NCBI GenBank assembly: GCA_002778705.1 | Contig: PFAM01000013.1 | Location: 135,853-171,360, forward strand | Length of the DNA stretch: 35,508 nt | Source of the DNA: Candidatus Falkowbacteria bacterium CG10_big_fil_rev_8_21_14_0_10_37_14 | Lineage (GTDB): Bacteria; Patescibacteriota; Patescibacteriia; Patescibacteriales; Patescibacteriaceae | Reading direction: 5' to 3' | Part shown: positions 1 through 35,508 of the stretch, piece by piece | How positions within the stretch are numbered: position 1 is the stretch's first letter | Layout: each line of letters begins with the position of its first letter | Translations under genes and position numbers: made by a program | The notes under the pieces: generated by a model | Told to the model about the DNA's origin: nothing | The model's input: only the letters and a program-made list of their open reading frames with translations | Databases searched by the model: none

Positions 1-171
1 TATTTTAAGAGTTTTAAGTAAAATAAATATCCACGCCGGTTTGTTTCTGTCTTTGATGATTTTTAACAGTAAGAATGTCTAAGCACTATTGATTTTATAT
101 AAATTTAGTATTAATTTGAGTGTGCCAAAATGGCAACGGTTTGATGGGTTTATTTTTTAATTTTTAATGGT

Positions 172-1362
172 ATGTATCAACAATATAAGAAATATGTGGA
201 GCAAACTCTAGAAACTATTAAAGAAGCTGGTTTGTTTAAAAAAGAGCGGGTCTTAATTAGTCCGCAAGGTGCTAAAATCACTATCGAATCAGGTGAACAA
301 GTGCTTAATTTCTGTGCTAATAATTATTTGGGTTTATCAGCTAATTCGGAAGTGATTGCGGCTGCTAAGCAATCTTTAGATAGTTGCGGTTATGGTTTAT
401 CTTCGGTGCGTTTTATTTGTGGCACACAAGATATTCATAAAAATTTGGAAGCTAAAATTTCAGAATTTTTAGGTACTGAAGATACTATTTTATATGCCGC
501 TGCTTTTGATGCAAATGGCGGGATTTTTGAGCCGTTGCTAAATGAGGAGGACGCGATTATTTCTGATGAATTAAATCATGCTTCGATTATTGATGGAGTG
601 CGACTCTGTAAGGCTGAACGCTATCGTTATAAAAACGGTGACATGGCGGATTTGGAGGTTCAATTAGAGGCCGCTAAAAACAAGAGGTATCGTTTGATTG
701 CTACTGATGGAGTATTTTCGATGGACGGGTCGATTGCTAAGTTAGCTCAAATTTGTGATTTAGCTGAAAAATATCAAGCTTTGGTTTTGGTAGATGATAG
801 TCACGCAACGGGCTTTATTGGTCAAACCGGCAGAGGTACGGCTGAACACTGTCAGGTAATGGGGCGAGTGGATATTATTACTTCAACCTTGGGTAAAGCC
901 TTGGGTGGGGCGATGGGTGGTTTTACCAGTGGCCGTAAAGAGATAATTAATTTACTGAGACAGCGTTCACGTCCTTATTTGTTTTCTAATTCTTTGGCTC
1001 CAGTAATTGTGGGTGCCGCTACTAAGGTTTTGGAGCTGTTAAGTAACAGCACGGAATTAAGGGATCGGTTGATGGCTAATGCTAAATACTTTAGAGAGGA
1101 GATGACTAAAGCTGGCTTTGATATCAAACCAGGAATTCATCCTATTGTGCCAGTAATGTTATATGATGCTAAAATTGCTCAAGAGTTTGCTGAAAAATTA
1201 TTAGCCGAAGGGATTTATGTTATTGGATTTTTTTATCCAGTGGTGCCAAAAGATTTAGCTCGCATTAGAGTGCAAATTTCTGCAGCGCATCAACAGAATG
1301 ATTTGGATTTGGCGGTGAGAGCTTTTGTGAAAATCGGCAAAGAATTGTCAGTAATAGATTAA
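172..1362 (+). CDS. kbl: Glycine C-acetyltransferase (2-amino-3-ketobutyrate CoA ligase)
   Basis: The 396-residue protein is a class II alpha-oxoamine synthase (PLP fold type I). In the known family reaction it joins glycine and acetyl-CoA to give 2-amino-3-oxobutyrate, or runs in reverse in threonine breakdown. The PLP lysine is K242 in the stretch STLGKALGG, and DDSHATG supplies the PLP-ring aspartate and histidine. The stretch after the lysine ([15 protein letters not shown]) matches Kbl better than the sister enzymes BioF, HemA or SPT. Length equals the usual ~398. The ATG at 172 follows a T/A-rich leader without a clear Shine-Dalgarno. A short hairpin (GCCA-aaa-TGGC, about 124-134) sits upstream. 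No threonine dehydrogenase lies beside it in the window, so its pathway role here is open. Confidence 0.9.
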
Positions 1363-1415
1363 AACTTAATAGCAAAGGCTACATTGTATCATTATTTAAA
1401 TTAACCAATTGCTAT

Positions 1416-1439
1416 GGTGTTTAAAGACGGATAAACACC
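1416..1439. repeat. 8-bp perfect hairpin in the kbl-arsR gap
   Basis: GGTGTTTA and TAAACACC face each other across an 8-nt loop. It lies in a 374-bp gene-free gap (1363-1736). The gap also has loosely repeated 'CTATnGTG/CTATGATT' words and a second hairpin CACGC/GCGTG at 1621-1640. There is no T-run directly after this hairpin, so it is not an obvious terminator. No ORF or tRNA was seen in the gap. Confidence 0.4.
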
Positions 1440-1649
1440 AACTGGCTATTGTGTTTTTACTGGCTATGATTCGGAATATGTTTATACTAGAAATATAAAT
1501 AACTTAGTGACCAATACCACAGTTTTAAATTAAGACGGTGAGACAAAAATTAATTATACTAAGTACTGTTTTAGTGTTAAATTTGATAAAATTATTTTCA
1601 GTAAGAGCAGAAAAAAGTATCACGCAAAATCTGAAGCGTGCTCAACAAC

Positions 1650-1670
1650 AGATGTCCTGGCGTCTTTTTT
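1650..1670 (+). terminator. Putative Rho-independent terminator before arsR
   Basis: A 5-bp stem AGATG/CGTCT (one G-U pair) with a 6-nt loop runs straight into a run of six T. It would stop plus-strand transcription before the arsR promoter. The stem is short, so confidence is moderate. Confidence 0.5.
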
Positions 1671-1717
1671 ATTCTAATATAATTTTTTGTGCTCTAATTT
1701 AAAATAATATACTAGGT

Positions 1718-1746
1718 TTGACCAGATAACTATAAGATGTTAGTAT
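1718..1746 (+). promoter_or_regulatory. arsR promoter (sigma70-type)
   Basis: The -35 box TTGACC (1718-1723) and -10 box TAGTAT (1741-1746) are 17 bp apart. The -10 box overlaps the left end of the arsR palindrome, the usual layout of a self-repressed ArsR-family promoter. Predicted transcription start is near 1753. Confidence 0.65.
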
Positions 1747-1767
1747 ATCAATATATATTGATATACT
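1742..1767. promoter_or_regulatory. 26-bp perfect palindromic operator for the ArsR repressor
   Basis: The two 13-bp halves (AGTATATCAATAT and its exact reverse complement) form a perfect palindrome covering the -10 box and start point. ArsR/SmtB repressors bind AT-rich 12-2-12-type inverted repeats in this position. Binding by the neighbouring protein is inferred from position and symmetry. Confidence 0.75.
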
Positions 1768-1769
1768 AT

Positions 1770-2084
1770 ATGATAAATAAAGTTTGTGTAAACAGAAAAG
1801 TATCTTTGGAGTTTGGTGATTTGTCTAAATTTTTTAAGGTGGTTGGAGAAGAGAATCGTTTAAGAATTCTCTGTCTTTTAAAAACGGGGGAGTGTTGCGT
1901 TTGTGAGATCTTTGAAAACTTAGATTTGTCACAAAACTTGATTTCCAGCCATCTTAGGGTTTTAAGAGAATCTAAATTAATTAAATTTAGAGAAGAAAAA
2001 CAAAAACATTATTATTCAATAAATAAAAAAGTGTTTAAAAAATATAATCGGTTATTAGCTAAATTTTTAAAAAGTTATGAGTAA
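1770..2084 (+). CDS. ArsR/SmtB-family metal-responsive repressor
   Basis: A 104-aa winged-helix protein. NRLRILCLL is followed by the Cys-rich stretch ECCVCE (C42, C43, C45 from this start), placed like the ELCVCDL thiolate site of As(III)-sensing ArsR proteins. The recognition helix LSQNLISSHLRVLRE and wing KQKHYYSIN follow. An upstream ATG at 1737 would add 11 residues (MLVYQYILIYY), but those codons are the promoter and operator palindrome and lie before the predicted transcription start. The ATG at 1770 is therefore preferred. Its stop overlaps the next gene's ATG by 8 nt, giving translational coupling. The exact metal, arsenite or another thiophilic ion, cannot be read from sequence. Confidence 0.85.
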   Translation: MINKVCVNRKVSLEFGDLSKFFKVVGEENRLRILCLLKTGECCVCEIFENLDLSQNLISSHLRVLRESKLIKFREEKQKHYYSINKKVFKKYNRLLAKFLKSYE

Positions 2085-3228
2085 AAAAATAAATTGGCAC
2101 TATTTAAGACAAGTTTCTCAGCTGGCGACTATTGTTTTGGTTGTGTATTTAACGCTTAATCATTTAAACTTAGGAATTGAAAAGGCAGCACCTATTGATG
2201 CTTATTGTCCTTTTGGTGGTTTTGAAAGCTTGTTAACTTACATAACTACGGGAGAGTTTTTAAATAGAATTTTACTGAGTGCTTTTACTTTACTGGCAAT
2301 AGTTTTGCTATTTACTATATTTTTTGGTCGAGTTTTTTGTGGATATTTTTGTCCGCTAGGTGCACTTCAGGAAATGATTAGATGGTTTGGTAGAAAAATA
2401 GGCATTAAAAAAGATGTAGAGCTTCCGGTGGTCATTGATAAATATGCTCGTTATTTAAAATACATAATTTTGGTAGTGATTATAGTTCTGTCTTATAAAT
2501 TAGGAGATTTGGTTTTTAGAAATTATGATCCTTATAATGCTTTAATGCACTTAGGTAATGAATGGGAAGAAAAAGTTTATGGCTATAGTATTTTAATTAT
2601 TTTATTAGTGACTTCTCTGTTTACTAAGAGTTTTTGGTGTCGATATTTTTGTCCTCTGGGGGCGGCTTTAGGAGTGGCTAAGAAATTTAGTTTTTTTAGA
2701 TTAAAGAGGAATGAAAAAACTTGTATTGCTTGTAATCATTGTAATGATGTTTGTCCAGCTGGTTTGGATGTAGCTAATAGTGATGTAGTTAAATCAGCTG
2801 ATTGTATTAGTTGTTTAAATTGCGTGAGTGATTGTCCAAAAAATAGTTTAACGGTTTCTATTTTTGGTAAAAAGATATTTAAAAATAAGTTTACGATAAT
2901 AGTGGTTGTTCTATTTGTGACTACTGTTATAGGTGCGTCATTTTCACCTTTATGGCAACAAAAACTAGGGTCTAATATGAAGGATGCCCAAGGGCAGATT
3001 GATGTTAGAAGTATTAGAGGTAGTAATACCTTAGAGTTTATTATTAAGGAGACGGGCTTACCGTTTACGGCCTTTCAAAAAGAATTTAATTTGCCAGCTG
3101 ATATCGATCAAGTTATAATGTTAAAAGAAATAGCGCATAAGTATGACTTAAAAAACAAGGCGGGAGAGCCACTGGAAACAGAAGATTTTCGTCAATTTAT
3201 TGAAAATAATTTAAAAAGTAAAAAGTAA
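2077..3228 (+). CDS. NapH/CcoG-like membrane polyferredoxin
   Basis: A 383-aa inner-membrane iron-sulfur protein with about five transmembrane segments. Two membrane CxxxCP motifs are visible (C88GYFC92P and C188RYFC192P), followed by two [4Fe-4S] ferredoxin clusters (C216/219/222/226 and C243/246/249/253). This is the NapH/NosR/CcoG/RdxA electron-transfer plan. After a last TM helix (~270-290) comes a ~80-residue tail (RGSNTLEFIIKETGLP...) like the small helical tail seen on some ferredoxin and DUF4405 membrane proteins. It starts inside the end of arsR, so it belongs to that regulon. It likely passes electrons across or into the membrane; the partner is unknown. Reductase-type electron transfer for metal stress is an inference from context. 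Confidence 0.8.
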   Translation: MSKKINWHYLRQVSQLATIVLVVYLTLNHLNLGIEKAAPIDAYCPFGGFESLLTYITTGEFLNRILLSAFTLLAIVLLFTIFFGRVFCGYFCPLGALQEMIRWFGRKIGIKKDVELPVVIDKYARYLKYIILVVIIVLSYKLGDLVFRNYDPYNALMHLGNEWEEKVYGYSILIILLVTSLFTKSFWCRYFCPLGAALGVAKKFSFFRLKRNEKTCIACNHCNDVCPAGLDVANSDVVKSADCISCLNCVSDCPKNSLTVSIFGKKIFKNKFTIIVVVLFVTTVIGASFSPLWQQKLGSNMKDAQGQIDVRSIRGSNTLEFIIKETGLPFTAFQKEFNLPADIDQVIMLKEIAHKYDLKNKAGEPLETEDFRQFIENNLKSKK

Positions 3229-3239
3229 TTAATAATTTT

Positions 3240-4136
3240 ATGTTTACAAAAAATGAAGGGGTAATAGATCGCTTAATTAGAGTGATTTTAGCTGAAGTAT
3301 TTTTTATGCTAGCTTGGTTTTGGTTTGGTGGTGTGACGCAAATAATTTTATATACATTGAGTTTTGTAATGTTACTGACGGCAGTAATCGGTTTTTGTGG
3401 TTTGTATAAATTTTTTAGTTGTAACACTAAGCATGGTGAAAAAAAAGTATCAAAAATTGCGATAGCTAGTTTTGTGATTGTTTTTGTAATTATAGCCATT
3501 GCGGGTGGATACTATAGTAATTTTTTTAGTAAAAAATTATTTTTAGAAGATTTTAATGTGATGAATAATTATTATAAACAAACATTATTTAATACCGGTC
3601 AAGACAAGCGAGAGGAGTCAATTGCAAACTATGACAAGTTGGTTTTAGAATGTGCTAAGTTTTCTAAAAAATATTCTAATTATCACCCTCAAGTTGTGGC
3701 TAAAGATAAGAATTTTAATTCAGATTTGGCTAAAGTATCGGAGTTTATTACAAGTTTGAAAGATAAGGTTTATACTGGTGATTTGAAGGAGTCTCATCTT
3801 GACTTTGAAGAAGTTCGTCCTATTTTTCAAGATATTTTAAAGCGTAATGGTTTTTCGATGTTGGCTGTTTATTTGGTTGATTTTCATGATTCAATGGAAA
3901 AGGTGATTGCTGAGGCTGATAAAAAGAACTCAGTTGGAGTTATTGAAACTTATGTTGATGCTAATAATAAATTAATAACTGTTGAGGAGGTGGCTAATGA
4001 TGATGAAATTAAAGCTATTAGAAATAATCTGGAGGCATTATTAAATTTAGCTAAGTCTGGGAATACTGAGGACTTGGCGATCCAAGCGGCTGAGCTAAAA
4101 AGTAGTTTTGTTAAAGTTTATTTAAAAAGAGGTTAG
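3240..4136 (+). CDS. DUF2892-like membrane domain fused to a helical extracytoplasmic domain
   Basis: 298 aa. Residues 1-65 look like a DUF2892/YgaP-type two-helix membrane unit: NEGVIDRLIRVILAE, then TAVIGFCGLYKFFSCNT with its typical cysteines. A third TM segment (~72-92) leads to a ~200-residue mostly helical soluble domain that I do not recognise. It carries HLDFEEVRPIFQDILKRN and a DFHDSMEKVIAEAD stretch, with His, Asp and Glu spaced along amphipathic helices as in four-helix metal- or heme-binding bundles. That binding is speculative. It starts 11 nt after the polyferredoxin gene and is probably in the same transcript. Together they suggest a membrane redox module under ArsR control. 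Confidence 0.65.
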   Translation: MFTKNEGVIDRLIRVILAEVFFMLAWFWFGGVTQIILYTLSFVMLLTAVIGFCGLYKFFSCNTKHGEKKVSKIAIASFVIVFVIIAIAGGYYSNFFSKKLFLEDFNVMNNYYKQTLFNTGQDKREESIANYDKLVLECAKFSKKYSNYHPQVVAKDKNFNSDLAKVSEFITSLKDKVYTGDLKESHLDFEEVRPIFQDILKRNGFSMLAVYLVDFHDSMEKVIAEADKKNSVGVIETYVDANNKLITVEEVANDDEIKAIRNNLEALLNLAKSGNTEDLAIQAAELKSSFVKVYLKRG

Positions 4137-4198
4137 ATAAACTTTTGCAGTAAAGATTTTTATTGTTTTTGATTTCTTGATAGAGAAAGGGATGGCTT

Positions 4199-4225
4199 TT
4201 GTTAATACTTTAATTAGTCTATAAT
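4199..4225 (+). promoter_or_regulatory. Possible promoter for the MFS gene
   Basis: TTGTTA (4199-4204) and a perfect TATAAT (4220-4225) are 15 bp apart; reading TTTGTT instead gives 16 bp. It lies 50 bp before the MFS start, in the 138-bp gap, so the transporter can be expressed apart from arsR. Confidence 0.45.
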
Positions 4226-4274
4226 CAAAATTAACAGTAAGTTTTTGATTGGTTTTTAAAGTTCAGTTTAATAT

Positions 4275-5459
4275 ATGAAAAATAAATTATTTAATGTTCA
4301 CCCCGATGTTGTAAAATTGGGGTTGGTTAGTTTTTTTACTGATTTGAGTTCTGAGGCTATTTTTTCAGTGTTTTCTGTGTTTTTTACGGTCATAGTTGGT
4401 GCTTCGGTAGCACTTTTAGGCTTGATTGAGGGTTTAGCCGATTTTTCGGCGTCTTCTCTGGATTATTTAGCTGGATGGTTATCAGATAAATCTGGTAAAC
4501 GAAAGCCTTTGGCTTTGGCTGGTTATGGTTTTTCAACTTTAGCTAAATTAATGTTATTGATTGGTAGTTCTGTAGCAGCTTTAGCCTCCTTTAGAATTAT
4601 TGAACGCCTAGGTAAAAGTTTTCGAGGAGCACCTAGAGACGCTTGGTTGGCAGATGTGGCCAGTGAGGGTAATCGAGGATATGCTTTTGGCTTACATAAA
4701 ACTATGGATAAAACCGGAGCAATTTTAGGCCCTTTATTGGCTTATTTTTTATTAAACAAATTTGGTCAAGGATTTAATACTTTTAATTTGATTTTTGTTT
4801 TTGCGGTTATTATGGCTTTTATCTCCGTAGTAATTTTGGCTATTATGAAAGACCGACCAGGAATGTCGCACAAAAGAGAAAATATTTTCTTGGCAGCTAA
4901 AACTTTAAGTCCGAGGTTTAAGGCTTACATGATTCCGGCTGGTATTTTTTCTTTGGCTTATTTTAGTTTTGGTTTTTTACTACTGAGGGCTTATGCTAGT
5001 GGTTTTGCAATTAAAGATGTAGTTTTGTTGTACGCCTTGTTTAACATGGCTTTTGTGATGGTTGCGGTACCAATTGGAAAACTGGGTGATTGGATTGGGC
5101 GTAAATATATAGTGATGTTGGGTTATGCGGTGTATATTTTAATGTCCTTAGGTTTTATATTTGCTACGACTAAATGGGAAGTGGTTGGCTTGTTTATACT
5201 TTTTGGTATTTTTTACAGTATTGATGAAGCACAGAGTAAGGCTTTTATTGCGGATATTGAAAGAGATCGAAGAGCTACGGCCATGGGACTTTATAATTTT
5301 ATAACAGGTTTGATTTATTTACCGGCTTCGGTGATTGCAGGAGCTCTTTGGGCCATGAATCCTGTTTATGCCTTTGTTTTTGCAACGGCAACAGCTTGTA
5401 TGGCTTTGGTGGCGTTTATAATTATTAAGCCTTGGAAAGAAAAATCAATAAAAATTTAA
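4275..5459 (+). CDS. Major facilitator superfamily transporter
   Basis: A 394-aa protein with about 12 hydrophobic segments. The signature between TM2 and TM3 is GWLSDKSGKRKPL, with a repeat-like GKLGDWIGRKY in the second half. ERLGKSFRGAPRDAWLAD and GYAFGLHKTMDKTGAILGPLLA match a subgroup of MFS exporters starting with 'SFFTDLSSE'. The substrate is unknown. It follows the ArsR/ferredoxin genes on the same strand after a 138-bp gap that holds a candidate promoter. A role in metal or drug efflux is plausible from that context but not shown. Confidence 0.8.
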   Translation: MKNKLFNVHPDVVKLGLVSFFTDLSSEAIFSVFSVFFTVIVGASVALLGLIEGLADFSASSLDYLAGWLSDKSGKRKPLALAGYGFSTLAKLMLLIGSSVAALASFRIIERLGKSFRGAPRDAWLADVASEGNRGYAFGLHKTMDKTGAILGPLLAYFLLNKFGQGFNTFNLIFVFAVIMAFISVVILAIMKDRPGMSHKRENIFLAAKTLSPRFKAYMIPAGIFSLAYFSFGFLLLRAYASGFAIKDVVLLYALFNMAFVMVAVPIGKLGDWIGRKYIVMLGYAVYILMSLGFIFATTKWEVVGLFILFGIFYSIDEAQSKAFIADIERDRRATAMGLYNFITGLIYLPASVIAGALWAMNPVYAFVFATATACMALVAFIIIKPWKEKSIKI

Positions 5460-5580
5460 TCATAGCTATTTAAAAAAATAATTGACTATTAATGATTAGG
5501 AGAGCAAAATATTAAATAATATGAGACTAATTAAAAGGTAAGAATAAAAATATTTTTAATCAGGCTAAATAATTAGTTTT

Positions 5581-5968
5581 ATGTTTAAAAAAGCAAAAAA
5601 ATCAATAAACAAAGAACAATGTTTTGTTTGGTTTGGCTTTAATATGATGGAGATTATAGTAGTTGTGACTATTTTTGGAATGATATCTAGTGTTATTTTT
5701 GTCGCGATTTCAGATATAAGAAATAAAGCTCTTAATGTTAAAAGACTTGATGATATAGAAAATATTAGAGAGGCTTTGCGATTTTATAAAAAAGATATAG
5801 GGAGTTATCCGCTAGTATTTAGGTAGTACTATTTATAGGCTTGTAATATAACCATCGCCGCAGTTTTAGGAAATTATATAATTATTGTTCGTGACTTAAA
5901 CGCGCTATACTTATTATAACAGTAAAGATGTTAATTACTACCTCTATATTTGGCCGATAGAATTATAA
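5581..5968 (+). pseudogene. Decayed type IV prepilin-like gene
   Basis: The intact part (5581-5826, 81 aa) has a basic leader, then GFNMMEIIVVVTIFGMISS with glutamate at +5 after the Gly-Phe cleavage site. It continues with a pilin alpha-helix ending FYKKDIGSYP. It stops right after this motif, where prepilins normally continue for 60 or more residues. About 75 bp later, in another frame, codons 5900-5968 read RYTYYNSKDVNYYLYIWPIEL then stop, which resembles a prepilin C-terminal strand region. I infer a frame-disrupted prepilin. The short form could still be made. The leader is odd: NMM replaces the usual TLI/TLV. Confidence 0.55.
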
Positions 5969-5977
5969 TTATCAGTA

Positions 5978-6403
5978 ATGATATATATGGATTACAGAAA
6001 ATATGAACCAGAGAGAAGGATTTTTCATTGGTTAACTGTTCCAATTGTTTGGTTGCCATTACCATTTATTTTGATTTTGGATTTAGTAATTATGCTCTAT
6101 CAAGTTTTATGTTTTCCGATCTATAAAATTGAACGGGTTAAAAGATCAGAGTATATTTTAGTAATGGATCGAAATAAACTAGATTATTTATATGGTTTAG
6201 AAAAATTAGGTTGTATGTATTGCGGTTATGCTAATGGTGTTTTTCGCTATATAAAAGAAGTGGCTGGAAGAACTGAGAAATATTGGTGTGGCGTAATGCA
6301 TGAAGATAAGCCAGGGTTTAAAATTCAAGAGGATCAAGTAATAAAAAAATTTGCTAAGTTTGGTGACGAGGCCGATTTTAATGAGAAGTATAAAAAGATT
6401 TAG
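5978..6403 (+). CDS. Conserved protein of unknown function, membrane-anchored, Cys-rich
   Basis: 141 aa (132 aa if the third-codon ATG at 5987 is used). One or two hydrophobic segments (WLTVPIVWLPLPFILILDLVIMLYQVLCFPIY) are followed by a conserved-looking core: DRNKLDYLYGLEKLGCMYCGYANGVFRYIKEVAGRTEKYWCGVMH. I recognise the CxYCGYANG...RTExYWC pattern as a widespread uncharacterised bacterial family, but know no function for it. The CxxC and the later Cys-His pair could bind a metal (inference). It stands alone between a pilin remnant and the malic enzyme operon. Confidence 0.75.
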   Translation: MIYMDYRKYEPERRIFHWLTVPIVWLPLPFILILDLVIMLYQVLCFPIYKIERVKRSEYILVMDRNKLDYLYGLEKLGCMYCGYANGVFRYIKEVAGRTEKYWCGVMHEDKPGFKIQEDQVIKKFAKFGDEADFNEKYKKI

Positions 6404-6519
6404 TTTTATTTAAAAAGGTTAAAAATAGATCGACTATCATTTGATTTATTTTTGTTGCCGACTTGAATAGTGGAATGGAATATGCTAGGGTTTAGATAGT
6501 TTATTATTTAAAAAAAAAT

Positions 6520-7659
6520 ATGACAGACGTGTATCAGGATTCTTTGTTGTTACATCAAGTAAATCGAGGTAAGTTTGAAATAAAAAGTAAAGTACGACTT
6601 AACGATAAAAATGATTTATCACTAGCTTATACTCCTGGAGTGGCGGAGATTTGTCGTGTAATTGCGGCGGATAAAAATCGAGCGTTGGACCTAACTTTAA
6701 AAGGTAATACTGTGGCAGTTATTTCTGATGGTAGTGCTATTTTAGGTTTAGGCAATTTAGGTCCAGAAGCGGCAATTCCGGTTATGGAAGGCAAGTGTTT
6801 GCTGTTTAAAGAATTTGCCGGAGTAGATGCTTTACCTATTTGTTTAAATACTCAAGATACGGAAGAAATAATCAAGACTGTAAAAAATATCGCACCGGTC
6901 TTTGGTGGGATTAATCTGGAAGATATTTCTGCTCCACGATGTTTTGAAATTGAAGCTCGACTTAAAGCTGAGCTGGATATTCCGGTAATGCACGATGATC
7001 AACATGGCACAGCAACCGTAGTCTTAGCAGCTTTAATCAACGCTTTGAAATTAGTGGAATTAAATAAGAGCACAGCCAAATTAGTGGTTAATGGAGCTGG
7101 AGCGGCTGGGAATGCGGTGACAGATTTGTTGATTGTTTACGGTTTTAAAAATATTATTGTATGTGATAGAACTGGTGCTGTTTACGAAGGGCGACCAGAT
7201 TTGAATGAGTCTAAACAAAAATTAGCTAAGCAAACTAATCCTAATAAAATTAGTGGGGGGTTAGCTGAAGTAATTGTTAATGCTGATATTTTTATTGGGG
7301 TAAGTGCTCCAGGGGCTTTGACTGGTGAAATGATTAAAGCTATGAGTGCGAAGCCAATTATTTTTGCTTTAGCTAATCCAACTCCAGAAATTATGCCAGA
7401 ATTAGCGAAAGAAGCAGGAGCTTTTATAGTGGCTAGTGGGAGAAGTGATTACCCAAATCAGATTAATAATGTTTTAGCTTTTCCTGGTATTTTCCGTGGA
7501 GCTTTGGATAATCGAGTTAAGCAAATTACCGATGAAATGTTGATTAGAGCTGCAGAAAATTTAGCTGACTTAGTGATTAATCCAACTCCTGAAGAAATTT
7601 TGCCTGATGCGTTTAATAAGAAGGTAGCAAAAACTGTGGCAGCGGCTATTTATGAATAA
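6520..7659 (+). CDS. NAD(P)-dependent malic enzyme (short form)
   Basis: 379 aa. It oxidatively decarboxylates malate to pyruvate and CO2 with NAD(P) reduction. AYTPGVAEICR, GLGNLGPEAAIPVMEGK, GGINLEDISAPRCFEIE and MHDDQHGTATV are the malate- and metal-binding motifs. The Rossmann motif is VVNGAGAAGNAV. Length fits the small bacterial type (YtsJ-like) without the phosphotransacetylase-like extension of MaeB. It overlaps the next gene by 8 nt, so it heads a four-gene run ending at 9041. In a reduced genome it would supply pyruvate and reducing power. Confidence 0.93.
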   Translation: MTDVYQDSLLLHQVNRGKFEIKSKVRLNDKNDLSLAYTPGVAEICRVIAADKNRALDLTLKGNTVAVISDGSAILGLGNLGPEAAIPVMEGKCLLFKEFAGVDALPICLNTQDTEEIIKTVKNIAPVFGGINLEDISAPRCFEIEARLKAELDIPVMHDDQHGTATVVLAALINALKLVELNKSTAKLVVNGAGAAGNAVTDLLIVYGFKNIIVCDRTGAVYEGRPDLNESKQKLAKQTNPNKISGGLAEVIVNADIFIGVSAPGALTGEMIKAMSAKPIIFALANPTPEIMPELAKEAGAFIVASGRSDYPNQINNVLAFPGIFRGALDNRVKQITDEMLIRAAENLADLVINPTPEEILPDAFNKKVAKTVAAAIYE

Positions 7660-8539
7660 TAAAAAAATAATCATAATTATTTTGGCGTTGTTGGTTGTTG
7701 TGTGGTTGGTTGTTACCGGTTATTTTTTATATAAATTTTTATATTCTGATTCTTTGAAGATATCTAGTACTTTGTTTACGGCTCCTAGGCATGTTATTAA
7801 TCCTCCAATAATTTTAACGTCAGTCGAACCAGTGGTTATTAAATCAGTTGGAGAAAAACCGATTGAATTGATTGATCGGGTTGAACCAATAGTTGTCCAG
7901 GAACCGATTTTGACAGAAAAAAAAGCAATTGTTTCAACTTCACCAGCTATATCAAAAACAGTTATTAAATTTATTGTGCCTTTTGCAGCACAAGCGCCTT
8001 TTGGCGAGTGGTCTGATCCCAAACAACAAAATGCTTGTGAAGAAATATCGGCTGTGATGACGATAGCTTGGGCTAAAGGAGAAACCTTAACTCTTAAAGA
8101 GGCGAAAGATCGAGTTATTGCTATTTCTGATTGGGAACAAGAAACTTATGGTAGCTATCAAGATACTTCGACGATTGATACTGTGAAAAGGATTTTTAAA
8201 GAATATTTTGATTATCAAAAAGTCGAGGTGTTTGATAATGTTACAATGAGTGATATTATCAAAGAATTAGAGAGTGGTAATTTAGTAGCAGTTCCTACTA
8301 ATGGTAAATTACTCCACAACCCTTTTTTTACTGCGCCAGGTCCAGCAACACACATGTTGGTAATTAGCGGTTATGATTATAGAGCTAAAGAGTTTATAAC
8401 TAACGATCCAGGTACTAGACAGGGCGAAGATTATCGCTATAAGCAAGAGATATTATTTGAAGCGATTAGAGATTATCCAACAGGTTATCATGAGCCGATT
8501 AAAGGTATTCAAAAAAACATGATTGTGGTTAAAAAATAA
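7652..8539 (+). CDS. Secreted or membrane-anchored C39-like cysteine peptidase
   Basis: 295 aa. An N-terminal TM helix (residues ~4-28) is followed by a Val/Pro/Glu-rich linker (~35-105). The catalytic domain begins at VPFAAQAPFGEWSDPKQQNACEE. Catalytic residues by motif are C129, H234 (THMLVISGYD) and N251/D252 (NDPGTRQGEDYRY), the peptidase C39_2 arrangement. A bacteriocin-processing role is unlikely because no ABC transporter is attached; cell-surface protein or peptide cleavage is more likely. Its ATG overlaps the malic enzyme stop, so the two are co-transcribed. Confidence 0.8.
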   Translation: MNNKKIIIIILALLVVVWLVVTGYFLYKFLYSDSLKISSTLFTAPRHVINPPIILTSVEPVVIKSVGEKPIELIDRVEPIVVQEPILTEKKAIVSTSPAISKTVIKFIVPFAAQAPFGEWSDPKQQNACEEISAVMTIAWAKGETLTLKEAKDRVIAISDWEQETYGSYQDTSTIDTVKRIFKEYFDYQKVEVFDNVTMSDIIKELESGNLVAVPTNGKLLHNPFFTAPGPATHMLVISGYDYRAKEFITNDPGTRQGEDYRYKQEILFEAIRDYPTGYHEPIKGIQKNMIVVKK

Positions 8540-8548
8540 TTTAAATTT

Positions 8549-8875
8549 ATGGATAATGTACTAGAGATTTGTCCTGTTTGCCACCAAACTGTAAAAGAAG
8601 AGTATTTTTTTTGCCCTAATTGTGGGCACAATTTAAAAGAAGCTGTGCTACCGATTTCTGTGGGTAAACAAATTGGATTATACGCTTTGGCTGTAATTTT
8701 ACCACCTTGGGGTTTTTATCCTGGAGTGAAATATATGTTGAAAAACAATCCACACGCTAAGCGAGTGGGTTTGATTACTGTATTATTAACCACATTGTCT
8801 ATGGCTTTAATGTTGTGGTTAATTTTTAAGGAAATGAATATTTATTTAGAGCAATTTTCGGCACTTAGTCTATAA
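8549..8875 (+). CDS. Zinc-ribbon membrane protein
   Basis: 108 aa. The N-terminal zinc ribbon has two CxxC knuckles (CPVC ... CPNCGHNL), then two hydrophobic segments (IGLYALAVILPPWGFYPGV and VGLITVLLTTLSMALMLWLIF). It lies 9 nt after the peptidase gene in the same operon. This is a common small zinc-ribbon plus TM layout; function unknown. Confidence 0.75.
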   Translation: MDNVLEICPVCHQTVKEEYFFCPNCGHNLKEAVLPISVGKQIGLYALAVILPPWGFYPGVKYMLKNNPHAKRVGLITVLLTTLSMALMLWLIFKEMNIYLEQFSALSL

Positions 8876-8879
8876 CAAT

Positions 8880-9041
8880 ATGGATAAAAAGGTTATTTAT
8901 CTAGGGATGTTTATAGGCTCTTTGGTTGGTGGTTATCTGCCAATGTTATTTGGGGTTAGTGCGTTTTCCATGTGGTCAGTAATGTCTGGAGCGGTAGGTG
9001 GTATTTTTGGTATTTGGCTAGCCTATAAAATTTTTAATTAA
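8880..9041 (+). CDS. Small hydrophobic protein, 53 aa
   Basis: ATG at 8880, TAA at 9039-9041, 53 codons. The protein has two predicted membrane helices (VIYLGMFIGSLVGGYL and VMSGAVGGIFGIWLAYKIF) with glycine-rich faces. It begins 4 nt after the zinc-ribbon gene stop and ends 11 bp before the operon terminator, which argues that it is a real last cistron. Function unknown. Confidence 0.7.
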   Translation: MDKKVIYLGMFIGSLVGGYLPMLFGVSAFSMWSVMSGAVGGIFGIWLAYKIFN

Positions 9042-9051
9042 AAATATTTAT

Positions 9052-9086
9052 AAAAAGACCAGGCTTATAATGCTTGGTCTTTTTTA
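9052..9086. terminator. Bidirectional terminator between convergent operons
   Basis: An 11-13 bp stem (AAAAAGACCAGGC / GCTTGGTCTTTTT) encloses a 7-nt loop, with A-run on one side and T-run on the other. It serves the malic-enzyme operon (plus) and the helicase gene (minus). Confidence 0.9.
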
Positions 9087-9092
9087 TTAGGT

Positions 9093-10793
9093 TTAAAATT
9101 TAGAGCGACGAGTTGATATGCGGTAGCGTTGATCGTCACTAAATTTAATTGGGCTAGAGTTATCACGATCATTATTGCCTCTATATTTATTACCACCAGA
9201 ACGAGGAGCGCGTTTGTTATCGCTAGTAGTAGGGTGGTCGCTAAAAGATTTTTTAGTACTAAAGGGTTTTTTGACGCCGGCATTTTTTCTAGCGTTGAAA
9301 GGTTTTCTAGCACCGAAAGATTTTTTGCCTTCGATGTAATTTAGACCATCTGAGAAAAGATTATCTTTGCTAGATTGAACACTATGAGAAGTGTAATTGT
9401 TGCCTGATCGAGGAGTTTCTGATTGACTGCGAAAACGACTAACACCACCAAAATCTTGGCGTTTTGTTGGATATGGGCTACCGCTGGTTTTTTTATTTTT
9501 CCAATCAGTGGTTGGTTTGTTTTGATTTTGGTGTTTATTGCTAGAAGTTTGACTGCTATAACGTTCGTTGGATCGTTCACTATGTACCATACGACCACCA
9601 ATAGATTTGCGACTACGAGATATTTGGCCAGAACGACGAGGTTCTTTGGGCTGATCAATATCGCCAGGCTTAGCCAATTGTTTGGTAACTTTAATGTTTT
9701 GTTTAATCAAACGTTCGATATCGCGGATGTCGCGAGATTGATTAGGTAAGGCAAAGGAAATAGCTTTACCAAATTTACCGGCACGACCGGTACGACCAAT
9801 ACGGTGGACATAATCCTCAGAGTTTTCTGGTAAATCATAGTTAACAACCAATTCGATTTCTTTAACATCGATACCACGAGCGGCAACATCAGTAGCTACC
9901 ATAATCCGATAACGACCGTTTTTAAAACCAGCTAAGGCTTCTTTGCGTTGAGATAAAGAGCGGTTAGAATGAATTTCTACAGCGCGATAGCCGTCCTCAT
10001 TTAATCTTAAACAAATTTTCTTAACATTGTGTTTGGTTCTTAAAAAAACTAAAATAGTACCAGCATACTCTTTGGCGATGCTTAATAACTCTGGGTATTT
10101 ATCGTCATTTCTTAAGATGACCATTTCTTGAGTAACGTTTTCAGCGGTGCTGCCAGTTGGGGCAACTTCAATGCTGACAGGTAAATTCATGTGAGCATTA
10201 ACTAATTTTAAAATAGCTGCCGGCATAGTGGCTGAAAACAACATGGTTTGACGAGCTTTTGGTACAGATTTTAAAATTAGTTCGATTTGAGGAGCAAAAC
10301 CTAGACTAAACATCATGTCGGCTTCATCTAAGACAACTATTTTAACATCGTCTAGTCTTAATTTATAGCTTTTGATGTGATCATTTAGGCGACCAGGAGT
10401 AGCAATGATAATGTGAGGATTTCTTTTAAGTGCGTTTAATTGACGACCAATATATTCTCCGCCAATTAAAACGGCAGTGCGTAAACCAAGTTTGGAACCA
10501 ATAGTGCGCAAGCTTTCATCAACTTGTAAGGCTAATTCGCGAGTTGGTAAAATTACCAAACCACGACCTTTATCTGCGGCTAATCTTTGAATTAGAGGAA
10601 TGCCAAAAGCTAAGGTTTTACCGGTACCGGTTTGAGCAATACCGACGATATCTTTACCAGCGATAGTAACGGGAAGGGACTTTAATTGAATTGGGGTTGG
10701 GGTGGTAAAATGTAGGCTGTTTAAAATTTCCAACATTTTGGGCGCAATGCCCAAACCATAGAAATCTGTAGATTTCTTGTTTGTATTTGTCAT
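9093..10793 (-). CDS. DEAD-box ATP-dependent RNA helicase
   Basis: 566 aa from the ATG at 10793; a GTG at 10823 could add 10 residues but has no better ribosome-binding site. Two RecA-like domains are complete: Q-motif region (PTPIQ), AQTGTGKT (Walker A), PTRELA, DEAD (Walker B), SAT, ATDVAARGID and HRIGRTGR. Residues ~385-566 form a low-complexity basic Ser/Arg/Lys/Asn-rich tail, as in RNA-binding CsdA/RhlE-type helicases that help ribosome assembly and cold adaptation. The gene is monocistronic with a structured leader of ~115 nt. Confidence 0.92.
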   Translation of the reverse strand: MTNTNKKSTDFYGLGIAPKMLEILNSLHFTTPTPIQLKSLPVTIAGKDIVGIAQTGTGKTLAFGIPLIQRLAADKGRGLVILPTRELALQVDESLRTIGSKLGLRTAVLIGGEYIGRQLNALKRNPHIIIATPGRLNDHIKSYKLRLDDVKIVVLDEADMMFSLGFAPQIELILKSVPKARQTMLFSATMPAAILKLVNAHMNLPVSIEVAPTGSTAENVTQEMVILRNDDKYPELLSIAKEYAGTILVFLRTKHNVKKICLRLNEDGYRAVEIHSNRSLSQRKEALAGFKNGRYRIMVATDVAARGIDVKEIELVVNYDLPENSEDYVHRIGRTGRAGKFGKAISFALPNQSRDIRDIERLIKQNIKVTKQLAKPGDIDQPKEPRRSGQISRSRKSIGGRMVHSERSNERYSSQTSSNKHQNQNKPTTDWKNKKTSGSPYPTKRQDFGGVSRFRSQSETPRSGNNYTSHSVQSSKDNLFSDGLNYIEGKKSFGARKPFNARKNAGVKKPFSTKKSFSDHPTTSDNKRAPRSGGNKYRGNNDRDNSSPIKFSDDQRYRISTRRSKF

Positions 10794-10800
10794 AATTTTT

Positions 10801-10897
10801 TGTGACACGAAGCCACTGGTCACTGAATTATGACTAATAAGGGTTCGAGTCGGTGTGCTTTATAGTTAGCACATAAAAAACCGCCATAAGACGGTTT
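10801..10897 (-). promoter_or_regulatory. Structured 5' leader of the helicase gene with an attenuator-like hairpin
   Basis: Reading the minus strand from the predicted start (~10908), three hairpins occur in order. First AAACCG/CGGTTT (10892-10897 with 10878-10883), followed by six T. Second TGTGCT/AGCACA (10855-10874). Third GTGAC/GTCAC (~10801-10823), covering the GTG just upstream of the chosen start. The first resembles an early terminator inside the leader. Cold-shock-type control is an inference from the gene product. Confidence 0.5.
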
Positions 10898-10914
10898 AAT
10901 GTAATATTATTTAT

Positions 10915-10943
10915 ATAATAGCACGATAAAAAAAATTTGTCAA
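10915..10943 (-). promoter_or_regulatory. Helicase promoter
   Basis: On the minus strand, a perfect TTGACA (10938-10943) and TATTAT (10915-10920) are separated by exactly 17 bp, with TGC before the -10 box (extended -10). Predicted start is about 10908. Confidence 0.8.
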
Positions 10944-11136
10944 CTAAGCTTCCCTACATTCTGGTTCCAAGCTTAATTTAATACAAAAGACACCTCGATT
11001 AGGGCAAAATAATTAAGTGACTAATTATAAACCTAAAAAAGATGTCTTATATACTATTATTTTAAACCAGAAAAAAGAAATGAGCTAGTGGTTGTGTTAC
11101 GAGCTGGGTTAAAACAAAAAGATATAGCTAAATTAC

Positions 11137-11165
11137 TTGGCAAGACGGCGTCAGCCGTCTGCCAA
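11137..11165. repeat. Strong hairpin inside the transposase 5' region
   Basis: TTGGCA-a-GACGGC and GCCGTC-TGCCAA pair as 12 bp around a 4-nt loop, within codons for the helix-turn-helix. Some IS elements use such hairpins near the transposase start to block read-through expression (known for other IS); here this is only a suggestion. Confidence 0.6.
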
Positions 11166-11930
11166 GAGTTAAAGAGAAATAGAACTGATAATAAAAGTGG
11201 TTATGATGTCGGTCTAGCTAAAAAGATGACTAAAGAAAGAAGAGTTATGGCTAACCAGAGATTTAGAAAGATTGAAAATAACAAGTGGTTAAAAAATTAC
11301 ATTGCAAAGAAAATTGAAAAATACTGGTCGCCGGAACAAATTAGTGGACGATTAGGATATCTCTATCCAAATGAAAAAATGAAACAGATTGGCAAAGATA
11401 GCATCTATAAATATATCTATGATGAGAGGAAAGAATTAGTTAAGTATCTTAGATGTCAGAAAGGAAAATATTGTAGGCGCTATGGCACGAGAATACCCAC
11501 AGAACAACGAGAAGAGCTAAAAAAGAGACGAATTAACGAAAGATCGGTTGAAGTGGAAAAGCGAGGACAAATTGGTCATTGGAAAGGAGCTGCAATAGTG
11601 GGCACTGACAAACAACATATTCTAGCTCATGTGGAGAGAAAAAGCGGATTACTATTAGCAGACAAACTGAAACGAGGCACAGCGGAATTAACGAGACAAA
11701 AAACAATTGAAAGATTTGAACATATTCCTAAGAAGAAAAAACTGACGATGACTTATGATAATGGTGTTACCTTTGCTGAGCATGAAATGACTGAGAAAAA
11801 AACGGGAATAATAATTTATTTCGCTAATTCATATCACTCCTGGTAACGCGGGACTAATGAAAATTGTAATGGCTTGCTCAGACAATTCTTTCCAAAAAAA
11901 TCCGCCTTTGCTATGATCACTCAAGAGGCT

Positions 11931-11957
11931 GTTGATGAGGCCTGCGGCCTCATCAAC
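11931..11957. repeat. Perfect 12-bp palindrome inside the transposase 3' region
   Basis: GTTGATGAGGCC and GGCCTCATCAAC flank a 3-nt loop inside the coding frame (codons VDEACGLIN). It is GC-rich relative to its surroundings. Confidence 0.6.
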
Positions 11958-12165
11958 AATCGCCCGAGAAAACGACACGGTTATTTGACTCCAAATGAGG
12001 TGTTTCGCGGAAAATAATCTGCCAAATTAATTAAGCTTTGGAATAGAATTTAAGTTCATTCTGCAGGTTTTTAGAACAATTAACCAGTACTAGTAGTAAT
12101 TGAGGTCTCATTGAGCAAAGTTTTGTTGATCAGGGTGAGGTATTTTTGGAAGACCTGTTATTTAA

Positions 12166-12193
12166 TTGCTATTTTAAATAAATGTTATATAAT
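12166..12193 (+). promoter_or_regulatory. Promoter of the cytochrome b5/DoxX genes
   Basis: TTGCTA (12166-12171), 16-bp spacer, perfect TATAAT (12188-12193). It is 28 bp before the ATG. The 172-bp stretch between the IS end and the gene shows no other feature. Confidence 0.6.
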
Positions 12194-12221
12194 ATACAAC
12201 ATTATAAAATAATCGTTTTAA

Positions 12222-12737
12222 ATGAAAAATACAATTATTTGGTTTTTAGTGGCAGTATTTTTGGTGGGGGCTATAGTAATTGTGTATCGTGGTCGCCCAG
12301 TTCAAAAATTATCTCATGAGCAGAATGCTTTAGCTTCTTTGCGGACTGAAAATGATGAAGTTGAGAAAAGTGCACTAGAGCTGAACGATGGCGAAAAGTC
12401 TGAGCAATTGATGGAATTTTCTGTGGAGAATCCAACTTCTGAGCAAACGAGTGTGGTTCCAGTGGACACAAAAACAGTAGTAACTAGTCCTTCGGTCAGA
12501 GCTAATATTTTTACAGTTGCGGATATTGCTAAACATAACATAAGGACCGATTGTTGGTCCACTATTAATGGTAGTGTTTATGATTTAACTAGTTTTGTGG
12601 ATCGTCATCCGGGTGGTGCTAAAAAAATTATGATGATTTGTGGTGTTGATGGTTCTGGTTTGTTTGACACACAACATAATGGATCTAGTGTGGCCCAAGC
12701 TTCTTTGGGTTTATTAAAAATAGGAGTTCTAAAATAA
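12222..12737 (+). CDS. Membrane-anchored cytochrome b5-like heme-binding protein
   Basis: 171 aa. An N-terminal TM anchor (residues ~5-23) and a charged/Thr-rich linker lead to a C-terminal cytochrome b5-type domain (~97-170). The two axial heme histidines are visible: H129 in DRHPGG and H152 in TQHNG. The domain keeps CWSTINGSVYDLTSFV. It is probably exported and tethered, acting as a one-electron carrier. It ends one base before the DoxX-like gene, so the two are likely partners. An intact heme site is notable if the cell cannot make heme; this cannot be tested from this window. Confidence 0.85.
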   Translation: MKNTIIWFLVAVFLVGAIVIVYRGRPVQKLSHEQNALASLRTENDEVEKSALELNDGEKSEQLMEFSVENPTSEQTSVVPVDTKTVVTSPSVRANIFTVADIAKHNIRTDCWSTINGSVYDLTSFVDRHPGGAKKIMMICGVDGSGLFDTQHNGSSVAQASLGLLKIGVLK

Positions 12738-12738
12738 T

Positions 12739-13107
12739 ATGATGAAAGATGTATCAACTAAATTATTGCGTATATCTTTTGCAGTGATGTTTTTGTGGTT
12801 TGGCGTTAATCAGTTATTAAATCCAGCAGCTTGGACTATTTTTTTGCCGACTTGGACAGGCTATTTTCCTATACCTGGAGAAATGTTGGTTCAGCTTAAT
12901 GGTTGGTTTGAAATCGTGTCGGCAGTAGCTTTGATTATTGGAGTCTGGGTTAAGCCAATTGCTATTTTGCTTGGGTTACATTTGGTTGGTATTGCTATTT
13001 CAGTGGGCGGAGCAACTGGAGTACGAGATGCAGTGTTAGCGGTAATGGGTTTTGCTTTGGCAGCAGACGAGCATGACAATTGGTCACTAGAGACTAGGAA
13101 TAACTAA
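12739..13107 (+). CDS. DoxX-like membrane protein
   Basis: 122 aa with about four transmembrane helices. LLRISFAVMFLWFGVNQLLNP and LVQLNGWFEIVSAVALIIGVWVKPIAILL are the DoxX/SURF4-like pattern. DoxX family members are small quinol- or redox-linked membrane subunits, though the role varies. It is directly coupled to the cytochrome b5-like gene, supporting a small membrane redox pair. Confidence 0.75.
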   Translation: MMKDVSTKLLRISFAVMFLWFGVNQLLNPAAWTIFLPTWTGYFPIPGEMLVQLNGWFEIVSAVALIIGVWVKPIAILLGLHLVGIAISVGGATGVRDAVLAVMGFALAADEHDNWSLETRNN

Positions 13108-13131
13108 GATTATAGTGAGCTTAAGATAAAT

Positions 13132-13650
13132 ATGGCAATTAAAAGATTAATCAAAGTTAATGATAAAATGCAAAAGGGTTATAGTTACCAGCTAACAGCA
13201 CCAACTGGTAAAAATTTTCAAGAAGACTTTAAACCCGATTTAACTCCAGCGCAAATGTTGAAATTAGGGGTGTTTGGTGGGCGATATTTAAGAGATTGCC
13301 AAAAAGAATTTCCGTCTAATTGGTTTTTTGAAGCTAAGTTTTTGCCTTTGGGGATGTCTGGACACAATGTGCAATTAAACTATTTTAAAGTAGAAGCGTC
13401 TTTATCCTTGCAAGAGTGGCAACGAAAAGACTGGATTCATCCTCAAGATCCAAGGGGTTGGTTTCAATGGTATTGCCGTTATTATTTAGGGCGACGTAGT
13501 GAAGATGATGCTAGGCAAATTAAAAGATGGCGAATGATGCGCAGACATATAGCTCAGATTAAAAAAAATTGTGAAGTTGGTGATAAATTATGTAGAGCTA
13601 AACAAAGACAAGCTTTGTTACATTGGGCATATGATAGTCGTAAGTTTTAG
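13132..13650 (+). CDS. Conserved protein of unknown function (GRYLRDCQKEFP...WAYDSRK family)
   Basis: 172 aa, soluble, rich in Trp, Arg and Tyr. Conserved-looking blocks: GYSYQLTAPTGKNFQEDFKPDLTPAQMLKLGVFGGRYLRDC, LNYFKVEASLSLQEW, DPRGWFQWYCRYYLGRR, RQIKRWRMMRRHIAQIKKNC and a C-terminal RQRQALLHWAYDSRKF. I recall this as a widely conserved uncharacterised family, but its function is unknown to me. The basic and aromatic surface hints at nucleic-acid contact (speculation). It lies 24 bp after the DoxX-like gene and may share its transcript. Confidence 0.8.
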   Translation: MAIKRLIKVNDKMQKGYSYQLTAPTGKNFQEDFKPDLTPAQMLKLGVFGGRYLRDCQKEFPSNWFFEAKFLPLGMSGHNVQLNYFKVEASLSLQEWQRKDWIHPQDPRGWFQWYCRYYLGRRSEDDARQIKRWRMMRRHIAQIKKNCEVGDKLCRAKQRQALLHWAYDSRKF

Positions 13651-14022
13651 AGTTGTTAAAAAAATTAATAGTTTGAGGTAACAAGTAATAACTGTTTACA
13701 AGTAAGTCTTGTTTTGGGTGGCATTAGTATAAGTAAGGTTACTAGATGTTACTTTCTGCTAAAAATGTTTGTGCTTGTGACAATAAATTTTGTATTTTTT
13801 TGCTGTTAGCGTGAACCTGATTATTCTTGTAATTGCCGGAACGAAATCAGCGACCAGTAAGCACTGTTCTGTGGTTTATATTTTTTTTAAAGACTAATGG
13901 TTACGGAGTAGTTGGATTAGTGAAGAAAGTTTTAATTTGCTAATTTTTATTAGGTTAGTTGAAGTAGAGGGTTTGTTATTACCTGGAGAGAGTTCTGGGA
14001 GTACGGGAGATAAATACAAAAT
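13651..14022. other. Gene-free 372-bp stretch
   Basis: No convincing ORF, tRNA or strong terminator. It contains a direct repeat of ACAAGTAA (two copies 17 bp apart near 13683-13706) and a weak inverted repeat CTGATT/AATCAG (~13816-13852). It separates a plus-strand and a minus-strand operon that converge. Confidence 0.5.
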
Positions 14023-15396
14023 TTAATATAACTTTAATGTGTAGAAACCGGTTTGTTCAGCAACCTGTCCAAAGAAGAATAATCTTTGCCCGTTGTTTGA
14101 TAAAGATAAGTGATTAATAAGACTGCCTGTGACTAATCTGGTTTCATGGTGACCACCTCGATTATCTAGCTCTAAAGCGTAAATACCTTTATCGGTGGCG
14201 TAAATGATGTAGTTGTCGTCGGTATGCCAAATAGCGTTAATTAAAGGTCGACTAACACGGCTTAAGAGATTTTCTTTATCTTGTTCGCTATCCCAAAGTC
14301 GTAATTCTGAATTACCACTTAATAACAATTGACGATTATTGAGCCAATTAGCTTGATCAACATTTTCTAAGGTTTTTAGTTTAGTGGTTAATTCTTTCGG
14401 TCCGGCGGGAAGTAAATATAATTTATGATTTTTGGTATCAGCAATGTTAATCCAACGATTATCATAATTAACAAAGCTTAAATCTGAAATTATTTGTAAA
14501 TTTAGAGTATTTAAAGATTTTCCTGAGCCATCTAGAATGTTGATGCGCCATTCGCGACTACTAGAGTTTTGTTCTAGAAGGTAGGTATAGTTATCTTTAA
14601 TGAGCCAATCTTCAGTTAAATAATTAGAAATGTTGACCGGGGTAATGCTATTGAAACGACCGTCAGTTAAACGATAGCTAAAAAGTCTACCAGCTTGTAA
14701 ATAATAAATAGTGGAGTTTTCAGTGTTAAAACGAGCGATGATAAATTGACCATCAACGCTATTGAGGTTGATAGGAGGAGTCATCAAATTATTGACATCA
14801 ATAATTTGACCGTTAACTATTAACCAGCGACTATTTGGTGACCAAGAGATGTATTTTTTTTCTTGATAGTTTTTAACAGGGTAAGTTTTAATAATTTTTA
14901 AATCCTTAAGATCTAATAAAAATAATTGATCAGTATTTAATACAGCACCAAAACTACGGTTAGGAGAGGTTTTAGTTAAAGAGTTTATGGTAGTGGTTTG
15001 TAAAATTTCTGGTAAATTATTAGAGAAAAAACGAACATTTTCTAAATAAGTTGTTTCACCAGAATAAATGTTAATGTGTTTACTCCAGGTGTAATAGCCA
15101 TCTAATCTTAATTCTAAATCATAGAATCCGGACTTTATATTGGAAATTTTAGCGGGGGTAAGAGTAATCTGCGGTTTAGATGAAAAACTGCTAAGCCAAG
15201 AGCCGTGAGGTTTGCCGTCTAAGTAGATACTGGCTTTTTCTGGTTTAGTTTTGATTTGCAAAAAACCAGTTTTTTCGATTCGCCAGCCATAAGAACTAAA
15301 AGTGTAGCCAAAAGCATAAAACAAAACTGAGGCTGAAATAATAATAAATAATCCAACAAAAGATGAAAATAAATAGCGACGAAATACTTTGTTCAT
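14023..15396 (-). CDS. PEGA-domain surface protein with beta-propeller-like repeats
   Basis: 457 aa. An N-terminal TM helix (residues ~10-32) is followed by a PEGA domain (~43-120: LQIKTKPEKASIYLDGKPHG ... GFYDLELRLDGYYTWSKHINI). The remainder has repeated strand-turn units such as ISWSPNSRWLIV and LSLSNNGQRLFFFG, typical of WD40/TolB-like propellers. It is probably exported and membrane-tethered, with a binding or scaffold role. Its start lies 1 bp after the murA stop on the same strand, so it is co-transcribed with a peptidoglycan gene and may act at the cell wall. Confidence 0.75.
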   Translation of the reverse strand: MNKVFRRYLFSSFVGLFIIISASVLFYAFGYTFSSYGWRIEKTGFLQIKTKPEKASIYLDGKPHGSWLSSFSSKPQITLTPAKISNIKSGFYDLELRLDGYYTWSKHINIYSGETTYLENVRFFSNNLPEILQTTTINSLTKTSPNRSFGAVLNTDQLFLLDLKDLKIIKTYPVKNYQEKKYISWSPNSRWLIVNGQIIDVNNLMTPPINLNSVDGQFIIARFNTENSTIYYLQAGRLFSYRLTDGRFNSITPVNISNYLTEDWLIKDNYTYLLEQNSSSREWRINILDGSGKSLNTLNLQIISDLSFVNYDNRWINIADTKNHKLYLLPAGPKELTTKLKTLENVDQANWLNNRQLLLSGNSELRLWDSEQDKENLLSRVSRPLINAIWHTDDNYIIYATDKGIYALELDNRGGHHETRLVTGSLINHLSLSNNGQRLFFFGQVAEQTGFYTLKLY

Positions 15397-15397
15397 A

Positions 15398-16657
15398 TTA
15401 GTCTGTTTGCTTGATGTCTGCCCCTAAAGAGCGGAGGCGACTGGCTATTTGTTCATAGCCACGATCAATTTGATAGATGTTGTCTATTTCTGTAATACCT
15501 TCAGCGATTAAGCCAGCGATAATCATAGAGATACCAGCGCGTAAATCAGGACTGGTTAATTTGCGTCCTCGAAGTTGTGTGGGGCCATTAACCACAACAC
15601 GGTGTGGATCACACATAATAATATTAGCCCCCATTTGAGTCAACATGTCAGTAAAAAGTAGGCGCCTGTCATAAATTGTTTCGTGAATAATTGATGAGCC
15701 TTTAGCTTGGGTCATTAGGACGGTGTAGGGTGATTGTAAATCTGTTGGGAAGCCTGGATACTCATGGGTTTTAATGTTATAAGGTAAAATTTGTTTGGCT
15801 GGTTTGATGGTCAGGGTGTCTGAAGTGGTTTCAAAGGGCACGCCAATATGTCGAAAAATGCTTAAAAGTGATTCTAGGTGGTCAGGGCGACAGTTAGTAA
15901 TTACAATTTTAGTTTTGGCGGCGGCCGCTAAAATAGCAAAAGTTCCGGCTTCAATACGATCTGGCATAATTGTGATTTCTCCACCACTAATTTTGTCGAC
16001 ACCCTCAATAACAATAACAGGTGAACCAGCACCAGTGATTTTAGCGCCAACATTATTAAGATGATTAGCTAGCGCTACGATTTCTGGTTCCATCGCGGCG
16101 TTTTTTAAAACAGTTTTGCCTTTAGCTAAAACGGCAGCCATTAATAAACTTTCAGTGCCGGTGACACTAACAATCGGGAAGAAGTATTCGGTGCCAATTA
16201 AGTGTTTAGCGCGTAAGTGGTAAAAATGTTCTTCCATAATTAACTCAGCTCCCAGGGCTTGAAAGCCTTCTAAAAAAATATCAATTGGTCTGGTGCCAGC
16301 ACCGATAACACAACCACCTGGATGAGGGAAACGAGCTTCATTAAAGCGAGCTAAGAGTGGGGCTACAAACATAATAGAAGCTCTGAGTTTATTAGCTAAA
16401 CCATGGTCTAGTTCGATAGTGGTAATATTCGCCGTGTCTAAATGACAAGTATCTGCAGTGCGATCCACTTTAACACCTAAAGCTGAGATTAATTCTAGAG
16501 AACGATCAATATCTTCAATGGCTGGTAAATTGGTAATAGTGAGTGGTTCGGTAGACAGCAGGGAGGCGGGAATGATTTTAAGAGCGGCGTTTTTAGCGCC
16601 TTTGACGGCGATGGTGCCAGCTAGAGATTTACCGCCTTGGATGATGTATTTGGGCAT
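15398..16657 (-). CDS. murA: UDP-N-acetylglucosamine 1-carboxyvinyltransferase
   Basis: 419 aa, full length. It catalyses the first committed step of peptidoglycan synthesis (PEP + UDP-GlcNAc). The visible active site includes K22 in GAKNAALK, N23, and the loop cysteine C116 in PHPGGCVIGAGTRP. C-terminal RGYEQIASRLRSLGA closes the fold. The loop Cys is the residue alkylated by fosfomycin; Asp there gives resistance in some phyla, so this enzyme is of the sensitive type (inference). The gene heads a minus-strand pair with the PEGA protein. Confidence 0.96.
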   Translation of the reverse strand: MPKYIIQGGKSLAGTIAVKGAKNAALKIIPASLLSTEPLTITNLPAIEDIDRSLELISALGVKVDRTADTCHLDTANITTIELDHGLANKLRASIMFVAPLLARFNEARFPHPGGCVIGAGTRPIDIFLEGFQALGAELIMEEHFYHLRAKHLIGTEYFFPIVSVTGTESLLMAAVLAKGKTVLKNAAMEPEIVALANHLNNVGAKITGAGSPVIVIEGVDKISGGEITIMPDRIEAGTFAILAAAAKTKIVITNCRPDHLESLLSIFRHIGVPFETTSDTLTIKPAKQILPYNIKTHEYPGFPTDLQSPYTVLMTQAKGSSIIHETIYDRRLLFTDMLTQMGANIIMCDPHRVVVNGPTQLRGRKLTSPDLRAGISMIIAGLIAEGITEIDNIYQIDRGYEQIASRLRSLGADIKQTD

Positions 16658-16664
16658 AGAGTGA

Positions 16665-16705
16665 GTTAAAAGTTTGTAAAGTCTATCAAGTTTATAAAGT
16701 TGAAG
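16665..16705. repeat. Intergenic repeat, copy A (GTTAAAAGTT-GTAAAGT...TTTATAAAGTT)
   Basis: Copy A of an AT-rich repeat also found at 27825-27859 (same orientation) and 26125-26166 (inverted). Copies A and C share GTTAAAAGTT[T/C]GTAAAG and TTTATAAAGTT blocks. All three lie directly next to coding ends. Confidence 0.5.
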
Positions 16706-16756
16706 GTGATTATTGTATCTTAGCTGAAACGATGAGTTTTTTCAAGTTTTTATTAC

Positions 16757-16786
16757 TTGCAGTCTTAGCATAAAAACTGCTATAAT
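16757..16786 (+). promoter_or_regulatory. Promoter of the MgtA-like ATPase, predicted leaderless
   Basis: TTGCAG (16757-16762), 18-bp spacer, TGC + TATAAT (16781-16786). The ATG begins 9 nt after the -10 box, so the transcript should start at or within about two bases of the start codon. There is no room for a Mg riboswitch leader. Confidence 0.7.
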
Positions 16787-16794
16787 TAAAAAAT

Positions 16795-19374
16795 ATGGCA
16801 AAAAAAACAAAAAATTTAAAAGTAAAAAAAATAACTTTGTCGGACGTTTCGCGTAAATTGCAAACCGTGACGGTGGAAGATGTTTTAGCATTAACTAACT
16901 CTAGAGAAGATGGATTAAATCAACTAGAGATTAGACGGGCTCAAGTTAAATACGGTTATAATGAATTGGTTCATAAAGAACAATTATCTTTGATTAGAAA
17001 ATTTTTGAAACGATTTCAAAGTCCGTTAATTGTAATTTTATTTATTATTGGTACGGTTTCTTTGTTTTTTGGTGATGTGCGTTCGGCGGTGATTGTTTAC
17101 ACTATGATTTTTTTAAGCGCTATTACGGATTTTATTCAAGAGCATAAATCAGACAAAATTGTTGAAAAACTTAAGGAACAAGTAATCTCTAAGGTGGAAG
17201 TGATTCGTGATGGTAAACATACTTTTATTAAAGCAGTTAATTTAGTATCTGGTGATATTGTTTGTTTATCGGTGGGATCGATGGTGCCGGCTGACATGAG
17301 ATTAATTACTACTGATGATTTATTTATCGATGAATCTTCTTTAACTGGTGAAGCTTTTCCGGTGCCGAAATCGTCAGTAGCTTTAGCTAAGGCCATGGTG
17401 GAAATTAGTGCTCAGGAAAATATGGTATTTGCTGGTACGCATGTAACTTCTGGATATGGACGCGCAGTGGTAACGGCGATTGGTAGTCAAACAGTGTTTG
17501 GCAGAATCGCCAAAGATTTACAAACACCAGAAGAGCCAACCGAATTTGAAAAAGGAGTTAACCGGTTTGGAACTTTAATCGTGAAGGTGATTATTGCTTT
17601 AATAATTGGGATTTTTATTTTGAATACTGGTATTTCTGGTAAGCCGTGGTTAGATTCTTTGATGTTTAGCTTAGCTTTAGCAGTGGGTTTAACGCCTGAA
17701 TTGTTGCCGATGATTATGTCGATTACGCTAGCGCGTGGTTCCGAGCAAATGTCTAAACAAGGGGTGATTGTTAAACGACTTAATTCAATTCATGATTTTG
17801 GCGGAATGGATGTGTTATGTACAGACAAAACAGGAACTTTGACTAAAAACAAGATTGAAATGGTGAAACATGTCGATTTATCTGGACGAGATTCTGATAA
17901 AATTTTAGATTATGCTCACTTAAACAGTTATTTTCAATCAGGTATAGCCAACCCTTTAGATGAGGCCGTGCTTCGAGTAAAGAATCAAATTGAATTAAAC
18001 CATTGGATAAAAATAGATGAAACGCCATTTGATTTTGAAAGACGTCGTTTGTCAGTGGCCTTGGAATATGAGAATCGTTTTTATTTAGTTAGCAAAGGAG
18101 CTCCAGAAGAGATGTTAGTGGCTTGTAGTCATTATGAGGATAGAGATGGAAAAAGATTATTAGACAGAAGTTGGCTCACTAAAGCTAATAAACTTTATAA
18201 AGAATTAAGCATTGACGGATTTCGAGTTTTAGCTGTGGCTTATAAAAAAGTAGAACGAAAGCAAGAATATACTGTTAATGATGAAGCAAAAATGACATTA
18301 TTGGGGTTTATTGCTTTTTTAGATCCGCCCAAAATCGGCGCTAAGCGAGCTATCGATTTATTGGAAGCACAAGGGATAGAGATGAAAATTATCACAGGAG
18401 ATAATGATTTGGTGACTCGTAAAATTTGTCAGCAGTTGGATGTCGTTATTAAAGGTGTGCTAACTGGCATACAGATTGCTGATTTAACTGATGAAGAATT
18501 AAAATTGGCAGTGGAGAATAATACTATTTTTGCTCGAGTGTCACCAGAACAAAAAGCACGAGTGGTGAGAGCGATAAAAGCTAATGGTCATTCGGTGGGA
18601 TATTTAGGCGATGGCATCAATGATGCTTTACCGCTTCATGCTGCGGATGTTGGTATCTCGGTTAATAATGCGGCTGATGTAGCTAAAGAAGCGGCTGATT
18701 TAATTTTGCTAACTAAAGATTTAAAAGTTTTGTCACTGGGCGTAACCGAAGGTAGAAAAACTTTTGGCAATACTATTAAATTTATTTTAATGGGGTTGTC
18801 TAGTAATTTTGGTAATATGTTTTCAATAGCGGCAGCTTCTTTTGTGTTGCCGTTTTTACCTATGTTGCCAATTCAAATTTTGTTGAATAATTTTTTGTAT
18901 GATTTTTCGCAAGTAACCATACCACTTGATGAAGTAGATGAAGAATACATTAAAGAGCCGAAACGGTGGGATTTTGGTCTAATTAAGCGGTTTATGATTG
19001 ATTTTGGTTTAATTAGCTCGGTGTTTGATATCACTACTTTTTTTATTTTGCTTCAGTATTTTAAAGCTAACGCAGCGTTGTTTCAGACTGCTTGGTTTAT
19101 TGAAAGTTTAGCGACACAGGCTTTGGTGATTTTTATTATCCGTACCAGGCGTTTGCCGTTTATTCAAAGCCGTCCGAGCCCGTGGTTACTTGTAACTGTC
19201 TTGATGGTGGTCGTAGTGGCGACTATTTTACCTTGGACACCCCTAGGCGCTTATTTCTTCTTTGTGAAGCCAAGCTGGCCGGTGATGGGTGCGATTGGAA
19301 TAATTGTCTTTGTATATCTGTGTTGTGTGGAGCTGGCTAAGCGAGTGATTTATAAGAGATATCTGAAGGTTTAA
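16795..19374 (+). CDS. mgtA: P-type ATPase, MgtA-like (P3B) Mg2+-import type
   Basis: 859 aa. Actuator motif LTGEAFPVP (TGES with Ser to Ala, Glu kept), phosphorylation site D344KTGTLT, nucleotide-domain and hinge GDGINDALPLHAADVGISV. The M4 motif is GLTPELLPMI, and the flanks (ARGSEQMSKQGVIVKRLNSIHDFGGMD) are diagnostic of MgtA/MgtB rather than Ca2+ or heavy-metal ATPases. An N-terminal cation-ATPase domain and about ten TM helices are present. Known family function is ATP-driven Mg2+ uptake. Monocistronic. The Ser-to-Ala change in TGES is unusual but keeps the catalytic Glu. Confidence 0.88.
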   Translation: MAKKTKNLKVKKITLSDVSRKLQTVTVEDVLALTNSREDGLNQLEIRRAQVKYGYNELVHKEQLSLIRKFLKRFQSPLIVILFIIGTVSLFFGDVRSAVIVYTMIFLSAITDFIQEHKSDKIVEKLKEQVISKVEVIRDGKHTFIKAVNLVSGDIVCLSVGSMVPADMRLITTDDLFIDESSLTGEAFPVPKSSVALAKAMVEISAQENMVFAGTHVTSGYGRAVVTAIGSQTVFGRIAKDLQTPEEPTEFEKGVNRFGTLIVKVIIALIIGIFILNTGISGKPWLDSLMFSLALAVGLTPELLPMIMSITLARGSEQMSKQGVIVKRLNSIHDFGGMDVLCTDKTGTLTKNKIEMVKHVDLSGRDSDKILDYAHLNSYFQSGIANPLDEAVLRVKNQIELNHWIKIDETPFDFERRRLSVALEYENRFYLVSKGAPEEMLVACSHYEDRDGKRLLDRSWLTKANKLYKELSIDGFRVLAVAYKKVERKQEYTVNDEAKMTLLGFIAFLDPPKIGAKRAIDLLEAQGIEMKIITGDNDLVTRKICQQLDVVIKGVLTGIQIADLTDEELKLAVENNTIFARVSPEQKARVVRAIKANGHSVGYLGDGINDALPLHAADVGISVNNAADVAKEAADLILLTKDLKVLSLGVTEGRKTFGNTIKFILMGLSSNFGNMFSIAAASFVLPFLPMLPIQILLNNFLYDFSQVTIPLDEVDEEYIKEPKRWDFGLIKRFMIDFGLISSVFDITTFFILLQYFKANAALFQTAWFIESLATQALVIFIIRTRRLPFIQSRPSPWLLVTVLMVVVVATILPWTPLGAYFFFVKPSWPVMGAIGIIVFVYLCCVELAKRVIYKRYLKV

Positions 19375-19652
19375 AGAGGTCTTGATTTGTGTTAAATATT
19401 GGAGCAGTATGGTTTTATCTGAAGAATTTGGAGAAAATAAGGGAAACTTCTAAAGCTTGCTAAAATTATCTAATCTGCTCCTTCGGGGGTATGGTGGGGT
19501 TTTTTATGTTAGTTGGAAGGTTTATATTTTAGCAATAGTTTTTAGAATACTGGGAATTGTGGTGATAAATAATAAAAAAAACAGTTGTGGTAGGAGTGAT
19601 AAGAGAAAATTGATTTTGAAATCTGTTTGGAAAGACTAAAAGCTTAAAATAA
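19375..19652. other. Gene-poor stretch with possible structured element
   Basis: An inverted repeat GGAGCAG (~19401) / CTGCTCC (~19479-19485) encloses about 70 nt and is followed by TTCGGGGG and a T-run (GGGGTTTTTT). It could be the closing stem of a small RNA or a complex terminator for the ATPase gene. A TTG-started 60-codon frame (19457-19639) shows no protein-like features and is not called. Confidence 0.3.
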
Positions 19653-19653
19653 A

Positions 19654-19690
19654 AACCTCTCTGCTTTTTTGATTGAGACAGAGAGGTTAT
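19654..19690. terminator. Strong bidirectional terminator
   Basis: A perfect 10-bp stem AACCTCTCTG / CAGAGAGGTT (19654-19663 with 19679-19688) has A-runs before and T-runs after on both strands. It ends the ATPase transcript and the minus-strand gene at 19694. Confidence 0.92.
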
Positions 19691-19693
19691 TTT

Positions 19694-20014
19694 TTATTGC
19701 GGAGTTTGACTGGCTAAGCGAACTAGTTCGCTAAAAGATTTATATTGCTTAGCTTTTTTAGTAAGTAATAAATTGACGCTACGCAGTTTTCCAAAACGAC
19801 CAAGACGATTAAAGATATTAAACTTCATATCTTCACATTTGGAAATGTAAGTAATGAAGTCATAAGTTTCCACTAACCAGAATTGGTGTTTTTTATTATT
19901 TTCATCTTCCATGTTTGGATAGAAGCGTTCGGGAGCCAACCATTGACCTAAAACTTGGTTGGTGTGTGGATTTAATGGTTCTACAAACCATTGGTAATCT
20001 TTGGAATTATCAGA
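19694..20014 (-). CDS. Small hypothetical protein
   Basis: About 106 aa from the ATG at codon MSDNSKDYQWF. The longer frame to 20077 would add 20 atypical residues and lacks a ribosome-binding site. GAGAAGT lies a few bases before the chosen ATG (start base at about 20017 or just below). Trp/Tyr-rich N-terminal half (QWFVEPLNPHTNQVLGQWLAPERFYP) and a basic C-terminus (LLLTKKAKQYKSFSELVRLASQ). No known motif. It follows topA on the same strand. Confidence 0.6.
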   Translation of the reverse strand, partial: SDNSKDYQWFVEPLNPHTNQVLGQWLAPERFYPNMEDENNKKHQFWLVETYDFITYISKCEDMKFNIFNRLGRFGKLRSVNLLLTKKAKQYKSFSELVRLASQTPQ

Positions 20015-20060
20015 CATTTTACTTCTCGCTTTATTGAAACAATTTAAGGTACAAAGACGT

Positions 20061-20085
20061 GGTCTTGCGAAGGCCACGAGCTTCG
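20061..20085 (-). terminator. Hairpin after topA
   Basis: CGTGGCC and GACCACG (one G-U pair) flank a 7-nt loop on the minus strand, followed by TCTTTG. It is a weak terminator or processing hairpin between topA and the downstream small gene. Confidence 0.4.
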
Positions 20086-20100
20086 AATCTCAAAAATGAA

Positions 20101-22302
20101 TTATGAACAGGTTTTATTACTACAAACCACGACGCCTTTTTTATCAGTGACTAGAAAGGCTCCACATTTCGGGCATTTTTCGCCGGTTGGTTTGGACCAG
20201 TAAGCTCTCTTACAAGTTGGGTAATTGGAGCAACCGTAGAAAATGCCAAAGCGACTTTTTTTGGCTACGATATCACCACCGCAATCAGGGCATTTTAAAC
20301 CGGTGGGGGTGTTGGTCGGACTAGCGCCTTCAATGTTTTTAATGTTTTTACATTTAGGGTAGCTGGAGCAAGCCAAGAAAACGCCAAAGCGCCCGATTTT
20401 GACAGCCATGGGTGCACCACATTTGTCGCAGACCTCGGTAGCGTATTTGGTAATCAGAGCTTCCATTTCGGCAGTTTTAGGAGGGGTTGGTTTGTCGCCG
20501 TCCATCGGTTTGGTATTTTTACATTCGGGATAATTGGAACAGGCTAAAAATTTGCCGAAGCGACCAATTTTGATTAGCATAGCCGAACCGCATTTGTCGC
20601 ATTTTTCGTTGCTTTTTTCTTCTGGCATAATATCTTGCTTATTTAATGTTTTGGTTTTATTTTCCAAATTGGCGTGAAACGGTTTGTAAAATTTGGCGAT
20701 GACTGGTTGCCATTCCAGTTTATCTTCGGCGATTTTATCAAAACTTTTTTCCATTTTGGCCGTAAACTCCATGTCGACAATTTCTGGAAAGTGTTTGATT
20801 AATAAGTCGGTAACGATTATGGCGATGTCTGTTGGTTGTAAGCGTTTGTCTTCGTTGCGGATAATGTAATTGCGAGTTTCTAGGGTGGCAATAGTTGGCG
20901 CGTAAGTTGACGGGCGACCGACACCATTTTTTTCTAATTCTTTAACTAAGGTCGCATCAGAATAACGAGCCGGTGGCTTGGTAAAATGTTGTTCGGCGTT
21001 TAACTTGTCTAAAGTTAATTTATCATTTTTTAATAATTTAGGCAATTCGTTATCGCCTAAGTTTTCTTTGTAGATTTTTAAGAAACCGTCGAAGACCAAG
21101 ATTTGACCGGTGGCAGTGAATAAACAATTATCGGCGTTAATAGTTACGGTGGTGTTTTCTGTTATGGCGTCAGGCATCTGACTGGCAATTGATCGGGACC
21201 AAATTAATTCGTAGAGTCTGATTTCTCGGGCATCTAATTTTTTAACTAAACTGTCTGGAGTGCTGGTGACTTCAGTAGGACGAATGGCTTCGTGAGCTTC
21301 TTGGGCGCCTTTGGCTTTGCCTTTGAACACCCTGGGGGCGGGTAAACAGTATTTGTCGCCTAAAGTTTGGCGTAAATAACCACTAGCTTCGGTTAAAAAC
21401 TTGTCGCTTAAGTTTTGAGAATCGGTACGCATGTAAGTGATGAAACCTTTTTCATAAAGTTTCTGGGCGACCATCATGGTTTGTTTGGCGCTCCAACTTA
21501 AATGGTTATTAGCTGTTTGTTGGAGGGTGGCGGTGCGGAATGGGGTTGGTGCTTTTTTGCCACCTGGTTTTTTATCAACTTCTAAAATAGTGTATTCGGC
21601 TTTATTTAAACGCTCGACTAAATTATTGGCGGTGGCGTCATTTGGTAAGGCGTATTTATCTAATTTGTTACTGTCTACGCTGGTTAAGTCGGCTAAGAAA
21701 AATTCATTATCTTTTTTGAGCTTGGCAGTAACTTTCCAATATTCTTTTGGATCAAAAGCTTTAATTTCTTTTTCGCGTTCGACTATTAAACGGAGAGCTA
21801 CGGATTGAACACGACCAGCGGATAAACCACGGGCTACTTTTTTCCAAAGAAAAGGGGATAATTCATAACCAACAAGCCGATCTAAAACACGACGCGCTTG
21901 TTGAGCATCAAATAATGGTTTATCGAGATGGCGAGGGTTTTCTAAGGCGTGCAAGAGTGCATCTTTGGTAATTTCGTGGAAGACAATGCGTTTGGCGTTT
22001 TGGGGTTTGATGCCTAAAATAATTGCTAGGTGCCAAGCAATTGCTTCTCCTTCGCGGTCTTCATCGGAGGCCAGAATAATCTCATCAGCTTGTTTAGCGG
22101 CAGCCTTCAAAAGGCTGGTATGTTGGCGTGCTTTTGGTGGGATAAGATATTTGGGTTCAAAATTGTTTTCAATATCAATACCCATGGTCGAAGTTGGTAA
22201 ATCTCGAACATGTCCGAAGGAAGATTCAATTTTATAGTCTTTGCCTAAAAACTTGGCAATAGTACGAGCTTTAGTAGGTGACTCGACGATGACTAATTTC
22301 AT
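20101..22302 (-). CDS. topA: DNA topoisomerase I (type IA)
   Basis: 733 aa; relaxes negatively supercoiled DNA. The TOPRIM domain starts MKLVIVESPTKARTIAKFLG with the acidic triad DEDREGEA. GLSAGRVQSVALRLIVERE and the active-site tyrosine Y290 in FITYMRTDS are present. The C-terminus has four Cys4 zinc ribbons (CDKCGSAM...CSNYPEC, CDKCGAPM...CSSYPKC, CPDCGGDI...CSNYPTC, CPKCGAFL...CSNKTC). Slightly shorter than E. coli TopA (865) but complete. It begins 6 nt after the dprA stop; the topA-dprA pairing is a common bacterial order. Confidence 0.97.
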   Translation of the reverse strand: MKLVIVESPTKARTIAKFLGKDYKIESSFGHVRDLPTSTMGIDIENNFEPKYLIPPKARQHTSLLKAAAKQADEIILASDEDREGEAIAWHLAIILGIKPQNAKRIVFHEITKDALLHALENPRHLDKPLFDAQQARRVLDRLVGYELSPFLWKKVARGLSAGRVQSVALRLIVEREKEIKAFDPKEYWKVTAKLKKDNEFFLADLTSVDSNKLDKYALPNDATANNLVERLNKAEYTILEVDKKPGGKKAPTPFRTATLQQTANNHLSWSAKQTMMVAQKLYEKGFITYMRTDSQNLSDKFLTEASGYLRQTLGDKYCLPAPRVFKGKAKGAQEAHEAIRPTEVTSTPDSLVKKLDAREIRLYELIWSRSIASQMPDAITENTTVTINADNCLFTATGQILVFDGFLKIYKENLGDNELPKLLKNDKLTLDKLNAEQHFTKPPARYSDATLVKELEKNGVGRPSTYAPTIATLETRNYIIRNEDKRLQPTDIAIIVTDLLIKHFPEIVDMEFTAKMEKSFDKIAEDKLEWQPVIAKFYKPFHANLENKTKTLNKQDIMPEEKSNEKCDKCGSAMLIKIGRFGKFLACSNYPECKNTKPMDGDKPTPPKTAEMEALITKYATEVCDKCGAPMAVKIGRFGVFLACSSYPKCKNIKNIEGASPTNTPTGLKCPDCGGDIVAKKSRFGIFYGCSNYPTCKRAYWSKPTGEKCPKCGAFLVTDKKGVVVCSNKTCS

Positions 22303-22308
22303 AAAATA

Positions 22309-23382
22309 TTAGAGTAAGCCCCAAAGTCCGCCGTCGTAATCGCCGACAAGCCCTTGGAGTTGTAATAATGTTAGTGACTGGGTTATAACACGAATATCAA
22401 TTTTTAGCAAACTGGTTAGTTCGTCTGTGGCTAAAGGTTGTTGTTTTAGGGCATTAATGATGGCTAATTGATGAGTATCTAAATTATTACTGTTCTTGGT
22501 TTTTGGTACTCCTAAATTATAAAATTCCAGAATATCATTAACGCTTAAAATGGGCGTAGCACCTTGGCTGATTAAATTATTAGTGCCAATAGATTGGGGG
22601 CTGGTAATGGGACCTGGGACAGCCCAAACTTCACGACCGTGTTCCATGGCCAATCGAGCAGTGATTAGTGAGCCCGATCTTTTAGCGGCTTCAATAACTA
22701 AAGTGACTGGAGAGAGGCCAGCAATGAGACGATTGCGTCTGGGGAAATTAGGTGGTAAACCATCAACATTTGGGGCAAACTCAGATAATAATAAACCGCC
22801 TTGTTCGATGATTTGTTGAGCTAGGCGCTCGTGGGAGTGGGGGTAAAGATGTTTTTTGGCTAAACCTGAGCCTGGGATAGCAATAGTGAATCCATGACCA
22901 TCTAGGGCGGCTTGGTGAGCTAAGCTATCAATACCGATAGCAAGGCCGCTGACAATAGTGATACCAGCTTCGGCAACTGGCTTAACTAAGGCGTTAATAG
23001 CCTGTCGAGCATAAGGACTATGCCGTCTGGAACCAACAACTGATAATAAAGGGGTGTTAAAGATTTTAAGACTGCCTTTATAAAATAACACAAAAGGAGG
23101 TTGATAGATATTTTTAAAGCTTTGGGGGTAATTATCATCTTCAATAGTGATGGTTTTGATTTGTTCAACTACCAAAAATTGCTCAAAAGATTTTGCGTTA
23201 AAAGTTGGGCGCCAGTTTAAAAATTTAGTTATGGTAGCTGGTTGTAATTTAGCGTCTTTGAGTTCTGAAAAAGAAGCATTAAAGGCACTGTTCCAATCTT
23301 TGAAACAGACTTGTAATCTAGAAAGACTGGCGGGACCGAGATAGGGGCAGGCGGAGAGATAAGTTAGATAACGATCAGGCAT
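22309..23382 (-). CDS. dprA: DNA-processing protein DprA
   Basis: 357 aa. An N-terminal helix-hairpin-helix-like region is followed by the Rossmann-like DprA core: LSVVGSRRHSPYARQAI, IVSGLAIGIDSLAHQAAL, GGLLLSEFAPN, FPRRNRLIAGLS, SGSLITARLAMEHGREVWAVPG, and a C-terminal winged-helix-like domain. It loads RecA on incoming single-stranded DNA during natural transformation. With several prepilin genes in the window, this supports DNA uptake by type IV pili (inference). Confidence 0.94.
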   Translation of the reverse strand: MPDRYLTYLSACPYLGPASLSRLQVCFKDWNSAFNASFSELKDAKLQPATITKFLNWRPTFNAKSFEQFLVVEQIKTITIEDDNYPQSFKNIYQPPFVLFYKGSLKIFNTPLLSVVGSRRHSPYARQAINALVKPVAEAGITIVSGLAIGIDSLAHQAALDGHGFTIAIPGSGLAKKHLYPHSHERLAQQIIEQGGLLLSEFAPNVDGLPPNFPRRNRLIAGLSPVTLVIEAAKRSGSLITARLAMEHGREVWAVPGPITSPQSIGTNNLISQGATPILSVNDILEFYNLGVPKTKNSNNLDTHQLAIINALKQQPLATDELTSLLKIDIRVITQSLTLLQLQGLVGDYDGGLWGLL

Positions 23383-23395
23383 AAGAGTCCGTAAA

Positions 23396-23460
23396 TGTCA
23401 AATTTCCAATTTCCAATGTCAAATCAAAGGGATAAAATCCAAATGTTAAAAAGAAAACGG
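23396..23460. repeat. AT-rich short-word repeat upstream of dprA
   Basis: The words TTTCCAA (twice) and TGTCAAAT (twice), then AAATCCAAATG, form a simple, imperfect repeat tract. It resembles low-complexity intergenic repeats known from Parcubacteria-like genomes. No function can be assigned. Confidence 0.4.
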
Positions 23461-23564
23461 AAACATAGAATTTTAAATATCTTTGTTAGTATAACATAAT
23501 TAGGGCATGTTTGGTAATGTTGATTTATTTTAAAGAATATGTTAAAAAGTAAAAGTCTTGTTTT

Positions 23565-23638
23565 GGACGGCTAGCTCAGTTGGTTAGAGCGCTACATTGA
23601 CATTGTAGAGGTCACAGGTTCGAATCCTGTGTCGTCCA
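23565..23638 (+). tRNA. tRNA-Val (anticodon GAC)
   Basis: 74-nt cloverleaf. Acceptor GGACGGC/GTCGTCC (one G-U), D-arm GCTCAGTTGGTTAGAGC, anticodon stem CTACA/TGTAG with loop TTGACAT, and T-arm CACAGGTTCGAATCCTGTG. Discriminator A; CCA is not encoded. A terminator follows at 23649. Confidence 0.97.
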
Positions 23639-23648
23639 CACAAAATTA

Positions 23649-23689
23649 AAACAGCCTCACACTTTTGTGTTTGGCTGTTTGTTTTTTTA
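23649..23689 (+). terminator. tRNA-Val terminator
   Basis: An 8-bp outer stem AAACAGCC/GGCTGTTT, an inner CACA/TGTG stem, then GTTTTTTT. Confidence 0.88.
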
Positions 23690-23698
23690 GTGACTTTT

Positions 23699-23929
23699 TT
23701 ATGAAATAATGTTAGGTACCGCACTGTAAAAGATTACTACTGCACCTGCATCTTTAAAATTGTGTACTTTTTTCATAAATTTGTCTGAGTGAGCTAATAC
23801 AAATAAAAACATTTCCTGTTGCGTTGTGTCAGAAGAGAACTTATAAAAACCTGTATGTGTGAATGTAGTTGTCACTTTTGTTTCTTCGGTGAAACGGGCT
23901 AATGTCATAATGCAAAAATACTCTATCAT
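23699..23929 (-). CDS. Small hypothetical protein (76 aa) downstream of a structured RNA
   Basis: ATG at 23929 is preceded by GGAG with a 6-nt spacer, one of the clearer Shine-Dalgarno sites in the window. The product has no TM segment, mixed composition and several Thr/Phe; no motif is recognised (ARFTEETKVTTTFTHTGFYKF ... AHSDKFMKKVHNFKDAGAVVIFYSAV). It starts about 40 nt after the terminator-like end of the candidate RNA at 23966-24132, so it may be expressed by read-through of that RNA. Confidence 0.55.
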   Translation of the reverse strand: MIEYFCIMTLARFTEETKVTTTFTHTGFYKFSSDTTQQEMFLFVLAHSDKFMKKVHNFKDAGAVVIFYSAVPNIIS

Positions 23930-23965
23930 GATTTACTCCATCTTTTATAATGTAAAAAAATTGTT

Positions 23966-24132
23966 AAATAAAAAATTATCCATAATAATTCGGAAAAGAT
24001 TCGTGGATGTTGCAGGGAAAACTGGTAACACCCCCGAGAACTAACCGTAGTTGTTGACCAGCCGTAGCCGGTCGGCAATTACTCTGTTAGACCTCTCCCT
24101 CGTTTCCGAGTTATTATGGATAATTTAACTAT
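23966..24132 (-). ncRNA. Candidate ~165-nt structured RNA (6S-like or leader RNA, unassigned)
   Basis: A 24-bp terminal helix (24103-24126 with 23973-23996, one mismatch) joins both ends of the predicted transcript; the 3' arm runs into six T, making a Rho-independent terminator. Inside, on the minus strand: AGGGA/TCCCT and TAACA/TGTTA helices separated by an internal loop, then two apical hairpins, GACCGGC-tacg-GCTGGTC and AACTA-cggt-TAGTT. The interior is clearly more GC-rich than its surroundings. No start-to-stop reading frame explains it. Length, long closing helix and consensus promoter resemble 6S RNA, but apical branching differs and I cannot assign a family. It could instead be a riboswitch-type leader for the small gene at 23699-23929. 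Confidence 0.6.
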
Positions 24133-24138
24133 GGCTAC

Positions 24139-24167
24139 ATTATAGCATACTTTGGTTATCTTGTCAA
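24139..24167 (-). promoter_or_regulatory. Consensus sigma70 promoter for the structured RNA
   Basis: On the minus strand: perfect TTGACA (24162-24167), 17-bp spacer, perfect TATAAT (24139-24144), with TGC before the -10 box. It is the only promoter in the window perfect at both boxes; predicted start is ~24132. Confidence 0.9.
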
Positions 24168-24303
24168 GGGTATTGATAAAATAGGCTTAAATTAGCCGTT
24201 TTTTGTTAAATATAGTATTTTAGGCCTGTTTTGGTTAGCCCTTTATTTTTTTAGCGTTTTGTTTTATGGTGTATAGGTAGTATCTGCCTAAAGCGGAGAA
24301 ATC

Positions 24304-24377
24304 GCGCCTGTAGCTCAGATGGTTAGAGCACAGCTCTTATAAAGCTGGGGTCGATGGTTCAAGTCCATCCAGGCGCA
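24304..24377 (+). tRNA. tRNA-Ile (anticodon UAU)
   Basis: 74 nt. Acceptor GCGCCTG/CAGGCGC (perfect), D-arm GCTCAGATGGTTAGAGC, anticodon stem CAGCT/AGCTG with loop CTTATAA, and T-arm GATGGTTCAAGTCCATC. The anticodon TAT reads AUA directly. Most bacteria read AUA with a CAU tRNA modified to lysidine by TilS. Discriminator A; CCA not encoded. Confidence 0.95.
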
Positions 24378-24386
24378 CAATTAAAT

Positions 24387-24439
24387 CAGCTCTTATAAAG
24401 CTGGGGTCTTAGGTTGCAGTCCTCCAGGCGCACAATTAA
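24387..24439 (+). pseudogene. Broken tandem copy of the tRNA-Ile 3' half
   Basis: It begins exactly at the anticodon stem (CAGCTCTTATAAAGCTGGGGTC identical to the gene) and continues through a T-arm with four or five changes to AGGCGCACAATTAA, which again matches. The repeat period is 56 bp. The T-stem no longer pairs and the 5' half is missing, so it cannot fold as a tRNA. Confidence 0.85.
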
Positions 24440-24480
24440 TTTTGAGAACACAAATCCATTGGCTAATGTTGGTGGGTTTA

Positions 24481-24489
24481 TGTTATAAT
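24481..24489 (+). promoter_or_regulatory. Extended -10 promoter of the pilin-LamG gene
   Basis: TGT + TATAAT (24484-24489) with no good -35 box; the ATG is 8 nt after the -10 box, so a leaderless transcript is predicted. Confidence 0.55.
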
Positions 24490-24496
24490 TAAGACA

Positions 24497-25660
24497 ATGA
24501 AGAAAGTTATTATAATTAATTACTCAGCTTTTACATTAGTTGAGGTGCTTTTAGTGATAGGGGTTGTCGCCGTGTTGGCTACAGCGATAATTATCGCTGT
24601 TAATCCTCTGCATCAATTGGCCGCCGCTAGAGATTCGACTAGACTAAAAAGTTTATCTACTATTCAAAAAGCTATTAATCAATATCAAGTTGATCATAAA
24701 GGTGCTTATCCGAATGGTTTAGTAACTAAACTACAAGAGATTTGTAATAATGATGTTGTTCAAAGTCAATGTTTGGCTGATGGTAAATTGTATTTAGGAG
24801 AGTTGACAAATAATCAAGAATATTTAACTAGACTGCCAGTTGATGATTTAGCTACCAGCTCTTTGGGAACTGGTTATCAAGCGGCTATTAATTCTGCTGG
24901 GCGAGTAGTTTTATCGGCGATGTATGCTGAGTTAGCCAGTATCACTGTTGGTGATCCTGATTCATTGCTTCGTGATTTTGGGACGGCCGAGGGTTTAGTT
25001 GGTTGGTGGATGCTTAATGATTTATATGGAGCTAAAGATTTGAGCGGGTATGGGAAAAATGGCAATTTGTTTGGTGGGGTAGCTACTTCTACTGGCATGA
25101 ATAATAAAATAAACGGTTCTTATGATTTTTTAGCTAACTTGGTTGTGCCATATGCTGGCGTAAGTATACCATCAACTAATATTCACGATGTTGGAACTGC
25201 TTGGACGATGGGCGCTTGGTTTTATAATAATTTATCGAGTGCTACCGGCACGATGCAAACTATTTTAACTAGAAATGGACAGAGTCAACCGAATTATGGT
25301 CATTGGTGGATTATAGCCTATTCTAATAAAAAATTATTATTACAAATTAATAATGGAATTAATGTTAATTTAATTTGGAGTGCTGTGCTTATTTCTGACC
25401 AATGGCAACATTTAGTTTTAAGAATGAACAATGATAACGCTGTGGAGCTTTTTGTGAATAATATTGCAAAAGGGAAAAAAAAGATACCAGGTGTTTATAA
25501 AGAAGTTTTAGTTAGAAATTCTATTTCTTTGGGAGCGTATAATGGCAGTACTGGACCTGCTTATCGCTTAGGCGGTAAGCTAGCCGATGTGCGTATTTAC
25601 AATCGACCTCTTAGTAATCAAGAAATCAGTGGTTGGTATAATGCAACTAAAACTAAATAA
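24497..25660 (+). CDS. Prepilin-like protein fused to a LamG (concanavalin A-like) domain
   Basis: 387 aa. A short leader ends SA|FTLVEVLLVIGVVAVLATAIII: class III prepilin N-terminus with Glu at +5 and an N-terminal helix, but Ala rather than Gly at -1. Residues ~45-150 form a pseudopilin-type globular part (STIQKAINQYQVDHKGAYP ... LGTGYQAAINSAGRVVLSAMY). Residues ~165-385 are a LamG_3-type jelly roll: GLVGWWMLND, DLSGYGKNGNLFGG, WTMGAWFYN, WQHLVLRMNNDNAVELFVN, GKLADVRIYNRPLSNQEI. It is likely a minor, possibly tip-located pilin with a carbohydrate- or surface-binding lectin head (inference). Monocistronic. Confidence 0.87.
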   Translation: MKKVIIINYSAFTLVEVLLVIGVVAVLATAIIIAVNPLHQLAAARDSTRLKSLSTIQKAINQYQVDHKGAYPNGLVTKLQEICNNDVVQSQCLADGKLYLGELTNNQEYLTRLPVDDLATSSLGTGYQAAINSAGRVVLSAMYAELASITVGDPDSLLRDFGTAEGLVGWWMLNDLYGAKDLSGYGKNGNLFGGVATSTGMNNKINGSYDFLANLVVPYAGVSIPSTNIHDVGTAWTMGAWFYNNLSSATGTMQTILTRNGQSQPNYGHWWIIAYSNKKLLLQINNGINVNLIWSAVLISDQWQHLVLRMNNDNAVELFVNNIAKGKKKIPGVYKEVLVRNSISLGAYNGSTGPAYRLGGKLADVRIYNRPLSNQEISGWYNATKTK

Positions 25661-25715
25661 ATGATTAAAAATAATTTAATAATTTTTAGCTTAAATAAAT
25701 AAAATATTTTGGGTA

Positions 25716-25744
25716 TTGACACAGGGTCCAACTCGGATTAAAAT
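25716..25744 (+). promoter_or_regulatory. groESL promoter
   Basis: Perfect TTGACA (25716-25721), 17-bp spacer, TAAAAT (25739-25744), followed directly by the CIRCE element. Confidence 0.85.
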
Positions 25745-25752
25745 ACTTTTGC

Positions 25753-25779
25753 TTAGCACTCTAAAGTCTAGACTGCTAA
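25753..25779. promoter_or_regulatory. CIRCE operator (HrcA binding site)
   Basis: TTAGCACTC - 9 nt - GACTGCTAA. The consensus is TTAGCACTC-N9-GAGTGCTAA, so there is one mismatch. It lies just after the groESL -10 box, where HrcA binding blocks transcription. hrcA itself is not in the window. Confidence 0.92.
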
Positions 25780-25823
25780 GTTTTCACTGTTAATAATTAT
25801 TTAAAAGCCTTTGGCTGAAAATT

Positions 25824-26114
25824 ATGAATCTAAAACCATTATACGGTAATGTAATCGTCAAACCGTTGGCTGATGAAACCGTAACTAAGTCCGGCATTGT
25901 AATCCCGGATACTGTCAGCAAAGAGAAACCTGAGAAAGGGGAAGTGGTGGCTGTTGGCACCGGTCGCTTGCAAGAAGGTGGAACTATTGTGCCATTAATT
26001 GTGAAGATTGGTGATAAAGTAATGTTTCGTAAATATTCTCCAGATGAAATTAAAGTTGATGGGCAGGAATATTTGGTGATTAAGGAAGCGGATATCATGT
26101 TAATTATAGAGTAG
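25824..26114 (+). CDS. groS: Co-chaperonin GroES
   Basis: 96 aa, full length. KPLYGNVIVKPLADETVTKSGIVIPD is the conserved N-terminus and mobile loop region; GEVVAVGTGR, KIGDKVMFRKYSPDEIKVDGQEYLVIKEADIMLIIE completes the fold. It forms the heptameric lid of GroEL. It is 53 bp before groEL and under the CIRCE promoter. Confidence 0.97.
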   Translation: MNLKPLYGNVIVKPLADETVTKSGIVIPDTVSKEKPEKGEVVAVGTGRLQEGGTIVPLIVKIGDKVMFRKYSPDEIKVDGQEYLVIKEADIMLIIE

Positions 26115-26124
26115 TGCGTTTTTA

Positions 26125-26166
26125 CTTTATAAACTTTTGACTTTACAAATTTTATAAACTTATAGA
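26125..26166. repeat. Intergenic repeat, copy B (inverted)
   Basis: ACTTTATAAACTTTTGACTT and TTTATAAACTT words are the reverse complement of copies A (16665-16705) and C (27825-27859). It fills the groES-groEL gap. Confidence 0.5.
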
Positions 26167-26167
26167 T

Positions 26168-27814
26168 ATGTCTAAAATTATTATTTTTGATGAGAAAGCT
26201 CGTTTAGCTTTAAAGCGAGGGGCTGATCAATTAGCAGCTGCTGTGAAAGTGACCATGGGCCCGAAGGGGCGCAATGTGGTAATTGAAAGATCTTATGGTG
26301 CGCCAATTATTACCAAGGATGGTGTAACTGTAGCTAAGGAAATTGAACTGGAAGACAAGTTTGAAAATATTGGTGCGGAAATTATTAAAGAAGCGGCTAG
26401 CAAAACTAATGATGCGGCTGGTGATGGTACTACCACGGCGACCGTATTAGCTGAAGCAATTATTGCTGAAGGTATGAAATTAGTGGCAGCTGGAGTAAGC
26501 CCGATTGAGATTCGATTAGGTATTGAAAAAAAAGTGGCGGAAGTGGTTAATAATTTAAAAACCATGTCTAAAATCATTTCCACTAAAGATGAAATTGCTC
26601 AAGTAGCTTCTATTTCAGCTAACGATCCAGAAATTGGAGCAATTATTGCCGAGGCAATGGAATCGGTTGGTAAAGATGGCGTGATTACTGTGGAGGAAGG
26701 TCAATCTTTTGGTGTGGAAAAAGAAGTGGTGGAGGGAATGCAATTTGATAAGGGTTATGTTTCGCCTTATATGATTAGCAATCCGGAATCTATGAAAGCG
26801 GAAATGAATGATCCGTACATTTTGATTACTGATAAAAAAATTGGCTCTGTCCATGATATTTTGCCTTTGCTTGAAAAATTAGTGCAGGCTGGTCGTAAAG
26901 ACTTAGTGATTATTGCGGATGATATTGACGGTGAGGCTTTAGCGACTTTTGTGGTTAATAAAATGCGTGGAACTTTCAATGTCTTGGGCATTAAAGCCCC
27001 TGGCTTTGGTGATCGTCGTAAGGCGATGCTTGAAGATATTGGGGTGTTAACTGGTGCGAAAGTTATTTCTGAAGATATCGGCTTAAAATTAGATGGTGTT
27101 GATTTGTCTGATCTTGGTCAGGCTCGTAAAGTGGTGGCTACTAAAGATACTACTACGATTGTTGATGGTAAGGGCGATGAACAAACTATTAAAGCTCGCA
27201 TTGAACAATTAAAGAAAGAAAGAGAATTATCTGATTCTGATTATGACAAGGAAAAGATTCAAGAAAGATTAGCTAAGTTGTCTGGTGGTGTAGCTGTGAT
27301 TAAAGTTGGGGCAGCGACTGAAACTGAAATGAAAGAAAAGAAAGATCGGATTGAAGACGCTTTAAATGCGACTCGTGCGGCTGTGGAGGAAGGTGTAGTA
27401 GCTGGCGGAGGTTTAGCTCTAGCAATAGCTGGTAATGTCTTTGCCGAATTAAACAATCAATCGGAATCGGTTGGTTCTCGCATTATTGCCGCAGCCTTAA
27501 TTGCCCCATTAAAACAGATTGCTAATAATGCTGGTAAGGATGGCTCGCTAGTTTTATATCGTATTATGGATGAGCATAAAAACGGTAAGACTAATGTGGG
27601 CTACAACGCAGCTAACGATACTTTTGTGGATATGTTTGAAGCAGGGATTATTGATCCGACTAAGGTGGTGCGTTCTGCTTTGGAGAATGCTGCTTCAGCG
27701 GCGATGATGTTCTTAACTACCGAAGCAGTGATTGCCGATAAACCGAAAGAAAAGAATGAAGCGGATATGGGTGGTGGTATGGGCGGAATGAATCCAGGGA
27801 TGATGGGGATGTAG
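26168..27814 (+). CDS. groL: Chaperonin GroEL
   Basis: 548 aa, full length. [31 protein letters not shown] and the nucleotide motif [14 protein letters not shown] are intact (Asp of GDGTTT for ATP hydrolysis). GGGLALAIA and the C-terminal Gly-Met tail ([14 protein letters not shown]) are present. It folds proteins in a double ring with GroES. Confidence 0.99.
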
Positions 27815-27824
27815 CGCGTAGTGC

Positions 27825-27859
27825 AAGTTAAAAGTTCGTAAAGTTTATAAAGTTAAAAG
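27825..27859. repeat. Intergenic repeat, copy C
   Basis: GTTAAAAGTTCGTAAAG then TTTATAAAGTTAAAAG, close to copy A and opposite to copy B, so copies B and C flank groEL as inverted repeats. Confidence 0.5.
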
Positions 27860-27885
27860 TAGGGCCATTTGGTCCTACTTTTTGC
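27854..27885 (+). terminator. groESL terminator
   Basis: AAAAGTAGG(g)CC and GG(t)CCTACTTTTT form a stem around a short loop ending in a T-run, about 45 bp after groEL. Confidence 0.85.
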
Positions 27886-27909
27886 TTTACTTTTTTTTCT
27901 TGTTATAAT
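27882..27909 (+). promoter_or_regulatory. Promoter of the phosphomannomutase gene
   Basis: TTGCTT (27882-27887), 16-bp spacer, TGT + TATAAT (27904-27909). It lies directly after the groESL terminator and leaves a ~40-nt leader. Confidence 0.6.
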
Positions 27910-27956
27910 GATAAGCAGAATGATTAACCTGTGTATAAATAATTTAAAGATAAACT

Positions 27957-29321
27957 ATGACAACTAATCCGAAAGTCTTTAAGACTTATGACATCCGTGG
28001 TGTTTACAAAGAAGAATTTGATGAAGAATTGGCTTACCGATTAGGGTTAGCCTTTGTTAAAATGCGTTCTGATGAATTAGGACGTGGTGATTTGAAACTG
28101 GTAGTGGCTCGTGATATGCGTTTGTCTAGCCCAACTTTACACGCTGAAGTGGTGCGAGGAATAACTGATGCGGGGGCAACTGTAATTGATATTGGCTTAG
28201 CTTCTACACCAACTTTTTATTTTGCGGTGGCTAATTATGAATATGATGGAGGTATTCAAATTTCGGCTAGTCATAATCCTAAAGAATATAATGGCTTTAA
28301 ATTAGTGAGAGAGAGAGCTTTACCGATTGGGGCTGGAACCGGTATGGAAGAAATTCAAACATTGGTGATGACAGCCGAATTGTCGGTGGCAAAAATTAAA
28401 GGCACAGTGGAAACTGAAGAGGAGGTTTTACATGACCAAGTGGCACATGATTTAGCTTCTATTAGTGTGATAGATTTAAAACCATTTAAAATTGTGATTG
28501 ATCCGGCAAATGCTATGGGGGCACAGTATTTTGAAGAGTTGTTTATTCATTTGCCAGGCGAGTTGATTAAAATGAATTGGGAATTAGATGGGACTTTTCC
28601 GGCGCACCAAGCTGATCCTTTGCAACCAGAAAATATGTTGGCCTTGTGTGAAAAAGTAAAAGAGGAAGGGGCGGATTTAGGTATTGCAACTGACGGTGAT
28701 GGTGATCGTATTTTCTTTGTTGATAATTTGGGCGTGGCGGTAGAGCCGGGGATTGTGAGGGCTGTTTTAGCTAAGATATTTTTGGAAGAGAGGCCAGGGT
28801 CAAAAATAGCTTATGATATCCGTCCGGGGCGAATTACTCCAGAAACAATTATTAAGCATGGTGGCACACCAATTGTGACGCATGTGGGACATTCTTTAAT
28901 TAAAGCACAAGCGGTACAAGAGGGAGCTTTTTTCGCTGGTGAATCCAGTGGTCATTTCTTTTTGAATATGGAAGAAGGTTGCTATGAAGTACCGATGATC
29001 GTGGCTTTAAAAGTAATGTTGGAGCTATCTAAAGCGGATAGAAGTTTTGCTGAATATTTAGCGCCTTATAAAAAATATTTTAATTCCGGGGAAATTAATT
29101 CTAAGGTGGAAAATGTGCTAGCTAAATTATCAGAAATTAAAGAAACGTATAAAAACGGAAAAATTAATGAGCTAGATGGCGTAACTGTGGAGTTCCCTGA
29201 TTTTTGGTTTAATGTTCGGGCTTCTAATACTGAGGCTTGGTTGAGATTAAATTTGGAAGCGGTTAGTGAGGAAGTGATGCTTGCTAAGCGAGATGAGGTT
29301 TTAAAACTAATTAATAGTTAA
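27957..29321 (+). CDS. manB: Phosphomannomutase/phosphoglucomutase
   Basis: 454 aa, alpha-D-phosphohexomutase superfamily. It interconverts hexose 1- and 6-phosphates for sugar-nucleotide and surface polysaccharide synthesis. Start KTYDIRGVY. Phosphoserine S105 in SASHNPKEYNGFK, metal loop D246-GDGDR, sugar-specificity loop GESSGHFF, phosphate-binding C-terminal RASNTEAWLRLNLEA. Dual PMM/PGM use is common; which sugar is used cannot be told. Monocistronic between two terminators. Confidence 0.92.
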   Translation: MTTNPKVFKTYDIRGVYKEEFDEELAYRLGLAFVKMRSDELGRGDLKLVVARDMRLSSPTLHAEVVRGITDAGATVIDIGLASTPTFYFAVANYEYDGGIQISASHNPKEYNGFKLVRERALPIGAGTGMEEIQTLVMTAELSVAKIKGTVETEEEVLHDQVAHDLASISVIDLKPFKIVIDPANAMGAQYFEELFIHLPGELIKMNWELDGTFPAHQADPLQPENMLALCEKVKEEGADLGIATDGDGDRIFFVDNLGVAVEPGIVRAVLAKIFLEERPGSKIAYDIRPGRITPETIIKHGGTPIVTHVGHSLIKAQAVQEGAFFAGESSGHFFLNMEEGCYEVPMIVALKVMLELSKADRSFAEYLAPYKKYFNSGEINSKVENVLAKLSEIKETYKNGKINELDGVTVEFPDFWFNVRASNTEAWLRLNLEAVSEEVMLAKRDEVLKLINS

Positions 29322-29339
29322 AGTCGATATGATAAAAAA

Positions 29340-29374
29340 GACCGTTCTGACATTGTGTCAGAACGGTATTTTAT
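29340..29374. terminator. Bidirectional terminator
   Basis: A perfect 12-bp stem ACCGTTCTGACA/TGTCAGAACGGT around TTG, with an A-run before and a T-rich stretch after. Shared by the mutase gene and the convergent minus-strand gene. Confidence 0.92.
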
Positions 29375-29733
29375 TGTAGGTTATCAAAGATACTTTGAAA
29401 TTTTTCTCGAAAACGACTTGGTCGTCCAGAATTAATATAGTGTTCTTTGATTTCTTCATCGGTTGGTTGGTGGTTAACACGCAGTCCGGTAAAATAAATA
29501 TTTTCCGGGCTGGACATTTCTGCGATTTGTAAAGCCAAATAAAGTTCTTGCGCACTGATGTGTGGGCAAGCTGAAAATATTAAAGCGTATTGATCTTTAA
29601 TGGCGGCACAGTATAATTCGTCGCATTCTTCGGTCGACAATTTTTTATTTAAAATAGTTTCGGCTAGGTCTATTTTTTGTCGAGCATAGCTTTCTAATTT
29701 TTCAGCAATGCATTTTGTATGAAATGTAATCAT
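29371..29733 (-). CDS. Hypothetical protein, about 120 aa
   Basis: The ATG at 29733 is chosen over the adjacent GTG because AGGAG lies 7 nt upstream. Mostly helical, acidic. SARxxID-like helix near the N-terminus (KLESYARQKIDLAETILNKKLSTEE), cysteines at several sites (CDELYCAAIK, SACPH), and a basic end (SGRPSRFREKF). No family recognised. It is about 50 bp downstream of trpS on the same strand. Confidence 0.65.
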   Translation of the reverse strand: MITFHTKCIAEKLESYARQKIDLAETILNKKLSTEECDELYCAAIKDQYALIFSACPHISAQELYLALQIAEMSSPENIYFTGLRVNHQPTDEEIKEHYINSGRPSRFREKFQSIFDNLQ

Positions 29734-29787
29734 CACGAAACTCCTGTAAGGTACGATAATATATAAATAACTAATTTATAATCTAAT

Positions 29788-30759
29788 TTATAATCCAAGC
29801 TGGGTACGGACTTTAGCTAAGACGGTGGCAGCTAAAGGTTCGACTTGCTTTTGGCCATCAGCTAATATTGTTAAAACCTGCTCATCACTATAGTGCTTAG
29901 CTTTTTCTTGAAAATTAGTCAAGAACTTACTAACACTGTTGGCAATGCGTTGTTTGAATTGACCATAACCACAATCAGTAAATTCTTTTTCTAGATCTTT
30001 TATCTTTTTGTTTTCTAAGATTGAGAGAATAGTTAAGAGGTTGGAAATGCCAGGTTTGTTGGCTGGGTCATATTTAATCACCGTGTCTGAATCAGTGGCG
30101 GCACGCATAATTTTTTTAGTAGCAACCTCTGGGCTATCATTTAAAGAAATGCAATTATTTTCACCGATAGATTTACTCATTTTTTTAGTTGGGTCGTCTA
30201 AGCCCATGATGCGAGAGCCTTCAGAACGAATTAGTGCGGAAGGGATTTTAAAGGTTTCACCATAGTCATGATTAAAACGCTTAGCTAAATCACGAGCCAG
30301 TTCGACATGTTGTAATTGGTCGTGACCTACGGGCACGGTGTCAGTGTTATATAATAAAATATCAGCAGCCATTAAAATTGGGTAGTCAAAAAGACCGACA
30401 CTAGGATTGATTTGTTTAGAGGCTGCGTCCTTATATTGAGTCATATTTTCTAAATCACTCATGCGAGCACTGGTGCAATTTAAAATCCAGGCTAGCTCGG
30501 TGTGTTCTTTGATATCAGATTGACGGAAAATGATAGATTTTTTAGGGTCAATGCCAGCAGCTAAATAACTACGGGCTATGGCGATGATATTGTTATGTAA
30601 AGCTTTTTTATCTTGAGGCACGGTGATGGCGTGATAATCAACAACGCAAAAAATAGAGTGATGGTCGTGTTGTAAATCTACCCACTGACTTAAGGCCCCA
30701 AAATAATTACCTAAGTGTAAATCTCCTGTTGGCTTAATGCCAGAAAAAATAGTTTTCAT
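29788..30759 (-). CDS. trpS: Tryptophan-tRNA ligase
   Basis: 323 aa, class I synthetase, usual bacterial length (~330). The HIGH motif reads GDLHLGN and the KMSKS motif is KKMSKSIGENN. The Trp-pocket region includes NPSVGLFDYPILMAADILLYNTDTVPVGHDQLQHVELARDLA. It charges tRNA-Trp. It starts 7 bp after tsaD ends on the same strand, so the two share a transcript. Confidence 0.97.
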   Translation of the reverse strand: MKTIFSGIKPTGDLHLGNYFGALSQWVDLQHDHHSIFCVVDYHAITVPQDKKALHNNIIAIARSYLAAGIDPKKSIIFRQSDIKEHTELAWILNCTSARMSDLENMTQYKDAASKQINPSVGLFDYPILMAADILLYNTDTVPVGHDQLQHVELARDLAKRFNHDYGETFKIPSALIRSEGSRIMGLDDPTKKMSKSIGENNCISLNDSPEVATKKIMRAATDSDTVIKYDPANKPGISNLLTILSILENKKIKDLEKEFTDCGYGQFKQRIANSVSKFLTNFQEKAKHYSDEQVLTILADGQKQVEPLAATVLAKVRTQLGL

Positions 30760-30766
30760 AGTATAG

Positions 30767-31801
30767 TTATTTTAATTTTAAATTAGGATTGGCTTTTAAT
30801 TTGTGCCAAGGAGTAAATTGACCAGCGTGATATTGAAAAATAGCGGCGGAAGCTATCATGGCGGCATTGTCGGTAGTGTAAGGTAAAGGGGCAATAATAA
30901 CTGGTAAGCCTTGACCTAAAGCTTTAGCAGTTAAAAAGGCTCGTAAGCGTTTATTAGCGGAAACGCCACCGGCTAACATGATGGTTTTAGTTTTATATTT
31001 TTTGGCTGCTTGTAAGGTTTTAGTGGTAATAATATCGGTAACAGCTTGTTCGAATTCTTCAGCGTAAGCGTTGGTGTGATTTTTAGCAGCTTTGTCTTTT
31101 TGTACTTGATAAAGTAAGGCGGTTTTAAGTCCAGAAAAAGAAAAATTAAAATCACCAGAATGAAGCATGGGGCGAGGTAGTTTTACTTTAAATTGTTCGT
31201 CAATTTGTGCAGCCTTAGCAATGGCTGGACCGCCTGGATAACCTAGACCTAAAATTTTAGCTGCTTTGTCAAAGGCTTCACCTGCGGCGTCATCTTTGGT
31301 GTCGCCAACAATCTTGTATTTTAAATGGTCTGTCATTAAGACTAGTAAATTGTGACCACCAGAGACCGTCATTACTAAACAAGGAAATTGAATTGATTGA
31401 TTATTAAGCCAATTAGCATAGATGTGCCCGGCGATATGGTTAACTGAGATAAGTGGTAATTTCCAAGCATAAGACAGTGAACGAGCTGTTTCAACGCCAA
31501 CCATGAGAGAGGTTATTAAGCCAGGACCTGTGGTAACTGCAATCGCTTGTAATTCTTGAGTAGCATTAGAACCGCTTAACCCCGCTTCTTTAAGAGCACT
31601 GTTAACAACCGGTATAATGTTACGACAGTGTTCTCTGGCAGCAATTTCTGGAATAACTCCACCATATTGTTTGTGAATATCTATTTGGGAGGCAATAATG
31701 TTAGATAAAATATGTAAAGAATTGCCATCGTCTGCTATAATAGAGGCGGCTGTTTCATCGCAACTGGATTCTATGGCTAATATTTTTATTTCTTTTTTCA
31801 T
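30767..31801 (-). CDS. tsaD: tRNA N6-adenosine threonylcarbamoyltransferase
   Basis: 344 aa, full length, ASKHA fold. ILAIESSCDETAASII is the N-terminal phosphate loop; the metal histidines are in VNHIAGHIYANWL; VSGGHNLLV, FNFSFSGLKTALLYQ and MLAGGVSANKRLR complete the active site. It transfers threonylcarbamoyl to A37 of ANN-decoding tRNAs (with TsaB/C/E), which would include the Ile(UAU) tRNA here. It heads the tsaD-trpS transcript. Confidence 0.97.
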   Translation of the reverse strand: MKKEIKILAIESSCDETAASIIADDGNSLHILSNIIASQIDIHKQYGGVIPEIAAREHCRNIIPVVNSALKEAGLSGSNATQELQAIAVTTGPGLITSLMVGVETARSLSYAWKLPLISVNHIAGHIYANWLNNQSIQFPCLVMTVSGGHNLLVLMTDHLKYKIVGDTKDDAAGEAFDKAAKILGLGYPGGPAIAKAAQIDEQFKVKLPRPMLHSGDFNFSFSGLKTALLYQVQKDKAAKNHTNAYAEEFEQAVTDIITTKTLQAAKKYKTKTIMLAGGVSANKRLRAFLTAKALGQGLPVIIAPLPYTTDNAAMIASAAIFQYHAGQFTPWHKLKANPNLKLK

Positions 31802-31843
31802 AAGGGTATTATAACCGTAAAACTATAAAATTGGCAATTGTAA

Positions 31844-31868
31844 ACAAAAACACCTCTTTTGGAGGTGC
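31844..31868 (-). terminator. Terminator hairpin before tsaD
   Basis: CACCTC/GAGGTG stem with a 5-nt loop, followed on the minus strand by TTTTTGTTT. It would end the tRNA-Glu-side transcript ahead of tsaD. Confidence 0.7.
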
Positions 31869-31872
31869 GTTT

Positions 31873-31890
31873 GGTAGCCATACGGAGAAT
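31873..31890 (-). pseudogene. Remnant of a tRNA-Glu 3' end
   Basis: GTAGCC-n-TACGGAGAAT matches the acceptor and T-arm end of tRNA-Glu (32008-32025) with one mismatch, then diverges. The region 31891-31960 shows no cloverleaf. Like the intact gene it is followed by a terminator. Confidence 0.5.
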
Positions 31891-31960
31891 TATTATTTTC
31901 ATTTGTTGCTTCGGATTAGTTCGCTGCCAATCAGTTTGATTCTCTATTGATAGTCACATA

Positions 31961-32005
31961 AAAATAACATAAAGTAGGGCGAATACGCCACTTTGTGTTA
32001 TTTTG
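31961..32005 (-). terminator. tRNA-Glu terminator
   Basis: A long stem (AAAATAACA.AAAGT..GGCG with CGCCACTTT.TGTTATTTT) around a 4-nt loop lies just 3' of tRNA-Glu on the minus strand and ends in TTATTTTT. Confidence 0.82.
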
Positions 32006-32008
32006 ATG

Positions 32009-32080
32009 TAGCCCTACGGAGAATCGAACTCCGATTATCAGGTTGAAAACCTGGTGTCCTAACCATTAGACGATAAGGCC
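32009..32080 (-). tRNA. tRNA-Glu (anticodon UUC)
   Basis: 72 nt on the minus strand. Acceptor GGCCTTA/TAGGGCT (G1-U72 wobble), D-arm with TCTAATGGTTAGGA, anticodon loop TTTTCAA (TTC), T-arm CGGAGTTCGATTCTCCG. CCA not encoded. A promoter lies upstream: TTGACG (32122-32127), 17 bp, TATATT (32099-32104) on the minus strand. Confidence 0.96.
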
Positions 32081-32188
32081 ATATTAGATAACGCCCATAA
32101 TATAACCTAAAAAATAAACCTCGTCAAGATGTTGGCCTGGGTCTATATTTTTCTTTAAAAACAGTGTATTATTAAGATAAAACAATTT

Positions 32189-32869
32189 ATGTTAAGAAAA
32201 ACAGAAAAAATAACAGGTGAATTAGCTTCGTGGAAGTGGGTTTTGTTATCAGTTTTATTGAGCCTATTATTAATTTCGGTGTCAGTTCAATACTTTAGAA
32301 CACGAACTATTGTCAATGAATTACGAGGGTCAAAAATGGGTATGGATAGATCGTTAGTTGTATGGGCTGAGGCAAGAAAAATTTTAGACTGGCCTTTGGA
32401 TAAGCCAATGATAGTTGAGGTTAGTACTGTAAATAATTTGCAAACTCATCAGCCATTTTTTAAGGCAGCGATTAATGGAGATTGGTTGATTTTTAATAGC
32501 GACCAAGTAGCCTTGTATCGGCCAAGTGAACATAAAATTATTAATGTAGGGTCGTGGTATGTGGATAATGCTATTTTACCAAAAGACAATAGTGTGAGTG
32601 TGGAGATTCGTAATGGTAGTGAAAAAACTGGTAGAGCTGGAGACTTGGCGACTTTATGGCAAGCTGATAGCCGTCTTAGAATAGTTGGTATTAATAATGC
32701 GGCGACTACAACTTATCAAAATAGTTTAGTGATTAAAAATAACAAAAGTGATATTAGTTTTCTGGATGAATATTGGCAACGGGCGGTAACTACTACGATG
32801 CCAGCAATGGAATCTAGTAGTACAGCTGATATTTTAATTATTTTAGGTAATGATTATGTTAAAAAGTGA
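32189..32869 (+). CDS. Membrane-anchored LytR_C-domain protein
   Basis: 226 aa. A cytoplasmic N-terminus and one TM helix (residues ~17-36) lead to an extracytoplasmic part. The C-terminal ~95 residues (VSVEIRNGSEKTGRAGDLATLWQ ... ADILIILGNDY) match the LytR_C fold that follows the LytR-CpsA-Psr catalytic domain in cell-envelope attachment enzymes; here no LCP domain is present. It overlaps the next gene and is probably co-transcribed. Likely cell-wall associated; precise role unknown. Confidence 0.7.
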   Translation: MLRKTEKITGELASWKWVLLSVLLSLLLISVSVQYFRTRTIVNELRGSKMGMDRSLVVWAEARKILDWPLDKPMIVEVSTVNNLQTHQPFFKAAINGDWLIFNSDQVALYRPSEHKIINVGSWYVDNAILPKDNSVSVEIRNGSEKTGRAGDLATLWQADSRLRIVGINNAATTTYQNSLVIKNNKSDISFLDEYWQRAVTTTMPAMESSSTADILIILGNDYVKK

Positions 32870-34340
32870 GTTACCGAGTAATAAAAATTTTTTTTGGAAG
32901 AGATTGCTTTTTTTAGTAATATTTATTTTTGTTACTGCTGTTTTATTGGAAATTTATCAAACCTTAAAGCCTTTACCGATAGATTTATCCATGACTGGCC
33001 AGGAAATAGTGGTAAATATTAATGATTTATCATGGTTAGCTGACGAAACTTATACCTTGGATAATAAACGCTTAAATAAACAAACTATTTTTGAGACAAT
33101 TTTTTCAAGTATAGACAATGCTGAGCAGTATATCTTGGTTGATATGTTTTTGTTTAATGATGGTGTGGGATTGGACGGAACGGTATCAAGAGCTTTAGCT
33201 AAAGAGTTTAGTGAAAAATTAATAGCTAAGAAACAAGCTAATCCTGATGTGCGAATTACGGTAATCACAGATCCGATTAACACGGTTTATGGTGGTGCAC
33301 CAAACTTAATTTTTAAGACGATGGCCGATGCTGGGATTTCGGTGATTGAAACTAAACTGTCACCTTTAAGAGATTCTAATCCGCTGTATAGCGGGCCGTG
33401 GCGGTTGCTATTTTATGTTTTTGGAACTCGGGGTCTTACTTGGTTGCCAAACCCTTTTGATGCGCAAGGCCCTGCGGTTACTCTGCGGGCTTGGCTGGCT
33501 ATACCAAATTTTAAAGCTAATCATCGCAAAGTGTTTTTAGCTGATAGTCAAGGGCGATGGTTGAGTGTGATTGCTTCGGCTAATCCGCATGGTGGCAGTA
33601 GTAATCATTCTAATGTAGCCTGGTTAATTAAGGGTGGTTTTGGTAATGAAATTTATAAAGCTGAAATGGCGGTAGCTAGATTATCTGGCGTAGAACTATT
33701 ACCGGCACCAAGTAATTTAATTAAAGATAAGGAAGTTGGTCAGAATAGCTATGCTAAAGTAACGATGCTGACTGAAGGAAAAATTAAAACCAAAGCCTTG
33801 GAATTAATTAATTCGGTTGGGACTACTGACAGTATTCGCTTGGCGATGTTTTATTTATCAGATCGAGATATTGTAGAGGCGTTACTAGCGGGGGCCGAGC
33901 GTGGGGCGGATATTAAATTACTCTTAGATCCTAATAAAGATGCTTTTGGCTATCAGAAAAACGGGATTCCTAATCGACCGGTGGTAGGGGAGCTGGTTGA
34001 AAAAAGTGGTGGCAAAATTAAGGTTCGCTGGTATGATACTCAAGGTGAACAGTTTCACACTAAACAATTGTTAGTGGAAAAAGGTGGGATGTTGTCAGTA
34101 CTGTTAGGATCGGCTAATTACACTAGGCGTAATTTGGATGACTTGAATTTGGAAGCAGACGCGCTGGTTACTATGCCAACTAAATTGCCAATAGCGAGAG
34201 TAATTACTGGTCGATTTGATAAATGGTATAATAATCAAGAGGGACAATATAGTTTGGATTATAAAAGTTATCAGGATAATAGTTTTTGGAAATACTGGCT
34301 GTATCGATTTCAGGAGTTTAGTGGAATGTCCTCATTTTAA
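32856..34340 (+). CDS. Phospholipase D/cardiolipin synthase-family membrane protein
   Basis: 494 aa from the ATG at 32856; an ATG two codons earlier, at 32850, is also possible. One N-terminal TM helix, then two PLD domains. First motif: NHRKVFLAD...SANPHGGSSNHSN (HxKxxxxD). Second: FHTKQLLVEKGG...GSANYTRRNLDDLNLEAD, which keeps His, Lys and the downstream GSAN but lacks the usual Asp after HxKxxxx. The family makes phosphatidyl transfers (cardiolipin synthase) or cleaves phosphodiesters. It overlaps the LytR_C gene by 14 nt and ends just before a terminator. Confidence 0.8.
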   Translation: MLKSELPSNKNFFWKRLLFLVIFIFVTAVLLEIYQTLKPLPIDLSMTGQEIVVNINDLSWLADETYTLDNKRLNKQTIFETIFSSIDNAEQYILVDMFLFNDGVGLDGTVSRALAKEFSEKLIAKKQANPDVRITVITDPINTVYGGAPNLIFKTMADAGISVIETKLSPLRDSNPLYSGPWRLLFYVFGTRGLTWLPNPFDAQGPAVTLRAWLAIPNFKANHRKVFLADSQGRWLSVIASANPHGGSSNHSNVAWLIKGGFGNEIYKAEMAVARLSGVELLPAPSNLIKDKEVGQNSYAKVTMLTEGKIKTKALELINSVGTTDSIRLAMFYLSDRDIVEALLAGAERGADIKLLLDPNKDAFGYQKNGIPNRPVVGELVEKSGGKIKVRWYDTQGEQFHTKQLLVEKGGMLSVLLGSANYTRRNLDDLNLEADALVTMPTKLPIARVITGRFDKWYNNQEGQYSLDYKSYQDNSFWKYWLYRFQEFSGMSSF

Positions 34341-34342
34341 AA

Positions 34343-34380
34343 AAAATAAAATAGCACGCTAATGTGTGCTATTTTATTTT
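34343..34380. terminator. Terminator after the PLD gene
   Basis: A perfect 15-bp stem AAAATAAAATAGCAC/GTGCTATTTTATTTT. It is also the duplicated partner of the tRNA-Leu terminator at 34530-34567, with the same layout and similar sequence. Confidence 0.9.
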
Positions 34381-34399
34381 GTGCAGGTGGAGGGACTCG
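34381..34399 (-). pseudogene. Copy of the tRNA-Leu 3' end
   Basis: 19 bp (GTGCAGGTGGAGGGACTCG) identical to the acceptor and T-arm end of tRNA-Leu at 34568-34586; with the preceding TTTTATTTT the direct repeat is 28 bp. Period 187 bp. Confidence 0.85.
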
Positions 34400-34529
34400 G
34401 TCACAGATAATCGCTCGCCGCCGCTCGCAATTTCCGCGACCCCAGCTCGCCATTCAGCCTGTTGGCTGAATAGGGCTCCGCTTTTCTCGTCCCTACGCAG
34501 GCAAAGCAGTTTGCCTGCTCCATCCTTTC
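34400..34529. mobile_element. GC-rich palindromic insert between tRNA-Leu and its copied 3' end
   Basis: About 130 bp, clearly more GC-rich than the surrounding AT-rich DNA. Perfect hairpins ATTCAGCC/GGCTGAAT (34452-34471) and GCAGGCAAA/TTTGCCTGC (34497-34518), plus TAGGG/CCCTA between them. A minus-strand frame crosses it but reads through tRNA-Leu, so it is not called a gene. It could be a small non-autonomous element (inference). Confidence 0.5.
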
Positions 34530-34567
34530 AAAATAAAAGAACACGCTGGTGCGTATTCTTTTATTTT
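34530..34567 (-). terminator. tRNA-Leu terminator
   Basis: AAAATAAAAGAACACGC pairs with GCGTATTCTTTTATTTT (one mismatch) around a 4-nt loop, immediately 3' of tRNA-Leu on the minus strand. Confidence 0.85.
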
Positions 34568-34568
34568 G

Positions 34569-34650
34569 TGCAGGTGGAGGGACTCGAACCCTCATGTCTT
34601 GCGACACCAGCTCCTAAGGCTGGCGTGTATACCAATTTCACCACACCTGC
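34569..34650 (-). tRNA. tRNA-Leu (anticodon UAG)
   Basis: 82-nt class II tRNA. Acceptor GCAGGTG/CACCTGC (perfect), anticodon stem CCAGC/GCTGG with loop CTTAGGA (TAG), a variable arm TGTCGCAAGACA, T-arm GAGGGTTCGAGTCCCTC. CCA not encoded. Promoter on the minus strand: TTGACA (34694-34699), 17 bp, TATAAA (34671-34676). Confidence 0.97.
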
Positions 34651-34769
34651 TTATATAATTCATTACTATTTTTATATTATAAAAAACTGTTCTTGTCAAA
34701 GAAAATGGTCATTGATTTTACTTTGTTAATGTTTTGTACTGATGTGTATAAGTTATCTGTTTTATCAAT

Positions 34770-35135
34770 ATGGAACAAAAAAATAGTAATGTGGTTACTT
34801 TCGATGATTTAGCTCGGTTTACCGAGGAGATTTTGTTACCCGGGATTGAGCAAATTATGGATGATAAATTAGAAAAAAATTTAGCACCTATTCGAAAAGA
34901 GATATCCGATATGCGTACAGAATTTCGTGCTGAATTTGATGGCATGTATCAGGAGCTAGCTGACATTCATAGTGAGATACATAGTATCAGATTAGATTTA
35001 GATAATCTAGAGGCGCAAGTTAGTCGATTAGAAAAGATGGTTAAGGAAGATTTGAATGCTTATGCTGATAACATTATCAAGATTAAAAAAGAGCTGAAAA
35101 ATTTGCAATTCAGATTTGATGCTACCCGTACCTAA
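34770..35135 (+). CDS. Small coiled-coil protein
   Basis: 121 aa. N-terminal FDDLARFTEEILLPGIEQIMDDKLEKNL, then a long heptad coiled coil (~40-118: IRKEISDMRTEFRAEFDGMYQELADIHSEIHSIRLDLDNLEAQVSRLEKM). No TM or signal peptide. Similar short coiled-coil proteins are common in Patescibacteria. A possible promoter is TTGTTA (34723-34728), 18 bp, TATAAG (34747-34752). Function unknown. Confidence 0.7.
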   Translation: MEQKNSNVVTFDDLARFTEEILLPGIEQIMDDKLEKNLAPIRKEISDMRTEFRAEFDGMYQELADIHSEIHSIRLDLDNLEAQVSRLEKMVKEDLNAYADNIIKIKKELKNLQFRFDATRT

Positions 35136-35145
35136 AAAGAAAAAT

Positions 35146-35174
35146 TTGTCTCATTTCTCTCACAGTGCTATAAT
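35146..35174 (+). promoter_or_regulatory. Strong promoter driving a leaderless ORF and the last prepilin
   Basis: TTGTCT (35146-35151), 17-bp spacer, TGC + TATAAT (35169-35174). The predicted start (~35181) coincides with an ATG. Confidence 0.78.
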
Positions 35175-35180
35175 GTGATT

Positions 35181-35240
35181 ATGAATACAGCAAGTAATTT
35201 AAGGCCGAAGGCTTTGTCTCTCTCTCTCTCTCTCTCGTAG
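35181..35240 (+). CDS. Leaderless 19-codon ORF with a (TC)10 tract
   Basis: ATG at the predicted transcription start; product MNTASNLRPKALSLSLSLS then TAG. The last codons are the TC repeat (35217-35236). One added repeat unit, or loss of two, would remove the stop and keep the frame open through the downstream terminator into the prepilin ATG. Too short to judge as a protein; its value is probably regulatory (inference). Confidence 0.4.
   Translation: MNTASNLRPKALSLSLSLS
35217..35236. repeat. Dinucleotide microsatellite (TC)10
   Basis: Ten perfect TC units, the only long simple dinucleotide run in the window. Such tracts slip during replication. Confidence 0.95.
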
Positions 35241-35276
35241 CGAGTGTCCAGTTTTTAGCCACTTGATTTTCAAAAT

Positions 35277-35310
35277 AACCGATCCACCTAATCCAGGTAG
35301 ATTGGTTTTT
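35277..35310 (+). terminator. Terminator/attenuator before the prepilin
   Basis: A 13-position stem AACCGATCCACCT / AGGTAGATTGGTT (one G-U, one mismatch) with a 5-nt loop runs into TTTTT. It is only 22 nt before the prepilin ATG and downstream of the only visible promoter. Confidence 0.78.
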
Positions 35311-35331
35311 GTTATAAATAAAGATAAAAAT

Positions 35332-35508
35332 ATGGGTTATCACAAGGGGTTTACTTTAGTAGAGTTATTAGTGGTGATAGTTATTATCGGCATCTTGGCG
35401 ACTTTAGCGACCGTGGCGGTATCTTCGGCTCGAGGTAGAGCTCGCGATGCCAAACGGGTGAGCGACCTCAAACAAATTTCGACCGCTCTCGAAATGTATT
35501 ATGCCGAT
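35332..35508 (+). CDS. Type IV prepilin, truncated by the window end
   Basis: The first 59 residues are visible: short basic leader MGYHKG, cleavage before FTLVELLVVIVIIGILATLATVAV with Glu at +5, then SSARGRARDAKRVSDLKQISTALEMYYAD, a pilin N-terminal helix of the type common in Patescibacteria. No Shine-Dalgarno is visible before the ATG. Translation may depend on the upstream leaderless ORF or on direct initiation. Confidence 0.93.
   Translation, partial: MGYHKGFTLVELLVVIVIIGILATLATVAVSSARGRARDAKRVSDLKQISTALEMYYAD

Follow-up and report, generated by a model that had tools for sequence, protein, structure and literature searches.

We describe here a previously uncatalogued structured RNA, so far found in one Falkowbacteria family only, that lies between a consensus promoter and the start codon of a small gene. 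It is encoded on the minus strand of a 35,508-nucleotide stretch of DNA (the window) from Candidatus Falkowbacteria bacterium CG10_big_fil_rev_8_21_14_0_10_37_14. Its fold is supported by covariation, and it represents a new family of leader-type RNA without an Rfam entry. Concerning its role, we lean towards a family-restricted modular 5' leader that would act in cis to stabilise or boost short monocistronic mRNAs for accessory proteins. The features of the locus are, in the order of transcription:

24180-24285, minus strand: AT-rich stretch upstream of the promoter; its GCTAA/TTAGC boxes (GGCTAATTTAAGCC) are possible sites for an activator or of the UP type.
24139-24167, minus strand: promoter TTGACA-17-TATAAT with extended -10 (TGC), 12/12 consensus positions; TTGACA and the 17-nt spacer are present in 8/8 copies.
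23973-24132, minus strand: structured leader RNA of about 160 nt, with predicted start at about 24132 and a 5' tail of about 6 nt, supported by fold z-score, homologues and covariation.
24100-24126, minus strand: 5' half of the closing helix (helix 1, in which 95.8% of alignment cells are paired), its inner UCGGAAA conserved.
24036-24096, minus strand: long arm (helices 2-4) with a GGC-UACG-GCU tetraloop cap and an invariant G-U pair beside the cap.
24005-24034, minus strand: second arm of the three-way junction, variable, conserved neither in length nor in sequence.
23973-23999, minus strand: 3' strand of the closing helix, containing the conserved UCUUUUCCG, from the fold and the alignment of copies.
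23930-23972, minus strand: AU-rich linker with Shine-Dalgarno sequence (GATGGAG), matching TTATTTAAAAAT..AGGAGTTTATC in relatives.
23699-23929, minus strand: small orphan ORF of 76 aa, presumably on the same mRNA; the position of ribosome-binding site and ATG is kept in relatives.
23648-23680 (approximate), minus strand: ACAGCC..GGCTGTTTT, read by eye as the probable intrinsic terminator of this mRNA; the opposing tRNA-Val follows immediately.

A minus-strand promoter with TTGACA and a 17-nt spacer had been proposed in the sequence-only reading, and it ranks first among 10 promoter-like sites in 23400-24600, with TATGCTATAAT as its extended -10. A perfect TTGACA, the 17-nt spacer and a near-consensus -10 precede all eight copies of the RNA, with a predicted 5' tail of 6-17 nt ahead of the closing helix (6 nt in the window copy). 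The GCTAA boxes are found at other promoters as well: they recur within about 110 bp upstream of some strong promoters (this one and those at loci L080, L081 and L102) and are possibly a shared activator site.

The window RNA has a predicted folding energy of -65.8 kcal/mol, versus -42.2 +/- 4.1 for shuffled sequences (z = -5.74; 0/200 shuffles as low). The closing helix pairs 24126-24100 with about 23999-23973 through 16 pairs, one C.A mismatch, 7 pairs and 2 more, so that the 24-bp end-to-end helix reported earlier was right within one or two pairs. The branched interior with two hairpins was equally well recognised, as two arms, one capped by C(UACG)G and the other shorter. The T6 reported after the second arm of the repeat does exist (23975-23970), but three of its Ts lie inside the helix and not after it. 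Since the U-run beyond the helix is UUU-A-UUU only and is absent from all other leader-type copies, a terminator at the helix end is unlikely.

Searching 192 relatives with blastn returned only AT-rich fragments of the arms. A covariance model built from the window sequence alone, searched against 384 genomes, detected seven further copies, all in the family of the window: four in G001, which belongs to the same genus as the window genome, and one each in G002, G005 and G009. When the public genome collection was scanned with a pattern, matches were confined to the same four genomes. A model made from seven distinct copies, run first on 40 relatives and afterwards on the 111 genomes of the order, recovered the same eight and no further convincing match. 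Weak matches in G031 and G064 were rejected on inspection, one being a hairpin only and the other devoid of the conserved arm. The RNA is absent from the other genomes of the family, including the near-complete G003, G004, G008 and G012, and phage, plasmid and viral-contig collections gave no match. It is present as a single copy in its own genome and in 1-4 copies in the other carriers.

Rfam contained no match to the window RNA at the gathering threshold and, at E <= 10, one chance-level AT-rich match only; searches with the homologues likewise gave no family. The earlier description of an RNA of about 165 nt belonging to no known family is thus borne out by a structured RNA of about 160 nt that is unassigned in Rfam. 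The accompanying suggestion of an abundant housekeeping RNA such as 6S is not supported. Size, closing helix and strong promoter do resemble those of 6S RNA (RF00013). However, the Rfam 6S models fail on the window RNA (even at E = 10) and on its homologues, and the fold is a three-way junction, not a rod with a large central bubble, with no conserved element resembling an open promoter. Moreover, the RNA is patchily present, being missing from near-complete relatives, and it forms an mRNA leader at 6/8 loci. A divergent 6S RNA regulating RNA polymerase is therefore scarcely credible. Among the open papers searched, none came up on 6S RNA in the candidate phyla radiation or on small RNAs of Falkowbacteria.

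Other known RNAs were rejected as well. The window RNA has no match to RF00169 (bacterial SRP RNA). This model, applied with strict filters, detected no small SRP RNA in the 61 genomes of the order that were searched; SRP RNA has apparently been lost in the order or is too divergent for the model. Neither RNase P RNA nor tmRNA models matched. RNase P RNA of the window genome is encoded elsewhere (G000:C15:90354-90740), and in G009 and G001 genes for RNase P RNA and tmRNA, distinct from the RNA described here, lie close to its copies.

Each copy folds independently to the same plan, with a long closing helix, a capped long arm and a variable second arm. In the seven-copy alignment, 95.1% of cells are paired and 17 pairs have changed on both sides; as a single genome contributes three of the seven rows, all close to one another, the independent covariation evidence is nearer to five lineages. 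The covariation score of 0.390 compares with 0.200 +/- 0.018 for shuffles, 0/500 of which were as high, and with at most 0.143 for a slid alignment. Covariation in homologues, proposed earlier as a check on the RNA, is thus clearly present. In all seven copies a nearly continuous helix of 24 pairs leads into the three-way junction. Conserved elements are UCGGRA..UCUUUUCCG in the closing helix and the arm cap GGY-UACG(UUCG)-RCU. The nucleotides of the junction are variable. Conserved unpaired positions are few, so the alignment gives no pointer to a specific binding partner.

The copies could also be seen as a DNA-level element, such as a MITE or a recombination or integration hairpin, devoid of RNA function. 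They occur at non-homologous places, the tRNA gap and the murA/P-ATPase gap being empty in the other genome, and they are homogenised within a genome. However, G-U pairs, which are weak in DNA, are invariant among the copies, and the model scores 137.7 bits on the RNA strand versus 50.6 bits on the opposite strand; both point to RNA of this strand as the working form. Scattered MITE copies, which the sequence-only reading had advised looking for, do not account for the RNA either, as far as sequence can show: copies are few, most genomes having just one, and each is preceded by a predicted strong promoter. With ribosome-binding site and start codon in register and no recombinase adjoining the copies, a DNA-level element is very improbable.

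The sequence that follows the RNA points to a leader. At 6/8 loci the RNA is succeeded by a linker rich in A and U (TTATTTAAAAAT-like) and a strong Shine-Dalgarno sequence, after which a small monocistronic ORF starts with ATG and is itself followed by a terminator-like hairpin. Linker, Shine-Dalgarno sequence and ATG are conserved between genera, and at these six loci a conserved, covarying RNA stands between promoter and start codon. The earlier statement that no ORF explains the window RNA was half right: an ORF (23929-23699) with GGAG-6-ATG begins about 43 nt past the helix, and this arrangement is conserved in the homologues. Its coding signal is weak, though the best of the three frames, and it has no match in Pfam or NCBIfam; a search of 192 genomes gave no convincing relative, and phages yielded none either. 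Because of these weak coding statistics and the lack of relatives, translation of the window ORF stays putative. The ORFs behind the G002 and G005 copies also have no recognised relatives, and unrelated ORFs occur behind different copies.

The remaining two copies (in G009 and copy a of G001) have no ORF and carry a strong hairpin terminator directly after the closing helix. These perfect terminator hairpins would suit an abundant free small RNA acting in trans, by protein binding or as a sponge. In the leader-type copies the RNA of about 160 nt would then be released by cleavage in the linker or arise together with read-through, the ORF being incidental. The very strong and conserved promoter and the unrelatedness of the ORFs fit such an RNA, and the conserved AU-rich linker might serve as a ribonuclease site. 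On the other hand, linker, Shine-Dalgarno sequence and ATG are conserved between genera and three genomes have the leader form only. A housekeeping RNA of this family, moreover, would not be missing from near-complete relatives. We regard a free RNA as a general explanation as unlikely; for the terminator-ended copies themselves, a role in trans is possible.

A conserved three-way junction in the 5' UTR of genes that perhaps need conditional expression also recalls a ligand-sensing riboswitch or another regulated leader for the downstream gene. No expression platform was seen in single-sequence folds, in which the pairing probability of the ribosome-binding region is moderate in some copies. 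This region is separated from the closing helix by at least 30 nt and is not part of the fold; no terminator stands between RNA and ORF in the leader-type copies. Given as well that the junction nucleotides vary and that one arm is wholly unconserved, a riboswitch appears distinctly improbable.

For the cis-acting leader that we prefer, the following mechanism can be proposed. RNA polymerase would start a short way (6-17 nt; in the window, 6 nt) ahead of the closing helix, and the 5' end of the mRNA would be tied into the 24-pair helix, with its conserved purine/pyrimidine-rich inner part and the UACG-capped arm. This structure, alone or as a protein-binding site, may shield the mRNA from 5'-end-dependent decay and/or ensure strong expression; a protein could bind at the conserved inner helix and the capped arm. 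The AU-rich linker and the strong Shine-Dalgarno sequence, both outside the helix, would drive translation of the small gene behind. The promoter-leader-RBS unit would be copied or homogenised between loci within a genome. Transcription itself, like the effect on stability or expression and the binding of a protein, we infer from the sequences compared here.

Stem-loops that stabilise mRNAs from their 5' end are known for ompA of E. coli and in the 5' UTRs of recA and vacA (PMC7509114). By analogy with them, the 5' structure is expected to prolong the life of the mRNA and to increase output. The RNA described here resembles these stem-loops in being a structure near the mRNA 5' end, with the ribosome-binding site outside and an expected block of 5'-end-dependent decay. 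However, it is far larger and branched, has conserved motifs and is reused before unrelated genes at different loci. Such reuse recalls what is known in cluster K mycobacteriophages as Start Associated Sequences (SAS) and Extended SAS (PMC3203893), a repeated unit with an inverted repeat and a Shine-Dalgarno-like sequence directly before the starts of unrelated small genes. SAS, in contrast, is a phage element of 13 bp with additional 17-bp repeats, and its description includes neither a strong promoter of its own nor a three-way junction RNA. As a covarying intergenic RNA upstream of genes of unknown function, the family also resembles orphan structured RNA candidates obtained when intergenic regions of bacteria are searched comparatively (for example PMC11109978); it differs from these in being restricted to one candidate-phylum family and in having both leader and terminator-ended forms.

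The modularity of the unit is most evident in G001. Copies b and d are identical over 258 nt, exactly from the -35 TTGACA to ATGT, and unlike outside. Copies a and b share both flanks, and yet the RNA of a resembles that of c and the RNA of b that of d. This mosaic suggests gene conversion between copies. The ORF of copy b (35 aa) matches the N-terminus of the protein family encoded behind copy c and looks like a truncated remnant of it. In two further G001 genes of this family the promoter is similar and the RBS region the same, but the RNA is missing; it thus seems to be an optional module of the 5' UTR.

Some of the genes behind the RNA encode proteins of retroelement-type variable families. 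The window genome contains, outside the window, a diversity-generating retroelement (DGR; G000:C25 4452-7005) with RT, bAvd and variable protein, and a TR/VR pair of 122 nt with 90% identity, 10/12 differences being at template adenines. The 187-aa ORF product of copy d in G001 and the target protein of this DGR are homologous. The copy c ORF belongs to a second protein family with a similar C-terminal region, which we take to be of the DGR type by resemblance and not from a template. Despite this association the RNA is not a template repeat. Comparison with the sequence downstream gave only short, near-chance matches, and a DGR template RNA was rejected. It may be speculated that a promoter-leader cassette was moved or converted onto variable and fast-evolving accessory genes to give them a common strong, stabilised expression, while free copies act in trans on a shared regulator; we consider this extended scenario doubtful. 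An exact promoter-to-start-codon module before unrelated or hypervariable small genes suggests a possible uniform route of strong expression for new or diversified genes in ultra-small bacteria. The RNA family yields clear predictions for metatranscriptomes.

The two genomes of the genus carry their copies at different positions. The tRNA-Val/tRNA-Ile gap, which holds the RNA in the window, measures 78 bp and is empty in the sister species; conversely, the murA/P-ATPase gap of the window (137 bp) is empty and G001 has a copy of the RNA there. Synteny followed through dprA and the tRNA pair indicates that the position is kept in relatives, but is empty or filled with other inserts. The pair itself, tRNA-Val(GAC)/tRNA-Ile(UAU) at 23565-24378 of the window, is conserved in the family, and its gap contains a 213-aa ORF in G011 and a 176-aa ORF in G012. 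This gap appears to be an insertion hot spot. A dprA tree does not separate a single origin of the RNA from its transfer. The G009 copy is located between RNase P RNA and tRNA-Val, and two G001 copies in opposite orientation, one without ORF, flank tRNA-Gly, tRNA-Leu, tmRNA and smpB (G001:C8 8400-11450, L080). Elsewhere in the window, an apparently truncated IS30-like transposase ORF was recognised by eye at 11088-11846, and 24497-25660 encodes a pilin-like protein with an N-terminal methylation motif and a concanavalin-like (Laminin_G_3) domain.
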